From Plastoroseomonas hellenica (GTDB lineage: Bacteria; Pseudomonadota; Alphaproteobacteria; Acetobacterales; Acetobacteraceae), in contig NZ_JAAGBB010000026.1 in the NCBI RefSeq assembly GCF_018129085.1, forward strand, positions 1 through 64,000: a DNA stretch of 64,000 bases, in the 5' to 3' direction. Positions 1 through 64,000 of the stretch are shown here, in pieces. The stretch's first letter is position 1. Every line of letters starts with the position of its first letter. The notes beneath the pieces are model-generated. The model made no database searches and was not told the origin of the DNA. It saw only the letters and a list, made by a program, of their open reading frames with translations. Made by a program: the position numbers and the translations under genes.

Positions 1-2
1 TG

Positions 3-548
3 CCGGTGGAAGACGTGTTCTCGATCTCGGGGCGCGGCACGGTGGTGACGGGTCGTGTTGAGCGCGGCGTGGTGAAGGTGGGCGAGGAAGTCGAGATCGT
101 CGGCCTGAAGGCGACGGTGAAGACGACGGTGACGGGCGTGGAGATGTTCCGCAAGCTGCTGGATTCTGGGCAGGCGGGCGACAACATCGGTGCGCTGCTG
201 CGCGGCACGAAGCGCGAGGATGTGGAGCGCGGTCAGGTGCTTGCGGCGCCGGGCTCGATCACGCCGCACACGAAGTTCAAGGCCGAGGCGTATGTTCTGA
301 CGAAGGAGGAGGGCGGCCGCCACACGCCGTTCTTCACGAACTACCGTCCGCAGTTCTACTTCCGGACGACGGACGTGACGGGCGTGGTGACGCTGCCGGA
401 AGGCGTCGAGATGGTGATGCCGGGCGACAACGTCGCGATGGACGTGGAGCTGATCGCGCCGATCGCGATGGACGAAGGCCTGCGCTTCGCCATCCGCGAA
501 GGCGGACGGACCGTCGGCGCCGGTGTCGTCGCGAAGATCGTCGCGTAA
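3..548 (+). CDS. tuf: Elongation factor Tu, C-terminal part (5' end outside window)
   Basis: EF-Tu carries aminoacyl-tRNA to the ribosome in a GTP-dependent way in the cytoplasm. The visible 181 residues start in the [22 protein letters not shown] segment that opens domain 2 and run through domain 3 to the normal C-terminus, with the [20 protein letters not shown] stretch and the final GRTVGAGVV. The GTPase domain lies upstream of the window. The reading frame is open from base 3, so the gene is truncated only by the window edge. It lies 32 nt upstream of rpsJ, the classical str-to-S10 junction. Identification is certain; whether this is one of two tuf copies cannot be seen. Confidence 0.97.
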
Positions 549-580
549 GCGCGGTATCAGGAAAGATCGGGCAGCCTTCG

Positions 581-889
<309 letters not shown>

Positions 890-908
890 GGCCGGGGGAG
901 TACACACC

Positions 909-1595
909 ATGGCCGCGAAGAATGGCCGCACCGGCCTGATCGCCAAGAAGCTCGGTATGAGCCGTATCTTCAACGAGGACGGCTCGACCGTTCCCGTCAC
1001 CTTGCTGCATGTGGACAATGTCCGCGTGGTGTCCCAGCGCACCCAGGAGACCGACGGCTACGTCGCGCTCCAGCTCGGCATCGGCAGCGCCAAGCCGAAG
1101 AATGTCTCGAAGGCCAACAAGGGCCACTTCGCGAAGGCCGGCGTCGAGGCGCCGCAGCGTGTGGTGGAATTCCGCGTCGCCGACGATGCGGTGGTCGCCG
1201 CCGGCACGGTCCTGAGCCCCGCGCATTTCGTGAAGGGCCAGAAGATCGATGTCACCGGCACCACCAAGGGCAAGGGCTTCGCCGGCGCGATGAAGCGCTG
1301 GAACTTCGCCGGTCTCGAAGCGACGCACGGTGTTTCCGTCAGCCACCGTTCACATGGTTCGACCGGCAACCGCCAGGATCCGGGCAAGACCTTCAAGAAC
1401 AAGAAGATGGCCGGCCATCTCGGCGTCGAGCGCGTGACCACCCAGAACCTGGAAGTGGCCGCCGTGGACGCGGAGAAGGGGCTGCTGTTCGTGAAGGGCG
1501 CGGTGCCCGGCTCGGTCGGCACCTATGTGCTGGTTCGTGATGCGGTGAAGCGCGCGCGTCACGCCGATGCGCCGTTCCCGACGGTCGCGGCCTGA
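909..1595 (+). CDS. rplC: 50S ribosomal protein L3
   Basis: L3 is a primary binding protein of 23S rRNA near the peptidyl-transferase centre. The 228 residues start [20 protein letters not shown] and contain the family signature with the glutamine that is methylated in other bacteria, in [20 protein letters not shown] around residues 151-170. It is slightly longer than E. coli L3 (209) because of a C-terminal extension, common in alphaproteobacteria. A good ribosome binding site (gggggag) lies about 10 nt upstream. It is followed by rplD after 11 nt. Confidence 0.97.
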
Positions 1596-1606
1596 GGACG
1601 AAGAAG

Positions 1607-2227
1607 ATGCAGGTCACCGTCATCACTCTCGACAACGCTCCGGCGGGCGAGATCGAGCTACCGGAGGCGCTGTTCGGCGCCGCGCCGCGCAGCGATATCA
1701 TGGCACGCGTCGTGCACTGGCAGCTCGCGAAGCGTCGTGCCGGCACGCACAAGGCCAAGGGCCTCAGCGAGGTCTCGGGCACCACGAAGAAGCCCTATCG
1801 CCAGAAGGGCACCGGCAATGCGCGCCAGGGCTCGCTGCGTGCACCGCAGTTCCGCAAGGGTGGCGTGGTGCACGGCCCGGTCGTGCGCGACCATGGCTAT
1901 TCACTGAACAAGAAGGTGCGCCGCCTCGGGCTCATCTCGGCGCTGTCGATGAAGGCGGCCGAGGGCAAGCTCGTGGTGCTCGACACCGCAGCGGTCGGCG
2001 ATGACGCCAAGACCGGCGCGGTGGCGGCGAAGGTCAAGGCGCTCGGCTGGACCAGCGCGCTGGTGGTGGATGCGGCGGCGGATGCGAATTTCCTCCGCGT
2101 GATCCGTAACCTGCCGAAGGTGCAGGTGCTGCCGACCATCGGCGCCAATGTCTACGACATCCTCAACCACGACGTGCTCGCGGTGACGCGCGCCGGCGTC
2201 GAGGCGCTGAAGGAGCGGCTGGCATGA
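1607..2227 (+). CDS. rplD: 50S ribosomal protein L4
   Basis: L4 is an assembly-initiating protein of the large subunit whose extended loop lines the exit tunnel; in E. coli it also represses its own operon. The 206 residues contain the loop signature [19 protein letters not shown] around residues 63-81. An upstream in-frame ATG does not exist close by, and the start sits after gaagaag. The stop overlaps the rplW start (ATGA), consistent with translational coupling. Confidence 0.96.
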
Positions 2228-2553
2228 GCGAGGCCCAGAAAAAGGCGAAGCCCGTCATCTCGCGCGAGAAGATGTATCAGACCATCCTCGCGCCGGTGGT
2301 GACCGAGAAGGCGACGCTGCTGACGGAGAAGGGTCAGATCACCTTCCGCGTGCCGCTCGAGGCGACGAAGCCCGAGATCAAGGCCGCGGTCGAGGGTCTG
2401 TTCGGCGTCTCCGTGCTGGCGGTGAACACCATCGTCACCAAGGGCAAGACGAAGCGGTTCCGCGGCCGTCCCGGCCGCCGGTCCGACAGCAAGAAGGCGA
2501 TGGTGCGCCTGGCCGAAGGCCAGAGCATCGACCTGACCACGGGGCTTGCGTAA
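2224..2553 (+). CDS. rplW: 50S ribosomal protein L23
   Basis: L23 sits at the polypeptide exit and is the docking site for trigger factor and SRP. The 109-residue protein has a short N-terminal extension (about 10 residues) before the family core, [18 protein letters not shown], and the loop [20 protein letters not shown]. The start overlaps the rplD stop by 4 nt and the stop is followed by rplB after only 4 nt. Confidence 0.96.
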
Positions 2554-2557
2554 CGCC

Positions 2558-3391
2558 ATGGCGCTCAAGCATTTCAACCCGGTCACGCCCAGCCTGCGCG
2601 GCACGATCCTCATCGATCGTTCCGAGCTCTGGAAGGGCAAGCCGGTCAAGGGTCTGACGGAAGGCAAGAGCCACTCCGGCGGGCGCAACAACCACGGCCG
2701 CATCACCAGCCGCTTCCGCGGCGGCGGGCACAAGCAGTCCTACCGCCTGGTGGACTTCAAGCGCCGCAAGTTCGGTGTGCCCGGTGCCGTGGAGCGCCTG
2801 GAGTACGACCCGAACCGCACCGCCTTCATCGCGCTGGTGAAGTACGAGGATGGCGAGCTCGCCTATATCCTCGCGCCGCAGCGCCTGAAGGTCGGCGACA
2901 TGGTCGTCTCCGGCGAGAAGGCGGACATCAAGCCGGGCAATGCCATGCCGCTCTCGGCGATCCCGGTCGGCACGATCGTGCACAACATCGAGCTGAAGCC
3001 CGGTGCCGGCGGCAAGATCACCCGCTCGGCCGGCACCTTCGCCCAGCTCGTCGGCAAGGATGCCGGCTACGCGCAGATCAAGCTCAGCTCCGGCGAGCTC
3101 CGCGTGGTGCGTGCGGAATGCATGGCGACGATCGGCGCGGTGTCCAACCCGGACAACAGCAACCAGCAGATCGGCAAGGCCGGCCGCAGCCGGTGGCTGG
3201 GCCGCAAGCCGCATAACCGCGGCGTCGTGATGAACCCGGTCGACCACCCGCATGGCGGTGGTGAAGGCCGCACCTCTGGCGGCCGGCACCCGGTCACCCC
3301 GTGGGGCAAGCCGACCAAGGGCTACAAGACCCGCAACAACAAGCGGACCGACGGGCTCATCGTCCGCCGCCGCAACGCGACGAAGGGCTGA
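2558..3391 (+). CDS. rplB: 50S ribosomal protein L2
   Basis: L2 binds 23S rRNA close to the peptidyl-transferase centre and is needed for subunit association. The 277 residues start [15 protein letters not shown]; this ATG was chosen over a TTG 12 nt upstream because it gives the family N-terminus. The C-terminal HPHGGGEGR motif, whose first histidine (about His230) is the one linked to peptidyl-transferase function in E. coli, is intact. It is followed by rpsS after 5 nt. Confidence 0.97.
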
Positions 3392-3396
3392 TCGCG

Positions 3397-3675
3397 ATGT
3401 CGCGCAGCGTCTGGAAGGGGCCGTTCGTCGACGGCTACCTGCTGAACAAGGCGGAGGCGGCCCGCGCTTCCACGCGCAACGAGATCATCAAGATCTGGTC
3501 GCGCCGGAGCACGATCCTGCCGCAGTTCGTGGGGCTGACCTTCGGGGTCTACAACGGGAAGAAGTTCATCCCGGTGCAGGTCTCGGAGAACATGGTGGGG
3601 CACAAGTTCGGCGAGTTCTCGCCGACCCGCACCTTCACCAGCCATGCGGCCGACAAGAAGGCGAAGCGGGGCTGA
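3397..3675 (+). CDS. rpsS: 30S ribosomal protein S19
   Basis: S19 forms a heterodimer with S13 in the head of the small subunit and contacts the A-site tRNA region. The 92 residues, starting [16 protein letters not shown], match the usual family length; longer in-frame starts inside rplB are rejected because they read antisense of nothing and give no family similarity. The C-terminal [15 protein letters not shown] signature is present. It is followed by rplV after 4 nt. Confidence 0.96.
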
Positions 3676-3679
3676 TCCG

Positions 3680-4078
3680 ATGAGCAAGCCGAAGCATCCC
3701 CGCGGTCTCGCGGACACCGAGGCGCAGGCGGTGACCTGGAACATCCGGGTCAGCCCGCGGAAGCTCGACCTGGTCGCGGGCCTGATCCGCGGCAAGGCGG
3801 CGAGCCAGGCGGTGGCCGAGCTCACCTTCTCCAAGCGCCGCATCGCGCAGACGGTGAAGAAGACGCTCGAGAGCGCGATCGCCAATGCCGAGAACAATCA
3901 CCAGCTCGATGTCGACCGCCTGGTCGTGCAGAGGGCCGAGGTCGGTCGTGCGGTCGTCATGAAGCGTTTCGCGGCGCGCGGTCGCGGCCGCGCCTCCCGT
4001 ATCGAGAAGTGGTTCAGCCATCTCAAGATCGTGGTGGCCGAGCAGCAGGTCGCGGCGACACAGCAGGAGGCCGCGTAA
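3680..4078 (+). CDS. rplV: 50S ribosomal protein L22
   Basis: L22 spans all domains of 23S rRNA and its hairpin lines the exit tunnel near the macrolide site. The 132 residues begin [20 protein letters not shown], with an extended N-terminus typical of alphaproteobacteria, then [16 protein letters not shown]. The tunnel hairpin appears as [16 protein letters not shown]. An upstream in-frame ATG within rpsS was rejected because it adds non-homologous residues. One base separates its stop from the rpsC start. Confidence 0.95.
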
Positions 4079-4079
4079 C

Positions 4080-4757
4080 ATGGGTCAGAAGATCAATCCG
4101 ATCGGCTTCCGCCTCGGCATCAACCGCACCTGGGACAGCCGCTGGTTCGCCGATCGCGACTACGCCAAGATGCTGCATGAGGATCTGCGGCTGCGCGAGA
4201 AGCTGCGTGAGCGCCTGAAGGGCGCCGGCGTCAGCCGCATCGTGATCGAGCGCCCGGCGAAGAAGCCGCGCGTGACGATCCATGCTGCCCGCCCGGGCGT
4301 CGTGATCGGCAAGAAGGGCGCCGACATCGAGGTGCTGCGCAAGGATCTCATGAAGCTGGCCGGCGCCGAAGTGGCGCTGAACATCGTCGAGATCCGCAAG
4401 CCCGAGATCGATGCGACGCTGGTGGCCGAGAACATCGCCCAGCAGCTCGAGCGCCGCATCGCCTTCCGCCGTGCCATGAAGCGCGCGGTGCAGAGCGCGA
4501 TGCGCCTTGGTGCTCTCGGCATCCGGATCAACTGCTCGGGCCGCCTCGGCGGCGCCGAGATCGCGCGCGCCGAATGGTATCGCGAGGGCCGGGTGCCGCT
4601 GCACACGCTCCGCGCCGATATCGACTACGGCACCGCAACCGCGAAGACCACCTATGGCACCTGTGGTGTGAAGGTTTGGGTCTTCAAGGGTGAGATCATG
4701 GCCCATGACCCGATGGCGCAGGACAAGCGCGCCGCCGATCAGGCGCCGCAGCGCTGA
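4080..4757 (+). CDS. rpsC: 30S ribosomal protein S3
   Basis: S3 lies at the mRNA entry tunnel of the small subunit and has helicase-related function with S4 and S5. The 225 residues start [20 protein letters not shown] and include the KH domain with the [12 protein letters not shown] loop around residues 74-85. Length is normal for the family. It is followed by rplP after 13 nt. Confidence 0.97.
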
Positions 4758-4770
4758 AGGATGAATTGAG

Positions 4771-5190
4771 ATGCTTCAGCCGAAGCGCACGACTTATCGG
4801 AAGGCCCACAAGGGCCGCATCAAGGGTGTCGCCAAGGGCGGCTTCTCGCTGACCTTCGGCGCCTATGGCCTGAAGGCGCTGGAGCCGGAGCGCGTCACCG
4901 CACGCCAGATCGAGGCGGCTCGCCGCGCGATCACGCGTGCCATGAAGCGCGCCGGCCGCGTCTGGATCCGCATCTTCCCGGATGTGCCGGTCTCGACCAA
5001 GCCTGCCGAAGTCCGCATGGGTTCCGGCAAGGGCGCGCCGGAATACTGGGTGGCCCGGGTGAAGCCCGGCCGCATCATGTTCGAGATCGACGGCGTCCCG
5101 CAGGACACCGCGCGCGAGGCTCTCTCGCTCGGTGCTGCGAAGCTGCCGATCAAGACCAAGTTCATCGTGCGTCTGGGCGCGGAGGCCTGA
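4771..5190 (+). CDS. rplP: 50S ribosomal protein L16
   Basis: L16 organises the A-site of the large subunit. The 139 residues begin [19 protein letters not shown], with the arginine-rich segment [20 protein letters not shown], matching the family along its entire length. The S3/L16 order is the normal one for the S10 operon. The start codon is preceded by an aagga-type site. It is followed by rpmC after 4 nt. Confidence 0.96.
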
Positions 5191-5194
5191 GGCC

Positions 5195-5404
5195 ATGACG
5201 AAGATCGCTGACGTTCGGGCGAAGAGCCCAGACGAGCTGCAGGGGATGCTGCTCGACCTCAGGAAGGAGCAGTTCAACCTGCGCTTCCAGCGGGCCACCG
5301 GGCAGCTCGAGGCGGTGAGCCGCATCAAGCTGGTGCGGCGCGACATCGCGCGTGTGAAGACCATCCTGGCGGAGCGCACCCGCGCTGCCGCCGCCAACGC
5401 CTGA
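5195..5404 (+). CDS. rpmC: 50S ribosomal protein L29
   Basis: L29 is a small helical protein next to L23 at the tunnel exit. The 69 residues start [19 protein letters not shown] and carry the family core [18 protein letters not shown] and the [11 protein letters not shown] helix. The ATG 4 nt after the rplP stop is preferred over an in-frame start inside rplP because it yields the normal length. Confidence 0.95.
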
Positions 5405-5421
5405 CGAGGAGACCGACGGCC

Positions 5422-5718
5422 ATGCCGAAGCGCGTCCTCACCGGGCGGGTGACCAGCGACAAGATGGACAAGACCATCACGGTTCTTGTCGAGCGTCGCG
5501 TCATGCACCCGCTCTATAAGAAGTTCATCCGGCGCTCGAAGAACTACGCCGCGCATGACGACGCCAACCTGTGCAAGGAAGGCGACGTGGTGCAGATCGA
5601 GGAGTGCCGCCCGATCTCCAAGCGCAAGACCTGGGTGGTCGTGCAGCGCAATGGCGATGCCGTGGCGGTCCCGGGCTTCCTCGCCGAGGAGGCCGCTTCG
5701 GCCTCCGCCGAAGCGTAA
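5422..5718 (+). CDS. rpsQ: 30S ribosomal protein S17
   Basis: S17 is a primary 16S rRNA-binding protein of the small subunit body with an OB fold. The 98 residues start [20 protein letters not shown] and contain the family signature [14 protein letters not shown] and [18 protein letters not shown]. It is about 14 residues longer than E. coli S17 owing to an Ala/Glu-rich tail ([10 protein letters not shown]), a feature seen in several alphaproteobacteria. Confidence 0.95.
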
Positions 5719-5730
5719 GGAGCGCGAGCG

Positions 5731-6099
5731 ATGATCGGCGTTGAAGCCAATCTCGACGTCGCCGACAATTCCGGCGCGCGCCGTGTCCAGTGCATCAAGG
5801 TGCTGGGCGGCTCGAAGCGGAAGACGGCCGGCGTCGGCGACATCATCGTCGTTTCCGTGAAGGAAGCGATTCCGCGCGCCAAGGTGAAGAAGGGCGAGGT
5901 GCATCGCGCCGTGATCGTCCGCACGGCCTATCCCGTGCGGCGCATCGACGGCACCGCGATCCGCTTCGACAACAACGCCGCCGTGCTGATCAACAAGCAG
6001 GGCGAGCCGATCGGCACGCGCATCTTCGGGCCCGTCGTGCGCGAGCTGCGCGCGAAGAAGTACATGAAGATCATCAGCCTCGCGCCGGAGGTCCTGTAA
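5731..6099 (+). CDS. rplN: 50S ribosomal protein L14
   Basis: L14 forms an intersubunit bridge and is the target of the silencing factor RsfS. The 122 residues start [20 protein letters not shown] and match the family end to end, including [20 protein letters not shown] near residues 89-108. It begins 12 nt after rpsQ and is followed by rplX after 2 nt. Confidence 0.97.
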
Positions 6100-6101
6100 T
6101 C

Positions 6102-6422
6102 ATGGCCGCGAAGATCCGGAAGGGTGACACCGTCCAGGTGATCACCGGCAAGGACAAGGGCAAGCGCGGCGAAGTGCTGCGCGTGATGCCCGAGGAGAGC
6201 CGTGCGCTGGTGCAGGGCCGGAACATGGTCAAGCGGCACACCAAGCCGCGCGGCATGGGCCAGCCTGGCGGCATCGTGGAGCAGGAGGCCTCGATCCACC
6301 TGTCCAACCTGGCGCTGATCGATCCGAAGTCCGACAAGCCGACGCGGGTTGGTTTCCGCGTGCTCGAGGACGGCAAGAAGGTCCGGGTGGCGAAGTCCTC
6401 CGGCGAGGTGCTCGACGCATGA
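6102..6422 (+). CDS. rplX: 50S ribosomal protein L24
   Basis: L24 is one of the two assembly-initiator proteins of the large subunit. The 106 residues start [20 protein letters not shown], the KOW motif, followed by the basic stretch [19 protein letters not shown] much longer in-frame reading that begins inside rplN was rejected because only the part from this ATG is homologous. Its stop overlaps the rplE start (ATGA). Confidence 0.96.
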
Positions 6423-6979
6423 GCGACGTGAAGGAACTGCCGCGGCTGCGGAAGCAGTACGACGAGACGATCCGCAAGGCGCTCGTCGAGGAGTTCGGCT
6501 ACAAGAATCCGATGGAAGTGCCGAAGCTCGAGAAGATCGTCATCAACATGGGCGTCGGCGAAGCTGCCGCCGACCAGAAGAAGCTCGAGGCTGCGGTCGG
6601 CGACCTCACCGCGATCGCCGGCCAGCGGCCGGTGAAGACGCGGGCCAAGAAGGCGATCGCCGGCTTCAAGATCCGCGAGGGTCAGGCGATCGGCACGAAG
6701 GTGACGCTGCGCAAGTCGCGGATGTACGAGTTCCTCGACCGGCTCGTCACCATCGCGCTGCCGCGCGTGCGCGACTTCCGTGGCATCCCCGGCAATCGCG
6801 GCTTCGACGGGCGGGGCAATTATGCCCTCGGCCTGAAGGAGCAGATCGTGTTCCCCGAAATCAATTACGACAAGGTGGACACGGTGCGTGGTATGGACAT
6901 CGTCTTCGTCACGACGGCGAAGACCGACAAGGAAGCGAAGGCGCTGTTGAAGGCGTTCCAGCTTCCTTTCCAGAATTGA
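6419..6979 (+). CDS. rplE: 50S ribosomal protein L5
   Basis: L5 binds 5S rRNA in the central protuberance together with L18 and L25. The 186 residues include the [20 protein letters not shown] segment and [20 protein letters not shown], both family hallmarks; the length equals the family norm plus a few N-terminal residues ([12 protein letters not shown]). It overlaps rplX by 4 nt. A 51-nt gap with a hairpin follows before rpsN. Confidence 0.96.
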
Positions 6980-6991
6980 TCTTGGAAAACC

Positions 6992-7008
6992 GCGTGGCGC
7001 CGCCACGC
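6992..7008 (+). other. Intercistronic hairpin between rplE and rpsN
   Basis: The arms GCGTGGC and GCCACGC form a perfect 7-bp stem around a 3-nt GCC loop in the 51-nt gap. It lacks a T tract, so it is probably an RNA processing or stability element inside the spc operon rather than a terminator. The next gene has its own ribosome binding site (ccggagg) just downstream. Confidence 0.4.
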
Positions 7009-7030
7009 AGGTTCCGGAGGACCTGAGCGT

Positions 7031-7336
7031 ATGGCCAAGACCTCGGCGATCGAGAAGAACAAGCGCCGCGAGCGCCTCTCGAAGCTGCACACTGCCAAGC
7101 GCGCCGCGCTGAAGGCTGTCGTCATGGACAAGGAACTCCCTGTGGAGGACCGGTTCGAGGCGACGCTGAAGCTCGCGCAGCTCCCGCGCAACGGCGCCGC
7201 CAGTCGCGTGCGGCTCCGCTGCGAGATCACGGGGCGTCCGCGCGGCAACTACCAGAAGTTCAAGCTTTGCCGGAACCAGCTGCGGGAATTGGCCTCCAAG
7301 GGCCAAATCCCCGGTGTGGTGAAGGCGAGCTGGTAA
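7031..7336 (+). CDS. rpsN: 30S ribosomal protein S14
   Basis: S14 is a head protein near the decoding site. The 101 residues are of the zinc-independent long form: the CxxC pairs of short S14 are absent, and the C-terminal [20 protein letters not shown] signature is present. Start [16 protein letters not shown] fits the family. It is preceded by a clear ribosome binding site after a hairpin-containing gap. Confidence 0.96.
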
Positions 7337-7348
7337 GGGAAGCGCGCC

Positions 7349-7747
7349 ATGGCGATGACCGATCCGCTGGGCGACCTGCTCACCCGCATCCGCAACGCGC
7401 AGCGCGCACGGCAGAGCCGTTGCGTCGCCCCCGCGTCGAAGCTGCGTGAGAACGTCCTCGATGTGCTGAAGCGCGAAGGCTTCATCCGGGCCTGGAAGAC
7501 GGAAGACGTCCGTCCTGGCATCCGGGTGATCGCGATCGAGCTCAAGTATTCCGAGGGCGAGCCCGCCATCAAGGAGATCACGCGCGTCTCGAAGCCGGGC
7601 CGCCGCGTCTACTCCAAGATCAAGGAGCTGCCGAAGTTCTACAATGGGCTCGGCATTTCCATCCTCTCCACGCCGCGCGGCGTGATGAGCGACCTTGAGG
7701 CCCGCGCCGCCAATGTTGGCGGCGAGGTCCTCTGCCGCGTGTTCTGA
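7349..7747 (+). CDS. rpsH: 30S ribosomal protein S8
   Basis: S8 is a primary binder of the central domain of 16S rRNA and in E. coli the translational repressor of the spc operon. The 132 residues carry [16 protein letters not shown] at the N-terminus and the C-terminal signature [20 protein letters not shown]. Translation may start at this ATG or at the next in-frame ATG 6 nt downstream; both give family-like N-termini. Confidence 0.96.
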
Positions 7748-7761
7748 CGGGAGGGCACAGC

Positions 7762-8295
7762 ATGTCTCGCGTCGGCAAATATCCGGTTACGGTGCCGAGC
7801 GGCGTCCAGGTGGCGCTGCAGGGCCGGACCGTGGTGGCCAAGGGCAAGAACGGCGAGCTCAAGCTTGAGCTCACGGATGCCGTGGACGTCACCATCGAGA
7901 ACAACCTGGTCACGGTGAAGCCGCGCGGCGGTGACCGCCGTGCGCGCACCCTCTGGGGCACCACGCGCAGCCTGATCAACGGGATGCTCACCGGGGTCTC
8001 CACGGGCTTCACGAAGTCCATGGAAATCAACGGCACCGGCTATCGCGCGGCAGTGCAGGGTTCGGACCTGGTCCTGAACCTCGGCTACAGCCACGAGATC
8101 CGCTATCCCGTGCCGAAGGGCATCAAGATCACCTGCGAGAAGCCGACCTCCATCAAGGTGGAAGGCGCCGACAAGCGCCAGGTCGGTCAGGTCGCCGCCG
8201 AGATTCGTGGCTATCGCGGCCCCGAGCCCTACAAGGGCAAGGGCGTGAAGTACGAGAACGAGCAGATCCTCCGGAAGGAGGGTAAGAAGAAGTAA
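7762..8295 (+). CDS. rplF: 50S ribosomal protein L6
   Basis: L6 sits at the base of the L7/L12 stalk near the GTPase-associated centre. The 177 residues start [17 protein letters not shown] and end in the conserved region [20 protein letters not shown]. The length matches the family. Its stop codon shares one base with the rplR start codon, pointing to translational coupling. Confidence 0.97.
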
Positions 8296-8657
8296 TGTCC
8301 GACAAGCTCGCATTGCAGGCGCGGCGCCGCCGGCGCCTTCGCTTCCAGCTCAAGCAGAAGTCGGGTGGCCGCGCGCGGCTTTCCGTCTATCGCTCGGGCA
8401 AGCACATCTATGCGCAGATCATCGTGGACGCCGAAGGGCGCACGGTGGCCGCCGCCTCCTCCATGGAGAAGGCGATGCGCGAGGGACTGAAGACCGGCGC
8501 CGACAAGGACGCGGCGACGGCGGTCGGCAAGCTGGTGGCCGAGCGTGCGCTCGCCGCCGGCATCACCGAGGTCGTCTTCGATCGCGGTCCCTATCTCTAC
8601 CATGGCCGGGTCAAGGCCCTGGCGGACGGCGCCCGCGAGGGCGGGCTGTCGTTCTGA
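8295..8657 (+). CDS. rplR: 50S ribosomal protein L18
   Basis: L18 binds 5S rRNA in the central protuberance. The 120 residues contain the basic N-terminus [20 protein letters not shown] and the signature [21 protein letters not shown], and end in [19 protein letters not shown]. Length is normal. It lies between rplF and rpsE, the standard spc operon order. Confidence 0.97.
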
Positions 8658-8668
8658 GGAGCTGACAC

Positions 8669-9298
8669 ATGGCGTATCAACCGAGGAGCGGTGGCGGCGA
8701 GGGTGGCGAGGGCGGTGATCGCCGTCGCGGCCGCGGCCGCGATCGCGACCAGAACCGGCAGCCCGAGCGGAGCGATGGCGACGAGCTGAAGGACAAGCTC
8801 GTCACCATCAACCGCGTCGCCAAGGTGGTGAAGGGTGGCCGCCGCTTCAGCTTCGCCGCCCTCGTCGTCGTCGGCGACGAGAAGGGCCGCGTCGGCTGGG
8901 GCGCCGGCAAGGCGCGCGAGGTGCCGGAGGCGATCCGCAAGGCGACGGAGCGGGCCAAGAAGGGCCTGATCCGCGTGCCGATGCGTGAGGGTCGTACCCT
9001 GCACCACGACGTGATCGGCGAGTACGGCGCCGGCCGCGTCATCCTTCGCGCAGCACCCGCCGGCACCGGCATCATCGCCGGCGGCCCGATGCGCGCGGTG
9101 TTCGAGAGCCTGGGCATGGGCGACGTGGTCGCCAAGTGCCTTGGCTCCGCGAACCCGCACAACATGGTCAAGGCGACTTTCGCAGCACTGCAGCGCTGCA
9201 CCAGCCCGCGCGCGGTCGCGTCCCGCCGCGGCAAGAAGGTGGCCGACATCCTGGGTCAGCCCGCCCAGAAGGGCGAGGCGGAGGCGACCAATGTCTGA
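8669..9298 (+). CDS. rpsE: 30S ribosomal protein S5 with Gly/Arg-rich N-terminal extension
   Basis: S5 is at the mRNA entry channel and contributes to decoding fidelity. The 209 residues contain the family core from about residue 37 on, with [20 protein letters not shown]-type sequence and [20 protein letters not shown]. The first 36 residues ([20 protein letters not shown] and following) are a low-complexity Gly/Arg/Asp-rich extension absent from E. coli S5 but seen in other alphaproteobacteria. Its stop overlaps the rpmD start by 8 nt. Confidence 0.96.
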
Positions 9299-9479
9299 AA
9301 AGAAGACGACGGTCACGGTGACCCAGACCGGGTCCCCGATCGGCCGCAAGCCGGGCCAGAAGGAAACCCTGATCGGGCTCGGTCTCAACAAGCTGCATCG
9401 CTCGCGCGAGCTGGAGGATACTCCGGCCGTGCGTGGGATGATCCGCAAGGTGGCCCACCTCGTGAAGGTGGAGGGCTGA
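9291..9479 (+). CDS. rpmD: 50S ribosomal protein L30
   Basis: L30 is a small protein of the large subunit with a ferredoxin-like fold. The 62 residues start [20 protein letters not shown] and include the core [20 protein letters not shown]. The ATG overlapping the end of rpsE is chosen because starts further upstream would read into S5 in another frame. It is followed by rplO after 4 nt. Confidence 0.95.
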
Positions 9480-9483
9480 TCCC

Positions 9484-9975
9484 ATGAAGCTGAATGAAAT
9501 CCGCGACAACGCGGGCGCCCGCCCGAAGTTCAAGCGCATCGGCCGCGGCATCGGCTCCGGCAAGGGCAAGACCTCGGGCCGCGGCGTGAAGGGTCAGAAG
9601 GCGCGCACCGGCGTGTCGCTGAACGGGTTCGAGGGCGGTCAGCTCCCGATCTACCGGCGGCTGCCGAAGCGTGGCTTCGTGAACATCTTCCGCGTCGAGT
9701 ACGCGCCGCTCAATATCGGCACGCTCGATGCGGCGATCGAGGCCGGGAAGCTCCCGGCCGACCAGCCGATCGACGAAGCGGCGCTGAAGGCGGCCGGCCT
9801 GGTGAAGCGCTCCGGCAAGCTCGCCGGCATCCGCCTGCTGGCCAAGGGCGCGATCAGCCGCAAGGTCACGATCACCGTCTCCGGCGCCTCCGCGGCGGCC
9901 GTGGCGGCGGTCGAGGCGGCGGGTGGCAGCGTCACGGTTACCGCTCCCAAGGCCGAGGCGGTCGCTTCCGAGTGA
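9484..9975 (+). CDS. rplO: 50S ribosomal protein L15
   Basis: L15 is a late-assembly protein of the large subunit. The 163 residues start [20 protein letters not shown], followed by the Gly/Lys-rich signature [20 protein letters not shown], and a C-terminal domain with [20 protein letters not shown]. It is the last r-protein gene before secY, and a 108-nt gap with a hairpin separates them. Confidence 0.96.
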
Positions 9976-10030
9976 CCGCGCTTGCGCCCGGCCACCTGCC
10001 GGCGCTAGGTGACTGCAAGGTTCGTGGCTG

Positions 10031-10059
10031 GCGGCGCCGGTGGGTAACCCCGGCGCCGC
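10031..10059 (+). other. GC-rich hairpin in the rplO-secY gap
   Basis: The arms GCGGCGCCGG and CCGGCGCCGC are perfect 10-bp complements around a 9-nt loop. There is no T tract downstream, and secY begins 25 nt after the stem. It could attenuate expression between the r-protein genes and secY or mark an RNA processing point; the sequence alone does not decide between these. Confidence 0.5.
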
Positions 10060-10083
10060 AGTTGCGATAAGGGAATCCCGCGC

Positions 10084-11439
10084 ATGGCGTCCGCCGCCGA
10101 ACAGCTCGCTTCCAGCATCAATTTCGGGGTCCTGTCCAAGGCCACCGAGCTCAAGAAGCGCCTCTGGTTCACCCTGGGGGCGCTGATCGTCTTCCGCATC
10201 GGCACCTATGTGCCGGTCCCCGGCGTGGATGCGGCTGTCATGGGCGAGATCCTCGCCCAGCACGGCGGCGGCATCCTCGGCATGTTCGACATGTTCACGG
10301 GCGGCGCGCTCGGCCGCATGACCGTCTTCGCGCTGAACATCATGCCCTACATCAGCGCCAGCATCATCGTGCAGTTGATGACGACCGCGATCCCCGCCTG
10401 GGAAGCGCTGAAGAAAGAAGGCGAACAGGGGCGGAAGAAGCTCAACCAGTACACCCGTTACCTGACCGTCATCATCGCGATCTTCCAGGCCTACAGCATC
10501 GCGGTCGGGCTCGAGGGCATGCGCGGCAGCTTCGGGCCGGCGGTCCAGGATCCCGGGATGTTCTTCCGGCTCTCCAGTGTCATCACGCTGGTCGGCGGCA
10601 CCATGTTCCTGATGTGGCTCGGCGAGCAGATCACCGCCCGCGGCATCGGCAACGGCATCAGCCTGATCATCTTCGCCGGCATCGTGGCGCACCTGCCATC
10701 GTCCCTGGTGAGCCTCCTGGAACTCGGCCGCACCGGCGCGCTCTCGACCTTCTTCATCATGGCCTTCCTGGTGATCGCGCTCGCCGTGATCGCCTTCGTG
10801 ATCTTCATCGAGCGCGCCCAGCGCCGCATCCCCGTGCAGTACCCGAAGCGCCAGGTCGGCAACCGCATGTTCGGCGGCGAGAACACGCACCTGCCGCTGA
10901 AGCTGAACACCGCGGGCGTGATCCCGCCGATCTTCGCCTCCTCGCTGCTGCTGCTGCCGGCGACCATCACGGCCTTCTCGGCGGATGCGCCGGACAACTG
11001 GCTGACCCGGATCGCCGCGCTGCTGGCGCATGGCCAGCCGCTCTACATGATCCTCTACATGGCGATGATCATCTTCTTCGCCTTCTTCTACACAGCGGTG
11101 GTCTTCAACCCGACGGAGACGGCGGACAACCTCAAGAAGTATGGCGGCTTCGTCCCCGGCATCCGTCCCGGCCAGCACACCGCCGAGTATTTCGACAAGG
11201 TATTGACCCGCCTGACCGGCGTCGGCGCCATCTACCTCTGCATCGTCTGCCTGCTGCCGGAACTGCTGATCAGCAATTACGGCGTGCCCTTCTACTTCGG
11301 CGGCACCAGCCTGCTGATCATCGTCTCGGTCACCATGGACACGGTGGCGCAGGTGCAGTCGCATCTCTTCGCCCACCAGTATGAGGGGCTGATCAAGAAG
11401 GCCCGGCTCGGCGGCCGCGGCCAGCCATCGCGGCGCTGA
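10084..11439 (+). CDS. secY: Preprotein translocase channel subunit SecY
   Basis: SecY is the channel of the Sec translocon in the cytoplasmic membrane, working with SecE, SecG and SecA. The 451 residues have the ten hydrophobic segments expected, beginning [20 protein letters not shown] (TM1) and [20 protein letters not shown] (TM2). The cytoplasmic loops carry [18 protein letters not shown] and the [16 protein letters not shown] motif, and the long C5 loop has [20 protein letters not shown]. The start is preceded by gataagggaatcc. It lies between rplO and adk, the usual order. Confidence 0.98.
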
Positions 11440-11453
11440 GGGGGCCTTCCGAG

Positions 11454-12113
11454 ATGAACCTGATCCTGCTCGGCCCACCCGGGGCTGGCAAAGGCACCCA
11501 GGCCAAGCGGCTGGAGCAGGCCCATGGCATCGCCCAGGTCAGCACCGGCGACATGCTGCGCGCCGAGGTGAAGTCCGGCAGCGCCATCGGCCAGCAGGCC
11601 AAGGCGATCATGGAACGCGGCGCCCTGGTGCCCGACAGCATGATCACCGACATGCTGGCTGCTCGCGTCTCCCAGCCCGATTGCGCCCGGGGCTTCATCC
11701 TGGACGGCTTCCCGCGCACCGTGCCCCAGGCCGAGGCGCTGGACGCCATGCTGGCGGCCAAGGGCCTGCAGCTTGATCATGTGGTGGAGCTGCGGGTCGA
11801 TGACGCCGCCCTGGTCGAGCGCATTGCCGGCCGCTTCACCTGCGCGAAATGCGGCACCGGCTATCACGACCGCTTCAAGCAGCCGAAGATGGCCGGCGTC
11901 TGTGATGTCTGCGGCAGCACCGAATTCACCCGCCGGGCCGACGACAAGGCCGAGACGGTGGCGGCGCGGCTGGAGGCCTATCACCGCCAGACGGCGCCGC
12001 TGCTGCCCTACTATGCCGCACAGGGGAAACTGTCGGCGGTGGACGGCATGGCAGAGATGGACGAGGTCTTCGCGCAGATCGAATCAACGTTGAAAGCACC
12101 CGCGAAGACTTGA
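11454..12113 (+). CDS. adk: Adenylate kinase, zinc-type long form
   Basis: Adenylate kinase interconverts ATP + AMP and 2 ADP in the cytoplasm. The 219 residues open with the P-loop [20 protein letters not shown] and have the AMP-site stretch [15 protein letters not shown] near residues 81-95. The LID region is of the long type and has four cysteines, CAKC near residues 130-133 and CDVC near 150-153, a structural zinc site found in Gram-positive and many alphaproteobacterial enzymes. It follows secY by 14 nt. Confidence 0.97.
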
Positions 12114-12129
12114 CGAGGCGGGGGGTAGG

Positions 12130-12269
12130 GGCTAGATGGCCCCCTCCCGCGGATGGGGGCTTCCCCCGGCCGCGATACCCTTTGCACTAACGGATACACC
12201 ACCACGCCGGTACGCCCCATCCGGGGTACGGCCGGCGAGCAGGAGCGGCAAGCTCCGGAGAGAGGCACT
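12130..12269 (+). promoter_or_regulatory. Structured leader upstream of rpsM
   Basis: This 156-nt gap between adk and rpsM is the longest inside the ribosomal cluster before rpsK. It includes GC-rich inverted repeats, notably GTAC-g-CCCC-atcc-GGGG-TAC near 12212-12231, and ends in a strong ggagagagg ribosome binding site. A leader or autoregulatory RNA for the S13-S11-alpha-L17 operon is plausible, in analogy with the S4-regulated alpha operon of E. coli. No clear promoter can be assigned by eye. Confidence 0.3.
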
Positions 12270-12647
12270 GTGGCGCGCATCGCCGGCGTGAACATCCCGA
12301 CCAACAAGCGGGTTCAGATCTCGCTTCGCTATATCTATGGCATCGGCCCGAAGAACGCGAAGGACATCTGCGATGCGCTCGGCATCCCGGATGCGCGCCG
12401 GGTCAACCAGTTGACGGATGAGGAAGTCCTCCGCATCCGTGAGCTGATCGACCGTGAATACCGCGTCGAGGGTGATCTGCGGCGTGAAGTCGCCATGAAC
12501 ATCAAGCGCCTGATGGACATGGCCTGCTACCGCGGCCTCCGTCACCGCAAGGGCCTGCCGGTCCGCGGCCAGCGGACCCACACCAATGCCCGCACCCGCA
12601 AGGGCAAGGCCGTGCCGATCGCCGGCAAGAAGAAGGTGACGAAGTAA
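12270..12647 (+). CDS. rpsM: 30S ribosomal protein S13
   Basis: S13 forms bridges with the large subunit and contacts P-site tRNA. The 125 residues begin at a GTG codon giving [20 protein letters not shown], with the helix-two-turn-helix region [12 protein letters not shown] and the basic C-terminus [20 protein letters not shown]. An ATG 117 nt upstream is in frame but adds unrelated residues, and the GTG has a well-placed ggagagagg. rpsK starts directly after its stop. Confidence 0.96.
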
Positions 12648-13058
12648 ATGGCTCGCGAACCCGCTCGCGGCGGCCGCAGCGCCGGCCCCGTCCGCCGCAA
12701 GGAGCGCAAGAACATCACGTCGGGCGTCGCCCACGTGCTGGCCTCCTTCAACAACACGATCGTGACGATCACCGATGCCCAGGGCAACGCGATCGCCTGG
12801 TCGTCTTCCGGCTCCCAGGGCTTCAAGGGCAGCCGCAAGTCCACCCCCTATGCCGCGCAGGTCGCTGCCGAGGATGCCGGCCGCAAGGCGCGCGAGCATG
12901 GGATGGAGACGCTTGAGATCCAGGTGAACGGCCCCGGCAACGGCCGCGAATCGGCGCTGCGCGCCTTGCAGTCGGTCGGCTTCTACGTGACCGCCATCAA
13001 GGACGTCACGCCCATCCCGCACAACGGCTGCCGCCCGCGGAAGCGCCGCCGCGTCTGA
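12648..13058 (+). CDS. rpsK: 30S ribosomal protein S11
   Basis: S11 lies in the platform of the small subunit near the E site. The 136 residues contain [35 protein letters not shown] and the C-terminal signature [16 protein letters not shown]. The ATG follows the rpsM stop with no spacer. The 104-nt gap after it holds three inverted repeats before rpoA. Confidence 0.97.
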
Positions 13059-13060
13059 GT

Positions 13061-13130
13061 GTCCGATGACCGGAGGGCCGAATGGCCCGAAGGTCTGAAT
13101 CGGACGCTCCTGACAAGAACGCGCGCGTTC
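13061..13130 (+). other. Inverted-repeat cluster in the rpsK-rpoA gap
   Basis: Outer arms GTCCGAT (13061-13067) and ATCGGAC (13099-13105) enclose an inner hairpin GGGCC-gaat-GGCCC (13075-13088). A second palindrome, GAACGCGCGCGTTC, lies at 13117-13130. No T tract follows. The element starts 2 nt after the rpsK stop and ends 32 nt before rpoA, so it is transcribed in the operon and probably affects processing or relative expression of rpoA. Confidence 0.5.
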
Positions 13131-13162
13131 CCGGCCCCCACAGCCGATAGGAGAGATTGACA

Positions 13163-14179
13163 GTGCTCGAGAGGAATTGGCGTTCCCTCATCCGGCCGGA
13201 AAAGCTGGCGATCGACCAGGGCGCGGACCCGGAGCGGACGGCCGTTCTGGTCGCCGCGCCGCTGGAGCGCGGCTTCGGCATGACGCTCGGCAATGCGCTC
13301 CGCCGGGTGCTGCTGTCGTCCCTCCAGGGCGCGGCCGTGACGGCGATCCGCATCGACGGCGTGCTGCATGAATTCAGCAGCATCCAGGGTGTGCGCGAGG
13401 ACGTGACCGACATCGTCCTCAACATCAAGCAGCTCGCGATCCGCATGCAGGGCGAGGGCGTGAAGCGCCTGGCGCTGACCGCGGAAGGCCCGGGCGAGGT
13501 CACCGCCGGTCAGATCCAGACCTCCGGCGACATCGAGATCGCGAACCCGGATCTGGTGATCTGCACCCTCGACGACGGCGCCAAGCTGTCGATGGAGCTG
13601 ACGGTCGCGACCGGCAAGGGCTATGTCCCCGCCGCCGAGAACCGGCCCGAGGACGCGCCGATCGGCCTGATCCCGGTGGATGCGATCTACAGCCCGGTCC
13701 GCCGCGTCGCCTACAAGGTGGAGCCGGAGCGCGTCGGCCAGCGCACCGACTACGACAAGCTGGTGCTGACCGTCGAGACCGACGGCACCGTGGCGCCCGA
13801 GGATGCGGTGGCACTCTCCGCCCGCATCCTGCAGGACCAGCTCCAGCTCTTCATCAACTTCGACGAGCCGCGCGAGCGCAAGGTGGAGGAGGTGCGGGAC
13901 GACCTGCCCTTCAACCGCAACATGCTCCGCAAGGTGGACGAGCTCGAGCTCTCCGTCCGTTCGGCGAACTGCCTGAAGAACGACAACATCGTCTACATCG
14001 GCGACCTCGTTCAGAAGACCGAGCAGGAGATGCTCCGCACCCCGAATTTCGGGCGCAAGTCGCTGAACGAGATCAAGGAAGTCCTCGCCTCCATGGGCCT
14101 CACCCTCGGCATGACCGTGACGGGCTGGCCGCCGGAGAATATCGAGGACCTCGCGAAGAAGATCGAAGAGCCGTTCTGA
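13163..14179 (+). CDS. rpoA: DNA-directed RNA polymerase subunit alpha
   Basis: Alpha nucleates assembly of RNA polymerase and contacts activators and UP elements. The 338 residues start at GTG, giving [15 protein letters not shown], with taggagag 9 nt upstream; a TTG two codons earlier is a weaker choice. The N-terminal domain carries [20 protein letters not shown] around residues 33-52. The C-terminal domain includes [20 protein letters not shown] and [15 protein letters not shown], with the arginine of RSANCLK matching the UP-element contact. Confidence 0.97.
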
Positions 14180-14206
14180 AGCCGGCGCCTATCAGGAACC
14201 ACGACC

Positions 14207-14629
14207 ATGCGTCACGGAATTGCCGGGCGGAAGCTCAGCGTCACCTCCTCTCACCGGGCCGCCATGTTCCGCAACATGGCGACCTCGCTGCTCAAGCATG
14301 AGCAGATCACCACGACGCTGCCCAAGGCCAAGGAGCTGCGCCCCTACGTGGAGCGCATCATCACCCTCGGCAAGCGCGGTGGCCTGCATGCGCGCCGTCA
14401 GGCCTATGCGCAGCTGATGGACGAGGCGGTGGTCGCGAAGCTCTTCACCGAGATTGCGGAGCGCTACAAGGCCCGCGCCGGCGGCTATACCCGCGTGCTG
14501 AAGGCGGGTGTCCGCTACGGCGATGCCGCCGACATGGCGATCATCGAGCTGGTCGAGCGCAACGTCGCCGCCAAGGGCCTCGACAGCGGCCCGAAGCCGG
14601 AAGCGGCCGAGGAGCAGGAAGAAGGCTGA
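14207..14629 (+). CDS. rplQ: 50S ribosomal protein L17
   Basis: L17 lies near the tunnel exit of the large subunit. The 140 residues start [20 protein letters not shown] and include [20 protein letters not shown], the family core, then [20 protein letters not shown]. The tail EAAEEQEEG is an acidic extension. It is the last gene of the cluster and is followed by a strong hairpin. Confidence 0.97.
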
Positions 14630-14655
14630 GGCCTTCCTTCCCAACGGTTTCATCG

Positions 14656-14687
14656 GAAGGGCGGGTCGCGCAGGCGGCCCGCCCTTC
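14656..14687 (+). terminator. Hairpin ending the ribosomal protein cluster
   Basis: A perfect 10-bp stem, GAAGGGCGGG with CCCGCCCTTC, surrounds a 12-nt loop 27 nt after the rplQ stop and just before the stop of the converging gene. The following bases (gcgcatt) are not a T tract, so it may serve both strands as a weak or factor-assisted terminator. Confidence 0.6.
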
Positions 14688-14693
14688 GCGCAT

Positions 14694-15122
14694 TCAGCGC
14701 CCGCCGACCTGCTCCGCCCGCAGCCTGTCGAAACCCATCATCGCCTCGCCCACCGCGGCCGGCCAGGCGTTCGGGTTGGGCGGCACCGCCAGGCGGGTGC
14801 GGCCATCCCGCAGCAACAGGATGAAGACGCGTCCTTCCGCGATATCCTGCGCCAGGAAGATGCCGCCCGCGGCGCAGCCTTCCGTCCCGCAGCCCCAGCC
14901 ATAGACATAGCGGTTCTGCATCACCGCCAGCCCCGGCCCGGGATCGCGCAGCCGGCGCGAGACCTCGCCGCGCAGGCCGCCCGTCGCGGTGTGCACCAGC
15001 GACGCCACGCCCTCATGCCGCGCCAGTTCCAGCACCGGCTGGCCCGCCAGCGCACGCGCATCCTCCTCCGCGACTGCCGGCAGCGTCAGAAGAGCGATCG
15101 CCAGACCCCAAAGCCTCGTCAT
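14694..15122 (-). CDS. Small secreted protein of unknown function
   Basis: The 142-residue product begins MTRLWGLAIALLTLPAVAEE, a clear Sec signal peptide with cleavage likely after AVA, so it should be periplasmic. The mature part has a cysteine pair in YVYGWGCGTEGCAAGG near residues 73-88, followed by strand-like GRVFILLLRDGRTRLAV. The arrangement is loosely reminiscent of periplasmic lysozyme-inhibitor folds with a CxxxC-type loop, but no motif proves this. Its ATG overlaps the stop of a possible 45-codon gene upstream (ATGA). I do not recognise a named family. Confidence 0.7.
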   Translation of the reverse strand: MTRLWGLAIALLTLPAVAEEDARALAGQPVLELARHEGVASLVHTATGGLRGEVSRRLRDPGPGLAVMQNRYVYGWGCGTEGCAAGGIFLAQDIAEGRVFILLLRDGRTRLAVPPNPNAWPAAVGEAMMGFDRLRAEQVGGR

Positions 15123-15256
15123 TGCATCACCAGGAAGCCCGCCGGGACGCCCGGCAGCAGCCCTGCGGCATAGGCCTCCGGCCGGCTCGCCGCAACCATC
15201 GCCACCGGCGCCGGCAGGGTCCCGCGCGGCGCCGCCTGCCGGTCACGCCGCTCCAC
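15119..15256 (-). CDS. Possible 45-residue small protein
   Basis: A GTG-started reading frame of 45 residues lies in the 120 nt between the DMT transporter gene and the secreted-protein gene. Its start overlaps the transporter stop by 14 nt, and its stop overlaps the next ATG. The C-terminal part, VAMVAASRPEAYAAGLLPGV and following PAGFLVMQ, looks protein-like in composition. It could be a real coupled small protein, a remnant of a larger gene, or chance. No family is recognised. Confidence 0.3.
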   Translation of the reverse strand: MERRDRQAAPRGTLPAPVAMVAASRPEAYAAGLLPGVPAGFLVMQ

Positions 15257-16103
15257 GATCCAGGCGCCAGAGCCAGAGCCCGGCCGCGACGATCACCGCC
15301 GCACCCAGCGCGACGCCCGGCCCCGGCACGTCGTCGAAGACCAGCCAGCCGAACAGCGCGCCCCACAGGATGAAGCTGTATTGCCACGGCACCACGACGG
15401 AGGCCGGCGCGATCCTGAGCGAGCGCGTCACCGCCACATGCGCGAGCGTCGCGGCGATGCCGAGGCCGAGCAGCAATGCGACGTCCAGCACCCCGGGCGG
15501 CGTCCAGCCGAAGGGCAGCAGCACCAGCCCGAGCAGCAGGGCGCCGAGCATCTGGAAGGCCACGAGCTGGGTGTCGCGCGCCGCCCGCAGCGCCCGGGTG
15601 CAGACCACGAAACACGCATAGAGCAACGCGCCGCCAATCGCGATCAGCACCGGCAGTGGGTCGCCCTGGATGCCCGGGCCCATGGCCAGCAGCACGCCGG
15701 CAAAACCCAGCGCCACCGCCGCGAAGCGCTTGGCGCCGACCCGCTCGCGCAGCAGCAGCGCCGAGATCACCGTGACGAAGACCGGTGCGGCCATCCAATA
15801 GGTCATGGCATCGGCGAGCGGCATCATCGAGACCGCCCAGTAGAAGCTCGCGACCTCCACGGTACCGAAACTCACGCGCAGCAATTGCAGCCCCGGCCGC
15901 GGCACCTCGAGCAGCCGCACCAGCCCGTCCCGCAGCAGGAAGGGGGCCAGCAGCAGCAGCGCGGCGAGGCTTCGCAGCACCAGCACCTGGCCGACCGAGA
16001 AGGTCTCGACCAGCCATTTGCCGAGCGTGTCGTTGAGCGAGAACAGCAGCACGCCCGCCAGCATCAGCAGGATGCCGGCTGCGTGCCCCCCAGGCCTGGC
16101 CAT
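15243..16103 (-). CDS. EamA/DMT-family transporter
   Basis: The 286-residue product has ten hydrophobic segments in two repeats of five, the architecture of drug/metabolite transporters that export small metabolites or amino acids across the inner membrane. Examples are GILLMLAGVLLFSLNDTLGK (TM1) and YWAVSMMPLADAMTYWMAAP (TM3-4), the second containing the family's conserved position for helix pairing. The ATG giving MARPGGHAAGILL was chosen; longer in-frame reading would run into the neighbouring binding-protein gene. It starts 10 nt downstream of the Bug protein stop, suggesting co-transcription. Substrate unknown. Confidence 0.85.
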   Translation of the reverse strand: MARPGGHAAGILLMLAGVLLFSLNDTLGKWLVETFSVGQVLVLRSLAALLLLAPFLLRDGLVRLLEVPRPGLQLLRVSFGTVEVASFYWAVSMMPLADAMTYWMAAPVFVTVISALLLRERVGAKRFAAVALGFAGVLLAMGPGIQGDPLPVLIAIGGALLYACFVVCTRALRAARDTQLVAFQMLGALLLGLVLLPFGWTPPGVLDVALLLGLGIAATLAHVAVTRSLRIAPASVVVPWQYSFILWGALFGWLVFDDVPGPGVALGAAVIVAAGLWLWRLDRGAA

Positions 16104-16113
16104 GGCGCTGCGC

Positions 16114-17082
16114 TCAGTCGGCGCGGATATTCGCCTCCCGCACCAGCGCCGCCATCTCCGCCCGCCCTTCGGCGAGGAAGCGCGCGAATTCCGCGGGGCG
16201 GCTGCCCACCGGGATGCAGCCGATCTGCACCAGCCGCTCCCGCACCGGCGTTTCGGACAGCGCCGCGACCATCGCATCCGACAGCGCCTGCACATGCGCC
16301 GCCGGGGTCGCGGCCGGCGCGAAGAGGCCGGCCCATTCGTTGGACGCGAAGCCCGGATAGCCCTGCTCGGCGATGGTCGGCACATCCGGCCGGCTGCTCA
16401 CCCGCTCCAAGGTGCCGACCGCGAGGAAGCGGCCGCGGCCGCCATCGACGACCGGCCCCGCCGAGACCAGGGTCGTGAACACCGCATCCACATTGCCGGC
16501 CGCGAGATCCTGCGCCGCCGCGGCGCCGCCGCGATAAGGCACATGCACCACATCGATGCCGGCCCGGCGCATGAAGGCGATGAGGCCGAGATGCCCGGCG
16601 GTCGCATTGCCCTGGGTGCCGACGGTGAGCGTCCCCGGCTGCGCCTTCGCCGCCGCCACGAATTCCTGCAGGCTGCGCGCCGGGAAGTCGTTCTTCACCG
16701 CGACCGCGGAGGGGAACAGCACCACCAGCCCCACCGGCGCGAAGGCCGTCGCGTAGTCGAAGGGCAGCCCGCGCAGCAGCGCCGGGTTCACGATATGCGA
16801 GGACGCATCCCAGAGCAGCGTGTGCCCATCCGTGGCCCGCGCCACTTCGCCGCCGCCGAGCGAGCCGGAGGCGCCGGTGCGATTCTCCACCAGCAGCGAC
16901 TGGCCGAGCCGTTCCGCCATGCGCGGGGTCACGACCCGCGCCGCGCTGTCGGCGGCGCCGCCGGCTGTGAAGGGCACGATCACCCGCACCGAGCGGTTGG
17001 GCCAGGTCGCCTGGGCGCGCGAGGCGCCGGCGGGCAGGGCGAGGGCCAACGCGCCGAGCGCGCGGCGGGACAGGCTGTTCAT
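16114..17082 (-). CDS. Bug-family (TctC-like) periplasmic substrate-binding protein
   Basis: Bug proteins bind carboxylates or related small molecules in the periplasm. The 322 residues start MNSLSRRALGALALALPAGA, a signal peptide ending ASRAQA, then the family opening WPNRSVRVIVPFTAGGAADS. Other hallmarks are QSLLVENRTGASGSLGG, HVPYRGGAAAAQDL and PTIAEQGYPGFASNEWAGLF. No tctA or tctB membrane genes are adjacent, so it is an orphan; it may use distant membrane partners or act in sensing. It is divergent from another Bug gene across a 144-nt gap with a 9-bp inverted repeat. Confidence 0.9.
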   Translation of the reverse strand: MNSLSRRALGALALALPAGASRAQATWPNRSVRVIVPFTAGGAADSAARVVTPRMAERLGQSLLVENRTGASGSLGGGEVARATDGHTLLWDASSHIVNPALLRGLPFDYATAFAPVGLVVLFPSAVAVKNDFPARSLQEFVAAAKAQPGTLTVGTQGNATAGHLGLIAFMRRAGIDVVHVPYRGGAAAAQDLAAGNVDAVFTTLVSAGPVVDGGRGRFLAVGTLERVSSRPDVPTIAEQGYPGFASNEWAGLFAPAATPAAHVQALSDAMVAALSETPVRERLVQIGCIPVGSRPAEFARFLAEGRAEMAALVREANIRAD

Positions 17083-17090
17083 GGCGATCT

Positions 17091-17121
17091 CCCGGATCAA
17101 CTCGGTCCCGGATGATCCGGG
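17091..17121. promoter_or_regulatory. 9-bp inverted repeat between two divergent Bug genes
   Basis: CCCGGATCA and TGATCCGGG are perfect complements separated by 13 nt, starting 8 nt upstream of the minus-strand Bug gene. The position in a divergent promoter region fits an operator for a dimeric regulator, though an RNA hairpin in the minus-strand leader is an alternative. Confidence 0.4.
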
Positions 17122-17226
17122 CGCAGGCGCGCGTCAAGCGGCTGCATTGCCCGATTCCCTGGCATCCGCCATCGTCGGCCCCGGAATGCAGGGGCAAGCC
17201 AGACCCCACGCCGGAGGAAACCCGCC

Positions 17227-18198
17227 ATGAAGCGCCGCAGGCTTCTGCCCATGCTCGCCGTCACGCCACTGCTGCCGCGCCTCGCCCGCGCCCAGGCCGT
17301 CTGGGGCCCCGACCGCCCGGTGCGCTTCGTGGTCGGCTTCGCGCCTGGCGGCAGCACCGACACCACGGCCCGCGTCGTCGCGCAGGGCATCAGCCCCGGC
17401 CTCGGCCAGCAGGTGGTGGTGGAGAACCGCACCGGCGCCGCGGGCAACATCGCGACGGAGTTCGTCGCCCGCAGCGCGCCGGACGGCCACACGCTGATCG
17501 TCGCCTCGATGGGCTCGCACGCGACCAATGCCGCGCTCTACCGCAACCTGCCCTTCGACCCCGTGCGCGACTTCGCCCCGGTCAGCCTGGTGGCGCTGAG
17601 CGCCGCGCTGCTGGTGGTCCGCAAGGACCTGCCGGTCGGCAATGTCGCGGAGCTCATCGCCCGGGCACGCGCCAATCCCGGCGCGCTCAATTGCGGCACC
17701 GCCGGCGCCGGCAGCACGCAGCACTTCGCCGCCGCGCTGTTCGAGCATCGTGCGGAGATCCGCTTCACCCAGGTCGCCTATCGCGGCGGCGCGCCAGCCA
17801 TGGCGGACCTGGTCTCCGGCCGCCTCGACCTGATGTTCACGCCGGTGGTGGAGGCCATGCAGCAGGTGCGCGACGGCCAGGTGAAGGCGCTCGGCATCAC
17901 CGGCACGAGCCGCTCGCCGGCGCTGCCGGACGCGGCGCCGATCGGGGACGCCCTGCCGGGCTACGCGTTCAACAGTTGGCTCGGCCTTTTCGCCCCCGCG
18001 GCCACGCCGCGCCCGGCGATCGAGCGTCTCTCGCGGGAGGTCGCGGCGGCGCTCCGCAGCGCGGCCACGCGTGACCGGCTGGAGCAGCTCGGCTACCAGC
18101 CGGTCGGCAGCACGCCGGAGGAATTCGCCAGCTTCTTCGCGGCCGAGATGCCGCGCGTCGCGGAGCTGGTGCGCATCTCCGGCGCCACCGTGGAGTGA
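17227..18198 (+). CDS. Bug-family (TctC-like) periplasmic substrate-binding protein
   Basis: A second orphan Bug protein of 323 residues. It starts MKRRRLLPMLAVTPLLPRLA with a signal peptide ending ARAQA and has the family core RPVRFVVGFAPGGSTDTTAR, VVVENRTGAAGNIATEF, FTQVAYRGGAPAMADL and the C-terminal LEQLGYQPVGSTPEEF. A ggaggaaa ribosome binding site lies 5 nt upstream. It stands alone on the plus strand; the converging hydrolase gene ends 3 nt after its stop. The ligand cannot be told from sequence. Confidence 0.9.
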   Translation: MKRRRLLPMLAVTPLLPRLARAQAVWGPDRPVRFVVGFAPGGSTDTTARVVAQGISPGLGQQVVVENRTGAAGNIATEFVARSAPDGHTLIVASMGSHATNAALYRNLPFDPVRDFAPVSLVALSAALLVVRKDLPVGNVAELIARARANPGALNCGTAGAGSTQHFAAALFEHRAEIRFTQVAYRGGAPAMADLVSGRLDLMFTPVVEAMQQVRDGQVKALGITGTSRSPALPDAAPIGDALPGYAFNSWLGLFAPAATPRPAIERLSREVAAALRSAATRDRLEQLGYQPVGSTPEEFASFFAAEMPRVAELVRISGATVE

Positions 18199-18201
18199 AT
18201 T

Positions 18202-19044
18202 CTACGCATCCAGGCTCCAGCGCCCGCGCTCGACGGTCGAGAAGAAATCCTGCACCGCGCGGTTGAAGGCGGCCGGCTCCTCCAGGTTGATCGCATGCCC
18301 GGTGCGCGGATGCATCCAGAGCCCGGCATTCGGCAGGGTGCGCTTGAGGAAGATGTTCGGCTCGATGCAGGGCGCATCCTCGTCGCCGACCGCGAGCAGC
18401 GTCGGCACCCGCATCGCCCGCAGCCTCTCCTCCCAGGCATAGACGGGGTCGCGCGCCCCCTGGTAGTGGCGCATGGTCAGGCCTGATCCCTCGGCCGAAT
18501 GCTCACGCAGATGCTGCACGAACTCCTCCCAGCCGCGCGGATCCTTCTTCCGGAGCTGGATGCGCGTCGGGCTCAGCCCTTGCTCGACCGCGAGCGCACC
18601 CCAGCCCTCCTGTCGGATCTGCTCCGCGCGCGCCGCTTGCGCCGCGCGGAAGGCATCGAGCTCGGCGAGGTCCGATCCGGTGCCGACGCCCGCCACCACC
18701 AGCGCCGTCGCCATCTCCGGATGGCGGATGCCGAAGAGCAGCGCCGCGAAGGCACCCATCGACAGGCCGACGACATGCGCGCTGGGGATGCCGAGATGGC
18801 GCATCACCGCCGCGATGTCGGCGCAGGCGAAATCCTGTCCGTAGAGCCTGGGGTCGCTCGGCACCTCCGATGGTGCATAGCCACGCGCCGCGAAGGTGAT
18901 GCAGCGATACTCGCGGGAGAAGAAGCGGACCTGCGTCTCCCATTCGCGGTGATCCGATCCGTATTCGTGCACGAAGACGATCGGATGGCCCTTTCCGGTC
19001 TCCTCGTAATAGAGGCGCGCACCTTCCGCCGGGGCATATGGCAT
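18202..19044 (-). CDS. Alpha/beta hydrolase
   Basis: The 280-residue product has the alpha/beta-hydrolase fold: an oxyanion-side HEYGSDHREWETQ, the nucleophile elbow GLSMGAFAAL (Ser near residue 95), the acid region LLAVGDEDAPC and the catalytic histidine in PRTGHAINLEEP. It resembles lactonase/enol-lactone hydrolase-like enzymes (PcaD type) in layout, but the substrate is not evident. ggaggaa lies 5 nt before the ATG. It is downstream of, and in the same direction as, the OxyR-type regulator. Confidence 0.8.
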   Translation of the reverse strand: MPYAPAEGARLYYEETGKGHPIVFVHEYGSDHREWETQVRFFSREYRCITFAARGYAPSEVPSDPRLYGQDFACADIAAVMRHLGIPSAHVVGLSMGAFAALLFGIRHPEMATALVVAGVGTGSDLAELDAFRAAQAARAEQIRQEGWGALAVEQGLSPTRIQLRKKDPRGWEEFVQHLREHSAEGSGLTMRHYQGARDPVYAWEERLRAMRVPTLLAVGDEDAPCIEPNIFLKRTLPNAGLWMHPRTGHAINLEEPAAFNRAVQDFFSTVERGRWSLDA

Positions 19045-19087
19045 GGCTTCCTCCTGCCGGTTCCTGGTCGGGGCGATCCTGGCCCGA

Positions 19088-19969
19088 TCACAGCACCTCC
19101 GCCACCACCCCGCGGATCACCCGCGCCACCCCTTCCAGCACCGTCATGCGCGGAAAGGAGGCGCGGGCGACGATGGCGACCTCCCGCCGCGCCCCGCCGG
19201 CCAGCGGCCGCAGCACGACGTCCAGCCCCTTCACCGCACCGGCCGCCAGGCCCGGGATCAAGGTCGTGCCATAGCCGGCGGCGACCATGTGGATCAGCGT
19301 CTGCAGCCCCGCCGCGCGGAACGCCTCCGCATTCGGCCCGGTACGGCCGCAGGCGGCGATGGTCTGCCCGCGCATGCAGTGCCCGTCGGCCAGCACCAGC
19401 AGGTCATTGCCGAGCGCCTCTTCCCGCACCCGGTCCTCGCGCGCCAGCGGATGGCCCACCGGCAAGGCCGCCAGGAAAGGCTCCACGAAGAGCGGGATGG
19501 TCGCGAAATTCCCCACCGGCGCCTCGGTCGCGATCAGCGCCGCGTCGATCTGGCGCTGCCGCAGCCGCTCCAGCAGCCCTTCGGTCACGTCCTCCCAGGG
19601 GTCGATGGTCAGGACTGGGAAGGCCTCCCGCAGCGGCGCGAAGGCCAGCGGCATCAGATAGGGCCCGAGCGTCGGGATCACGCCGAGCCGGAGCGGGCCG
19701 GAGAAGGGGTCGCGCGCCGCCTGCGCGATCGCCATCATCCCATCCGCCGCCTCCAGCGCGCGCCGGGCTTCGGCCAGGACCGCTTGGCCCACCTCGGTCG
19801 GCTGCACCCACTTCTTGGTGCGCTCGAACAGCACGACGCCGAGCGTCTCCTCGAGCTTCTTCACCTGGGTCGAGAGCGTCGGCTGGCTGATGTGGCAGGC
19901 CTCTGCGGCGCGGCCGAAATGCCGGTGCTCCGCGACTGCGAGAATGTACTGCAGGTCGCGCAGATTCAT
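19088..19969 (-). CDS. oxyR: OxyR-type LysR regulator (peroxide sensor)
   Basis: The 293-residue protein has the LysR winged HTH at residues 1-60 (MNLRDLQYILAVAEHRHFGR, then ISQPTLSTQVKKLEE) and a ligand-domain segment LADGHCMRGQTIAACGRTGP. The two cysteines are nine positions apart, exactly as the redox pair Cys199/Cys208 of E. coli OxyR, and the following LQTLIHMVAAGYGTTLIP also matches. It is therefore expected to form a disulfide on peroxide exposure and activate targets. It is divergent from katG across a 358-nt region, the classical arrangement. Confidence in OxyR rather than another LysR protein is high. Confidence 0.92.
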   Translation of the reverse strand: MNLRDLQYILAVAEHRHFGRAAEACHISQPTLSTQVKKLEETLGVVLFERTKKWVQPTEVGQAVLAEARRALEAADGMMAIAQAARDPFSGPLRLGVIPTLGPYLMPLAFAPLREAFPVLTIDPWEDVTEGLLERLRQRQIDAALIATEAPVGNFATIPLFVEPFLAALPVGHPLAREDRVREEALGNDLLVLADGHCMRGQTIAACGRTGPNAEAFRAAGLQTLIHMVAAGYGTTLIPGLAAGAVKGLDVVLRPLAGGARREVAIVARASFPRMTVLEGVARVIRGVVAEVL

Positions 19970-22535
<2,566 letters not shown>

Positions 22536-22550
22536 TCGCGGTGGTTCGTC

Positions 22551-22571
22551 GGGGAGGGCGCTGCCCTCCCC
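22551..22571. terminator. Hairpin between converging katG and cyclase genes
   Basis: GGGGAGGGC-gct-GCCCTCCCC is a perfect 9-bp stem with a 3-nt loop, 15 nt after katG and 7 nt before the end of the converging gene. No T tract follows on either strand, so a bidirectional, factor-assisted terminator is the likely role. A very similar hairpin occurs after moeA. Confidence 0.6.
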
Positions 22572-22577
22572 GCGTCC

Positions 22578-23546
22578 CTACCGGAACGCCATCGCGTTCG
22601 CCGGGCTGCCGACGCCGCCGCGCAGGTTGAGCGGCGCCGCGGCCAGGAAGGCGGTGACCCGGCCGGTCTCCGCGCTGTGCTCGGCGAGGGCTTCCAGGTC
22701 GAAGAATTCACCGAGGCAGAAGCCCATGCGGCCGATGCCCCAGTGCAGGCTCGGCCGCAGCGGGGTGATCGGGAAGGCTTCCACGGTCGGGTTGTCGGCG
22801 GCGATCGCGGCGATGCCCTGATCCCAGAGCCATTGCCAGGTCGTGGCGCTGCCGTCGACGCCGCTGTAGTCGCGCCCGCGGATCAGCGCGTCGCGCGCCT
22901 CCGCATCCGCGGCGGCGCGAAAGGCGGCGAGCCAGCCGGTCCTGACCAGCAGGATGTCGCCCGTGCGCGGCGTCACGCCGCCTTCCGCGAGGCAGGCGGC
23001 GAGGTCCGCGGCGCTGGCGCGCAGGCTGCCGAGCGCCTGCCAGGCGCGGCCCCGCTTCGCGAAGAAACGCGGCAGGTCGGCCAGGATCGCGCGGCCGGCG
23101 ATGCCATGCGCCAGCGCCTTGTCGATACCGTTGCGACTGGCCGCGCCGTGCACGACGGAGGACAGCGGCGCGTTGTTGTAGAAGCCGTGGATCGGGTCAG
23201 CGTAGTGGTTCAACCCATCCCACTGGCTGCTCGCCTGCAGCCAGAACCCGTCGAGCCGATCGTCGCGGGTCATCTTGTCGGGCCCGTCATCGGCCACCAG
23301 CACCGGCGTCGGCGCCGCCCGCCTGCGATGCGAGCCGGCCAGTGTCGCGCCGAAGGGCTCGTCGAGCGGCAGGTTCAGGCTGAAGCGCCGGCCTTCGCGG
23401 ATCTCGGCGGCGCCGGCCGCGACGGTCGCATCGGTGATGCGGTTGAGGGTGCCGATCTGGTCGTCGGGCCCCCAGGCGCCCCAGGCGAGGGGAAGCCCGG
23501 TGCCGTCATCGGGGCGGGGAAGCTGGTCATAGGTCGGTGCGCGCAT
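22578..23546 (-). CDS. Cyclase-family (kynurenine formamidase-like) metal hydrolase
   Basis: The 322 residues belong to the cyclase/KynB-like superfamily, which hydrolyses amides or esters with a bound metal. Seen in the sequence are the family opening WGPDDQIGTLNRI, the metal site SSQWDGLNHYADPIHGFYNN (family consensus HxGTHxDxPxH, here Asp-Gly-x-x-His-x-Asp), and the C-terminal NPTVEAFPI and LHWGIGRMGFCLGEFFDLEAL. The substrate is not evident. Homologues often sit near carboxylate-binding proteins in soil bacteria. It stands alone between converging katG and a small gene. Confidence 0.8.
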   Translation of the reverse strand: MRAPTYDQLPRPDDGTGLPLAWGAWGPDDQIGTLNRITDATVAAGAAEIREGRRFSLNLPLDEPFGATLAGSHRRRAAPTPVLVADDGPDKMTRDDRLDGFWLQASSQWDGLNHYADPIHGFYNNAPLSSVVHGAASRNGIDKALAHGIAGRAILADLPRFFAKRGRAWQALGSLRASAADLAACLAEGGVTPRTGDILLVRTGWLAAFRAAADAEARDALIRGRDYSGVDGSATTWQWLWDQGIAAIAADNPTVEAFPITPLRPSLHWGIGRMGFCLGEFFDLEALAEHSAETGRVTAFLAAAPLNLRGGVGSPANAMAFR

Positions 23547-23612
23547 GCGGCGGAGCCTAGCCTGGAATGCGCTGCGCGCCAGCCCGCCGCCGCGCCATTC
23601 ACAGACGGGCTC

Positions 23613-23879
23613 TCAGGCGTGCGCGCGGCGCACCCGGCTTCGCGGCGCCATGGACGGCAGCGGCATCGTCGCCTCCAGCTTGGCGCGGCGGATGCTGCCT
23701 TCCAGCTCCCGTGCCATGGCCTCGATGCCGGCCAGCATCGCGGCCACGTCGATCGCGACTGGCGCCGGCACCGGCATGTCGATGCTCACCAGGTCATGCG
23801 CGAGCCGGGCCAATATCGCGATGCGCGCCGCCGCCTCGTCGAGCGGCGCCTCGGCCATGCCTGTCACGGTCTTTGCCAT
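23613..23879 (-). CDS. Hypothetical 88-residue protein
   Basis: The product is Ala-rich and probably helical (MAKTVTGMAEAPLDEAAARI, then ARLAHDLVSIDMP and AAMLAGIEAMARELEGSI), with a basic tail SRVRRAHA. There is no signal peptide or membrane segment. A strong ggagggagga sequence 4 nt before the ATG supports translation. A palindrome GATAG-N7-CTATC lies about 100 nt upstream. No family is recognised. Confidence 0.55.
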   Translation of the reverse strand: MAKTVTGMAEAPLDEAAARIAILARLAHDLVSIDMPVPAPVAIDVAAMLAGIEAMARELEGSIRRAKLEATMPLPSMAPRSRVRRAHA

Positions 23880-23979
23880 CAGATCCTCCCTCCGGCCCGG
23901 GCTTGCCGCCCGATGCTGTTCCCGCGCCCAGCATTCCGCATGGGCCGGTCAAAGGGAAATAGGTTGTCTCTGTCGGCGC

Positions 23980-23996
23980 GATAGGCGGCCGCTATC
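23980..23996. promoter_or_regulatory. Palindrome GATAG-gcggccg-CTATC
   Basis: A 17-bp palindrome with 5-bp arms and a self-complementary CGGCCG centre lies about 100 nt upstream of the 88-residue gene. The ATAG-N7-CTAT spacing is that of an OxyR half-site, but the internal T and A positions of that consensus are not met. A dimeric regulator site is the simplest reading. Confidence 0.3.
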
Positions 23997-24079
23997 GGAA
24001 CGCGGTGTCGGCGCTGTCACCGGGCCTGGCCGGACGTGCTCCCCCACGCAGCGGCAGCAGCTTCCACGCCAGGATCAGG

Positions 24080-24108
24080 GGGGCGCGGCCTGCCCCAGGC
24101 CGCGCCCC
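24080..24108 (-). terminator. 12-bp-stem hairpin after a Bug gene
   Basis: GGGGCGCGGCCT and AGGCCGCGCCCC pair perfectly around a 5-nt loop, 12 nt beyond the stop of the minus-strand Bug gene. No T tract is visible. It most likely ends transcription of that gene or protects the 3' end of its mRNA. Confidence 0.6.
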
Positions 24109-24119
24109 TGGTCGATCGT

Positions 24120-25082
24120 TCAGATCTCGATCTGCGCTTCCCGCACCAGACGGCCCATCAGCGCCCGCTGCTCGCGGACATAGGCCGCGAAGCTCGCGGG
24201 GTCGCTGCCGACCGGGATGGCGCCGAGCGTCTCCAGCCGCGCCTTCACCGTGGCATCGGCCAGCGCGAATTTCAGCGCATCGTAATAGGCCGAGACCAGC
24301 GGCGCCGGCAGCCCGGCCGGCGCGTAGAAGCCGTTCCACTCGTTCAGCTCGTAGCCCGGGAAGCCCTGCTCCGCGATGGTCGGCACGTCCGGCAGCGGCG
24401 GGATGCGGGTCAGGGTGGTGACGCCGAGCGCCCGCACTTGCCCATCCCGCACAAGCTGCAGGCCGGAGGAGACCGTCGCGAAGACGAAGGCGGTGGTGCC
24501 GGCGATCAGGTCCGGCAGCGCTGCGGTGCCGCCGCGATAGGGCACATGGGTGATGTCGAGCCCGGCGCGGTTCAGGAACAGCGCGGAGGCGAGGTGGGAC
24601 GCCGTGGCATTGCCCGAGGAACCGAAGGAGAGCGTGCCCGGCCGCGTCTTCGCCCAGGCGACGAATTCCGGGAGCGTGCGCGCCGGCGTGCTGTTCGGCA
24701 CCACTAGGATCTGCGGCAGCACCACCACCTGGCTGATCGGCGTGAAGGCCGTCGCGTAGTCGAAGGGCAGGTTGCGGATCACGAAGGGGTTCACGGTATG
24801 CGCCAGCGCATCGACCATCACCGTGTAGCCATCGGGCGCGCTGCGGGCGACCTCGGCGGCGCCGAGCGAGCCGCCGGCCCCGGCGCGGTTCTCGACCACC
24901 ATGGTCTGGCCGAGCTTCTGGGCCATCGGCCCGGCCAGTAGCCGTGCCGTGGTGTCGATGCCGCCGCCCGGCGAATAGGGGGCGATGAAGCGGATCGGGC
25001 GCGTGAAGCCCTGGGCGCGGGCGACGGCCGGCGCGGCGAGTGCGGCGCCGAGCAGGGCGCGGCGGGTGGTGGCAATGGTCAT
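24120..25082 (-). CDS. Bug-family (TctC-like) periplasmic substrate-binding protein
   Basis: A third orphan Bug protein, 320 residues. It starts MTIATTRRALLGAALAAPAV with a signal peptide ending ARAQG (a longer in-frame start is non-homologous). The core has RPIRFIAPYSPGGGIDTTAR, TMVVENRAGAGGSLGAAEVA, ITHVPYRGGTAALPDL and PTIAEQGFPGYELNEWNGFY. It closely parallels the minus-strand Bug protein at about 16-17 kb, including DYATAF-type and NPFVIRNLPFDYATAF segments, so the two look like paralogues. It is divergent from an MFS gene. Confidence 0.9.
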   Translation of the reverse strand: MTIATTRRALLGAALAAPAVARAQGFTRPIRFIAPYSPGGGIDTTARLLAGPMAQKLGQTMVVENRAGAGGSLGAAEVARSAPDGYTVMVDALAHTVNPFVIRNLPFDYATAFTPISQVVVLPQILVVPNSTPARTLPEFVAWAKTRPGTLSFGSSGNATASHLASALFLNRAGLDITHVPYRGGTAALPDLIAGTTAFVFATVSSGLQLVRDGQVRALGVTTLTRIPPLPDVPTIAEQGFPGYELNEWNGFYAPAGLPAPLVSAYYDALKFALADATVKARLETLGAIPVGSDPASFAAYVREQRALMGRLVREAQIEI

Positions 25083-25240
25083 GTCGGGGGTCCTCCGTCG
25101 GCGCCTGTCTAGCAGATCAACCGTGTACGAATAGCAACCGGGCGTGACCGCCTGCCGCACGGCGGAACGCTTCGGCCGGGGCCGCAACATCGCCTGGCCC
25201 GATGGCGCCAAACCCGCCGCGACAGCGGAGCCAGAGCGTC

Positions 25241-26506
25241 ATGTCGGATATCTCTATCGCGCAAACGCCCAGCCGGGCAGGATTCTTCGGCTGGCGCGTC
25301 ACCGGCGCGGCCTTCACCATCGCGGTCTTCGCCTGGGGCATCGGCTTCTACGGGCCGCCGGTCTTCCTGCAGACCCTGCACGGCACCCATGGCTGGCCGG
25401 TGGCGCTGGTCTCGGCCGCGATCACCACGCATTTTTTGCTCGGCGCCGCGGTGGTGGCCAATCTGGCAGCTTTGCATCGCCGCTTCGGCATCGTCGCGGT
25501 CACCCGCGCCGGCGGGCTGCTGACCGCCCTCGGCCTGCTCGGCTGGGCATTCGCGCGCGAACCCTGGCAGCTCTTCGCCGCGACGCTGCTCAGCGGCGCC
25601 GGCTGGGCGATGACCAGCGGCGCCGCGCTGAATGCGATGATCTCGCCCTGGTTCATCCGCCGCCGCCCCGCGGCGCTCGGCATGGCGTTCAACGGCGCCA
25701 GCATCGGCGGCGTGGTCTTCTCCCCGCTCTGGGTCGCGCTGATCGCGGGGGCGGGGTTCCCGCTGGCCGCGCTGATCGTCGCGGCGGCGGTTGCCGTCGT
25801 GCTCTGGGTCCTGGCCGGCCGCTACCTGGGCCGCCAACCGGCTGCCATGGGCCTGCTGCCCGATGGCGCGGAGGCGGGCGCGACGGCGCCCGCGCCCATC
25901 GCTGCGAAGCCGGCAGCGCCCCTGGCCAGCCCCTGGCGGGACCGCCGGTTCCTGACCCTGGCGGGGGCCGCGACCCTCGGCCTCTTCGCGCAAATCGGCC
26001 TGGTGGCGCAGCTCTTCTCCCTGCTGGTGCCGCTGCTCGGCGCCGGTGGCGCCGGCCTGACCATGGGGGCGGTCACCGCGCTCGCGGTCGGCGGCCGCAC
26101 GCTGCTCGGCCTGGTGCTGCGCCCGGGCGCCGACCGCCGTTCCGTCGCCGCCGCCAACGTCGCGCTGCAGGCCTGCGGATCCATCGTGCTGCTCGCGGCC
26201 GGCACCTCGGTGCCGCTGGTGCTGCTCGGCTGCGGGTTGTTCGGGCTCGGCCTCGGCAACGTCACCTCGCTGCCGCCGCTGATCGCCCAGGGCGAGTTCG
26301 CACCCGCCGATGTCCCGCGGGTCGTCGCTTTGGTTACCGCGATCAGCCAGGCCGGCTATGCCTTCGCCCCGGCCGCTTTCGGCCTGCTGCGGGATATCGG
26401 CGCGGAGGCAGCCGCCGTCCCTGCCGGTGCGCCGCTGCTCTTCGCGACGGCGGCGGTCATCCAGCTTCTATCCGCCGGCGCCCTGCTGCTCGGACGCCCG
26501 CGCTGA
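25241..26506 (+). CDS. MFS transporter
   Basis: The 421-residue product has about twelve hydrophobic segments in two halves, separated by a loop around residues 190-230 rich in Ala/Pro. Family features include the opening GFFGWRVTGAAFTIAVFAWG, typical of the oxalate/formate- or monocarboxylate-like MFS branch, and SGAGWAMTSGAALNAMISPW. The ATG 39 nt inside the longest reading frame is preferred because a ggag lies 11 nt upstream. It shares the intergenic region with a divergent Bug gene, so a link to the same substrate class is possible. The 3' end overlaps the converging gene by 39 nt. Confidence 0.85.
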   Translation: MSDISIAQTPSRAGFFGWRVTGAAFTIAVFAWGIGFYGPPVFLQTLHGTHGWPVALVSAAITTHFLLGAAVVANLAALHRRFGIVAVTRAGGLLTALGLLGWAFAREPWQLFAATLLSGAGWAMTSGAALNAMISPWFIRRRPAALGMAFNGASIGGVVFSPLWVALIAGAGFPLAALIVAAAVAVVLWVLAGRYLGRQPAAMGLLPDGAEAGATAPAPIAAKPAAPLASPWRDRRFLTLAGAATLGLFAQIGLVAQLFSLLVPLLGAGGAGLTMGAVTALAVGGRTLLGLVLRPGADRRSVAAANVALQACGSIVLLAAGTSVPLVLLGCGLFGLGLGNVTSLPPLIAQGEFAPADVPRVVALVTAISQAGYAFAPAAFGLLRDIGAEAAAVPAGAPLLFATAAVIQLLSAGALLLGRPR

Positions 26507-27037
26507 CGCCGCCACCGTGCTGCGCAGCGCGGCGAGCGCCGCGGCGTCCTGGCCGCGCTTCGGCACGATGATGCCGTAGACCTCGCCCAGCATGATGAAG
26601 AGATGCGCCTCCGTCTCCTCGGCCCCCACCACCGCCGGCCAGCGATAAGTGGCGCGCAGCAGCGGGCTGTCGATGGTGACGCCCTCCGGCCCGACCTCGA
26701 GTTGCTGCTTCCCGAGGAAGCTCTCGCGCGGGTTCCGCCCCAGCATGGTCCGCACCTGGGCGCGCAGGCGCCGGCGAAAGGCCAGGTGCGAGAACAGGAT
26801 CATCGCCACCGCCACCACCAGCCCGAAGCCCAGCTGCGCGGCGAGGTACCAGATCAGGTCCGGGCCGCCCTTGGGCGGCGGAAACAACAGGCCGATGGTC
26901 ATCACCACGATCGGAAAGAAGATCAGGATCGCGATCGCCTGCCGCCGCCGCTGGGCCCTGAGGCGCGGCTGGTAGGCGATGTGCAGGTTGAACGCCTCGA
27001 AATCCGCGGGCGTGACGTCGTATTCCAATCGAATCAT
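26468..27037 (-). CDS. YcxB-like membrane protein
   Basis: The 189-residue product begins MIRLEYDVTPADFEAFNLHI, then has two membrane segments (AIAILIFFPIVVMTIGLLF and YLAAQLGFGLVVAVAMILF) and a C-terminal soluble part with GKQQLEVGPEGVTIDSPLLR and RWPAVVGAEETEAHLFIMLG, a layout seen in YcxB-like C-terminal domain proteins. The role is unknown. The ATG at the start of the conserved N-terminus is preferred over one 45 nt upstream. It converges on and overlaps the MFS gene. Confidence 0.7.
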   Translation of the reverse strand: MIRLEYDVTPADFEAFNLHIAYQPRLRAQRRRQAIAILIFFPIVVMTIGLLFPPPKGGPDLIWYLAAQLGFGLVVAVAMILFSHLAFRRRLRAQVRTMLGRNPRESFLGKQQLEVGPEGVTIDSPLLRATYRWPAVVGAEETEAHLFIMLGEVYGIIVPKRGQDAAALAALRSTVAASARASEQQGAGG

Positions 27038-27170
27038 ATCGCCTGCATGCCATGGATGCAGGATGAGGGACCATCCGGGCATGGATCACATCGCCCGGAA
27101 GGCCCATTCTTCAGGCGATGGCCATGCCTCTCCGCCCCGCCCCCGCTCCGTCCGCCGGCAGGTTGCCCGC

Positions 27171-28496
27171 GTGACCCGGCGCGTCCGCTCCGAACCGGGC
27201 CTCTTCGAGGGGCAGGCGCCGCGGCCGCTCGCCGACCGGCTGCGCCCCGCCTCCCTGTCGGAGGTGATCGGCCAGGACCACCTCCTCGGCCCCGACGGGC
27301 CCATCACGCGCATGGTCCAGGCGCGAGCCATCACCTCGATGATCTTCTGGGGGCCGCCGGGGACCGGCAAGACCACCATCGCGCGCCTGCTGGCCCGCGA
27401 GACGGAGCTCGAGTTCGAAGCGGTCTCGGCGATCCAGGGCGGGGTCGCCGATCTGCGCAAGGTGTTCGACGCCGCGCGCGGGCGGCGTGTGGCCGGGCAG
27501 GGGACCTTGCTGTTCTGCGACGAGATCCACCGCTTCAACCGCGCCCAGCAGGATGCCTTCCTGCCCTACCTCGAAGACGGCACCATCACCCTGATCGGCG
27601 CGACCACCGAGAACCCGAGCTTCGAGCTGAACGGCGCCATCCTGTCGCGCACCCAGGTCTTCGTGCTGCATGCGCTGGACGAAGCCGCCCTCGCCACTTT
27701 GCTGGATCGGGCGGAGGCGCATCTCGGCCGCGCCCTGCCGCTCGATGCCGATGCGCGATCGGCGCTGCTCGGCATGGCCGGCGGCGATGGCCGCTACCTC
27801 CTGAACCTGGTGGAGCAGCTTCAGACCATCGATGCCCCGGAACCGCTCGATGTCGCGGCGATGGGCCGCGCCCTGACGCGGCGCCTGCCGAGCCATGACA
27901 AGGCCGGTGACGGCCACTACGACCTGCTCTCGGCCTTCCACAAATCGCTCCGCGGCTCCGATCCGCATGCCGCGCACTACTATGCGGCGCGGATGATGGT
28001 GGCAGGCGAAGCGCCGGAAGCCGTCTTCCGGCGGCTGGCCTGCGCCGCGAGCGAGGATGTCGGCATGGCCGATCCGCAGGCGATGGTGCAGGTCATCACC
28101 GCCTGGCAGGCCTTCGAGCGGATCGGCTGGCCGGAGGGAAGGCTGTTTCTCGCGCAGGCGATCAGCTACGTCGCGACGGCGCCGAAGAGCAACGCCTCCT
28201 ACATGGCCTTCGAAGCGGCGACCGGGCTGGCGCGGGAGACCAGCCATGTGCCGCCGCCGATGAACATCCTCAACGCGCCGACGCGGTTGATGAAGGAGCT
28301 CGGCTATCACGCCGGCTACCGCTACGACCATGACTACCCGGATGCCTATGCGGGGCAGGAATTCTTCCCGGAGGCGCTGCGCGGCGACCGGCAGCCGGAA
28401 CTCTACCAGCCGAATGAGCGCGGCTTCGAGCGCGAGATCAGGAAGCGCCTGGACTACTGGGCTGCGCAAAAAGCCAAGCGCGGCGGCACGTCATGA
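27171..28496 (+). CDS. rarA: Replication-associated recombination protein A (RarA/MgsA)
   Basis: RarA is a clamp-loader-like AAA+ ATPase that acts at stalled replication forks. The 441 residues from this GTG include the N-terminal ADRLRPASLSEVIGQDHLLG, Walker A FWGPPGTGKTTIARLL, Walker B LLFCDEIHRFNRAQQD, sensor 1 IGATTENPSFELNGAILSR, and the C-terminal DPHAAHYYAARMM and RLACAASEDVGMADP. GTG gives VTRRVRSEPGLFEGQAPRPL as the N-terminus; ATG codons further upstream are in frame but lie in the divergent promoter area. A 31-bp inverted repeat follows the stop. Confidence 0.95.
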   Translation: MTRRVRSEPGLFEGQAPRPLADRLRPASLSEVIGQDHLLGPDGPITRMVQARAITSMIFWGPPGTGKTTIARLLARETELEFEAVSAIQGGVADLRKVFDAARGRRVAGQGTLLFCDEIHRFNRAQQDAFLPYLEDGTITLIGATTENPSFELNGAILSRTQVFVLHALDEAALATLLDRAEAHLGRALPLDADARSALLGMAGGDGRYLLNLVEQLQTIDAPEPLDVAAMGRALTRRLPSHDKAGDGHYDLLSAFHKSLRGSDPHAAHYYAARMMVAGEAPEAVFRRLACAASEDVGMADPQAMVQVITAWQAFERIGWPEGRLFLAQAISYVATAPKSNASYMAFEAATGLARETSHVPPPMNILNAPTRLMKELGYHAGYRYDHDYPDAYAGQEFFPEALRGDRQPELYQPNERGFEREIRKRLDYWAAQKAKRGGTS

Positions 28497-28511
28497 CGTG
28501 GCGGAGCGGCG

Positions 28512-28593
28512 GTGTAGGCTGGTGTAGGGTTTTGCATTTAGACCGTCCGCGCGCGTGTACGCTCTAAATAGAAAACCCTACACCAGCCTACAC
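28512..28593. repeat. 31-bp near-perfect inverted repeat between rarA and crcB
   Basis: The left arm (28512-28542) and right arm (28563-28593) are complementary over 31 bp except for two adjacent positions (TTTTGCAT against TTTTCTAT), with a 20-nt GC-rich loop. Each arm also repeats GTGTAGG internally. The A/T-rich part sits in the loop-proximal half, unlike a usual GC-rich terminator. It lies 16 nt after rarA and 46 nt before the crcB start and could be a terminator for rarA, a regulatory RNA structure for crcB, or a miniature mobile element. Confidence 0.85.
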
Positions 28594-28638
28594 CCGGCCG
28601 CCGCGCGCCGGAGGAGCCCTCGCCCTGCCCCCGCTTAC

Positions 28639-29004
28639 ATGCCCGTGAGCCTCACCTCCGTCCTCTGGGTCGCCGCCGGTGGCGCCCTCGGCTCCGTCGC
28701 GCGCTACCTGGTCTCCGCCTGGGCGGTGCTGCAATTCGGCCTCGCCTTCCCCTGGGGGACGCTGGCGGTGAACGTCATCGGCAGTGCCGCGATCGGCGTG
28801 CTGGGCGGCATCGGCCTCTCGGGCGACCTGCGGCTCTTCCTGATCACCGGCGTGCTGGGCGGCTTCACCACCTTCTCCGCCTTCTCGCTGGAGACGGGGG
28901 TGCTCTGGCAGCGCTCCCCCTGGCTTTCGGTTACCTATGTCGCGGCCTCACTGACGCTGGGGCTCGCCGCCTTCGCACTCTGCTACTGGCTGGCGCGGCG
29001 CTGA
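28639..29004 (+). CDS. crcB: Fluoride efflux channel CrcB/Fluc
   Basis: CrcB is a dual-topology fluoride channel that lowers cytoplasmic fluoride. The 121 residues contain the family marks GGALGSVARYLVSAW, PWGTLAVNVIGSAAIG and the pore segment GVLGGFTTFSAFSLETG, plus four hydrophobic helices. The ATG giving MPVSLTSVLWVAAG was chosen; an upstream in-frame start lies inside the inverted repeat. No fluoride riboswitch was recognised ahead of it. A 10-bp hairpin follows the stop. Confidence 0.93.
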   Translation: MPVSLTSVLWVAAGGALGSVARYLVSAWAVLQFGLAFPWGTLAVNVIGSAAIGVLGGIGLSGDLRLFLITGVLGGFTTFSAFSLETGVLWQRSPWLSVTYVAASLTLGLAAFALCYWLARR

Positions 29005-29015
29005 CACGCACCTAA

Positions 29016-29039
29016 CGGACCGGTCGTTTGACCGGTCCG
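29016..29039 (+). terminator. Hairpin downstream of crcB
   Basis: CGGACCGGTC-gttt-GACCGGTCCG is a perfect 10-bp stem with a 4-nt loop, 11 nt after the crcB stop. No T tract follows. It directly abuts a chain of three further short hairpins that belong to a dispersed repeat. Confidence 0.6.
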
Positions 29040-29040
29040 A

Positions 29041-29117
29041 GGCCGCGAATGCGGCCCGCCGCTAATGCGGCGAAGCCAAGGGCGGCGGATGCCGCCCGCC
29101 CGGCGTCTGAGGGGCAA
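29041..29117. repeat. Chained short-hairpin repeat, copy 1
   Basis: Three short perfect stems follow one another: GGCCGC-gaat-GCGGCC (29041-29056), CGCCGC-taat-GCGGCG (29057-29072) and GGGCGGC-ggat-GCCGCCC (29080-29097). A conserved GGCGTCTGAGGG block follows, ending 6 nt before the stop of the minus-strand VOC gene. The last hairpin and the block recur near 47.04 kb with a different stem sequence but the same GGAT loop. Confidence 0.65.
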
Positions 29118-29123
29118 TGTTTA

Positions 29124-29597
29124 TCACCCTTCCATCATCATCTTGTCCCAGCGCGCCTGCATCTCGGCGGGGCTCACATCCTCCCGCCGGCTCGCCAGGT
29201 GCCAGGCATGCCCGGCCGGGTCGATGATCGTCCCGCTGCGGTCGCCATAGAACTGGTCGGTCGCCGGCCGCTCCACCCTGGCACCAGCCGCGACGGCACG
29301 GGCGATCGCCGCATCCACATCCTCGACATAGAGGTGCAGCCGCGTGGCCCTGCCGCCCTCGCCCGGCGGCACCGCGCCATAGTCCGGGTAAGGGTCGGAG
29401 AGCATCAGCAGCGTGCCGCCGAGCCGCAACTCGGCATGGCCGACCTTCCCGGAGGGCTCGGTCAGCCGGAACTCCTCCGCCGCGCCGAAGGCCGCGACAT
29501 AGAAGGCGATCGCGGCCGCCGCATCCGCCACCACGATCGAAACCGTGAGCGCCGGCCGCCCTTCCGGCACCGGGTTGATCCTGCTGGGCATGGCCAT
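29124..29597 (-). CDS. VOC-family (glyoxalase/bleomycin resistance-like) protein
   Basis: The 157-residue product has the two-module vicinal-oxygen-chelate layout: ALTVSIVVADAAAAIAFYVA and FGAAEEFRLTEPSGKVGHAE in the first half, then LHLYVEDVDAAIARAVAAGA and DRSGTIIDPAGHAWHLAS in the second. The pattern resembles the PhnB-like or SRPBCC-linked glyoxalase group that shows DPFGHxWxL near the end. A ggaggag lies 4 nt before the chosen ATG. The reaction is unknown. A dispersed hairpin repeat sits right behind its stop. Confidence 0.8.
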   Translation of the reverse strand: MAMPSRINPVPEGRPALTVSIVVADAAAAIAFYVAAFGAAEEFRLTEPSGKVGHAELRLGGTLLMLSDPYPDYGAVPPGEGGRATRLHLYVEDVDAAIARAVAAGARVERPATDQFYGDRSGTIIDPAGHAWHLASRREDVSPAEMQARWDKMMMEG

Positions 29598-29683
29598 TCT
29601 CCTCCCCGACATTCGCGCGGGAAGCCTATCACCCCCGCGCGGCCGGCGCTGACGCCGCGGCGCGAAATGCCCTACACACCCGC

Positions 29684-30658
29684 ATGACCATCACCACCCG
29701 CCAGGTGGATCCCGGCGACGCCGATGCCCGGCTCGATCGCTGGTTCCGCCGCCACTACCCCCAGCTTTCCCAGGGCGCGCTGCAGAAGATGCTGCGCACC
29801 GGGCAGATCCGCGTCGACGGCAAGCGCGCCGAGGCCAATAGCCGCCTCACCGCCGGCCAGGAGATCCGCATTCCGCCCTTGCCAGACGCGCCGCCGCCGG
29901 CGATGCGCGGGGAGCGCTTCGTCTCCGAGCATGACGCCAAGGACCTGGTCCAGAGCGTCATCTACCGCGACGACAGCGTCATCGCGATCAACAAGCCCTA
30001 TGGCCTGCCGGTGCAGGGCGGCCCGGGCATCAAGCGCCACCTCGATGGCATGCTCGACGCGCTGCGCTTCGGGTCCGAGCATCGGCCGCACCTCGTGCAT
30101 CGCCTGGATCGCGACACCACCGGGGTGCTGCTGCTGGCGCGCAATCCGCGCGCCGCAGCGAAGCTCGCCAGCGCCTTCCGCTCCCGCGATGCCGAGAAGA
30201 CCTATTGGGCGATCACGGTCGGCCGCCCGGACATCCTGGAAGGCCGCATCGACTTGCCGCTCGACAAGATCGGCGGCCCGCGCGGGGAGCGGGTCACGCC
30301 GGTGGAGGACGGGCAGGGCGTGCACGCGGTCACCTATTACCGCGTCATGGACATGGCCCAGAAGCGCGCCGCCTGGCTGGAGATGCAGCCCCATACCGGC
30401 CGCACCCACCAGCTCCGCGTGCATGCGGCATCCGCCCTCGGCTGCCCGATCCTGGGCGATGGCAAGTACGGGCAGGCGAGCGCCCATATCGAGGGGCTCT
30501 CGGGGCAGCTCCATCTGCACGCGCGGGCCATCACCCTGCCGCACCCGGATGGCGGGACGATCAGCGTCGCGGCGTCGCTGCCGCCGCATATGAAGGCGAG
30601 CTTCGAATTCCTGGGCTTCGACCGGCCGCGGACGCCGAAGCCGAAGCGGAGCGCGTGA
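29684..30658 (+). CDS. rluC: RluC-type 23S rRNA pseudouridine synthase
   Basis: RluA-family enzymes convert uridine to pseudouridine in rRNA. The 324 residues have an N-terminal S4 RNA-binding domain (ARLDRWFRRHYPQLSQGALQ, residues 15-34) and a catalytic domain with LVHRLDRDTTGVLLLARNP, where Asp142 is the catalytic aspartate, and PHTGRTHQLRVHAASALGCP near the end of the domain. The N-terminal S4 domain and the overall order fit RluC better than RluD or RluA, but the exact target positions cannot be proven from sequence. Confidence 0.88.
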   Translation: MTITTRQVDPGDADARLDRWFRRHYPQLSQGALQKMLRTGQIRVDGKRAEANSRLTAGQEIRIPPLPDAPPPAMRGERFVSEHDAKDLVQSVIYRDDSVIAINKPYGLPVQGGPGIKRHLDGMLDALRFGSEHRPHLVHRLDRDTTGVLLLARNPRAAAKLASAFRSRDAEKTYWAITVGRPDILEGRIDLPLDKIGGPRGERVTPVEDGQGVHAVTYYRVMDMAQKRAAWLEMQPHTGRTHQLRVHAASALGCPILGDGKYGQASAHIEGLSGQLHLHARAITLPHPDGGTISVAASLPPHMKASFEFLGFDRPRTPKPKRSA

Positions 30659-30678
30659 GGCTCAATCCGGGCCTGGGC

Positions 30679-31050
30679 TCACCAGCACCCATACTGCGTC
30701 ATGCAGCGCTGGTACTGCGTGAAGCAGCGCTGCATGCAGCCCGCCCGGTCGGTCGGCGTGAAGGCGGGCGCGGCCGGGTTGCTGCTCCAGGTCCCGGGGC
30801 AGGCCACCTGGCAGGAGGACTGCATGCCGAGGCAGCCGTTCGCCAGTTGCGGCGCGCAGCGCTGCGGCCGCTGGCCCTGCTGGGGCCCGGCGGATGGCGC
30901 TGGTGCCATGGGGGCCGGCTGCGCGGGCGCATAGCTGCCGCCCTGCGGCGGCAGCGGCTCCGGCTTCGTACCCCAGCCCTGCGCCAGGGCGGGCACCGCC
31001 CCGGCGACCAACATCAGCGCCAGACCGAGGCGCCGCAGCCATCCCCGCAT
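30679..31050 (-). CDS. Small secreted cysteine-rich protein
   Basis: The 123-residue product starts MRGWLRRLGLALMLVAGAVP with a signal peptide ending PALAQ. A Pro/Gln/Ala-rich linker (residues about 26-63) leads to a C-terminal domain with eight cysteines, including GCLGMQSSCQVACPGTW and AGCMQRCFTQYQRCMTQYGC. Paired helical C-x3-C spacing suggests a disulfide-bonded helical hairpin in the periplasm. Its ATG overlaps the stop of the upstream oxidoreductase gene. No named family is recognised. Confidence 0.7.
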   Translation of the reverse strand: MRGWLRRLGLALMLVAGAVPALAQGWGTKPEPLPPQGGSYAPAQPAPMAPAPSAGPQQGQRPQRCAPQLANGCLGMQSSCQVACPGTWSSNPAAPAFTPTDRAGCMQRCFTQYQRCMTQYGCW

Positions 31051-32069
31051 CAATCCACCTTCACCACGAGCTTGCCGAAATTCGCGCCCTTCAGCAGCCC
31101 GATGAAGGCGGCCGGCATCTTCTCGATACCCTCCACCACATCCTCACGCCAGTGCAACTTTCCGTTTCCGATCCAATCCAGCATCTCGGACCGGAACTGG
31201 CCATAGCGCTGCCAGCCGCTGTCGCTGACGATGAAGCCCTGGATGCGCAGGCGCTTGCGCACCACCGGGCCCAGATTCGGCCCGGCCGGCGCGCCCTTGG
31301 CGTCGGCCCCCGGTGCCTCGTTGTATTGCGAGATCATCCCGCACATCACCATGCGGCCGAAGTCGCGGAAGCGCGGGAAGACCGCCTCCTGTACCGCGCC
31401 GCCCACATTCTCCCAATAGACGTCGATTCCATCCGGGCACGCGGCGTCGAGCTGGGCGTTCAGGTCGCCGCGATGGTCCACCGCCGCGTCGAAGCCGAGC
31501 TCGGTCCGGATGAAGTCGCACTTCGCCTGGCCTCCGGCGATGCCGACCACCCGCGCGCCACGCTGCTTCGCGATCTGCCCGACCACCTGGCCGACGGCGC
31601 CGGAGGCGGCACTCACCACCACGGTCTCACCCGATTTGGGCTGGCCGATATCCTGCAGCCCGACCCAGGCGGTGAGCCCGGGCATGCCGAGCACCCCGAC
31701 ATTGGCCGAAAGCGGCGCCTCCTTCGGATCCACCTTGATCAGCCGCGAACCCGCCACGGCGCTGAACTGCTGCCAGCCGAAGGCATTGGTCACGTGATCG
31801 CCGGGCGCGAAGCGCGGATCGCGGGAGGCGATGACCTCGCCGACCGCCGCGGCCTCCATCACCTCGCCGAGCGCCACCGGCTTGGCATAGGATTTCGCGT
31901 CCGACATGCGGCCGCGCATATAGGGGTCGAGCGAGACGAAACGGTGCCGCACCAGCACCTCGCCTTCGCCGGGTTCCGGCACCGGGCCGGCGCTGATCTC
32001 GAAATCCTCCGGCACCGGGGCGCCGTTCGGGCGGCGCTTCAGCAGCACGCGCAGATTGGTCTCGGCCAT
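31050..32069 (-). CDS. NADP-dependent oxidoreductase (MDR/leukotriene B4 dehydrogenase-like)
   Basis: The 339 residues form a zinc-independent medium-chain reductase of the CurA/PTGR group that reduces activated C=C bonds with NADPH. Visible features are LVRHRFVSLDPYMRGRMSD, the nucleotide site VVSAASGAVGQVVGQIAKQR (AxxGxxG type), VDVYWENVGG-like sequence in GIDVYWENVGGAVQEAVF, and the C-terminal VVEGIEKMPAAFIGLLKGAN FGK region. Length is typical. Its stop shares a base with the start of the cysteine-rich protein gene. Confidence 0.88.
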   Translation of the reverse strand: MAETNLRVLLKRRPNGAPVPEDFEISAGPVPEPGEGEVLVRHRFVSLDPYMRGRMSDAKSYAKPVALGEVMEAAAVGEVIASRDPRFAPGDHVTNAFGWQQFSAVAGSRLIKVDPKEAPLSANVGVLGMPGLTAWVGLQDIGQPKSGETVVVSAASGAVGQVVGQIAKQRGARVVGIAGGQAKCDFIRTELGFDAAVDHRGDLNAQLDAACPDGIDVYWENVGGAVQEAVFPRFRDFGRMVMCGMISQYNEAPGADAKGAPAGPNLGPVVRKRLRIQGFIVSDSGWQRYGQFRSEMLDWIGNGKLHWREDVVEGIEKMPAAFIGLLKGANFGKLVVKVD

Positions 32070-32135
32070 GGGCTGTCTCCTTCTCCTGGGAGCATCCTGA
32101 CGCGGGATGCCGGCGGAGGGGAGAGGGGCCGAGGG

Positions 32136-34157
32136 TCAGGCGTCGCTACGCTTCGCCCGTTCCGCTTCGCGCTGCCAGTCTTCGGTTGTCTTGGCGGTCG
32201 GGCGCGTAGGGCCGGCATAGGGATCGATGCCACCCTCGGTCGCCTCGATCACCCGGCAATCCTCGCACATCTCGAGCACCCGGAGCCGGGCGGGATCGGC
32301 GAACATCCAATGCGCGGCGAGCTTCGCCTTCACCTTCGCGATGCTGCTCGCGGTGCCGAAGGGCTTTTGGCAGCGCAAGCAGTGGAAGGGCGCCTCCTCC
32401 TTCACCACCACCGGCTGGCGCGCCTCGGGCGTGAAATTGAGCCGCGGCTCCAGCGTGATCACTTTCTCCGGGCAGGTCGCGGCGCAGAGGCCGCATTGCA
32501 CGCAGGCATCCTCGAGGAAGCGGAGCTGCGGCGCCTCCGGATTGGCGCTGAAGGCGCCGGTCGGGCAGACGCTGGTGCAGGCGAGGCAGAGCGTGCAGCC
32601 ATCGGCCGCGACCCGCGCCACGCCGAAGGGCGCCTGCGCCGGCATCGGCACGGTGGTGGCGGTGCCGCCGGAGGCCCGGTGCAGCGCCGATAACCCGGCG
32701 CGCAGGATCTCGCGCGGCGCGCCCATCGGCAGGAAGCTCTCCGGCGCATGCGCGTATCCCATGCGCGGCAGCGCAGACAGCGTCTCGCCCAGGGTGAAGG
32801 GATCATCCGTCTCGATTGCGGCCACCCGCGGCACCGGCTGCTCCAGCCCCAACCCGCCGAGGGCGGCGGCTGCATAGTCGATCGTGCGGAACAGCCCGTC
32901 GCTGCCATGCGGGCGCTTTGCCGGCAGCAGCAGGCGCACCGCGCCGGCGCCCCAGGCCAAGGCGCCGACGATCAGCCCGAGATCGACCGCCGTCACCTCG
33001 TTCACGCGCAGCGGCAGCACCGTCGCCGGCAGCCCGTCGCCATGCCGCGCCAGCGCATCCAGCAGGGGCTCGCCCTGCGCCGCATCGTGCAGCAGCAGCA
33101 CGGCGTCGCGCCCGCCCGCCTCGGTGTAGGCCAACAGCATGCGGCGGATGCGGCCTGCCATCGCATCCGAGGGCGGCAGCGCGTATTGCGCGGCACCGGT
33201 CGGGCAGACCGCGGCACAGGCGCCGCAGCCGGCGCAGATCTCGGCGCTGATCGCGACGCTGTCCTTGCCCGGCGTGATCGCACCGGTCGGGCAGAGGTCG
33301 AGGCAGCGCGTGCAGCCGGTCCGCCGGTTGCGGCTATGCGCGCAGAGCCCGGCCTCGAAGGCGATGAAGCGCGGCTTGTCGAAGCTGCCGACCAGCTCGC
33401 CGGCTTCGCGCGCGATGCGCGCCGCGGCGGCGGCATCGCCGGGATCGGCGCGCAGGTAGCCCTGCCGCGTCTCATGGAACAGCGGCGCCTCGCCGCTGAT
33501 GTCGATGACGATATCGCAGCGGCTCCGCGCACCGTCGCGCGCCGGCCCCCAGGCATAGGCATCGCGGGAGGAGGGGCGCGGCATCGCATAGCCATCGACC
33601 GCCAGATCGAAATTGCCGAGCCAGCCGGTCGCCGTCCGCACGCGCCCGCGCAGCACGGGATACTCAGTGGTGGGGCGTGGCGGCACCGGCTCCGCGCCGG
33701 TCAGCAGCACCGTGAGGTCGAGCCGGTCCTTCAACGTCTCCGCCAGATCCAGCGCCGCCGCATCGCGGCCGAGGATCAGCGCCACGCCCTCGCTGGTCAG
33801 CGGCGTCAGCGGCACCGTTGGCATGGGTTCGGCGGCGGCGGCCAGGATCGCCGCCATCTTGGGCCCGGCGCGTTTCGCGTCGCGCGACCAGCCGGCATGC
33901 TCCCGTACATTGGCGAAGATCAGCGGCAGGTCGCTGCCGGCATCCTCCGCTGCCTCCCGGAACAGGGGCGCCTGCGCGGTGCAGGCGACGGTGATCGGCC
34001 GGCCCTCCGCCAGGGCGGCCGTGAAGCGCTCCATCTGCCCGAGGCAGAGTTGTTCCGCCGTGCGCAGCGCACCGCCGCAGCCGCGCGCGATCGCGCCTGC
34101 GTCCAGCGGCATCGTATCCTCGCAACTGCACACGAACACGGTCCGCGCTTCGGCCAT
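32136..34157 (-). CDS. Multi-cluster 4Fe-4S protein of the formate dehydrogenase locus
   Basis: The 673-residue product holds four ferredoxin-type motifs: CTRCLDLCP near residue 282, CAGCGACAAVCP near 310, CTLCLACTSVCP near 525 and CVQCGLCAATCP near 555. A zinc-ribbon-like pair, CLRC near 594 and CEDC near 633, lies at the C-terminus. Additional cysteines occur at the N-terminus (VFVCSCEDTMPLDA). No signal peptide is visible, so it should be cytoplasmic, perhaps moving electrons to or from a maturation step. It is divergent from the accessory module of the formate dehydrogenase operon. Related proteins are known next to such loci; the function is not established. Confidence 0.85.
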   Translation of the reverse strand: MAEARTVFVCSCEDTMPLDAGAIARGCGGALRTAEQLCLGQMERFTAALAEGRPITVACTAQAPLFREAAEDAGSDLPLIFANVREHAGWSRDAKRAGPKMAAILAAAAEPMPTVPLTPLTSEGVALILGRDAAALDLAETLKDRLDLTVLLTGAEPVPPRPTTEYPVLRGRVRTATGWLGNFDLAVDGYAMPRPSSRDAYAWGPARDGARSRCDIVIDISGEAPLFHETRQGYLRADPGDAAAAARIAREAGELVGSFDKPRFIAFEAGLCAHSRNRRTGCTRCLDLCPTGAITPGKDSVAISAEICAGCGACAAVCPTGAAQYALPPSDAMAGRIRRMLLAYTEAGGRDAVLLLHDAAQGEPLLDALARHGDGLPATVLPLRVNEVTAVDLGLIVGALAWGAGAVRLLLPAKRPHGSDGLFRTIDYAAAALGGLGLEQPVPRVAAIETDDPFTLGETLSALPRMGYAHAPESFLPMGAPREILRAGLSALHRASGGTATTVPMPAQAPFGVARVAADGCTLCLACTSVCPTGAFSANPEAPQLRFLEDACVQCGLCAATCPEKVITLEPRLNFTPEARQPVVVKEEAPFHCLRCQKPFGTASSIAKVKAKLAAHWMFADPARLRVLEMCEDCRVIEATEGGIDPYAGPTRPTAKTTEDWQREAERAKRSDA

Positions 34158-34229
34158 CCCGCTTCCCCAAGCCCCCGATAGGGCCATATAGGACCCACTG
34201 CTTCGTGTTGCGAGAGAGGACACGCCCGC
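34158..34229. promoter_or_regulatory. Divergent promoter region of the formate dehydrogenase accessory module
   Basis: Only 72 nt separate the divergent iron-sulfur protein gene and the ligase-like gene. An A/T-rich ccatatagga (around 34187-34196) is the only patch that could hold a -10 element. An agagagga ribosome binding site precedes the TTG start of the plus-strand gene. No operator palindrome is obvious. Confidence 0.4.
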
Positions 34230-34937
34230 TTGCCGTCCGGCCTGCCCGAGCTGCCGCCCGTCTTCGATCCCATCCTGCACCTGCGGGAAGGGCAGGATGC
34301 GATGCGCCGCGCCATCGCCCTGGCGCCGGAGAAGGGCGCCGGCTGCCTGGTCTGGGTGAGCGCGCTGGAGCGGGTGGAAGCGGCCGTGGTGCTGGAGCCG
34401 GAGCAGATCCTGCTGGCCGCGCGCCCGGCTTTGCTCTGCGCCGCCAATGCGCTCGGCGATGCGCTGGTGGCACTCGGCGCGCCGGAGATCCCGGTCACCA
34501 TCCGCTGGCCGGCGACCCTGCTGATGAACGGCGCGGAGGTCGCGGCGCTGCGCCTGGCCGCCCCCGATGCGGCGGAAGAGAATGCGGTGCCGGACTGGCT
34601 GGTCGCCGGCTTCGCCCTGCGCCTGGCCTTTCCGCCCGCCCATGAAGCCGGCCGCACGCCGGATCGCACGGCGCTGCAGGAGGAAGGCTATGACGACACC
34701 ACGGCCGCCGATGTCGTCGCCGCCTGGGCGCGACACCTGATGGCGAATTTTGCCGAGTGGCAAGGACCCGACGGCACCCGCCGCCTGGCGGAGAAATACC
34801 TGGCCCGGCTGGAGCATGCGCCCTGGCAGGAGGGCGCCCGGCGCGGCATCGATCCGGTCTCCGGCGATCTGGTCCTGGAACGTGACGGCCAGCGCGAGCG
34901 CATCCCGCTCGCCGCCGCGCTGGAGCTGGCGGCATGA
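34230..34937 (+). CDS. Biotin/lipoate protein ligase-like protein (DUF4444 type) lacking the usual lysines
   Basis: The 235 residues resemble the biotin/lipoate A/B protein ligase family, which normally attaches lipoate or biotin to a lysine of a target protein. Recognisable are LVWVSALERVEAAVVLEPEQ, IPVTIRWPATLLMNGAEVAA and VPDWLVAGFALRLAF. However the positions that carry the catalytic lysines in BirA or LplA (KWPND and the K of the following KxxG) read RWPAT and GAEVAA here, so conventional acyl transfer is doubtful. The start is a TTG with agagagga 10 nt upstream. It overlaps the next gene by 4 nt and is the first gene of the accessory module. Confidence 0.75.
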   Translation: MPSGLPELPPVFDPILHLREGQDAMRRAIALAPEKGAGCLVWVSALERVEAAVVLEPEQILLAARPALLCAANALGDALVALGAPEIPVTIRWPATLLMNGAEVAALRLAAPDAAEENAVPDWLVAGFALRLAFPPAHEAGRTPDRTALQEEGYDDTTAADVVAAWARHLMANFAEWQGPDGTRRLAEKYLARLEHAPWQEGARRGIDPVSGDLVLERDGQRERIPLAAALELAA

Positions 34938-35473
34938 CGAAGCTGCCGCGCACGCTCCGCCTCGATGCCTCCGATGCCGTGGTCTTCGATCGCGCCGCGG
35001 CGCCCGGCGAATGGGCCGTGCCGGGCGGCTTCCATTTCTGGGACGACGACCTGGAAGCGCTGGCGGGCAAGCGCCGCCAGGCTTTCCGCGGCGGCTTCCT
35101 CGGCCTCGCCTCCTTCGGCTGGTCGACGCTGGTCGAGGTCGCCGAGGCGACGCCGGCGGAGCGCGAGGCGGCGCTGGCCGCGCTGGCGCGGCATATCCGC
35201 GACGCCTTCGGCGCCCCGGACGCCGCCGCCGCCCGCGCCGCGGCCGAGGAGGAGATCGCCTTCGCGGAGAGCCTCTGCGAACATCCGCCCGGCACCGTCA
35301 TCGCGGTCGCGCGCAGCGTGGAGGATGGCGCGACGCGGGAACGCTTCCGCACCCTGCATCGCCGCCCCGCCGACCGCAACGCGCTGCCGGTCTTCAGCAT
35401 CGTCGCGACCGAGGGCGAGGAGGACGCGCCCGAACATCCCGACCTCACGCGCCTCGCAGAGGAGCCGCGCTGA
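34934..35473 (+). CDS. DUF6505-type protein of formate dehydrogenase loci
   Basis: The 179-residue product has no signal peptide or membrane segment. It opens MTKLPRTLRLDASDAVVFDR, followed by EWAVPGGFHFWDDDLEALAG and an Ala-rich helix RAAAEEEIAFAESLCEH, then a strand-rich end FRTLHRRPADRNALPVFSIV. This order and position between the ligase-like gene and the next gene match the uncharacterised family I know as DUF6505 from similar loci. Function is unknown. Both ends overlap neighbours (4 nt and 1 nt), so it is probably translated in step with them. Confidence 0.7.
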   Translation: MTKLPRTLRLDASDAVVFDRAAAPGEWAVPGGFHFWDDDLEALAGKRRQAFRGGFLGLASFGWSTLVEVAEATPAEREAALAALARHIRDAFGAPDAAAARAAAEEEIAFAESLCEHPPGTVIAVARSVEDGATRERFRTLHRRPADRNALPVFSIVATEGEEDAPEHPDLTRLAEEPR

Positions 35474-36510
35474 TGGATGCGCTGATCCCCGGCGATTTCT
35501 GGGTCGCCTCCGGCCATCACCTCTGCGACCGCGACGCGGCGGGGCGGCTGGTGGCGACCGACGATCTCTGGCGCGCCTTCCTCGCGCGCCCGGAGCTGCT
35601 GCCGCCGGAGGAGGCCTGCGCCGCCGAGCGCGCCCTGTTCGATGGCCTGCGCGACACCCCGCTGCGGGCGGTGCCGCCCACCGAGATCGCCGCCATCGCG
35701 GATGCCGATGCGCGCGAGAATTGGCAGGTCTTCCTGGGCTTCCGCGACCGCGTCGCCCAGCATCCGACGCTCGAGGCGGCCTGGATCGCGCTGTTTCGGG
35801 CGGGCGTGTCGGGCATCCCGCCGATTTTCCTGCAAATGCTGACTCACCTCGTCGCACGCGCCGCACTGGACGGCGTCGGCGACCCCTTCACCCTCCGCGC
35901 CGGGGAGCTGCTGTTCCGCACCCAGCGCGTCGCCATCCACCAGGGCGCCATGCTGCTGGCCGATGAGGAGGTGCTGGAGATGCGCGCCGCCGATGGCGGC
36001 TTCGGGGCGCTCGGGCAATTGATGGTCGAAGCCGGCGCGCCGCCGCGCGAGGTGGAGCTCGACGTGCTGTCGGAAGCGAATGGCCCCGCCTATGCCGGAC
36101 GCTCCGACGCGCATGACATGGCGCTCGACATCGCCGAGAACCGCCCTGGCCAGCATGGCCTCGCCCGCGCGCTGGAACGCTTCATCCTGCACGTCTTCGG
36201 GGAGGCGGTGACGATCCGCGCCGTGCCGGTGATCGAGGACCGGGACTGGAACTGGCATGTCGGCCTGGATGCCGAGGCGACGGCGATCGCCAACGACCTC
36301 TGGCATGGGAAGAAGGTGAAGCAGGCGCGGCTGGCGCGCATCCTCTGGCTCGGCGTGCTGGAATTCGCCGACCGGTCGCGGGTGCTGCCGCGCGTGGCGG
36401 GCAAGCCGATCTATCTCGCGCTCGCGATGGATGCCGCGAACCGGCTGCGCCTGAAGCCGCAGAACCTGGTCGCCGGCCTGCCGCTGATCGCGCGGGAGCA
36501 GGCGGCATGA
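35473..36510 (+). CDS. DUF6352-type protein of formate dehydrogenase loci
   Basis: The 345-residue product starts MDALIPGDFWVASGHHLCDR and seems to be soluble and mostly helical. Distinctive stretches are ARENWQVFLGFRDRVAQHPT, DPFTLRAGELLFRTQRVAIH and RDWNWHVGLDAEATAIANDL, then FADRSRVLPRVAGKPIYLAL. The context matches the family I know as DUF6352. Conserved His, Asp and Trp residues (HVGLDAEA, WNWHVG) could bind a ligand, but nothing is proven. Its stop overlaps the DUF3305 start by 4 nt. Confidence 0.7.
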   Translation: MDALIPGDFWVASGHHLCDRDAAGRLVATDDLWRAFLARPELLPPEEACAAERALFDGLRDTPLRAVPPTEIAAIADADARENWQVFLGFRDRVAQHPTLEAAWIALFRAGVSGIPPIFLQMLTHLVARAALDGVGDPFTLRAGELLFRTQRVAIHQGAMLLADEEVLEMRAADGGFGALGQLMVEAGAPPREVELDVLSEANGPAYAGRSDAHDMALDIAENRPGQHGLARALERFILHVFGEAVTIRAVPVIEDRDWNWHVGLDAEATAIANDLWHGKKVKQARLARILWLGVLEFADRSRVLPRVAGKPIYLALAMDAANRLRLKPQNLVAGLPLIAREQAA

Positions 36511-37037
36511 CGCTTGTCATCCCCGGCACCATGCATTGGCCCGTCACGGTGATCGTCGAGCGCCGGCGCGGCGTCACGCCCTGGCAGGACTGGGTCTGGC
36601 GCGCGGTCGGCGTGCAGGAGGATGCGCCGGCGCTGCCCGACTGGACGCTGCTCCGCGACGATGGCGACCGCGCCCTGTTCCATGCCGGCACTGCGGAGCT
36701 GGCGCTCTATCCGACCGACACCACGAATTATCTGCACAACCTGCAGGCCGAGCTGCCGCGCCTCTGGGTGGTGCTGCGGCAAGGCGAGAGCCCGACCGGC
36801 CTTGTTCTGCACACCGCGACCGTCGATGCCGGGGAAGCGCATCTTTACACCGACAGCGGCTCCGACATCGTCGAGGCGCTGCCGATGCCGGCGGCGCTGC
36901 GTGACCGGGTGGAAGCTTTCGTGGCACAGCACCATGTCGAACGCGCGTTCCACAAGCGGAAGCGCGACCGGCAGGACACCGACTCCCTCGGGCTCCGTCC
37001 CGGCGGCCGCCGCATGGAGGAAGACGAGGATGAGTGA
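36507..37037 (+). CDS. DUF3305-family protein
   Basis: The 176 residues match DUF3305, an uncharacterised family found with formate dehydrogenases. Features are MHWPVTVIVERRRGVTPWQD, FHAGTAELALYPTDTTNYLH, LPRLWVVLRQGESPTGLVLH and FVAQHHVERAFHKRKRDRQD. It has no export signal. The strongly charged tail ends in EEDEDE. It overlaps DUF6352 upstream and DUF3306 downstream (8 nt), in the usual 3305-3306 order. Confidence 0.82.
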   Translation: MTLVIPGTMHWPVTVIVERRRGVTPWQDWVWRAVGVQEDAPALPDWTLLRDDGDRALFHAGTAELALYPTDTTNYLHNLQAELPRLWVVLRQGESPTGLVLHTATVDAGEAHLYTDSGSDIVEALPMPAALRDRVEAFVAQHHVERAFHKRKRDRQDTDSLGLRPGGRRMEEDEDE

Positions 37038-37638
37038 GGGAGGCTTCCTCTCCCGCTGGTCCCGGCGCAAGCAGGCGATCGCGCGCGGCGAGGCCCCCGT
37101 CGAGCCCGCACCGCCGGAAGCCGCCGCGCCGGTCGCCGCGCTGCCGGACGATGCGCCTGTCGCCGAGCCGGCAGAGGAGGAACCCTTCGACATCGCCTCG
37201 CTGCCATCGATCGAGAGCCTGACGGCGGAGAGCGACATCTCCGGCTTCCTCGCCCGCGGCGTGCCGCAGATCCTGAAGCGTCAGGCGCTGCGGCGCATCT
37301 GGTCACTGGATACCGGCATCCGTGATTTCGTCGGCCCGGCCGATTATGCCTGGGACTTCAACGCGCCCGATGGCGTGCCCGGCTTTTCCCTGGACCTGCC
37401 GGGCGACGTGGGGAAGCTGCTGGCCCAGGCGATCGGCGCACCGCCTGAGCCTGAAGCGCCGGCGGCAGCCGAAACGCCCTCCATGCCCGACGTCCCGCCG
37501 GCCGAGGTTGAGGAACCGCAGCCTGCACCGCCGCTGCACCTGGCGGAGGCGGCGCCTGACACGGGCATCGATACGGTGTCGGCGGAACCCGATCCGGTGC
37601 CGCGCCCGCGGCGGCATGGTTCCGCAATGCCATCCTGA
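37030..37638 (+). CDS. DUF3306-family protein
   Basis: The 202 residues start MSEGGFLSRWSRRKQAIARG, the typical DUF3306 opening, then an acidic/Ala-Pro-rich linker, the core IESLTAESDISGFLARGVPQ and LKRQALRRIWSLDTGIRDFV, and GPADYAWDFNAPDGVPGFSL. A variable Pro/Glu-rich tail follows. The family is uncharacterised and always near formate dehydrogenase genes. The start lies inside the end of DUF3305. A perfect palindrome begins 3 nt after the stop. Confidence 0.85.
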   Translation: MSEGGFLSRWSRRKQAIARGEAPVEPAPPEAAAPVAALPDDAPVAEPAEEEPFDIASLPSIESLTAESDISGFLARGVPQILKRQALRRIWSLDTGIRDFVGPADYAWDFNAPDGVPGFSLDLPGDVGKLLAQAIGAPPEPEAPAAAETPSMPDVPPAEVEEPQPAPPLHLAEAAPDTGIDTVSAEPDPVPRPRRHGSAMPS

Positions 37639-37640
37639 AG

Positions 37641-37657
37641 TTGCGAAGCGTTCGCAA
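37641..37657. promoter_or_regulatory. Palindrome TTGCGAA-gcg-TTCGCAA
   Basis: A perfect 7-bp inverted repeat with a 3-nt centre lies just after the DUF3306 stop and about 170 nt before the chaperone gene. Without a T tract it looks more like an operator than a terminator. It may control a promoter for the torD-fdh genes separately from the accessory module. Confidence 0.45.
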
Positions 37658-37811
37658 GTAACGCGACCCATGCTCTGCATGCACTTTCCGGCGCGCAACT
37701 TTCTTGAGCTTCCCTGGTGTTTATGTGATGACAGGAGGGAAGTCCGACCAAGATGATCGGATACGGAAGAGGCAGGCTCGCCGGGGCATGGAAGAGCTGC
37801 CGGGACAAGGG

Positions 37812-38411
37812 ATGGCGCTGGTCAGGTCGATGAGCGAAATGGCGGTGATCGACAGGCTGGATGCCGAGCGCGCACGGCTTTTCGCGCTGCTCGGGCGCCT
37901 GCTCTCGGCGGCGCCGGATGCGGCGCTGCTCGACGGACTGCGGCGGCTCCCGGGCGATCCCTCGCCGCTCGGCCGGGCCTATGCCGGCCTCGCCGAGGCG
38001 GCCACGCGACATGGGCCCGAGGCGATCGAGCGCGAGTATTTCGACCTCTTCATCGGCGTCGGGCGTGGCGAGCTGCTGCCCTATGCCAGCTATTACCTGA
38101 CCGGCTTCCTGCATGAGCGGCCGCTGGCCGACCTGCGCGCCACGCTGGGGCGCATCGGCGCGCAGCGGGCGGCCGGCGTGCCGGAGCCGGAGGATCACCT
38201 CGCCTTCGTCTGCGACGTGATGGCCGGGCTCATGGAAGCCCGCTTCGCCGGTGACCCCGCCGAATTCTTCGCACGCCATATCAAGCCATGGGCCGCGCGC
38301 GCCTTCGCCGACCTGGAGGGTGCGGGGTCGGCACGCTTCTATCGTGCGGTCGGCGCGCTCGGCCGCATCGCGATCGAGATCGAGACGGCAGCCGCCGAGC
38401 TGCCGGCCTGA
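37812..38411 (+). CDS. TorD/DmsD-like molybdoenzyme chaperone
   Basis: TorD-like chaperones hold the apo-catalytic subunit and check cofactor insertion before Tat export. About 199 residues from this ATG (MALVRSMSEMAVIDRLDAER) include the family features ARLFALLGRLLSAAPDAALL, IEREYFDLFIGVGRGELLPY and ASYYLTGFLHERPLADLRAT, then PEDHLAFVCDVMAGL. The start is uncertain: ATG codons at 37728, 37788 and 37830 are also in frame and none has an ideal ribosome binding site. Its stop shares a base with an in-frame ATG of the next gene. The partner is surely the alpha subunit encoded downstream. Confidence 0.88.
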   Translation: MALVRSMSEMAVIDRLDAERARLFALLGRLLSAAPDAALLDGLRRLPGDPSPLGRAYAGLAEAATRHGPEAIEREYFDLFIGVGRGELLPYASYYLTGFLHERPLADLRATLGRIGAQRAAGVPEPEDHLAFVCDVMAGLMEARFAGDPAEFFARHIKPWAARAFADLEGAGSARFYRAVGALGRIAIEIETAAAELPA

Positions 38412-38434
38412 TGGATGACCCGGAGGGACAGGAC

Positions 38435-38659
38435 ATGAGCGGGAAAGACGACAAGATCGCGGAGCGCCGGGGCTTCCTGCGGACGCTTGGCATCGGGGCC
38501 GCGGCTGCGGCAGCCGCTGCTCCCGCCGCCGCGCAGCGCGCCGACCAGGTGCCCGCGGGCCAGGCGCGGAAGGAGAATGAGGCCGACCGGCTGAAGGCAC
38601 GCTACCGCGTCACCGAGGACGTGGCCGCCTTCTACCGCACCAACCGCTACGAATACTGA
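38435..38659 (+). CDS. Small Tat-signal protein of the formate dehydrogenase locus
   Basis: The 74-residue product (MSGKDDKIAERRGFLRTLGI) has a twin-arginine motif RRGFLR, a hydrophobic Ala-rich stretch to AAAQRA, then a short mature part of about 40 residues ending VAAFYRTNRYEY. It matches the small 'formate dehydrogenase region TAT target' family. Its role is unknown; it may be a periplasmic partner or assembly helper. The ATG was chosen for its ggaggg 7 nt upstream; one 24 nt earlier overlaps the torD stop. Confidence 0.85.
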   Translation: MSGKDDKIAERRGFLRTLGIGAAAAAAAAPAAAQRADQVPAGQARKENEADRLKARYRVTEDVAAFYRTNRYEY

Positions 38660-38675
38660 CCGGGGACCCGCGATC

Positions 38676-41615
38676 ATGCTGATCAAGCGCTCCGATGGCC
38701 GCGCCGCGAAGCAGCGCCTCGCCTCCGCCTATCAGGGCCTCTCCGCAGGCGGGCTCGACCGCCGCGCCTTCCTGCGCCAGGCCGGCATCACCGGCGCGGG
38801 GCTCGCGGCCCTCGGCAGCCTCGGCACCGGCCGTGTGGAGGCCGCCGAAGGCTCCATGGGCGTGCTCGACCATGCGCAGCCGGTCACCCGGGTGAAGAAT
38901 ATCTGCACCCATTGCTCGGTCGGCTGCACCGTGACCGCCGAGGTGCAGAACGGCGTCTGGGTCGGGCAGGAACCCTCCTGGGACAGCCCGATCAACCGGG
39001 GCACGCATTGCGCCAAGGGCGCCTCGGTGCGCGAGCTGGTGCATGGCGACCGGCGCCTGAAATACCCGATGAAGCTCGTGGGCGGCACCTGGCAGCGGCT
39101 GAGCTGGGACACTGCACTGAGCGAGATCGCGGACAAGATGATGGCGATCCGCCAGGCCTCCGGCCCGGATTCCGTCTTCCTGCTCGGCAGTGCCAAGTTC
39201 TCGAACGAGGGCGCCTATCTCTATCGGAAGTTCGCCGCCTTCTGGGGCACCAACAGCGTCGACCACCAGGCGCGCATCTGCCATTCGACCACGGTCGCAG
39301 GTGTCGCGAACACCTGGGGCTATGGCGCGATGACCAACAGCTACAACGACATCCGCAATGCCAAGACCATGATCATCATGGGCGGCAACCCGGCGGAGGC
39401 GCATCCGGTCTCGCTCCAGCACATCCTGTCGGGCAAGGAGATCAACCGGGCGAACCTGATCGTCATCGATCCGCGCTTCACCCGCACCGCCGCGCACGCC
39501 ACCGAATTCATGCGGATACGCCCAGGCACCGACATCCCGATCATCTGGGGCCTGCTCTGGCACATCTTCGAGAATGGCTGGGAAGACAAGCAGTTCATCG
39601 AACAGCGCGTCTTCGGCATGGAGAAGGTGCGCGCCGAGGTCGCCAAGTGGAACCCGCAGGAATGCGAGCGCGTCACCGGCGTGCCGGCCGCGCAGATGCG
39701 CAAGGTGGCGGAGCTCTTCGCGACGCAGAAGCCGGCGACCCTGATCTGGTGCATGGGCGCCACCCAGAAGACGGTCGGCACCGCCAATGTGCGGGCCTAT
39801 TCGATCCTGCTGCTCGCCACCGGCAATGTCGGCGCGCCGGGCACCGGCGCCAATATCTTCCGTGGCCATTGCAACGTGCAGGGCGCCACCGATTTCGGCC
39901 TCGATGTCACCTCGCTGCCCGCCTATTACGGGCTTGACGAGAATGCCTGGCGGCATTGGTGCCGGGTCTGGGACGTCTCCTACGAATCCATGATCGCGCG
40001 CTTCGACAGCAAGGCGATGATGGAGACACCGGGCATCCCGACCACCCGCTACTTCGACGCCGTGACGCTGCCGAAGGACCAGGTGCAGCAGCGCGACACC
40101 ATCAAGGGCATGGTGGTCTTCGGTCACGGCGGCAACACCGTCACCCGCATGCCGGAGGCGAAGAAGGGGCTGGAGAAGCTCGACCTGCTGGTGGTCGTCG
40201 ATCCGCACCCGACCTCCTTCGCCATGCAGTCCGACCGGCGCGACGGCACCTATCTGCTGCCGGCCTGCACCCAGTTCGAATGCGACGGCTCCCGCACCTG
40301 CTCGAACCGCTCCGCGCAATGGGGCGCGCAGGTCGTCAAGCCGATCTTCGAATCGAAGAGCGACTACGAGGTCATGTACCGCCTGGCCGGCGCGCTCGAC
40401 GTCGCGGCCGAGAAGCGCAACATGCCGGTCCGCTTCCAGGCGGAGATGTTCAAGCCCTTCGACATCCGCGACAGCGCGCCGACGGCGGAAAGCCTGCTGC
40501 GCGAGATCAACCGCGGCAGCCTCTCGACCGGCTATTCCGGCATCTCGCCGGAGCGGCTCAAGCTGCACATGCAGCACCAGGACAAGTTCGACCTGGTGAC
40601 GCTTCGCGCCAAGCCGGACGCGCCGGCCGAGATCCGCGGCGATTTCTACGGCCTGCCCTGGCCCTGCTTCGGCACGCCGGAGATGCGCCATCCCGGCAGC
40701 CATATCCTCTACAACACCAACCTGCATGTGAAGGAAGGCGGCGGCGTGTTCCGCGCCCGCTTCGGCGTGGAGCGGGAAGGCAAGACCTTGCTCGCCGAAG
40801 GCAGCTATTCGCGCGGCTCCGAGATCCAGGACGGCTATCCGGAATTCACCGTCGCCGTGCTGAAGCGCCTCGGCTGGTTCGATGAGCTGACGGCCGCCGA
40901 GAAAGCGAGTCTCGACCGCTATTTCGGCGCGAATATCGACCGCGCGAGCTGGGCGACCGACCTCTCGTGCGGCATCATCCGCGTCGCCATGGAGCATGGC
41001 TGCGTGCCCTATGGCAACGGCAAGGCCCGCGCCGATGCCTGGAACCTGCCCGACCCGATCCCGGTGCACCGCGAGCCGATCTACACGCCGCGCACCGACC
41101 TGATCGCGCAGTATCCGACGCTTCCCGATCGGCGCGGCTTCCGCCTGCCGCATCTCGGCCAGAGCGTGCAGAACCGCTCGCGCGAGATCGCGCCGAACTT
41201 CCCGATCGTGCTGACCTCCGGCCGCCTCGTGGAATACGAGGGCGGTGGCGAGGAGACGCGCTCGAACCGCTGGCTCGCCGAGCTGCAGCAGGACATGTTC
41301 GTGGAGATCAACCCCGCCGACGCCGCGGCGCGCAGCATCAGCGACGGCGCCTGGGTCTGGGTTCGGGGCCCCGAGAGCGACAGCAAGGCGCGCGTGAAGG
41401 CGCTGGTGACGGAGCGTGTCGGGCGTGGCGTCGCCTTCATGCCCTTCCACTTCGCCGGCTGGTACCAGGGCGAGGACCGGCGCGGGAAGTACCCGCCGGG
41501 CACCGACCCGATCGTGCTGGGCGAGAGCGTGAACACGCTGACCAGCTATGGCTACGACCCCGTGACCTTCATGCAGGAAACCAAGGTCACCCTCTGCCAG
41601 ATCAGCGCCGCGTAA
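38676..41615 (+). CDS. fdhA: Formate dehydrogenase alpha (catalytic) subunit, Cys type
   Basis: The enzyme oxidises formate to CO2 with a bis-MGD molybdenum or tungsten cofactor. The 979 residues start with a Tat signal (GGLDRRAFLRQAGITGAGLA). The N-terminal 4Fe-4S site is CTHCSVGC (Cys77, 80, 84) plus Cys112 in GTHCAKGASV. The metal ligand position is Cys202 in DHQARICHSTTVAGV, encoded by TGC, so selenocysteine is not used, and His203 follows as in other formate dehydrogenases. The C-terminal cofactor-binding domain holds PIVLTSGRLVEYEGGGEETR. With beta and gamma it should form a membrane-bound, periplasm-facing complex. Confidence 0.96.
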   Translation: MLIKRSDGRAAKQRLASAYQGLSAGGLDRRAFLRQAGITGAGLAALGSLGTGRVEAAEGSMGVLDHAQPVTRVKNICTHCSVGCTVTAEVQNGVWVGQEPSWDSPINRGTHCAKGASVRELVHGDRRLKYPMKLVGGTWQRLSWDTALSEIADKMMAIRQASGPDSVFLLGSAKFSNEGAYLYRKFAAFWGTNSVDHQARICHSTTVAGVANTWGYGAMTNSYNDIRNAKTMIIMGGNPAEAHPVSLQHILSGKEINRANLIVIDPRFTRTAAHATEFMRIRPGTDIPIIWGLLWHIFENGWEDKQFIEQRVFGMEKVRAEVAKWNPQECERVTGVPAAQMRKVAELFATQKPATLIWCMGATQKTVGTANVRAYSILLLATGNVGAPGTGANIFRGHCNVQGATDFGLDVTSLPAYYGLDENAWRHWCRVWDVSYESMIARFDSKAMMETPGIPTTRYFDAVTLPKDQVQQRDTIKGMVVFGHGGNTVTRMPEAKKGLEKLDLLVVVDPHPTSFAMQSDRRDGTYLLPACTQFECDGSRTCSNRSAQWGAQVVKPIFESKSDYEVMYRLAGALDVAAEKRNMPVRFQAEMFKPFDIRDSAPTAESLLREINRGSLSTGYSGISPERLKLHMQHQDKFDLVTLRAKPDAPAEIRGDFYGLPWPCFGTPEMRHPGSHILYNTNLHVKEGGGVFRARFGVEREGKTLLAEGSYSRGSEIQDGYPEFTVAVLKRLGWFDELTAAEKASLDRYFGANIDRASWATDLSCGIIRVAMEHGCVPYGNGKARADAWNLPDPIPVHREPIYTPRTDLIAQYPTLPDRRGFRLPHLGQSVQNRSREIAPNFPIVLTSGRLVEYEGGGEETRSNRWLAELQQDMFVEINPADAAARSISDGAWVWVRGPESDSKARVKALVTERVGRGVAFMPFHFAGWYQGEDRRGKYPPGTDPIVLGESVNTLTSYGYDPVTFMQETKVTLCQISAA

Positions 41616-41627
41616 GGGAGGCACAGC

Positions 41628-42224
41628 ATGGCCCGCATGAAGTTCCTCTGCGACAGCGACCGCTGCATCGAATGCAACGCCTGCGTCACCGCCTGCAAGA
41701 ACGAGCACGAGGTGCCCTGGGGCATCAATCGCCGCCGCGTCGTCACCATCAATGACGGCCGGCCCGGGGAGCGTTCGATCTCCATGGCCTGCATGCACTG
41801 CACGGATGCGCCCTGCGCCGCCGTCTGTCCGGTCTCCTGCTTCTACACGACCGCCGATGCGATCGTGCTGCACGACAAGGACCTCTGCATCGGCTGCGGC
41901 TATTGCTTCTACGCCTGCCCCTTCGGCGCGCCGCAGTATCCACGCGTCGGCAATTTCGGCAGCCGCGGCAAGATGGACAAGTGCACCTATTGCGCCGGTG
42001 GTCCGCAGCAGGACAACACCGCGGTCGAATACACCCAGTACGGCGCCAACCGCATCGCCGAAGGCAAGCTGCCGCTCTGCGCCGAGATGTGCTCCACCAA
42101 GGCGCTGCTTGCCGGCGACAGCGACATGATCGCCCAGATCTACCGCGAACGGGTGCAGCGGCGCGGCTACGGCTCCGGTGCCTGGGGCTGGCGGACCGCC
42201 TATCGCGAGACGGTGACGATCTGA
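41628..42224 (+). CDS. fdh3B: Formate dehydrogenase beta (iron-sulfur) subunit
   Basis: The 198-residue subunit passes electrons from alpha to gamma. It has the four-cluster ferredoxin pattern: CIECNACVTACKNEHEVPWG near residues 13-32, CMHCTDAPCAAVCP near 55-68, CIGCGYCFYACP near 87-98 and a split site CTYCAGG with CAEMCSTKALL. It lacks the C-terminal membrane helix of E. coli FdnH, as in the FDH3 type. gaggcacagc precedes the ATG. Its stop overlaps the gamma start by 1 nt. Confidence 0.94.
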   Translation: MARMKFLCDSDRCIECNACVTACKNEHEVPWGINRRRVVTINDGRPGERSISMACMHCTDAPCAAVCPVSCFYTTADAIVLHDKDLCIGCGYCFYACPFGAPQYPRVGNFGSRGKMDKCTYCAGGPQQDNTAVEYTQYGANRIAEGKLPLCAEMCSTKALLAGDSDMIAQIYRERVQRRGYGSGAWGWRTAYRETVTI

Positions 42225-43258
42225 TGCGCGCGCTCCGCACCGGGCTTCTCGCCCTGCTCCTGGCCTTCGGCGCCGTGATCGCCGGCGAAGCCCAGACCAC
42301 GCCCGCGCCATCCGGCAACCAGCCGAACCCGCCGGCGCCGCTTCCCTTCAGCGACCGCGGCCAGCCCCAGGCCGACGAGCTGGAGCTGCAGCTCATGCTC
42401 CAGGGGCGGCGGGAGGTCGGGCGCATCACCATCCCGAACCAGCAGGCGGCGACGCTGATCCAGCCGGCCGGCCGGGAATGGCGCGCCTTCCACAACCGCA
42501 CCCTCGCCTGGGTGGGCGGCGTCGCGGTGCTCGGCATGCTGACGCTGCTGGCGGTGTTCTTCCTGTGGCGCGGCCGCATCCGCATGCATGACGGCCGCTC
42601 CGGCCGCACCCTGCTGCGCTTCAACCTGCTGGAGCGTGCCAATCACTGGATGGTGGCCGGCTGCTTCATCATCCTCGGCCTCTCCGGCCTCAACCTCACC
42701 TTCGGGCGGCACCTGCTGCTGCCGCTGGTCGGGCCCGAAGCCTTCTCCGCGGTCGCGCAATGGGGGAAATACGCCCACAACTTCCTGGCCTTCCCCTTCA
42801 CGCTCGGCCTGCTGCTGATGCTGCTGCTCTGGATCAAGGACAACATCCCGAACCGCCGCGACATCACCTGGCTCCGCCAGGGCGGCGGCATCGTCGGCAG
42901 CGCGCATCCGCCGGCGGCGCGCTTCAATGCCGGCCAGAAGATGGTGTTCTGGATTACCATCCTGGGCGGCGGCGCGGTCGCGGTGTCCGGCTATTTCCTG
43001 ATCTTCCCCTTCTTCGCGACCGATATCGCGGGCATGCAGCTCTCCCACATCATCCACAGCGTGCTGGCGGTGCTGATGATCGCGGCCATTCTTGCGCATA
43101 TCTACATCGGCACCCTCGGCATGGAGGGCGCCTTCGACGCCATGGGCAGCGGCCAGGTCGACCTCAACTGGGCGAAGGAGCACCATTCCCTCTGGGTCGA
43201 GCAGGAACTCGCCAAGGGCCGTGACGCCCCGGCGCCGGGCGGCGCGAAGCCGGTGTGA
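42224..43258 (+). CDS. Formate dehydrogenase gamma subunit (cytochrome b556)
   Basis: The 344-residue product starts with a signal peptide (MRALRTGLLALLLAFGAVIA) and a periplasmic stretch of about 80 residues before the first membrane helix LAWVGGVAVLGMLTLLAVFF. Haem-ligand histidines appear in LERANHWMVAGCFIILGLSG, in GKYAHNFLAFPFTLGLLLML, and in SHIIHSVLAVLMIAAILAHI with the end IYIGTLGMEGAFDAM. It anchors the complex and reduces quinone. The long N-terminal extension distinguishes it from E. coli FdnI. A strong terminator follows. Confidence 0.94.
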   Translation: MRALRTGLLALLLAFGAVIAGEAQTTPAPSGNQPNPPAPLPFSDRGQPQADELELQLMLQGRREVGRITIPNQQAATLIQPAGREWRAFHNRTLAWVGGVAVLGMLTLLAVFFLWRGRIRMHDGRSGRTLLRFNLLERANHWMVAGCFIILGLSGLNLTFGRHLLLPLVGPEAFSAVAQWGKYAHNFLAFPFTLGLLLMLLLWIKDNIPNRRDITWLRQGGGIVGSAHPPAARFNAGQKMVFWITILGGGAVAVSGYFLIFPFFATDIAGMQLSHIIHSVLAVLMIAAILAHIYIGTLGMEGAFDAMGSGQVDLNWAKEHHSLWVEQELAKGRDAPAPGGAKPV

Positions 43259-43286
43259 CATCCGCCCGGTTCGGGGCCATATGGAA

Positions 43287-43320
43287 GGCGGCTCCGGGGA
43301 CGGAGCCGCCTTTTCTGTTT
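43287..43320 (+). terminator. Rho-independent terminator of the formate dehydrogenase operon
   Basis: GGCGGCTCC and GGAGCCGCC pair over 9 bp around a 6-nt loop, followed at once by TTTTCTGTTT. This is the clearest intrinsic terminator in the window. It separates the structural genes from mobB, which has its own ribosome binding site 20 nt later. Confidence 0.9.
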
Positions 43321-43339
43321 GTGGGAGACGAGGGGCAGG

Positions 43340-43858
43340 ATGCGCATCATCGGCCTCGCCGGCTGGAGCGGCGCCGGCAAGACCACCCTGCTGGTGAAGC
43401 TGATCCCGGCGCTGGCGGCGCGCGGCGTCTCCGTCTCCACGCTGAAGCACGCGCATCACCGCTTCGATGTGGACAAGCCCGGCAAGGACAGCTTCGAGCA
43501 TCGGGCGGCCGGGGCACGGCAGGTGCTGGTCGCCTCCGAGAACCGCTGGGCGCTGATGACCGAGCTGCGCGGCGGCCCGGCGCCGCCGCTCAGCGCGCTG
43601 ATCGCCCAGCTCGCGCCTGTCGACCTGGTGATCGTCGAAGGCTTCAAGCGCGATCCGCATCCGAAGATCGAGGTGCATCGCGCGGCCAACGACAAGCCCT
43701 GGCTGCACCCGGAGATGCCCGGCATCGTCGCTACCGCATCGGACGTCCCGCCGCCGCATGCGCTGCCGCGCGCCGCGCTCGACGATGTGGAGGCGGTGGC
43801 GGCGCTCGCGCTGCGCTTCGCCGTCGAACCCGCGCGCATCTGGCCGGAGAGCGGCTGA
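43340..43858 (+). CDS. mobB: Molybdopterin-guanine dinucleotide biosynthesis protein MobB
   Basis: MobB is a GTPase-like adaptor that helps MobA convert Mo-MPT to MGD. The 172 residues start MRIIGLAGWSGAGKTTLLVK, with the P-loop GWSGAGKTT, then the signature STLKHAHHRFDVDKPGKDSF and DLVIVEGFKRDPHPKIEVHR. An ATG 21 nt upstream is in the terminator region and is rejected; gaggggcagg lies right before the chosen one. Its stop overlaps the moeA start by 1 nt. Confidence 0.93.
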   Translation: MRIIGLAGWSGAGKTTLLVKLIPALAARGVSVSTLKHAHHRFDVDKPGKDSFEHRAAGARQVLVASENRWALMTELRGGPAPPLSALIAQLAPVDLVIVEGFKRDPHPKIEVHRAANDKPWLHPEMPGIVATASDVPPPHALPRAALDDVEAVAALALRFAVEPARIWPESG

Positions 43859-45273
43859 TGGCACAGCTCACCGATGACTGCTTCGCCTTCGGTGGCGCGC
43901 TGATGAGCGTGGACGAAGCCGAGGCGCTGATCGCCGCACGCATCCCGCCCCTGCCCGGAGAGGCTTCGGTGCCGCTGCGCGATGCGCTCGGCCGCATCCT
44001 CGCCCGCGACGTCGTGGCGCCGGTGGCGCTGCCGCCCTTCTTCAACAGCGCGGTCGACGGCTATGCCTTCCGCCATGCCGATCTCACGCCCGGTGCCGCG
44101 ACGCCGCTCGCCGTCGCGTCCCGCGTCGCGGCCGGCGAAGCGGCATCGGGGCTCGGCCCGCGGCAAGCGGCGCGCATCTTCACCGGCGCCCCGATGCCGG
44201 CGGGCGCCGACAGCGTGCTGATGCAGGAGGATGCGCAGGTCGAGGACAGCGCGGTCCTGGTGCCGCCAGGACTGAAGCGCGGTGCCAATGCGCGCCCGGC
44301 CGGCGAGGATATCGCCGCCGGCAGCCCCGCTTTGCCGGCCGGTCGCCGGCTGGATGCGCCGGCGATCGGGCTCGCCGCGGCACTCGGACTGACTGTGCTG
44401 CCGGTGACGCCGCGCCCGCGCATCGGCGTCTTCTCGACCGGCGACGAACTCGCCGAGCCCGGTGCGCCGCTCGGCATCGCGCAGACCTATGACAGCAACC
44501 GTTTCACCCTGCTCGCGCTGCTCGCCGGGCTGCCGGTGGAGGCACGCGACCTCGGCATCCTGCCCGATCGCGCGGCCGCGACGGCGGCGGCGCTGCAGGA
44601 TGCGGCGGCGGCACATGACCTGCTGCTGACCACCGGCGGCGTCTCGACCGGGGAGGAGGATCACGTCCGCGCCGCGATCGAAGGTGCCGGCCGCCTGGTC
44701 TTCTGGCGCCTCGCGATCAAGCCCGGCCGCCCCGCGGCCATGGGCGTGATCGGCGGCACCCCGGTGGTCGGGCTGCCCGGCAATCCCGTGGCCGCGGTCG
44801 TCACCTTCCTGCACCTCGCGCGGCCGCTGGCGCTGCGCCTCGCCGGCGCCGTGCCGCGGCCCTTGCCGCGCTTCGCCGCGACCGCCGATTTCGCCTACCG
44901 CAAGAAGGCGGGCCGCCGCGAATACGTGCGCGTCACGCTGCGTGACGGAACCGACGGCCTGCCGGTCGCCACGAAATTCCCACGCGAGGGCGCCGGCCTG
45001 CTCTCCTCCCTCACGCAGTCGGATGCCTTCGCCGAACTGCCGGAACCGGTCACCGAGATCACCCCCGGCGACCGCCTGCGCGTGCTGCCCTTCGCAATCA
45101 GGGCTCCAAGTGAAGCAGGTCAAGGAGCCTCCAGGCTCCTTGCGGGGAGGGTTCGGGAGGGGCAGCGCCCCTCCCGAGGCACGCCTACAACCGCACGCCC
45201 TGCGTCTGGAACGCGTTCTCCGCCGTGCGCTGCACTTCGGTGTCGAGGACGAAGGCGGCGCCGATGGCGATGA
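43858..45273 (+). CDS. moeA: Molybdopterin molybdenumtransferase MoeA with run-on C-terminus
   Basis: MoeA inserts molybdate into adenylylated molybdopterin. The product is 471 residues; homology covers about the first 417, with LPPFFNSAVDGYAFRHADL, IFTGAPMPAGADSVLMQEDA, FSTGDELAEPGAPLG, LLTTGGVSTGEEDHVRAAI and VVGLPGNPVAAVVTFLHLA. After LRVLPFAIRAPSE no stop occurs, and the frame reads on through two terminator-like hairpins and 89 nt antisense to the next gene, giving an Arg/Gly/Ser/Pro-rich tail of about 54 residues. The extension looks accidental, from loss of the original stop. Confidence 0.92.
   Translation: MAQLTDDCFAFGGALMSVDEAEALIAARIPPLPGEASVPLRDALGRILARDVVAPVALPPFFNSAVDGYAFRHADLTPGAATPLAVASRVAAGEAASGLGPRQAARIFTGAPMPAGADSVLMQEDAQVEDSAVLVPPGLKRGANARPAGEDIAAGSPALPAGRRLDAPAIGLAAALGLTVLPVTPRPRIGVFSTGDELAEPGAPLGIAQTYDSNRFTLLALLAGLPVEARDLGILPDRAAATAAALQDAAAAHDLLLTTGGVSTGEEDHVRAAIEGAGRLVFWRLAIKPGRPAAMGVIGGTPVVGLPGNPVAAVVTFLHLARPLALRLAGAVPRPLPRFAATADFAYRKKAGRREYVRVTLRDGTDGLPVATKFPREGAGLLSSLTQSDAFAELPEPVTEITPGDRLRVLPFAIRAPSEAGQGASRLLAGRVREGQRPSRGTPTTARPASGTRSPPCAALRCRGRRRRRWR
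45121..45177. terminator. Two hairpins inside the 3' end of moeA
   Basis: CAAGGAGCCT-cc-AGGCTCCTTG (45121-45142) and TCGGGAGGGGC-agc-GCCCCTCCCGA (45153-45177) are perfect 10- and 11-bp stems. They lie where a convergent terminator is expected between moeA and the minus-strand genes, yet the moeA frame runs straight through both. The second is nearly the same as the hairpin after katG. It ends 8 nt before the stop of the 41-residue gene. Confidence 0.65.
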
Positions 45274-45310
45274 GGATGGCGGCGGTGATGCCGACCAGGA
45301 AGGCCTTCAT
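45185..45310 (-). CDS. 41-residue single-span membrane protein coupled to mobA
   Basis: The product [20 protein letters not shown] (first 20) continues [20 protein letters not shown] and ends in L. Residues 4-21 form a membrane helix, with a short polar tail likely in the periplasm. Its ATG overlaps the mobA stop (ATGA), so it is translated in step with mobA. Similar tiny proteins with an AF(V/L)LDT-VQ pattern occur in alphaproteobacteria, but I know no function. Coding status is likely because of the coupling and the membrane helix. Confidence 0.7.
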
Positions 45311-45963
45311 GCTGACGAGCTCCCGGTGCCGAGACGTTGTGGATTGGATATGGCGTCCGGCGATGACGCCCGCAAGAGAATCTCGGCTTCGGCGAGTTCT
45401 TCCGGCGTATTGGCGTTGAAGAAGGGATCGATGGGATCGGTCGGCCACTCCGCTTCCGCGATGCCGTGCTGCGCGGTCCAGCGATCGATCTTGCGCTCGC
45501 CGCCGAGCAGCGCCTCGCGCAGCGCGCTGCGCAGCGAGACGGGCCAGAGCCCGACCGGCGGATGCGCCCAGCCGCCGGAGCGCGCGCAGGCCAGCGGCAC
45601 GCCGGCGGCGGTGCGCGCCGCGGCCAGCCGGGCGACCAGGTCGCGCGGGATGAAGGGGCTGTCGCCGGGGACGGAGGCGATATCGGCAAAGCCTTCCGCC
45701 GCTGCCCAGTCGAGCGCCGCCAGGATGCCGGCGAGTGGCCCGGGGTGATCCGGCAGCCCATCCGGGATCACCGGCAGGCCGTACTGCGCGAAGCGTGCCG
45801 GGTCGCCATTCGCGTTGATCGCGACGCGGGTCACCTGCGGCGCCAGCCGCTCCAGCGCATGGTCGAGCAGGGGGCGGCCGCCGAGCAGGCGGAGCGGCTT
45901 GTCGCCGCCGCCCATGCGCCGCGCCAGCCCGCCGGCCAGCACCACGCCGAGGATGCTACTCAT
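45307..45963 (-). CDS. mobA: Molybdenum cofactor guanylyltransferase MobA
   Basis: MobA transfers GMP from GTP to Mo-molybdopterin to make MGD, the form used by formate dehydrogenase. The 218 residues start [20 protein letters not shown], the nucleotide-binding LAGGxxxRMG motif, then [36 protein letters not shown] and [19 protein letters not shown]. It overlaps fdhD upstream by 8 nt and the 41-residue gene downstream by 4 nt. Length is normal. Confidence 0.94.
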
Positions 45964-46846
45964 GGGTCGCCTCGGCCTCGCGCGAGTTCTTGCGCCAGTG
46001 GCGGGCGCTTTCCTCCTCGACCTTGTCGGGGTCGGTGTCGAAGCGGATGCGCTGCTCGCCGGCCAGCGCCACGAAGCGCTTGCCCTTGCAGCGGCCGATC
46101 AGGGTGAGGTTCGCTTCCCGCGCCAGCTCCACGCCCCAGGCGGTGAAGCCGGAGCGCGAGATCAGGATCGGGATGCCCATGCGCACTGTCTTGATGACCA
46201 TCTCCGAGGTCAGGCGGCCGGTCGTGTAGAAGATCTTGTCCTCGGGCGGCACGGCTTCGCGGAACATCCAGCCGGCGATCTTGTCGACGGCGTTGTGGCG
46301 GCCGACATCCTCCATATAGGCGATCGGTGCATCGGCGACGCAGAGTGCGCAGCCATGGATGGCACCGGCTTCGAGATAGAGCGTCGGCAGCGTGTTGATC
46401 GCCTTCAGCAGCCCGTAGAGCCAGGAGGTGCGGAGCACCGCATCGGCCGGCAGGTGGACGCCGGCGAAATCCTCCATCAGGTCGCCGAAGGCGGTGCCCT
46501 GGGCGCAGCCGCTGGTCAGGGTCTTCTTCTTCAGCTTGGCTTCGAAATTGGTGCGCGCCTCGGTGCGCACCACGACCACCTGCAGGTCGTCGTCGTAGTC
46601 GATGGCGGTGACCCGGTCGCCCCGCTTCAGCATGCCCTGGTTGAGCAGATAGCCGAGGGCGAGGTCCTCCGGCCGATCGAGGATCGTCATCATGGTGACG
46701 ATCTCCTGCCCGTTCAGATAGAGGGTCAGCGGCCGCTCCACGGTGACGCTGGTCTCGATGCGGGCGCCGGTGTGATCGATGCCGGCGACGCGGCGGGTGA
46801 GGCGCGGGTCGGACGGATCGGGCCGGACGCGTAAGGTGTCGTCCAT
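45956..46846 (-). CDS. fdhD: Formate dehydrogenase accessory sulfurtransferase FdhD
   Basis: FdhD carries sulfur from the cysteine desulfurase IscS to the cofactor and is essential for formate dehydrogenase activity. The 296 residues include [20 protein letters not shown], the loop [40 protein letters not shown] and NAVDKIAGW, and [20 protein letters not shown]. The loop has one cysteine in TSGCAQGT where E. coli FdhD has CxxC, a variant common in alphaproteobacteria. Its 3' end overlaps mobA by 8 nt, so the transcription order is fdhD, mobA, small membrane protein. Confidence 0.93.
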
Positions 46847-46864
46847 CTGTAGAGCCTATACCAA

Positions 46865-47074
46865 CGGCACGCGTTCGGCTCGTGCCGAGCGCCCGAATGG
46901 GTGCGCTCCCCCCGCGGCCGCAGGCCGCCGCCCATCCCTGCGGGGCGAGCGAAGCGATGCCCTGGGGCCGCACATGCGCCCCCGCGCGCGACCATCAGCC
47001 GACGCCAATGCCACCCTGACCGCGCGGAAGCCAAGCCGCACGGATGTGCGGCGCTGGCGTCTGAGGGCGCAATA
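46865..47074. repeat. Intergenic repeat region with chained hairpins, copy 2
   Basis: This 228-nt gap between fdhD and a membrane-protein gene has no gene. It contains GAGCGCCC-gaat-GGGTGCGCTC (about 46887-46908) and CCGCAC-ggat-GTGCGG (47036-47051), flanked by GCGGAAGCCAAG (47023-47035) and GGCGTCTGAGGG (47055-47067). The last part recurs at 29.07-29.11 kb with another stem but the same GGAT loop and flanks. The block ends 8 nt before the stop of the minus-strand gene. Confidence 0.6.
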
Positions 47075-47497
47075 TTACCGCATTCGACCTCGGAGCGTCG
47101 CCAGGATCAGGCCGGTGCCGAACCCCCAGATACCGTTCACCAGGAACGGGCGCCACCAGCGCGATGGGTCCAGGATCGGCATCGGCAACCCGCGCAGCGC
47201 CGGCGCCAGGGTCATGCTGATGGTCGCCGCCCCCAGAAGGCCCACGGTCACTGCCGCGACCATGGTCGACAGCCGCGGCCGGGCAAGCAGGATCAGCGCC
47301 ACCAGCATGCCCCAGACGCCGCCCCAGAAGGAGATCCAGAGCAGCCGCGGCAGGCCGAAGGGCTCCACCGGGCGCATCGAGAAGGGCGGGTTCATCACCA
47401 GCCCCGCATTGTACAGCGCCCAGATGGCCAACTGGTGGAAGGTCGGCACCGCGAGCAGCCCCGCGGCGAAACCCGACAGCAGCAGGCGCATGGGCAT
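47075..47497 (-). CDS. Small integral membrane protein
   Basis: The 140-residue product starts MPMRLLLSGFAAGLLAVPTF and has about four hydrophobic segments, for example LLWISFWGGVWGMLVALILL and MVAAVTVGLLGAATISMTLA, with a final FLVNGIWGFGTGLILATLRG. No named family is recognised. Alternative starts exist 24 nt upstream and 6 nt downstream. It is 51 nt downstream of the fused spermidine-synthase-like gene, probably in the same transcript. A hairpin repeat lies right behind its stop. Confidence 0.65.
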   Translation of the reverse strand: MPMRLLLSGFAAGLLAVPTFHQLAIWALYNAGLVMNPPFSMRPVEPFGLPRLLWISFWGGVWGMLVALILLARPRLSTMVAAVTVGLLGAATISMTLAPALRGLPMPILDPSRWWRPFLVNGIWGFGTGLILATLRGRMR

Positions 47498-47548
47498 GGC
47501 GGAGCTTTCCCCCTCAGGCATGGATGGTGGGGACGACCCCGGTCAAAA

Positions 47549-49774
47549 CTATGGCCGCGCCGCGCTGGCGGCGCCGAGGATCGGATTGTTGAGGTAGAAC
47601 TCGTCGCGTGGCCAGACGTCGGAGAGCGGTGCCCGCCCGCGCGGCGTCGCCGGGGTCCAGACGGCGGCGCCTCCGGCGAACAGCCCGGCATAGTCGGTGA
47701 AGTCGCGATTGCCGGCGGTGAGGTGCCTGCGCGCCGCGGGTGCGGTGAAGCGCGCGGCCAAGGCATCGGCATCGAGTGGGATCGGGCGGTCGCTGCCGAT
47801 CAGGACGCTGCCCGGCAGCAGCAGCAGCGCATGCGGGAAGGCGGCGGTGAAGGTCTCGACGACGCGCGCGGTCGGCGCCCATTGCACATAGAGGCCCCCC
47901 GGCGCCAGGCGGCGCCGGACCTGGTCCAGGAACTCCTCGGAATAAAGCAGGCCGGAATGCGAGCCCTCGGGCAGGATCGCATCCGCCTGGATCACGTCGT
48001 AGAGCGCCTCCTCCTTCGCGAGCGTCCGGCGGCCGTCGCCATACTCCAGGTTCCAGCGCGGGTCGGCGAACATGCGGGCGATGGGACCGTCCGGGTAATG
48101 ACGGCCGACCTCTGCCAGCGCCTCCAGCACCGGCGCGACCAGCTCGATCGCGCGCACCCGGCTCTCCGGACGGATGCCGGCGGCCCAGGGCGTGCCGCCG
48201 CTGCCGACGCCGATGACGAGGACACGCAGCGGCTCCGGATGCAGCAGCGGGCCCAGGCTGCCCATGAACTGGTGGATGGGCAGGAAGGGGATGCGGCCCT
48301 GCGAGAAGCCCTGGATGAAGAAGGGGCCATCCGGCTGGCCGGGCTCCCGCCGGTCGTCGCGGAAGAAGACGACGCCGGAGCGGTCCTCCGACCAGGCGAT
48401 GCGCTGCCCGGGACGCTCGGCATGCATGCGCGACCAGAAGGCGGCATTGCCGGGCAGGGCGATGAGCGCCGCTGCGCAGGCCAGCCCCAGCGCCAGCTCC
48501 GGCCCGCGGCGCCAGCCGCCGCGCCAGAGCCAGCCGAAGACCAGCAGCAGCGACAGCGCCGCCAGCAGCTTCAGCGTGCCCGCGGTGCCGAGCAGGTGCA
48601 GCGAGACGAGGCCGGTGCCGACCGATCCCGCCGCATTGCCGGCGATGTTCGCAAGCTGCACCCAGCCGACGCGGGCGCCGACTTCCGCCAGATCCTGCTG
48701 CACGGCGCGTTGCACGAAGGGGAATGTCATGCCGATCAGCAGGGAGGGCGGGCCGACGATGACGATGGCGAGCAGCACCATGGCCAGAAGCGGTCCGCCG
48801 CGCAGGCGCGAATGGTCGACCGCCATGAGGTCGGACAGCGGCGCGTAGGGCAGCACCCACCAGAGCGCCAGGATCAGCGCCGCCGCCAGCGCGAAGCCGG
48901 CTGCCTGGGTGATGAAGAAGGCGGGGCGCGGATCACGGATGCGCCGCACCAGGCGGGAGGCGATCTCGATGCCGAGACCATCGGCGAGCAGGAAGATGCC
49001 GAGCACGGTCGGGAACAAATAGGCGTGGTACTGGCCGACCTGCCCAATCAGTCGCACCCAGACGATCTCGAGCGCCACGATCACGTAGCCGGACAGGAAG
49101 ACGAGCAGGCACCAGAGCGGCAGCCCGCCGAAAGGGGCCGGCTGCGCAGGCCGCGCCGCGCGGGGCGCGGGCCGTGTGCGGTCCATGCGCGGCAGCAGCG
49201 TGAGCGCGAGCAGCGCGGCGGCGAGGTCGAGCGCTGCCGCCAGCACCAGCGCGCCGACGAAGCCGAGCTCACCGACCAGCAGCCAGCCGCCCGCGAGCGC
49301 CCCGATGCCGGCCCCCAGCGTGTTCAGCCCATAGAGGCGGGAGACGCGCTCGGCGACGGCGTCGAGCGAGGTCGCGACCGCGCGCGACAGCAGCGGCAGG
49401 GAAGCGCCCATCAGCGTCGTCGGCAGCACGAGGCCCGCGAAGCAGAGCGCGAAGATCGCGGCGGGTGCATCGACGACACCGGCGAGATCGGTCGCCAGCC
49501 AGTCATAGAGGAAGGCCTTCGACAGCAGGGCGAAGGCAGCGACCCCGGTCTCGGCGAGCGCAAAGCCGAGCAATGCGCGGGCGGGGGAAAGGCGGTCGGC
49601 GATCCGGGCGCCGAGGATGGAGCCGAGCCCGAGCCCGGCCAGGAAGGCGCCGACCACCAGCGCCGCGGAGACGGTGTCGGAGCCGGCGAAGATGCCGAGC
49701 ATGCGCTGCCAGACGATCTGGCAGAGTAGCGCCGCGAAGCCCGAACAGAAGAACGCGAATGCCAGTCGCGGCAT
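47549..49774 (-). CDS. Fused membrane transporter-like / spermidine synthase-like protein
   Basis: The 741 residues combine an N-terminal half of about 12-14 membrane helices (MPRLAFAFFCSGFAALLCQI, then VVGAFLAGLGLGSILGARIA) with a C-terminal soluble SAM-dependent domain. The latter has the nucleotide site RVLVIGVGSGGTPWAAG near residue 515, YDVIQADAILPEGSHSGLLY and LDQVRRRLAPGGLYVQWAPT, typical of spermidine-synthase-like folds. Such fusions are widespread, but polyamine synthesis has not been shown for them. No speD-like decarboxylase is nearby. The gene precedes a small membrane protein. Confidence 0.85.
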   Translation of the reverse strand: MPRLAFAFFCSGFAALLCQIVWQRMLGIFAGSDTVSAALVVGAFLAGLGLGSILGARIADRLSPARALLGFALAETGVAAFALLSKAFLYDWLATDLAGVVDAPAAIFALCFAGLVLPTTLMGASLPLLSRAVATSLDAVAERVSRLYGLNTLGAGIGALAGGWLLVGELGFVGALVLAAALDLAAALLALTLLPRMDRTRPAPRAARPAQPAPFGGLPLWCLLVFLSGYVIVALEIVWVRLIGQVGQYHAYLFPTVLGIFLLADGLGIEIASRLVRRIRDPRPAFFITQAAGFALAAALILALWWVLPYAPLSDLMAVDHSRLRGGPLLAMVLLAIVIVGPPSLLIGMTFPFVQRAVQQDLAEVGARVGWVQLANIAGNAAGSVGTGLVSLHLLGTAGTLKLLAALSLLLVFGWLWRGGWRRGPELALGLACAAALIALPGNAAFWSRMHAERPGQRIAWSEDRSGVVFFRDDRREPGQPDGPFFIQGFSQGRIPFLPIHQFMGSLGPLLHPEPLRVLVIGVGSGGTPWAAGIRPESRVRAIELVAPVLEALAEVGRHYPDGPIARMFADPRWNLEYGDGRRTLAKEEALYDVIQADAILPEGSHSGLLYSEEFLDQVRRRLAPGGLYVQWAPTARVVETFTAAFPHALLLLPGSVLIGSDRPIPLDADALAARFTAPAARRHLTAGNRDFTDYAGLFAGGAAVWTPATPRGRAPLSDVWPRDEFYLNNPILGAASAARP

Positions 49775-49948
49775 GCTCCGATCATCCCCCAGCCTTGCCG
49801 GCGCCGCCCCCTGGCGCCTTTCCGTCCCGTCTGCGCGGAGCGTCGACACATCCTTGTGAAAAGCTGGCGCTTCCGCAAGCTTGGACGGCTTGCCGCGAAG
49901 CCCGGGCTCGCGCACCCTCCGCCCCGCAATACCGAGGAGGATGTGCTC

Positions 49949-51490
49949 GTGAACGGTGCCGAAAGCCTGGTCCATACCCTGTTGAAGAGCGGGGTGGAGG
50001 TCTGCTTCTCCAACCCGGGCACGAGCGAAATGCATTTCGTCGCCGCGCTGGACCGGATCCCCGGCATGCGCTGCGTGCTCGGCCTGCAGGAGAACGTGGT
50101 CACCGGCATGGCCGATGGCTATTGGCGCATGGCCGGCAAGCCGGCGGTGACGCTGCTGCATTGCGGCCCCGGCCTCGGCAACGGCTTCGCCAACCTGCAC
50201 AACGCCCGGCGCGCGCGTTCCGGCATCGTGAACTGCGTGGGCGACCAGGCGACCTATCACCGGCCCTATGACGCGCCGCTGACCGCCGACACCGAAGGGG
50301 TCGCGCGCGGCGTTTCCGGGTGGATGCGCACCGCGCGGCGCGCGACCGAGGTCGGCCGCGACGCGGCAATCGCGGTGCAGGCGGCGCGCACGGCGCCGGG
50401 GCAGGTCGCGACGCTGATCCTGCCCTCCGACACCTGCTGGGATGATGGCGGCGTGGTCGCCGATCCGCTGCCGGTCCCCGTGGCGCAGCCGGCCGATCCG
50501 CTGGCGGTGCGCAACGCGGCGCGCATTCTGCGCGAGAAGAAGAACGTGCTGATCCTGCTCGGCGGACCCGCCCTGTTCGAGGGTGCCCAGGCCTTCGCCT
50601 GGCGGGCCGCACAGGCGACCGGCCACAAGCTGATGGCGGAGGGGTCGAACGGCCGCACACAGCGTGGCCGCGGCCGCCTGCCGCTGGAGCGCGTGCCCTA
50701 TCCGGCGGACCAGGCGATCGCCGCCCTCTCCTGGGTGGAGCACCTGATCCTGGTGAATGCCAGGGCGCCGGTCGGCTTCTTCGCCTATCCGAACATGCCC
50801 TCCATCCACTACCCGGCGAGCGCCGAGGTGCATGTGCTGACCCGCTACGAGCAGGACGCCGAGGCCGCGCTGCGGGCGCTCTGCGAGGAGCTGAAGGCGC
50901 CCGCCGCCGCGCTTCCCGATCCCGGGCCCCGGCCGGAAGGCGCACGCGGCGCGCCCACGCCGGAAGGCCTGGCGCGCACCATCGCCTCCATCATGCCGGA
51001 GGGCACGGTGATCGCCGATGAGAGCGTCTCCTTCGGCCGCGGCTTCTTCAAGGAGACCCATGCCGCGGCGCCGCATGACTGGCTGCAGATCTGTGGCGGC
51101 GCCATCGGCTGCGGCCTGCCGCTGGCGACCGGGGCCGCGATCGGCGCCGGCGGGTCGCGCCGCGTGATCGGGCTGCAGGCGGATGGCTCGGCCATGTACA
51201 CGCTGCAGGCGCTCTGGACTCAGGCGCGGGAGAAGCTGCCGGTCACCACCATCCTGCTGTCCAACCGCAAGTACCAGATCCTGCTCGGCGAATATCAGAA
51301 TGTCGGCGCCAATCCCGGCCGCACGGCGATGGACATGCTGGATCTCGGCAATCCTGATCTGGATTGGGTGAAGCTTGCGAACGGCATGGGCGTGGAAGCG
51401 GCCAAGGCCACCACGCTCGAGGCCTGCGGCGATCTTCTGGCGCAGTCCTTCGCAGGCTCCGGGCCCTTCCTGATCGAACTGGCGATCTGA
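49949..51490 (+). CDS. Acetolactate synthase-like TPP-dependent enzyme
   Basis: The 513 residues have the three-domain TPP decarboxylase layout: SLVHTLLKSGVEVCFSNPGT with TSEMHFVAAL, the catalytic glutamate in CVLGLQENVVTGMADGYWRM, and the TPP site GLQADGSAMYTLQALWTQAR (GDG replaced by ADG). It matches the acetolactate synthase large-subunit-like group that lacks a small subunit; benzoylformate decarboxylase-type activity is an alternative. A GTG start with gaggagg 8 nt upstream gives VNGAESLVH. No ilvH or ilvC is adjacent, so a catabolic role is more likely than branched-chain synthesis. Confidence 0.82.
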   Translation: MNGAESLVHTLLKSGVEVCFSNPGTSEMHFVAALDRIPGMRCVLGLQENVVTGMADGYWRMAGKPAVTLLHCGPGLGNGFANLHNARRARSGIVNCVGDQATYHRPYDAPLTADTEGVARGVSGWMRTARRATEVGRDAAIAVQAARTAPGQVATLILPSDTCWDDGGVVADPLPVPVAQPADPLAVRNAARILREKKNVLILLGGPALFEGAQAFAWRAAQATGHKLMAEGSNGRTQRGRGRLPLERVPYPADQAIAALSWVEHLILVNARAPVGFFAYPNMPSIHYPASAEVHVLTRYEQDAEAALRALCEELKAPAAALPDPGPRPEGARGAPTPEGLARTIASIMPEGTVIADESVSFGRGFFKETHAAAPHDWLQICGGAIGCGLPLATGAAIGAGGSRRVIGLQADGSAMYTLQALWTQAREKLPVTTILLSNRKYQILLGEYQNVGANPGRTAMDMLDLGNPDLDWVKLANGMGVEAAKATTLEACGDLLAQSFAGSGPFLIELAI

Positions 51491-51492
51491 GG

Positions 51493-52818
51493 ATGCGGGC
51501 GGCGCGTTGCGGGACGCGCCGCAAGCGGCGGTGCCGACCGCTCACTTCGGCGAAGATCGCGGCGCTGCTGCTCGCGACCCCAGCCTGGGCGGAGGGCAGC
51601 GCCTGCGAAGCGGGGGCCGCGGTCGCGGCCGGCATCTGCCTCCAGGGCGAGGCGCTGGTCGATGCCGTCACCGTGGCGCGGGGCGGCGTGCGGCGCGGGG
51701 AAACGGCGCTCGGGCAGTTGCGGCTGCGGTTGGAGGCCGATCTCGGCATGACGGCCGGCCTCGATCGCTGGCGCTTCGCGGCCGGTGTCGTCGGCATCTA
51801 CGGGCGGCAAGCCACGGCGACCCATGCCGGCAGCCTGGCCGCGGTCAGCAGTGCCGAGGCGCTCTCCACCTTGCGCCTCGGCGAATTGTGGCTGGAGCGG
51901 GAGCTCGACGGCATCGGGTCGCTGCGCTTCGGGCAATTGGCGGCCGATGCCGAATTCGCGGTGGCCGATGCGGCCGCCAATCTGGTGAACGGCAGCTTCG
52001 GCTGGCCGGTGGCGCTGAGCACCAGCCTGCCCGCCGGCGGCGCCGCCTATCCTTTCGCGGTGCCCGGGTTGCGCCTGGCGTTCGGCGATCCCGTTGATGG
52101 CCCGGCATTCAGGATCGGGCTCTTCTCGGGCAATCCCGGCGGGCGCCATGGCGCAGCGACGGATCCCCAGCGCCACAACCGCTACGGCACGCTGTTTCCC
52201 GTCCATGGCGGGGGCTTCGCGATCGCCGAGGGCAGTTTCGCGGTTGCCGATACGGCCAGCCTGAAGCTCGGCGGCTGGTTCCACAATGGCGGCTTCGATG
52301 ACCAGCGGCGCGACGTGGCCGGGCTGTCGCTCGCCGATCCCGCCGGCAACGGCGTACCGCGCCGGCATGGCAGTAATTTTGGCGGCTATGGCGTCGCGGA
52401 AGCGACCATCTGGCGCGGCGAGGCGGGGCAGCGCATCGCGGTCTTCGGCCGCGCCTTCGCGCAGCCGGGGGACCGCAACCTGGTCAGCGCCCAGTTCGAT
52501 GCCGGCCTGGCCTGGTACAATCCCCTCGGGCGCGATGGCGAGGCCTTCTCGCTCGGCGTCAGCCAGGCCCGCATCGGCCGCGCCGCGCGCGGGCTGGACC
52601 GCGACCGGCAGGGCTTCGGCGAAGCCCGCACGACCCGGGATGCGGAAACCGTGGTCGAGGCGAATTACGAGGTGCCGCTGGTGCCGGCGCATCTGTTCAT
52701 CCGGCCCCTGGTGCAATGGATCATCCACCCCGGCGCGCGCGAGCCGGATCCGCGCGCCGGGCCGCGGCCGCTGCGCGATGCGGTGGTGCTGGGCTTCAGG
52801 CTGCGCGCGGCGATCTGA
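51493..52818 (+). CDS. OprB-like carbohydrate-selective porin
   Basis: The 441-residue product starts MRAARCGTRRKRRCRPLTSA with a basic N-region and the signal-like AKIAALLLATPAWAEGSA. The rest is strand-rich with the OprB features FGQLAADAEFAVADAAANLV, GNPGGRHGAATDPQRHNRYG, SLKLGGWFHNGGFDDQRRDV and EANYEVPLVPAHLFIRPLVQ, then a C-terminal LGFRLRAAI. It should be an outer-membrane pore for sugars or related solutes. It begins 2 nt after the previous stop with overlapping gagg, suggesting co-transcription. Confidence 0.82.
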   Translation: MRAARCGTRRKRRCRPLTSAKIAALLLATPAWAEGSACEAGAAVAAGICLQGEALVDAVTVARGGVRRGETALGQLRLRLEADLGMTAGLDRWRFAAGVVGIYGRQATATHAGSLAAVSSAEALSTLRLGELWLERELDGIGSLRFGQLAADAEFAVADAAANLVNGSFGWPVALSTSLPAGGAAYPFAVPGLRLAFGDPVDGPAFRIGLFSGNPGGRHGAATDPQRHNRYGTLFPVHGGGFAIAEGSFAVADTASLKLGGWFHNGGFDDQRRDVAGLSLADPAGNGVPRRHGSNFGGYGVAEATIWRGEAGQRIAVFGRAFAQPGDRNLVSAQFDAGLAWYNPLGRDGEAFSLGVSQARIGRAARGLDRDRQGFGEARTTRDAETVVEANYEVPLVPAHLFIRPLVQWIIHPGAREPDPRAGPRPLRDAVVLGFRLRAAI

Positions 52819-52937
52819 CGCAGGTCTTTTCGGCGCGCCACGGCTCACCGAACGCGAATCAGCCCCCAGTTCCTGCGGGCATCTTCGCCGATCCGGGATT
52901 GTCGTCCGGACGGCATCGGTTTTGGGAGGACGGACGA

Positions 52938-53711
52938 ATGGAGCTCGGACTTCGAGGCAAGCGCGTGCTGGTGACCGGCGCCTCCAAGGGCATCGGTCTC
53001 GCCTGCGCTGCCGCCTTCGCGGCGGAAGGCTGCGACCTGGTGCTGGTCTCGCGCGGCGCCGAGGCGCTGGAAGCGGCGGCAGCCGGGATCCGCGCGCGGC
53101 ACAATGTCGGGGTCGCCGCGCATGCCGCCGATCTCGGTGACGGCGCAGCGCGGGAAGGGCTCAAGGCCGCGCATCCCGGCATCGATATCCTGGTGAACAA
53201 TGCCGGCGCGATTCCGGGCGGGCGGCTTGCCGATATCGACATGGCGCGCTGGCAGCAGGCCTGGGCGCTGAAGGTGATGGGCTACATCCATCTCTGCCAG
53301 CTCTATCTGCCGGGGATGGAGGCGGCGAAGGCCGGCGCCATCGTCAACATCATCGGCATGGCGGGGCGTGCACCGCGTGCGGACTACATCTGCGGCGCCG
53401 CGGGCAATGCCGCGCTGATCGCCTTCACCCAGGCGCTCGGCGGGCGCAGCGTGGACCAGGGCGTGCGCGTCACCGGCATCAACCCCGCCGCGACCCGCAC
53501 CGATCGCATCATCACCCTGTCGAAGAGCCGCGCCGCGCAGAAATTCGGCGACGAGAGCCGCTGGGAGGAGATGCTGCAGGGCTTGCCTTTCGGCCGCCCG
53601 GCGGAACCGGAGGAGATCGCGGCGCTGGCCGTCTTCCTGGCATCGAAGCCCGGCAGCTATCTCAGCGGCACCGTCGTCGACGTGGATGGCGGCGGCATGT
53701 TCCGCGGCTGA
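52938..53711 (+). CDS. SDR-family oxidoreductase lacking the catalytic lysine
   Basis: The 257 residues have the SDR Rossmann opening KRVLVTGASKGIGLACAAAF and the NNAG motif (DILVNNAGAIPGG). At the active site the tyrosine is present (RADYICGAAGNAAL near residue 154), but the YxxxK lysine is Ala, and the usual serine is replaced in NIIGMAGRA. This matches a known divergent SDR subgroup with YICG, so the change is a lineage feature, not a broken gene. GTVVDVDGGGMFRG closes the protein. Reaction unknown. gggagga lies 8 nt upstream. Confidence 0.85.
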   Translation: MELGLRGKRVLVTGASKGIGLACAAAFAAEGCDLVLVSRGAEALEAAAAGIRARHNVGVAAHAADLGDGAAREGLKAAHPGIDILVNNAGAIPGGRLADIDMARWQQAWALKVMGYIHLCQLYLPGMEAAKAGAIVNIIGMAGRAPRADYICGAAGNAALIAFTQALGGRSVDQGVRVTGINPAATRTDRIITLSKSRAAQKFGDESRWEEMLQGLPFGRPAEPEEIAALAVFLASKPGSYLSGTVVDVDGGGMFRG

Positions 53712-53789
53712 GCAAGAAGAAGCCCGCCCGCACGGTTCGTGCGGGCGGGCCAAGTCGGACGCGGGCCGGCAGCCCGTGTCGAGGACGCT

Positions 53790-54920
53790 TCAGCGTGCCG
53801 TGGTGCCGCCGGTCAGGCCGCCGAGCAGGCCGGTGACCGGGCTCAGCAGGCCACCCGCCGCACCGCCCGTGGCGCCGCCGCCGGCGACACCGCCGACCAG
53901 GCCGGTCACCGTGCCGACCACGCCGCCGACCAGGCCGGTCACCGGGGCGAGCGCGCCACCGGTGGTCCCGCCGGTCGCCCCGCCGAGCACGCCGGTCACC
54001 GGGGCGAGCAGGCCACCACCGGTGCCACCCGTCGCGCCACCCAGCAGGCCGGTGACCGGGGCGAGCACGCCACCGGTCGCACCGCCCGTGGCGCCGCCCA
54101 CGACGCCTGTGACGCCGCCGAGCACGCCGTTCACGGCGCCGACCGCCCCGCCGACCACGCCGCCCACCGTGCCGACCAGGCCCGTGACAGTGCCGTTCAC
54201 CGGCGTCGCGAGGCCAGCGACGGTGTTGCGGTTCACGGCGCCGCCGGTGACGCCGCCGAGCACGTCGCCGACATTGGTCAGCACCGTGGGCAGCGTGCTG
54301 GTCAGCACATTGCCGCCCGACGCGGTGGTCGGCAGCAGCGTGCCGTTGACCACGGCGCCGCGGGCGGTGGTCGATGACAAGGCGCTGGCCGAGAGCAGGC
54401 TCGGGGTATTGGCGCCGGCGCCGGAGCCCAGCAGATTCTGGTCGGCGACGGTGACGCGGAGCAGCGGATCGAGGATCGAACCGACCGGGTTGGCGCTCTG
54501 CCCGCTGAGCGCGCCGGTCAGGCCGGTGACCGCGCCGCCGACCGCACCCTGAAGCGTGGCCGGCACATTGGCCGGGAGCGAGACGATGGCCGCCGGCGTG
54601 CCGTTGACGGGGACGGTGATGGTCGTGCCGGTGTTCGGGTCGGTGGTGATGCCGACGCCGGCCGTCGTGGTGGTCGAGGTATTGGTGGTCGGCGGCGGGT
54701 TGTTGGGGCCACCGCCGCCGCCCGGCGGATTGGCGCCGCCACCACCACCCGGCGGCGGCGTGGTGCCACCGCCGCCCGGCGGGTTGGTGCCGCCACCGCC
54801 CGGAGGATTGACGCTGCCGAAGTCGAGGCCGCCGCCACCACCGCCATTGCAGGCGGCGAGCAGCGCCACGGAAGCAACGGTCAGCAAAAGACCGGTGCGA
54901 GGGGAACGTCTCGTCGCCAT
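53790..54920 (-). CDS. Gly-rich repetitive lipoprotein
   Basis: The 376-residue product starts MATRRSPRTGLLLTVASVAL followed by the lipobox LAAC, so it should be a lipoprotein. A Gly/Pro segment (GGGG, NPPGGGG, TTPPPGGGG) runs to about residue 75, then a less repetitive middle, then tandem units such as LAPVTGLLGGATGGTGGG and LAPVTGVLGGATGGTTGG with a period near 20 residues toward the C-terminus. It is probably extracytoplasmic and structural. No family is recognised. The nucleotide sequence is repetitive too, so assembly length deserves care. Confidence 0.7.
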   Translation of the reverse strand: MATRRSPRTGLLLTVASVALLAACNGGGGGGLDFGSVNPPGGGGTNPPGGGGTTPPPGGGGGANPPGGGGGPNNPPPTTNTSTTTTAGVGITTDPNTGTTITVPVNGTPAAIVSLPANVPATLQGAVGGAVTGLTGALSGQSANPVGSILDPLLRVTVADQNLLGSGAGANTPSLLSASALSSTTARGAVVNGTLLPTTASGGNVLTSTLPTVLTNVGDVLGGVTGGAVNRNTVAGLATPVNGTVTGLVGTVGGVVGGAVGAVNGVLGGVTGVVGGATGGATGGVLAPVTGLLGGATGGTGGGLLAPVTGVLGGATGGTTGGALAPVTGLVGGVVGTVTGLVGGVAGGGATGGAAGGLLSPVTGLLGGLTGGTTAR

Positions 54921-55115
54921 TCTCTGGGCATCCTTGTGGCTCGGTGGCTGGCGTCGTTCCAGCAACGCCGCGATGCCGCCACGCTAGGATGTCGAGAAAG
55001 GCTACAGTGTCAGGTTGTGTCCGGATTTATTTCGACCGCCGACCAGAGTCGTGCGGCGTTGCCGCAACGCGGCCATCGCTGAGAGCCCGTTGTTTTCAAA
55101 CGGTCTCGGACAGCG
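54921..55115. other. Intergenic gap with small inverted repeats
   Basis: These 195 nt carry no gene. Seen are GCGTTGC-c-GCAACGC (55056-55070), and CCGTTgttttcAAACGG around 55088-55103 with flanking gag/ctc, which would end transcripts of the minus-strand amidohydrolase. The promoter of the lipoprotein gene should lie here too (minus strand, A/T-rich gtccggatttatttcgacc around 55018-55036). Confidence 0.4.
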
Positions 55116-56840
55116 TCACGCCGGCACGAGCCGGACCTTGCCGCGGCGGACCAGCCGCCCCGGCAATGCGCCGGTCGCCTCGCCATCGCGATAGGTGACG
55201 GCGCCAGCGACCACAGTAGCGCGATAGCCGCGGGCGCGCTGCAGCAGCCGGCGGCCGCCGGCCGGCAGGTCGGCCACCATGCGCGGCGCCTGCAGCGCCA
55301 GCCGGTCGGGGTCGATGACGTTGAGATCCGCCTTCATCCCCCGCGCCAGCACTCCGCGATCCCTGAGGCCGGCGGCGCGCGCGGTGTCCGATGTCTGGCG
55401 GCGGATCAGCTCCGGCAGGGGAATGCCCTCCCGCTTGCCCCAATGGGTCAGCAGGAAGGTCGGGAAGCTGCCATCGGAGATGAAGCCGACATGCGCGCCG
55501 CCATCGGAGAGGCCGACCACGGCATTCGGGTGCCGCAGGCATTCACCGCTGGCCGACAGCGTGTAGTCGGCGAAGTTGGTCAGCGGCGCGAAGATGAAGC
55601 CGTGGCCATCCTCGGCGAGCAGCGTGTCATAGGCGAGCTCCGCGGCAGTGATGCCGGCGCGCTGGGCGCGGGCCGCGATCGATGCCTCGCGCGGCGGCGC
55701 ATAGTCCGGCGGATCGCCGAAGGGGAACATGCGCTCATAGGAGAGCCGGGTGATGAGCGGAAAGCTGCTGCCGGCGACCGGATCCTCGGACAGGATGCGC
55801 GCGCGCATCGCCGGGTCGCGCATCGCCTGCACGCGCTGCGCCAGCGGCAGATGCGCGATCGCCTTGTAGGACGGCGTGCCGGAGAAGGGGTTTTGTGAGC
55901 CCTGCAAGCCCAGCAGGATGCCGATGGGGCGCGGCGGGAAGACCGGGCGGATCGGCAGGCCCTCGGCGGCGGCGGCGTCCGAGAGCGCCAGCAACTCGCG
56001 CCAGGCCTCGGTGCGGTCATGCCGTGCGGTCAGCGAGAACAGCACGGGGCGGCGCGTCGCCTCCACCAGGCGGCGGACCATGGCGAATTCCGTCGCGGGG
56101 TCGGGCGTGTTCCAGTCGGAGACCAGCTCCACCAGGCCGCCGCCGCCTTCGCCGAGGCCGCGTGCGATGCCGATCAGCTCATCCTCCTGCGCGCGGAGCG
56201 AGGGGGTCGGGTCGCCGGCCAGCGTCTTGTGGCTGATGGTGCGGGAGGTGGAGAAGCCGAAGGCGCCGGCCGCAGCCGCGTCGCGGGCGATGGTGCGCAT
56301 GGCCGCGATATCCGCGGGTGTCGCATCCTCGAGCCGCATGGCGCGGTCGCCCATCACGTTCACCCGGATCGCGGCATGCGGCAGCAGCGTGCAGATGTCG
56401 GTGTCGCGCGGACGCTGCTCCAGCACGTCGAGATATTCGGCGAAGCTCTCCCAGCGGAAATCGAGGCCCTCGTGCAGCGCGGGGGCCGGGATGTCCTCGA
56501 CGCCTTCCATCAGTTCGATCAGGCGGTTGCGGTCGCCTGGCTTCACCGGGGCGAAGCCGACGCCGCAATTGCCCATCACGACTGTGGTCACGCCATGCCA
56601 GGCGGAAGGCTGCAGGTGCGAATCCCACACGGCCTGGCCGTCGTAGTGGGTGTGGATGTCGACGAAGCCCGGCGTGACGAGGTCGCCGCGCGCGTCGATC
56701 TCCTCGGCGCCCGAACCCTCGATCCGGCCGATGGCGGCGATGCGCCCATCCTCGAGGGCGATATCGGCCTCGCGCGGTGCGGCACCGGTACCGTCGATCA
56801 CCGTGCCGTTGCGGATGACCAGGTCGTGGCGCGCGGCCAT
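55116..56840 (-). CDS. Amidohydrolase, N-acyl-D-amino-acid deacylase family
   Basis: The 574 residues have the amidohydrolase metal site [20 protein letters not shown] (HxH), the family [15 protein letters not shown] loop with its Cys, AFGFSTSRTISHKTLAGDP and a C-terminal DGGAHVGFISDGSFPTFLLT with a metal-binding Asp. D-aminoacylases release the acyl group from N-acyl-D-amino acids; related enzymes cleave other amides. A ggaggaaa precedes the ATG. It is divergent from a Bug gene that in turn is followed by a paralogous amidohydrolase. Confidence 0.85.
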   Translation of the reverse strand: MAARHDLVIRNGTVIDGTGAAPREADIALEDGRIAAIGRIEGSGAEEIDARGDLVTPGFVDIHTHYDGQAVWDSHLQPSAWHGVTTVVMGNCGVGFAPVKPGDRNRLIELMEGVEDIPAPALHEGLDFRWESFAEYLDVLEQRPRDTDICTLLPHAAIRVNVMGDRAMRLEDATPADIAAMRTIARDAAAAGAFGFSTSRTISHKTLAGDPTPSLRAQEDELIGIARGLGEGGGGLVELVSDWNTPDPATEFAMVRRLVEATRRPVLFSLTARHDRTEAWRELLALSDAAAAEGLPIRPVFPPRPIGILLGLQGSQNPFSGTPSYKAIAHLPLAQRVQAMRDPAMRARILSEDPVAGSSFPLITRLSYERMFPFGDPPDYAPPREASIAARAQRAGITAAELAYDTLLAEDGHGFIFAPLTNFADYTLSASGECLRHPNAVVGLSDGGAHVGFISDGSFPTFLLTHWGKREGIPLPELIRRQTSDTARAAGLRDRGVLARGMKADLNVIDPDRLALQAPRMVADLPAGGRRLLQRARGYRATVVAGAVTYRDGEATGALPGRLVRRGKVRLVPA

Positions 56841-56981
56841 GGCGTTTCCTCCGGTTCTTTGCAGCCAGGCTAGGCGCATCGCGCCCACCTGGCCAGACGG
56901 GTTGCCGCGCGCGCCCGGGCGTGGTGGCATGCGGCCGGCGCAGCGCCGGACACAAGAGCGCGCGCCGGGAGAGGACAGCCG

Positions 56982-57965
56982 ATGCACATCAGTCGCCGCA
57001 CACTCATCGCCGGAGCCGCCTCGGCGCCGCTCGCGGTCGCCACGGCGCCGCTTGCCACCGCTGCCGCGCAAGGGGTCTGGGTGCCGGACCGCACCATCAC
57101 CATGATCGTCGCCTTCGCGCCGGGTGGCGGCACGGATGTCGCGGCACGGACGCTGGCGCGCGCCATGGAGAAGGATCTCGGCCAGTCGGTGGTGGTGGTG
57201 AACCGCCCCGGTGCCGGCGGCGAGATCGGCTGGAGCGAGCTTGCCCGCGCGCGACCTGACGGCGCCACCATCGGCTTCATCAACACGCCGAACATCGTCA
57301 CCATCCCGATCGAGCGCCGCGCGCGCTTTCGGCTGGAGGATTTCTCGCCGATCGCGAACATCGTCGACGATCCCGGCGGCTACTGGGTGCTGAACGACAG
57401 CCCGATCCGCAGCCTGGCCGATCTCGTCCGCGAAGCGCGGGAGAAGCCGGGGCAGGTCGCCTATGGCACCACTGGCGTCGGCTCCGACGATCACCTCGCC
57501 ACGCTCACCTTCGAGCGGCAGGCGAATGTGCGGCTGCTGCACGTGCCCTTTGCCGGATCCTCGCAAGTGCGCAACGCCATCCTCGGGCGCAGCATCCACC
57601 TCGCCGCCATGAACATGGGGGAGGGGTTGAACGACATGCGGAACGGGCTGCTGCGGCCGCTCGGCCAGATGGCCGCCGAACGCTGGGCCCCGGTGCGGGA
57701 GGTGCCGACCTTCCGGGAGCTGGGCTTCGACCTGGTCCAGGGTTCCATGCGCGGCGTCGCGGCGCCTGCGGGCATGCCGTTGCCGGTGATGAACCGCATC
57801 GCGCTGTCGGTCGAGCATGCGCTGGCCGATGACGAGTTCAAGCGTTCCGCGGCGCAGCAGGACCTGCCGCTGCGCTACCTGGGGCCGGAGGCCTACATGA
57901 CCGCGCTGCGGTCGCTGCGCGACGAATACACGGCGCTCTGGGCGCAGCATCCGTGGCGCGACTAA
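56982..57965 (+). CDS. Bug-family (TctC-like) periplasmic substrate-binding protein
   Basis: A fourth orphan Bug protein, 327 residues, starting MHISRRTLIAGAASAPLAVA with a signal peptide that has SRRTLIAGA (twin-arginine-like) and ends AAAQG. The core has DRTITMIVAFAPGGGTDVAA, SVVVVNRPGAGGEIGWSEL, AYGTTGVGSDDHLATL and FRELGFDLVQGSMRGV. It is more divergent than the other three. It lies between two paralogous amidohydrolases, so it may bring in their substrate or a breakdown product. Confidence 0.9.
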   Translation: MHISRRTLIAGAASAPLAVATAPLATAAAQGVWVPDRTITMIVAFAPGGGTDVAARTLARAMEKDLGQSVVVVNRPGAGGEIGWSELARARPDGATIGFINTPNIVTIPIERRARFRLEDFSPIANIVDDPGGYWVLNDSPIRSLADLVREAREKPGQVAYGTTGVGSDDHLATLTFERQANVRLLHVPFAGSSQVRNAILGRSIHLAAMNMGEGLNDMRNGLLRPLGQMAAERWAPVREVPTFRELGFDLVQGSMRGVAAPAGMPLPVMNRIALSVEHALADDEFKRSAAQQDLPLRYLGPEAYMTALRSLRDEYTALWAQHPWRD

Positions 57966-58008
57966 TGCGCTGCTCTGAATCGGCCGCACCAACTAACCGG
58001 AGGCAATG

Positions 58009-59730
58009 ATGCCTGAAGAGGTCGATATCCTGATCCGTGGCGGCCATGTCGCGGATGGCGGCGGCGGAGAGCCGGTGGAGGCGGATGTCGCGATCCGCGG
58101 CGATCGCATCGCGGCCGTGGGGCGACGCCTCTCCGCACGCGGCACCGAGGAGATCGATGCGCGCGGGCTGCTGGTGACGCCGGGCTTCGTCGATATCCAC
58201 ACCCATTACGACGCCCAGGTGACATGGGCGGAGAGCGTCCTCTCCTCCTCTTGGAACGGCGTGACCACGGCGCTGATCGGCAATTGCGGCGTCGGCTTCG
58301 CACCCTGCCGGCCGGAACGGCGCGACATGCTCGTGCGGCTGATGGAGGGTGTCGAGGACCTGCCGGAGGTGGTGCTGACGGAGGGCCTGCCCTGGAACTG
58401 GCAGAGCTTCCCCGAATACCTCGAAGCCATCGCGGCGCGCCGCTACGACCTCGATGTCGCGGCGCAGGTGCCGCATGCGGCGCTGCGCGTGCATGTGATG
58501 GGCGAGCGTGGCGCCGAACGCGAGCCGGCGACCGAGACGGATCGGGAGGAGATGGCGCGGCTCGCGGTGGAGGGCATCCGTGCCGGCGCGCTCGGCTTCT
58601 CCACCTCGCGGGCGATCGCACACAAGACGCTGGCGGGAGAGCCGATCCCGACGCTCGGCGCGGCGGAGGCGGAACTGGCGGCGGTGGCGCGCGGAATCCG
58701 GGCGCTCGGCGAAGGCTGGATGCAGGTGATCTCCGACTTCGACGAACCGGATGAGGAATTCGCGCTGCTGCAACGGGTCGCGGCCTTGTCCGGGCGTCCC
58801 ATGACCTTCTCGCTGTTGCAGCGGGAGAGCCGGCCGGGGCTGTGGCGCGACCTGCTCGCCAAGGTGAGCGCGGCCAATGCCGAGGGCACCCGGATGCTGG
58901 CGCAGGTGATGGGCCGTCCGGTCGGGCTGATGTTCGGCTTCGAGCTGAGCCAGCACCCGTTCCTGCACCGCCCTTCCTTCAAGCCGATCGCCGATCTGCC
59001 CTTCGAGGCGCGGATGGCACGGCTCCGTGATCCCGCCTTCCGCGACCGGCTGCTGGCGGAGGAGACGGCGGATCCCGCGCTGCGCGCACGGCACGAGACC
59101 TGGACGCGCATCTTCCGGCTCGGCGATCCCCCGGATTACGAGCCGCATCCCGACACCTCGGTCGCGGCGGAGGCCGCGCGGCGCGGCGTGGCACCGGCGG
59201 CGCTGGCCTATGACTGGATGATGGAGAGGGATGGGCGCGCCATCCTGAACCGGCCGCTGCTGAACTATGCCGATGGCGACCTGGATGCGATCGGCGAGAT
59301 GCTGCGGCATCCGCACACGGTGACCGGCCTTGGCGATGGCGGCGCCCATGTCGGCTATATCTGCGATGCAAGCGCGACCACGCATATGCTGGTGCACTGG
59401 GCCCGCGATCGCAGCCGTGGGGCGAAGCTGCCGCTCGGCTTCGCGGTGAAGCGCATCACGCGTGACAATGCGATGGCGGTCGGCCTCGCGGATCGCGGGT
59501 TGATCGCACCCGGGCACAAGGCGGATGTGAACGTGATCGACCATGGCAGGCTGCAACTCCGCGTGCCGGAGATGCGCTACGATCTGCCGGCCGGCGGCAA
59601 GCGCCTGGTGCAGCGGGCGGATGGCTATGTCGCCACCATCCTTTCGGGGCAGGTGACCTTCCGGGACGGTGTGTCGACGGGCGCGCTGCCGGGGCGGCTG
59701 GTCAGGGGTGCGCAGCACCCCCTTGCGTGA
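58009..59730 (+). CDS. Amidohydrolase, N-acyl-D-amino-acid deacylase family (paralogue)
   Basis: The 573-residue product parallels the minus-strand amidohydrolase 1.2 kb away: [60 protein letters not shown] and [20 protein letters not shown] at matching places. The second of two adjacent ATGs is preferred because it lies 5 nt from ggagg. It follows the Bug gene by 43 nt and should be co-transcribed with it. The reaction is presumably on N-acyl-D-amino acids or similar amides. Confidence 0.85.
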
Positions 59731-59783
59731 TGCGGCGGTCGCGCCACACTCCGGCGCGATCCCAGCCTTTGGAGCAGACCGAC

Positions 59784-60494
59784 ATGGAAATCACCTGGTT
59801 CGGCCATTCGGCCTTTCGTTTGCGCTTCTCCGGCGCCACCGTGCTGATCGACCCGTTCCTGACCGGCAACGGCACCTTCAAGGGTGATGTCGCGGCGGAG
59901 ACCGCCGGCGCCACCCATATCCTGCTGAGCCACGGCCATTCCGACCATATCGGCGACACGCTGAAGATCGCGGAGGCGACGGGCGCTAAGGTGGTGTCGA
60001 ATTTCGAGGTCTGCATGTACCTCGCCAAGCGCGGCCTCAAGAGCTTCGATCCGATGAACACCGGCGGCGGCACCGACCAGGGTGCCTTCCGGGTGACGCT
60101 GACCCAGGCCTTCCATTCCTCCTCGGCGATCGACGAGAACGGGGTGATCCAGGATCTCGGCCTGCCGAACGGGCTGGTGATCACGCCGACCGATACGAAG
60201 GAGCCGACCGTCTACCACATGGGCGACACCGACATCTTCTCCGACATGGCGTTGATCGAGGAACTGCACGCGCCCAAGGTGGTGATGGTGCCGGTCGGCG
60301 ACCGCTTCACCATGGGGCCGAAATCCGCGGCGCTGGCGATGCGCCGCTTCCTGCCGGGTGCCGCGACCGTGGTGCCGGTCCACTACGCCACCTTCCCCAT
60401 GCTGCTGCCGAATGCCGATGGCTTCGTCGCCGCCATGGGCGACCAGGCCTCGCGCGTGAAGGTCGCGACGCCGGGCCAGCCTTTCTCCGTTTAA
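59784..60494 (+). CDS. UPF0173-type metal-dependent hydrolase (MBL fold)
   Basis: The 236 residues have the metallo-beta-lactamase fold: [20 protein letters not shown], the metal motif [18 protein letters not shown] (HxHxDH), the histidine of [11 protein letters not shown], the aspartate in [19 protein letters not shown] and the final histidine in [19 protein letters not shown]. It matches the UPF0173 family; the substrate is not known. A ggagcagacc precedes the ATG. Its stop lies in the first of two tandem 60-bp repeats. Confidence 0.88.
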
Positions 60495-60610
60495 ACCGCG
60501 CAGATCGCCGCAGGGCGGTATCGCCCGGAGGCGTGAATCTGCGCGGCAACTAAACCCTGGCAGATCGCCGTAGGGCGGTATCGCCCGGAGGCGTGAATCT
60601 GCGCGGCCGC
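60491..60610. repeat. Two tandem 60-bp palindromic repeats in a convergent gap
   Basis: Two near-identical units with a period of 60 nt (differing at a few positions) fill the space between the converging UPF0173 and TIM-barrel genes. Unit 1 has perfect 10-bp arms CCGCGCAGAT (60496-60505) and ATCTGCGCGG (60537-60546) and an inner hairpin GGGCG-gtat-CGCCC (60513-60526). Unit 2 keeps the inner hairpin and right arm but its left arm is degenerate. Each boundary contains TAAAC or CTAAAC, which provides the stop codons of both genes. Confidence 0.9.
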
Positions 60611-61440
60611 TAAACCGCGACGCCGGCCGCGCGGGCCTGCTCCACCATCAGGTGCCGCGCGGCCTGCATGTCGTCGAGTGAGCCGAAGGCATTGGTATAG
60701 GCGCCGCGATAGCCTTTGCCTTCCAGGCGGCGGAACATGTCGCCGAAATCGAAATCGCCCTCGCCGGGGCGCAGATGCTCCTCGTCGCCGTTGCGGCGGC
60801 AATCCGCGAGCCGCACTTCCCGCACGCGGTCGAGCGGGATCGCGTCGATCCAGGCGGGCACGCCCTCCGGCATCAGATGCGCGTGGTTGGCGGTGAAGGA
60901 GAGCGCGAAGGACGGGCTGTCGATCCTGTCGTAGTAGAAGCGCCATTCGTCCATCGTATGCGCGAGGTAGTGGACCTCGGCGTTCGGCGGCTCCTTGTTC
61001 AGGTTCTCGAGCAGCAGCAGCGCGCCCCTGGTCTCGGCATGGGCGACCATGCGCTTCAGCCGGTCGAGCCCGGCATCCATGCGCATCTGGACATCGGCAG
61101 TGAAATGGTAGCCGGCATGGACGACGATCCATTGCGCGCCGAGCTTGGGCGCGATGTCGATATAGGCGCGCATATAGGCATCCACCGCCTCCGACAGCAG
61201 CGGCGAGTACTCGGCGACATTGACGGCTGAGAGCGTATGCAGCGCGATATGCACGCCCTGCCGGGCGCTCTCCTCCCGGATCGCGGCGCAGCGGGCGTCG
61301 TCGAATCTGGTGAAGGCGTTCTCGCCGGTGTCGAGCTGGATGTCGATGTGGCGGACGCCGTTCCTGGCGGCCCAGGCGATGCCGTCCTCCAGCTTCGCCT
61401 TGCGGCCGATATCGACGCCGATGCGGTCGAGCAGTCCCAT
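60610..61440 (-). CDS. Sugar phosphate isomerase/epimerase-like TIM-barrel protein
   Basis: The 276 residues match the xylose-isomerase-like TIM barrel family used by many sugar and inositol isomerases. It starts MGLLDRIGVDIGRKAKLEDG and has AARNGVRHIDIQLDTGENAF, GAQWIVVHAGYHFTADVQMR, ALLLLENLNKEPPNAEVHYL with a likely metal-binding Glu, and RPGEGDFDFGDMFRRLEGKG near the end. The exact substrate is unknown. A palindrome CTTG-tatg-CAAG lies 16 nt upstream of the start. The stop is provided by the edge of a tandem repeat. Confidence 0.8.
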   Translation of the reverse strand: MGLLDRIGVDIGRKAKLEDGIAWAARNGVRHIDIQLDTGENAFTRFDDARCAAIREESARQGVHIALHTLSAVNVAEYSPLLSEAVDAYMRAYIDIAPKLGAQWIVVHAGYHFTADVQMRMDAGLDRLKRMVAHAETRGALLLLENLNKEPPNAEVHYLAHTMDEWRFYYDRIDSPSFALSFTANHAHLMPEGVPAWIDAIPLDRVREVRLADCRRNGDEEHLRPGEGDFDFGDMFRRLEGKGYRGAYTNAFGSLDDMQAARHLMVEQARAAGVAV

Positions 61441-61456
61441 GACGTTCCCTCATATC

Positions 61457-61468
61457 CTTGTATGCAAG
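61457..61468. promoter_or_regulatory. Candidate operator CTTG-tatg-CAAG
   Basis: A 12-bp inverted repeat, CTTGTATGCAAG, lies in the divergent promoter region between the TIM-barrel gene and the ABC transporter genes. The TTGTATGCAA core resembles operators of GntR-type regulators of the FCD group. No such regulator gene is in the window. Confidence 0.35.
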
Positions 61469-61613
61469 CAGGTTTACGGAGCCGCCGGTGCATGGCAAGC
61501 TCCTGTGAAGGGAAGAGGAAACGTCCGGCGCCAGGGCCCGAAAAGGGCTCGCGACCGGTCAGCGGTGACGCACGGCCTCCTCCCGTCGCAGGCACGGGGC
61601 AGGAGACACGATC

Positions 61614-62669
61614 ATGATCCTCATCAGCAAGCGCGACTTTCTGCGAGCCTCTGCGGCGGCCGCGGCGCTGGGCGCTGCGGGCCGGGCCCGGGCGCAGGAG
61701 ATGCCGGCGCATGAACGCACCCTGCATGAAGCGGCGCGACGCGAGGGCGAGCTGACCTGGTATTCCGGCCAGTACAATGCCGAGACTTCGGAAGCCGTGG
61801 GTCGCGCCTTCACCGAACGCTATGCCGGCGTGCGGGTGAATGTGGTGCGCTCCACCTCCCAGGTCGCCTTCCAGCGGCTGTCCCAGGACACGCGCGCGGG
61901 CGTCGCCCAGTGCGACGTCTTCAGCTCCACCGATTTCGGCCATTACAGCCTGCTGAAGCGCGAGAACCGGCTGCTGCAGTACCGGCCGGTGAATGACGAG
62001 CAGTTGCTGCCGCAACTCCGCCGCGCCGATCCCGACGGCTACTACCACACGAGCTTCATGGGCCTCTATCTCATGGCCCACAACACCACCAAGGTGTCGG
62101 AAGCGGATGCGCCGAAGAAGTGGACGGATGTGCTGGATCCGCGCTGGCGCGACCAGCTCGCGGTCGGGCATCCGGGCTTCAGCGGCGCCATCGGCATCTG
62201 GGCCGTGCAGATGCGCAAGATGTATGGCTGGGACTATTTCACGCGGCTGGAGCGCAACCGCCCGCAGATCGGCCGTTCCTCCATGGATCCGGTCACCGGC
62301 CTCAATGCCGGTGAGCGCTCGGTCGGCATCGCGGTGCCTTCCGGCACCACGCTGCTCTCGGCCCAGCGGGGCAATCCGCTGCGCCTCATCTATCCGGAGG
62401 AGGGGGTGCTGGCGACGCTCTCGCCCTCTGCCATTCCGCGCAACGCGCCGCATCCGAACGCCGCCAAGCTGTTCATGGAATTCACCGCCAGCCGGTATCT
62501 GTCGGACACCATCCGGCAGACCTTCGGCGACCCGATCAATCCCATGGTGGAGCCGCCGCCCGGATCGCGTGCCATCAACGATCTCAAGCTGATCTACCCG
62601 ACACAGGAGGAGGCGGAACGCGGCGTGCCCGAAGTGCGCGAGCTTTGGCGCGACACCTTTGGCGTCTGA
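61614..62669 (+). CDS. Iron-type ABC transporter substrate-binding protein
   Basis: The 351 residues resemble ferric-iron-binding proteins (FbpA-like, PBP2). It starts MILISKRDFLRASAAAAALG with a KRDFLR Tat-like signal ending RARAQE, then HEAARREGELTWYSGQYNAE, GVRVNVVRSTSQVAFQRLSQ, GLYLMAHNTTKVSEADAPKK and SAIPRNAPHPNAAKLFMEFT. No iron-binding YY pair is obvious, so the cargo could be another small solute such as thiamine or a sugar. It is followed by the permease gene after 7 nt. Confidence 0.85.
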   Translation: MILISKRDFLRASAAAAALGAAGRARAQEMPAHERTLHEAARREGELTWYSGQYNAETSEAVGRAFTERYAGVRVNVVRSTSQVAFQRLSQDTRAGVAQCDVFSSTDFGHYSLLKRENRLLQYRPVNDEQLLPQLRRADPDGYYHTSFMGLYLMAHNTTKVSEADAPKKWTDVLDPRWRDQLAVGHPGFSGAIGIWAVQMRKMYGWDYFTRLERNRPQIGRSSMDPVTGLNAGERSVGIAVPSGTTLLSAQRGNPLRLIYPEEGVLATLSPSAIPRNAPHPNAAKLFMEFTASRYLSDTIRQTFGDPINPMVEPPPGSRAINDLKLIYPTQEEAERGVPEVRELWRDTFGV

Positions 62670-62676
62670 CCGCGCC

Positions 62677-64000
62677 GTGTCGGATGGGGTCCTCCCTCGT
62701 GTCACCCCGCGCTCGAGCTTCCGGGCGCGGCTGCGCAACTTCGAACCGATTACCCTGCTCTGGCTGCTGCTGGCAGCCGTGCTGCTGGTGCTGGTCGCTT
62801 TCCCTCTCATCAAGCTGCTGATATCGAGCTTCGAGACACGCGAGGGTGTCTTCACGCTCGGGAACTACGCGACCGCCTATGGTCGTGCGCGCTACATCGA
62901 TGCGCTGTTCAACTCGCTGAAGCTCGGCGCGCTCTCGGCATCCATCGCGGTGCTGCTGGCGGTGCCGATGGCCTGGGCGGTGTCGCGGACCGACATGCCG
63001 GGCAAGGGCTTCACCTGGGCGATGGTGATGGCGGCCTTCGTGATGCCGCCCTATCTCGGCGCGGTCGGCTGGATCCTGCTGGCGGGGCCGAATTCGGGCT
63101 TCCTCAACATCACCTGGCGGGCCATCACGGGCGCGAGCGACCCGTTGTTCAACGTCTACAGCTTCGCCGGGCTCGCGACCGTGATCGCGCTTCATTCCTT
63201 CCCGCTGGTCTTCATCTTCGTGAAGTCGGCGCTCGACCTGGTGTCGTCGGAGATGGAGGATGCGGCCAACATCCTCGGCGCCGGCACCTTCGCCACCATG
63301 CGCAAGGTCACGCTGCCCCTGGTGTGGCCGGCCATCCTCGGCGGCTTCATCATCGTCTTCCTGGAAACCATCGCGCTGTTCGGTACGCCGGCCATCATCG
63401 GCATACCCGCGCGCATCAACGTGGTGACGACCCAGCTCTGGCAGTTCTTCGAATACCCGGTGCGCATGGAAGTCGCGGCCGCCTATGCGATGCCGCTGCT
63501 GCTGATCACCATCGCGATGATCGGCGTGCAGAAGCTGATGCTCTCCCGCAAGGGCTTCGTCTCCCAGACCGGCAAGGGGGGGGAGCGGCGGCAGATCAAG
63601 CTCGGTGCCTGGCGCTGGGCGCTGTTCGGCTGGTGCGGGCTGGTGGGCACGCTGTCGGTGCTGCTGCCGCTGCTGGTGCTGCTGCAGGCCTCCTTCGCCA
63701 AGGCCTGGGGGCGTGGCCTCTCGCTCGACAACCTCACGATCCGCAACTACCGGCTGCTGCTGTTCGAGCATGAGATGGCGCTGACCTCGGTGTGGAACAC
63801 GATCTGGTTCTCGGCGGCGGCGGCGACCATTGCCCTCGTGCTCGCGCTGCTCGTCGCCTACATCGCGGTGCGGCGGCTGTCGCGCTTCGCCGACGCGCTG
63901 GGTTTCCTGGCGATGGCGCCCTTTGTCATCCCCGGCATCGTGATGGCGATCGGTTTCTACGCGGCCTATGCCTCGCCGCCGCTGGCGCTCTATGGCACCG
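62677..64000 (+). CDS. ABC transporter permease, two-domain FbpB type (3' end outside window)
   Basis: About 441 residues are visible, from a GTG giving MSDGVLPRVTPRSSFRARLR to the window end; an in-frame TTG at 62659 is an alternative start. The first membrane span is LLWLLLAAVLLVLVAFPLIK, and the EAA loop is EMEDAANILGAGTFATMRKV with TLPLVWPAI. A second copy of the permease domain begins near WRWALFGWCGLVGTLSVLLP and NYRLLLFEHEMALTSVWNTI. Two fused domains in one chain fit the iron(III)/thiamine class. It partners with the preceding binding protein; the ATPase must lie outside. Confidence 0.88.
   Translation, partial: MSDGVLPRVTPRSSFRARLRNFEPITLLWLLLAAVLLVLVAFPLIKLLISSFETREGVFTLGNYATAYGRARYIDALFNSLKLGALSASIAVLLAVPMAWAVSRTDMPGKGFTWAMVMAAFVMPPYLGAVGWILLAGPNSGFLNITWRAITGASDPLFNVYSFAGLATVIALHSFPLVFIFVKSALDLVSSEMEDAANILGAGTFATMRKVTLPLVWPAILGGFIIVFLETIALFGTPAIIGIPARINVVTTQLWQFFEYPVRMEVAAAYAMPLLLITIAMIGVQKLMLSRKGFVSQTGKGGERRQIKLGAWRWALFGWCGLVGTLSVLLPLLVLLQASFAKAWGRGLSLDNLTIRNYRLLLFEHEMALTSVWNTIWFSAAAATIALVLALLVAYIAVRRLSRFADALGFLAMAPFVIPGIVMAIGFYAAYASPPLALYGT

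Follow-up and report, generated by a model that had tools for sequence, protein, structure and literature searches.

In mosaic palindromic repeats such as BIMEs, RPE and RIME, palindromes form chains that are put together as mosaics and contain nested insertions. The bacterial MITEs RUP, Correia/NEMIS and ERIC are described, in the sections of PMC2229807 drawn on here, as elements of about 100–200 bp with terminal inverted repeats (TIRs), a target duplication and a highly base-paired interior. Among insertion sequences, those of the IS1031 group (IS5 family) insert preferentially at TNA and produce a 3-bp duplication, according to the relevant part of PMC12016507. REPs, as covered by the excerpted text of PMC3733652, are dispersed palindromic sequences found at 3' ends and in convergent gaps, each composed of a tag, one stem and a tail; those of the CGTC kind, mainly alphaproteobacterial, have CGTC directly before a stem of 8–9 bp with a loop of 4–5 bases and a CCA-like tail, and the same text reports none from Acetobacteraceae.

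The window, the whole stretch of 64,000 nucleotides of Plastoroseomonas hellenica analysed here, contains two copies of a family that we regard, with a probability of about three in four, as small non-autonomous mobile elements (MITEs) with an interior made of a chain of DNA hairpins. As far as the cited sections allow a comparison, the family is similar to RUP, Correia/NEMIS and ERIC in its size, TIRs, target duplication and base-paired interior but differs from them in targeting TNA rather than TA, in an interior of three to five separate hairpins whose joints are near-fixed and whose stems can be exchanged, and in that no parent IS was found. The TNA target and 3-bp repeat are common to the IS1031 group as it is described there, which alone is no proof of membership; the IS described has other ends and no transposase is linked to the hairpin-chain element, so that this similarity is a lead only. 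Like CGTC and GTAG REPs in the portion consulted, the family consists of dispersed palindromes downstream of genes, with the same alphaproteobacterial spread as the CGTC kind, but it forms a hairpin chain, has no stem after CGTC and possesses TIRs and a TNA duplication. It also shares with BIMEs, RPE and RIME the organization into mosaic palindrome chains with nested insertions, whereas its conserved sequences are the joints and not the palindromes. A literature search covering few subscription journals yielded no earlier description of this family or of insertion at stop codons. The two copies comprise the following features.

29016..29039, forward strand: hairpin H1 of copy 1 (class A), CGGACCGGTC-GTTT-GACCGGTCCG, from sequence and fold
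29041..29056, forward strand: hairpin H2 of copy 1, GGCCGC-GAAT-GCGGCC, from sequence, model match and covariation
29057..29072, forward strand: hairpin H3 of copy 1, CGCCGC-TAAT-GCGGCG, from sequence, model match and covariation
29073..29080, forward strand: joint AAGCCAAG of copy 1, near-fixed among host-genome copies
29080..29097, forward strand: hairpin H4 of copy 1, GGGCGGC-GGAT-GCCGCCC, the most variable stem, covarying
29098..29112, forward strand: tail GCCCGGCGTCTGAGG of copy 1, near-fixed
29118..29126, forward strand: probable decayed right end of copy 1, TGTTTA, then TCA, by comparison with the MITE ends of the relative G420
46859..46906, forward strand: class A 5' end of copy 2, with TACCAACGG, H1 and H2 (GCGCCC-GAAT-GGGTGC), from sequence
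46914..46928, forward strand: start of the class B element of copy 2, GCGGCC-GCA-GGCCGC; other class B copies start alike
46961..47066, forward strand: class B core of copy 2, with long H3 and the tail to 47066, a covariance-model match of 52.9 bits
47035-47052, forward strand: hairpin H4 of copy 2, (G)CCGCAC-GGAT-GTGCGG(C), with the same joints as copy 1
47069..47077, forward strand: probable decayed right end of copy 2, GCAATA, then TTA, by the same comparison with G420

The original prediction gave the letters of the last hairpin and its kept joints exactly for both copies (29080–29097 and inside 47035–47052), and it correctly placed both next to the 3' end of a minus-strand gene (stop codons at 29124 and 47075). 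The repeat that it described as copy 1 is present but truly starts about 30 bases earlier, with the extra hairpin at 29016–29039; the stretch from AAGCCAAG to GCCCGGCGTCTGAGG, with H4 within it, occupies 29073–29112. It also treated the two copies as one repeat: they do belong to the same family, but their assemblies differ, copy 1 being of class A and copy 2 a composite in which a class A 5' end (46859–46906) is fused to a class B element (46914–47066). Both copies probably terminate in decayed MITE ends lying straight on the stop codon of the minus-strand gene. The TCA after copy 1 is the TGA stop codon of a gene of the glyoxalase family (29124–29612), and the TTA after copy 2 is the TAA stop codon of a gene without a Pfam match (47075–47521). 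Compared with shuffles, copy 1 has z-scores of −6.6 and −6.3 for the DNA fold of its two strands and of −5.4 and −5.7 for the RNA fold. The DNA fold of the copy 2 core is not far better than that of shuffles (z −1.2), so the evidence for the structure of copy 2 comes from the family.

A covariance-model search of the 7.28-Mb host genome found at least 140 copies, including these two, at E ≤ 0.01 (150 candidates were scored, and further copies were seen otherwise). The repeat is therefore dispersed, as had been proposed, and the absence of further copies, which had been named as an argument against the proposal, is ruled out. The core architecture is H2-H3-AAGCCAAG-H4-GCCCGGCGTCTGAGG. Exact copies of the joint pattern GAAGCCAAG-N12-40-GGCGTCTGAGG number 22 in the genome and 0 in a backward control, and the stems differ among most of these 22; the repeat does not arise by chance. 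Thirty copies picked for differing sequence were aligned over 77 columns (H2 at 6–11/16–21, H3 at 22–27/32–37, the joint, H4 at 45–51/56–62, and the tail). In this alignment 96.8% of 661 cells are paired, as compared with 76.5% in shuffles and 31–52% when slid, and 118 cells show two-sided changes (44.8 in shuffles); joint conservation and part of the H2/H3 pairing are here present by construction because the copies had been retrieved via the joints and selected for having H2 and H3 formed. In a less biased set of 109 matches (105 distinct; 100 fetched loci) the joints stay near-fixed. Pairing in that set reaches 97.8% of 2,076 cells, and two-sided changes affect 347 cells (102.8 in shuffles), in an alignment that was fitted to the covariance model and so leans towards it; the stems thus co-vary across further copies, in agreement with what had been predicted from two. 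Most of the changes flip a G·C pair to C·G, and intermediates changed on one side only are rare.

Positional statistics are based on 139 tabulated host copies (one fewer than the model search gave), 75 of class A and 64 of class B, a division that in the gene-context table rests on simple motifs. Class B copies have a longer H3 and an extra 5' hairpin, and no clear TIR was seen in those examined. In some of them (L012, L019) the tail is followed, some 25 nt further on, by another one, GCCGGCGYYTGAGG. Other host copies, including L026, L027, L036 and L206, carry an extra hairpin module (TCACGCC..GGCGTGCTCTTCGCACGAC) nested within the chain, at two different positions, which makes the element itself a target for small palindromes.

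The ends of the mobile unit were defined within Acetobacteraceae only. Recent amplification is seen in the relative G420, one of 15 among 100 genomes of the family sample with matches at E ≤ 1e-9, which has over 20 equal-scoring, near-identical copies of 157 bp. From 20 fetched copies, the boundaries in G420 read TNA, then TACCAACTCGGTCAAAGGCTGACCC, the core and GGCGTTGATGTGTCAACATCAACGCGCGTTGGTA, then TNA again, with TACCAAC/GTTGGTA as TIRs. An identical TNA on both sides was found in 22 of 24 copies tested and represents a 3-bp target duplication; an IS630-type TA target was dropped for this reason. Related ends, TACCAACGG and CCGYTGGTA, are present in part of the host class A copies, and L156, L167, L189, L190, L234 and L281 have matching flanking TNA (an automatic match in L218, CGG, was left out, not being TNA); in other class A copies one end only is recognisable. 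Given these ends, the TNA duplication, the small size, the multiple copies and the lack of a transposase gene, the G420 and class A elements are MITEs, for which a putative transposase would cut at TNA. Two observations stand against the MITE explanation: no transposase with these ends was found in the 406 loci searched, on plasmids or in the family sample, and class B, nearly half of the host copies, combines the lack of a clear TIR with a strong orientation bias. Class B copies, even without clear ends, may have spread in the same way as class A.

Several G420 copies (L361, L365, L369, L370) are 120–121 bp long and lack part of the H1/H2 region while retaining both ends, and represent internal deletion forms. 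In locus L406 (454–1558), an IS110-family element (Pfam DEDD_Tnp_IS110, Transposase_20) lies inside a MITE, between AAGCCAAG and the right end; H4 and the tail of this MITE are missing. The same right junction sequence occurs at G420 contig ends (L357, L360, L372). A supposed parent IS in G420 was rejected, as it resembles an IS110-family element inside the MITE, which was seen complete only in G494.

The palindromic and dispersed nature of the family, its presence at 3' ends and in convergent gaps, its occurrence mainly in alphaproteobacteria and the CGTC in its tail would also be expected if the element were a CGTC or GTAG REP that a tyrosine transposase or some other enzyme moves (compare the parts of PMC3733652 cited above). 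However, the CGTC sits in the unpaired tail GGCGTCTGAGG after H4 and no stem follows it, and no Y1_Tnp gene is present in the host genome (0 matches to PF01797, with 5 of 14 control genomes positive). The CGTC placement and the absence of PF01797 from the host genome rule out membership in the CGTC REPs and the GTAG REP/RAYT systems. The TIRs and 3-bp duplication of the G420 copies contradict the assignment of class A to REPs, and CGTC REPs are, in the portion of PMC3733652 consulted, missing from Acetobacteraceae. Taken as a whole, a REP origin is highly improbable.

The MITE explanation also bears on the location of the copies. A test for a preference for 3' ends, suggested along with the original prediction, was positive: among 138 host copies with two flanks, 58 lie in convergent and 8 in divergent gaps, whereas 265 control gaps from these loci include 28 convergent and 67 divergent ones, the gap classes being taken from codon-trained gene calls that are automatic and not curated. 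Intragenic copies numbered 22 of 139 with the first gene caller and 0 with the codon-trained caller and a stricter overlap rule. Thirty two-ended insertions (20 from G420 and 10 from the host) were available, and 24 intergenic ones were left after six within called genes had been dropped. In 16 of these 24 the TNA is exactly a called stop codon, as opposed to the 11.4 that an even choice among all TNA sites of the respective gap would give (P 0.004), a modest excess over available TNA sites that depends on automatic gene calls. Stop codons make up much of the usable TNA where DNA is GC-rich and gene-dense, so that the TNA target rule and the scarcity of TNA account for most of the 3'-end location and leave this modest excess. 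In such genomes a stop codon (TAA or TGA) would often be among the few TNA sites of a gap, and insertion into it would duplicate the stop and leave the gene intact; such insertions would survive, which would give rise to the 3'-end bias.

Class B copies in unidirectional gaps have one orientation relative to the neighbouring gene in 22 cases versus 5 (P 0.0015); for class A the ratio is 26:19 (P 0.37). Insertion alone gives no account of the class B bias, for which a role at the 3' end of the messenger is a natural guess. This bias favours a 3'-UTR RNA element, in which the transcript of the adjoining gene would continue after the stop codon through CCTCAG..H4..H3..H2, with the chain of hairpins ending or stabilising the messenger, the mobile ends being the way of spread and the RNA the reason why the element is kept. 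The distance from GAGG to the stop codon, which is at most 13 bp in 54 of 106 copies with a minus-strand gene as right neighbour, and the retention of the element at syntenic loci across genera are likewise in its favour. Against it are the even orientation of class A and the location of the stop codons in G420, six on the left and four on the right. In Croceicoccus and Erythrobacter (L046, L061) the same genes flank the element, and its GAGG, some 10 bases ahead of the start codon of the next gene, is a putative ribosome-binding site.

If the constraint acted on the RNA of one strand, G·T should be more frequent than A·C. The H2, H3 and H4 stems of host-genome copies comprise 1,770 cells, with 1,722 Watson-Crick pairs, 12 G·T, 12 A·C and 24 other mismatches. 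In tRNA stems from the fetched loci, 29 of 401 pairs are G·U (7.2%; 18 tRNAs), a control that contains accepted pairs only, so that the comparison covers G·U alone and not A·C. As G·T is no commoner than A·C, the constraint looks like one on DNA hairpins rather than on RNA. Rfam gave 0 gathering-level matches in the 64-kb window and, at E ≤ 1, no match that covers the element in 14 loci, and no intrinsic terminator (a GC-rich hairpin followed by a T run) was detected at either window copy, both of which also count against the 3'-UTR explanation; we consider it unlikely. In the preferred MITE explanation, the stems would be kept because the DNA must fold, either single-stranded or as a cruciform. 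The earlier claim that structure is kept is supported, with the emphasis moved from an RNA fold to a DNA hairpin and with stem exchange as a further contribution to the covariation. A rule for DNA tetraloops describes loops of the form C(GNAB)G. It was set aside for this family: it fits the host loops GGAT, GAAT and GGA but fails for H2 loops such as GACT and GACC in other groups, and a literature search gave no confirmation of the rule.

At the 47.0-kb site, the aligned parts stand 55 nt apart in G001 and 43 nt apart in G002, short gaps that contain no element, and G007 and G017 show none in the stretch shown. At the 29.0-kb site, the 33-nt gap of G001 has no element, and the corresponding slot of G002 is occupied by a different copy that has the same orientation but other stems. 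The element is thus absent from two congeners at 47.0 kb and from one at 29.0 kb, although divergence of the gaps prevents a base-exact view of the empty sites.

Exchange of hairpins was examined in 35 parsed short host copies, using pairs of equal length only. H4 divergence is 32.7% in 18 pairs with a mean left-arm divergence of 1.6%, and 26.8% in 48 pairs with a left-arm divergence of 25%. In six copies with identical left arms, three clearly different H4 stems occur, one of them also in variants that differ by one or two bases. Synteny on both flanks was seen for five pairs of genome-contig loci, and in four of these the stems are swapped. In L081/L088, with flanks 88–91% identical, H1, H3 and H4 differ while the joints, H2 and the 3' hairpin are kept; H4 differs also in L065/L126, L046/L061 and L121/L141, and shows no difference in L042/L053. 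One H4, CAAACC-GGA-GGTTTG, recurs in several genera. Because H4 divergence is uncoupled from left-arm divergence and H4 is swapped at syntenic loci of different species, hairpins appear to be exchanged. Possibly, then, and we propose this only tentatively, the hairpins are interchangeable DNA cassettes: fixed joints of about 10 bp would allow replacement of a whole stem-loop from another copy by gene conversion or by template switching at the joints, with the structure inherited and the sequence reshuffled. If so, the covariation would stem largely from swapped ready-made hairpins at the DNA level, with no RNA needed. Ordinary stepwise compensatory evolution of stems under structural selection, without hairpin exchange, is illustrated by the intermediate L156, GGGCGGC/GCCGTCC with one G·T, and the completed L228, GGATGGC/GCCGTCC. 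As the sole explanation it seems unlikely, since left-arm divergence does not predict H4 divergence, G·C to C·G flips dominate with few one-sided intermediates, and an identical H4 occurs in several genera; alongside exchange, stepwise compensation may provide a second route to stem change.

A scan of genome contigs with the joint pattern gave at least 116 stretches, a few of which are coding or due to chance. Among the matches listed are Roseomonas, Falsiroseomonas, Neoroseomonas, Roseococcus, Roseicella, Azospirillum and Nitrospirillum and, of the Sphingomonadales, Qipengyuania and Erythrobacter. Judging by these matches, the family is also present in other Rhodospirillales and in Sphingomonadales. 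All three genomes of the host genus are positive (110, 12 and 80 copies at E ≤ 1e-5), as are at least 18 of 385 genomes of the class sample at E ≤ 1e-9, from about a dozen families, a lower bound owing to strict filters and the scoring of 12 candidates per genome.

Covariation is the standard sign of functional RNA. In this family a very strong signal, with more than 100 copies in one genome, comes without the tolerance of G-U that RNA should show and with signs of wholesale hairpin exchange, so that the family can serve RNA discovery as a warning and as a test case. The family also suggests a simple rule for how small elements may gather at the 3' ends of genes in GC-rich genomes, namely that stop codons offer the TNA target and that an insertion there doubles the stop and spares the gene, and it adds to the catalogue of bacterial repeats in Acetobacteraceae, a group reported, in the text of PMC3733652 drawn on here, to be without CGTC REPs.
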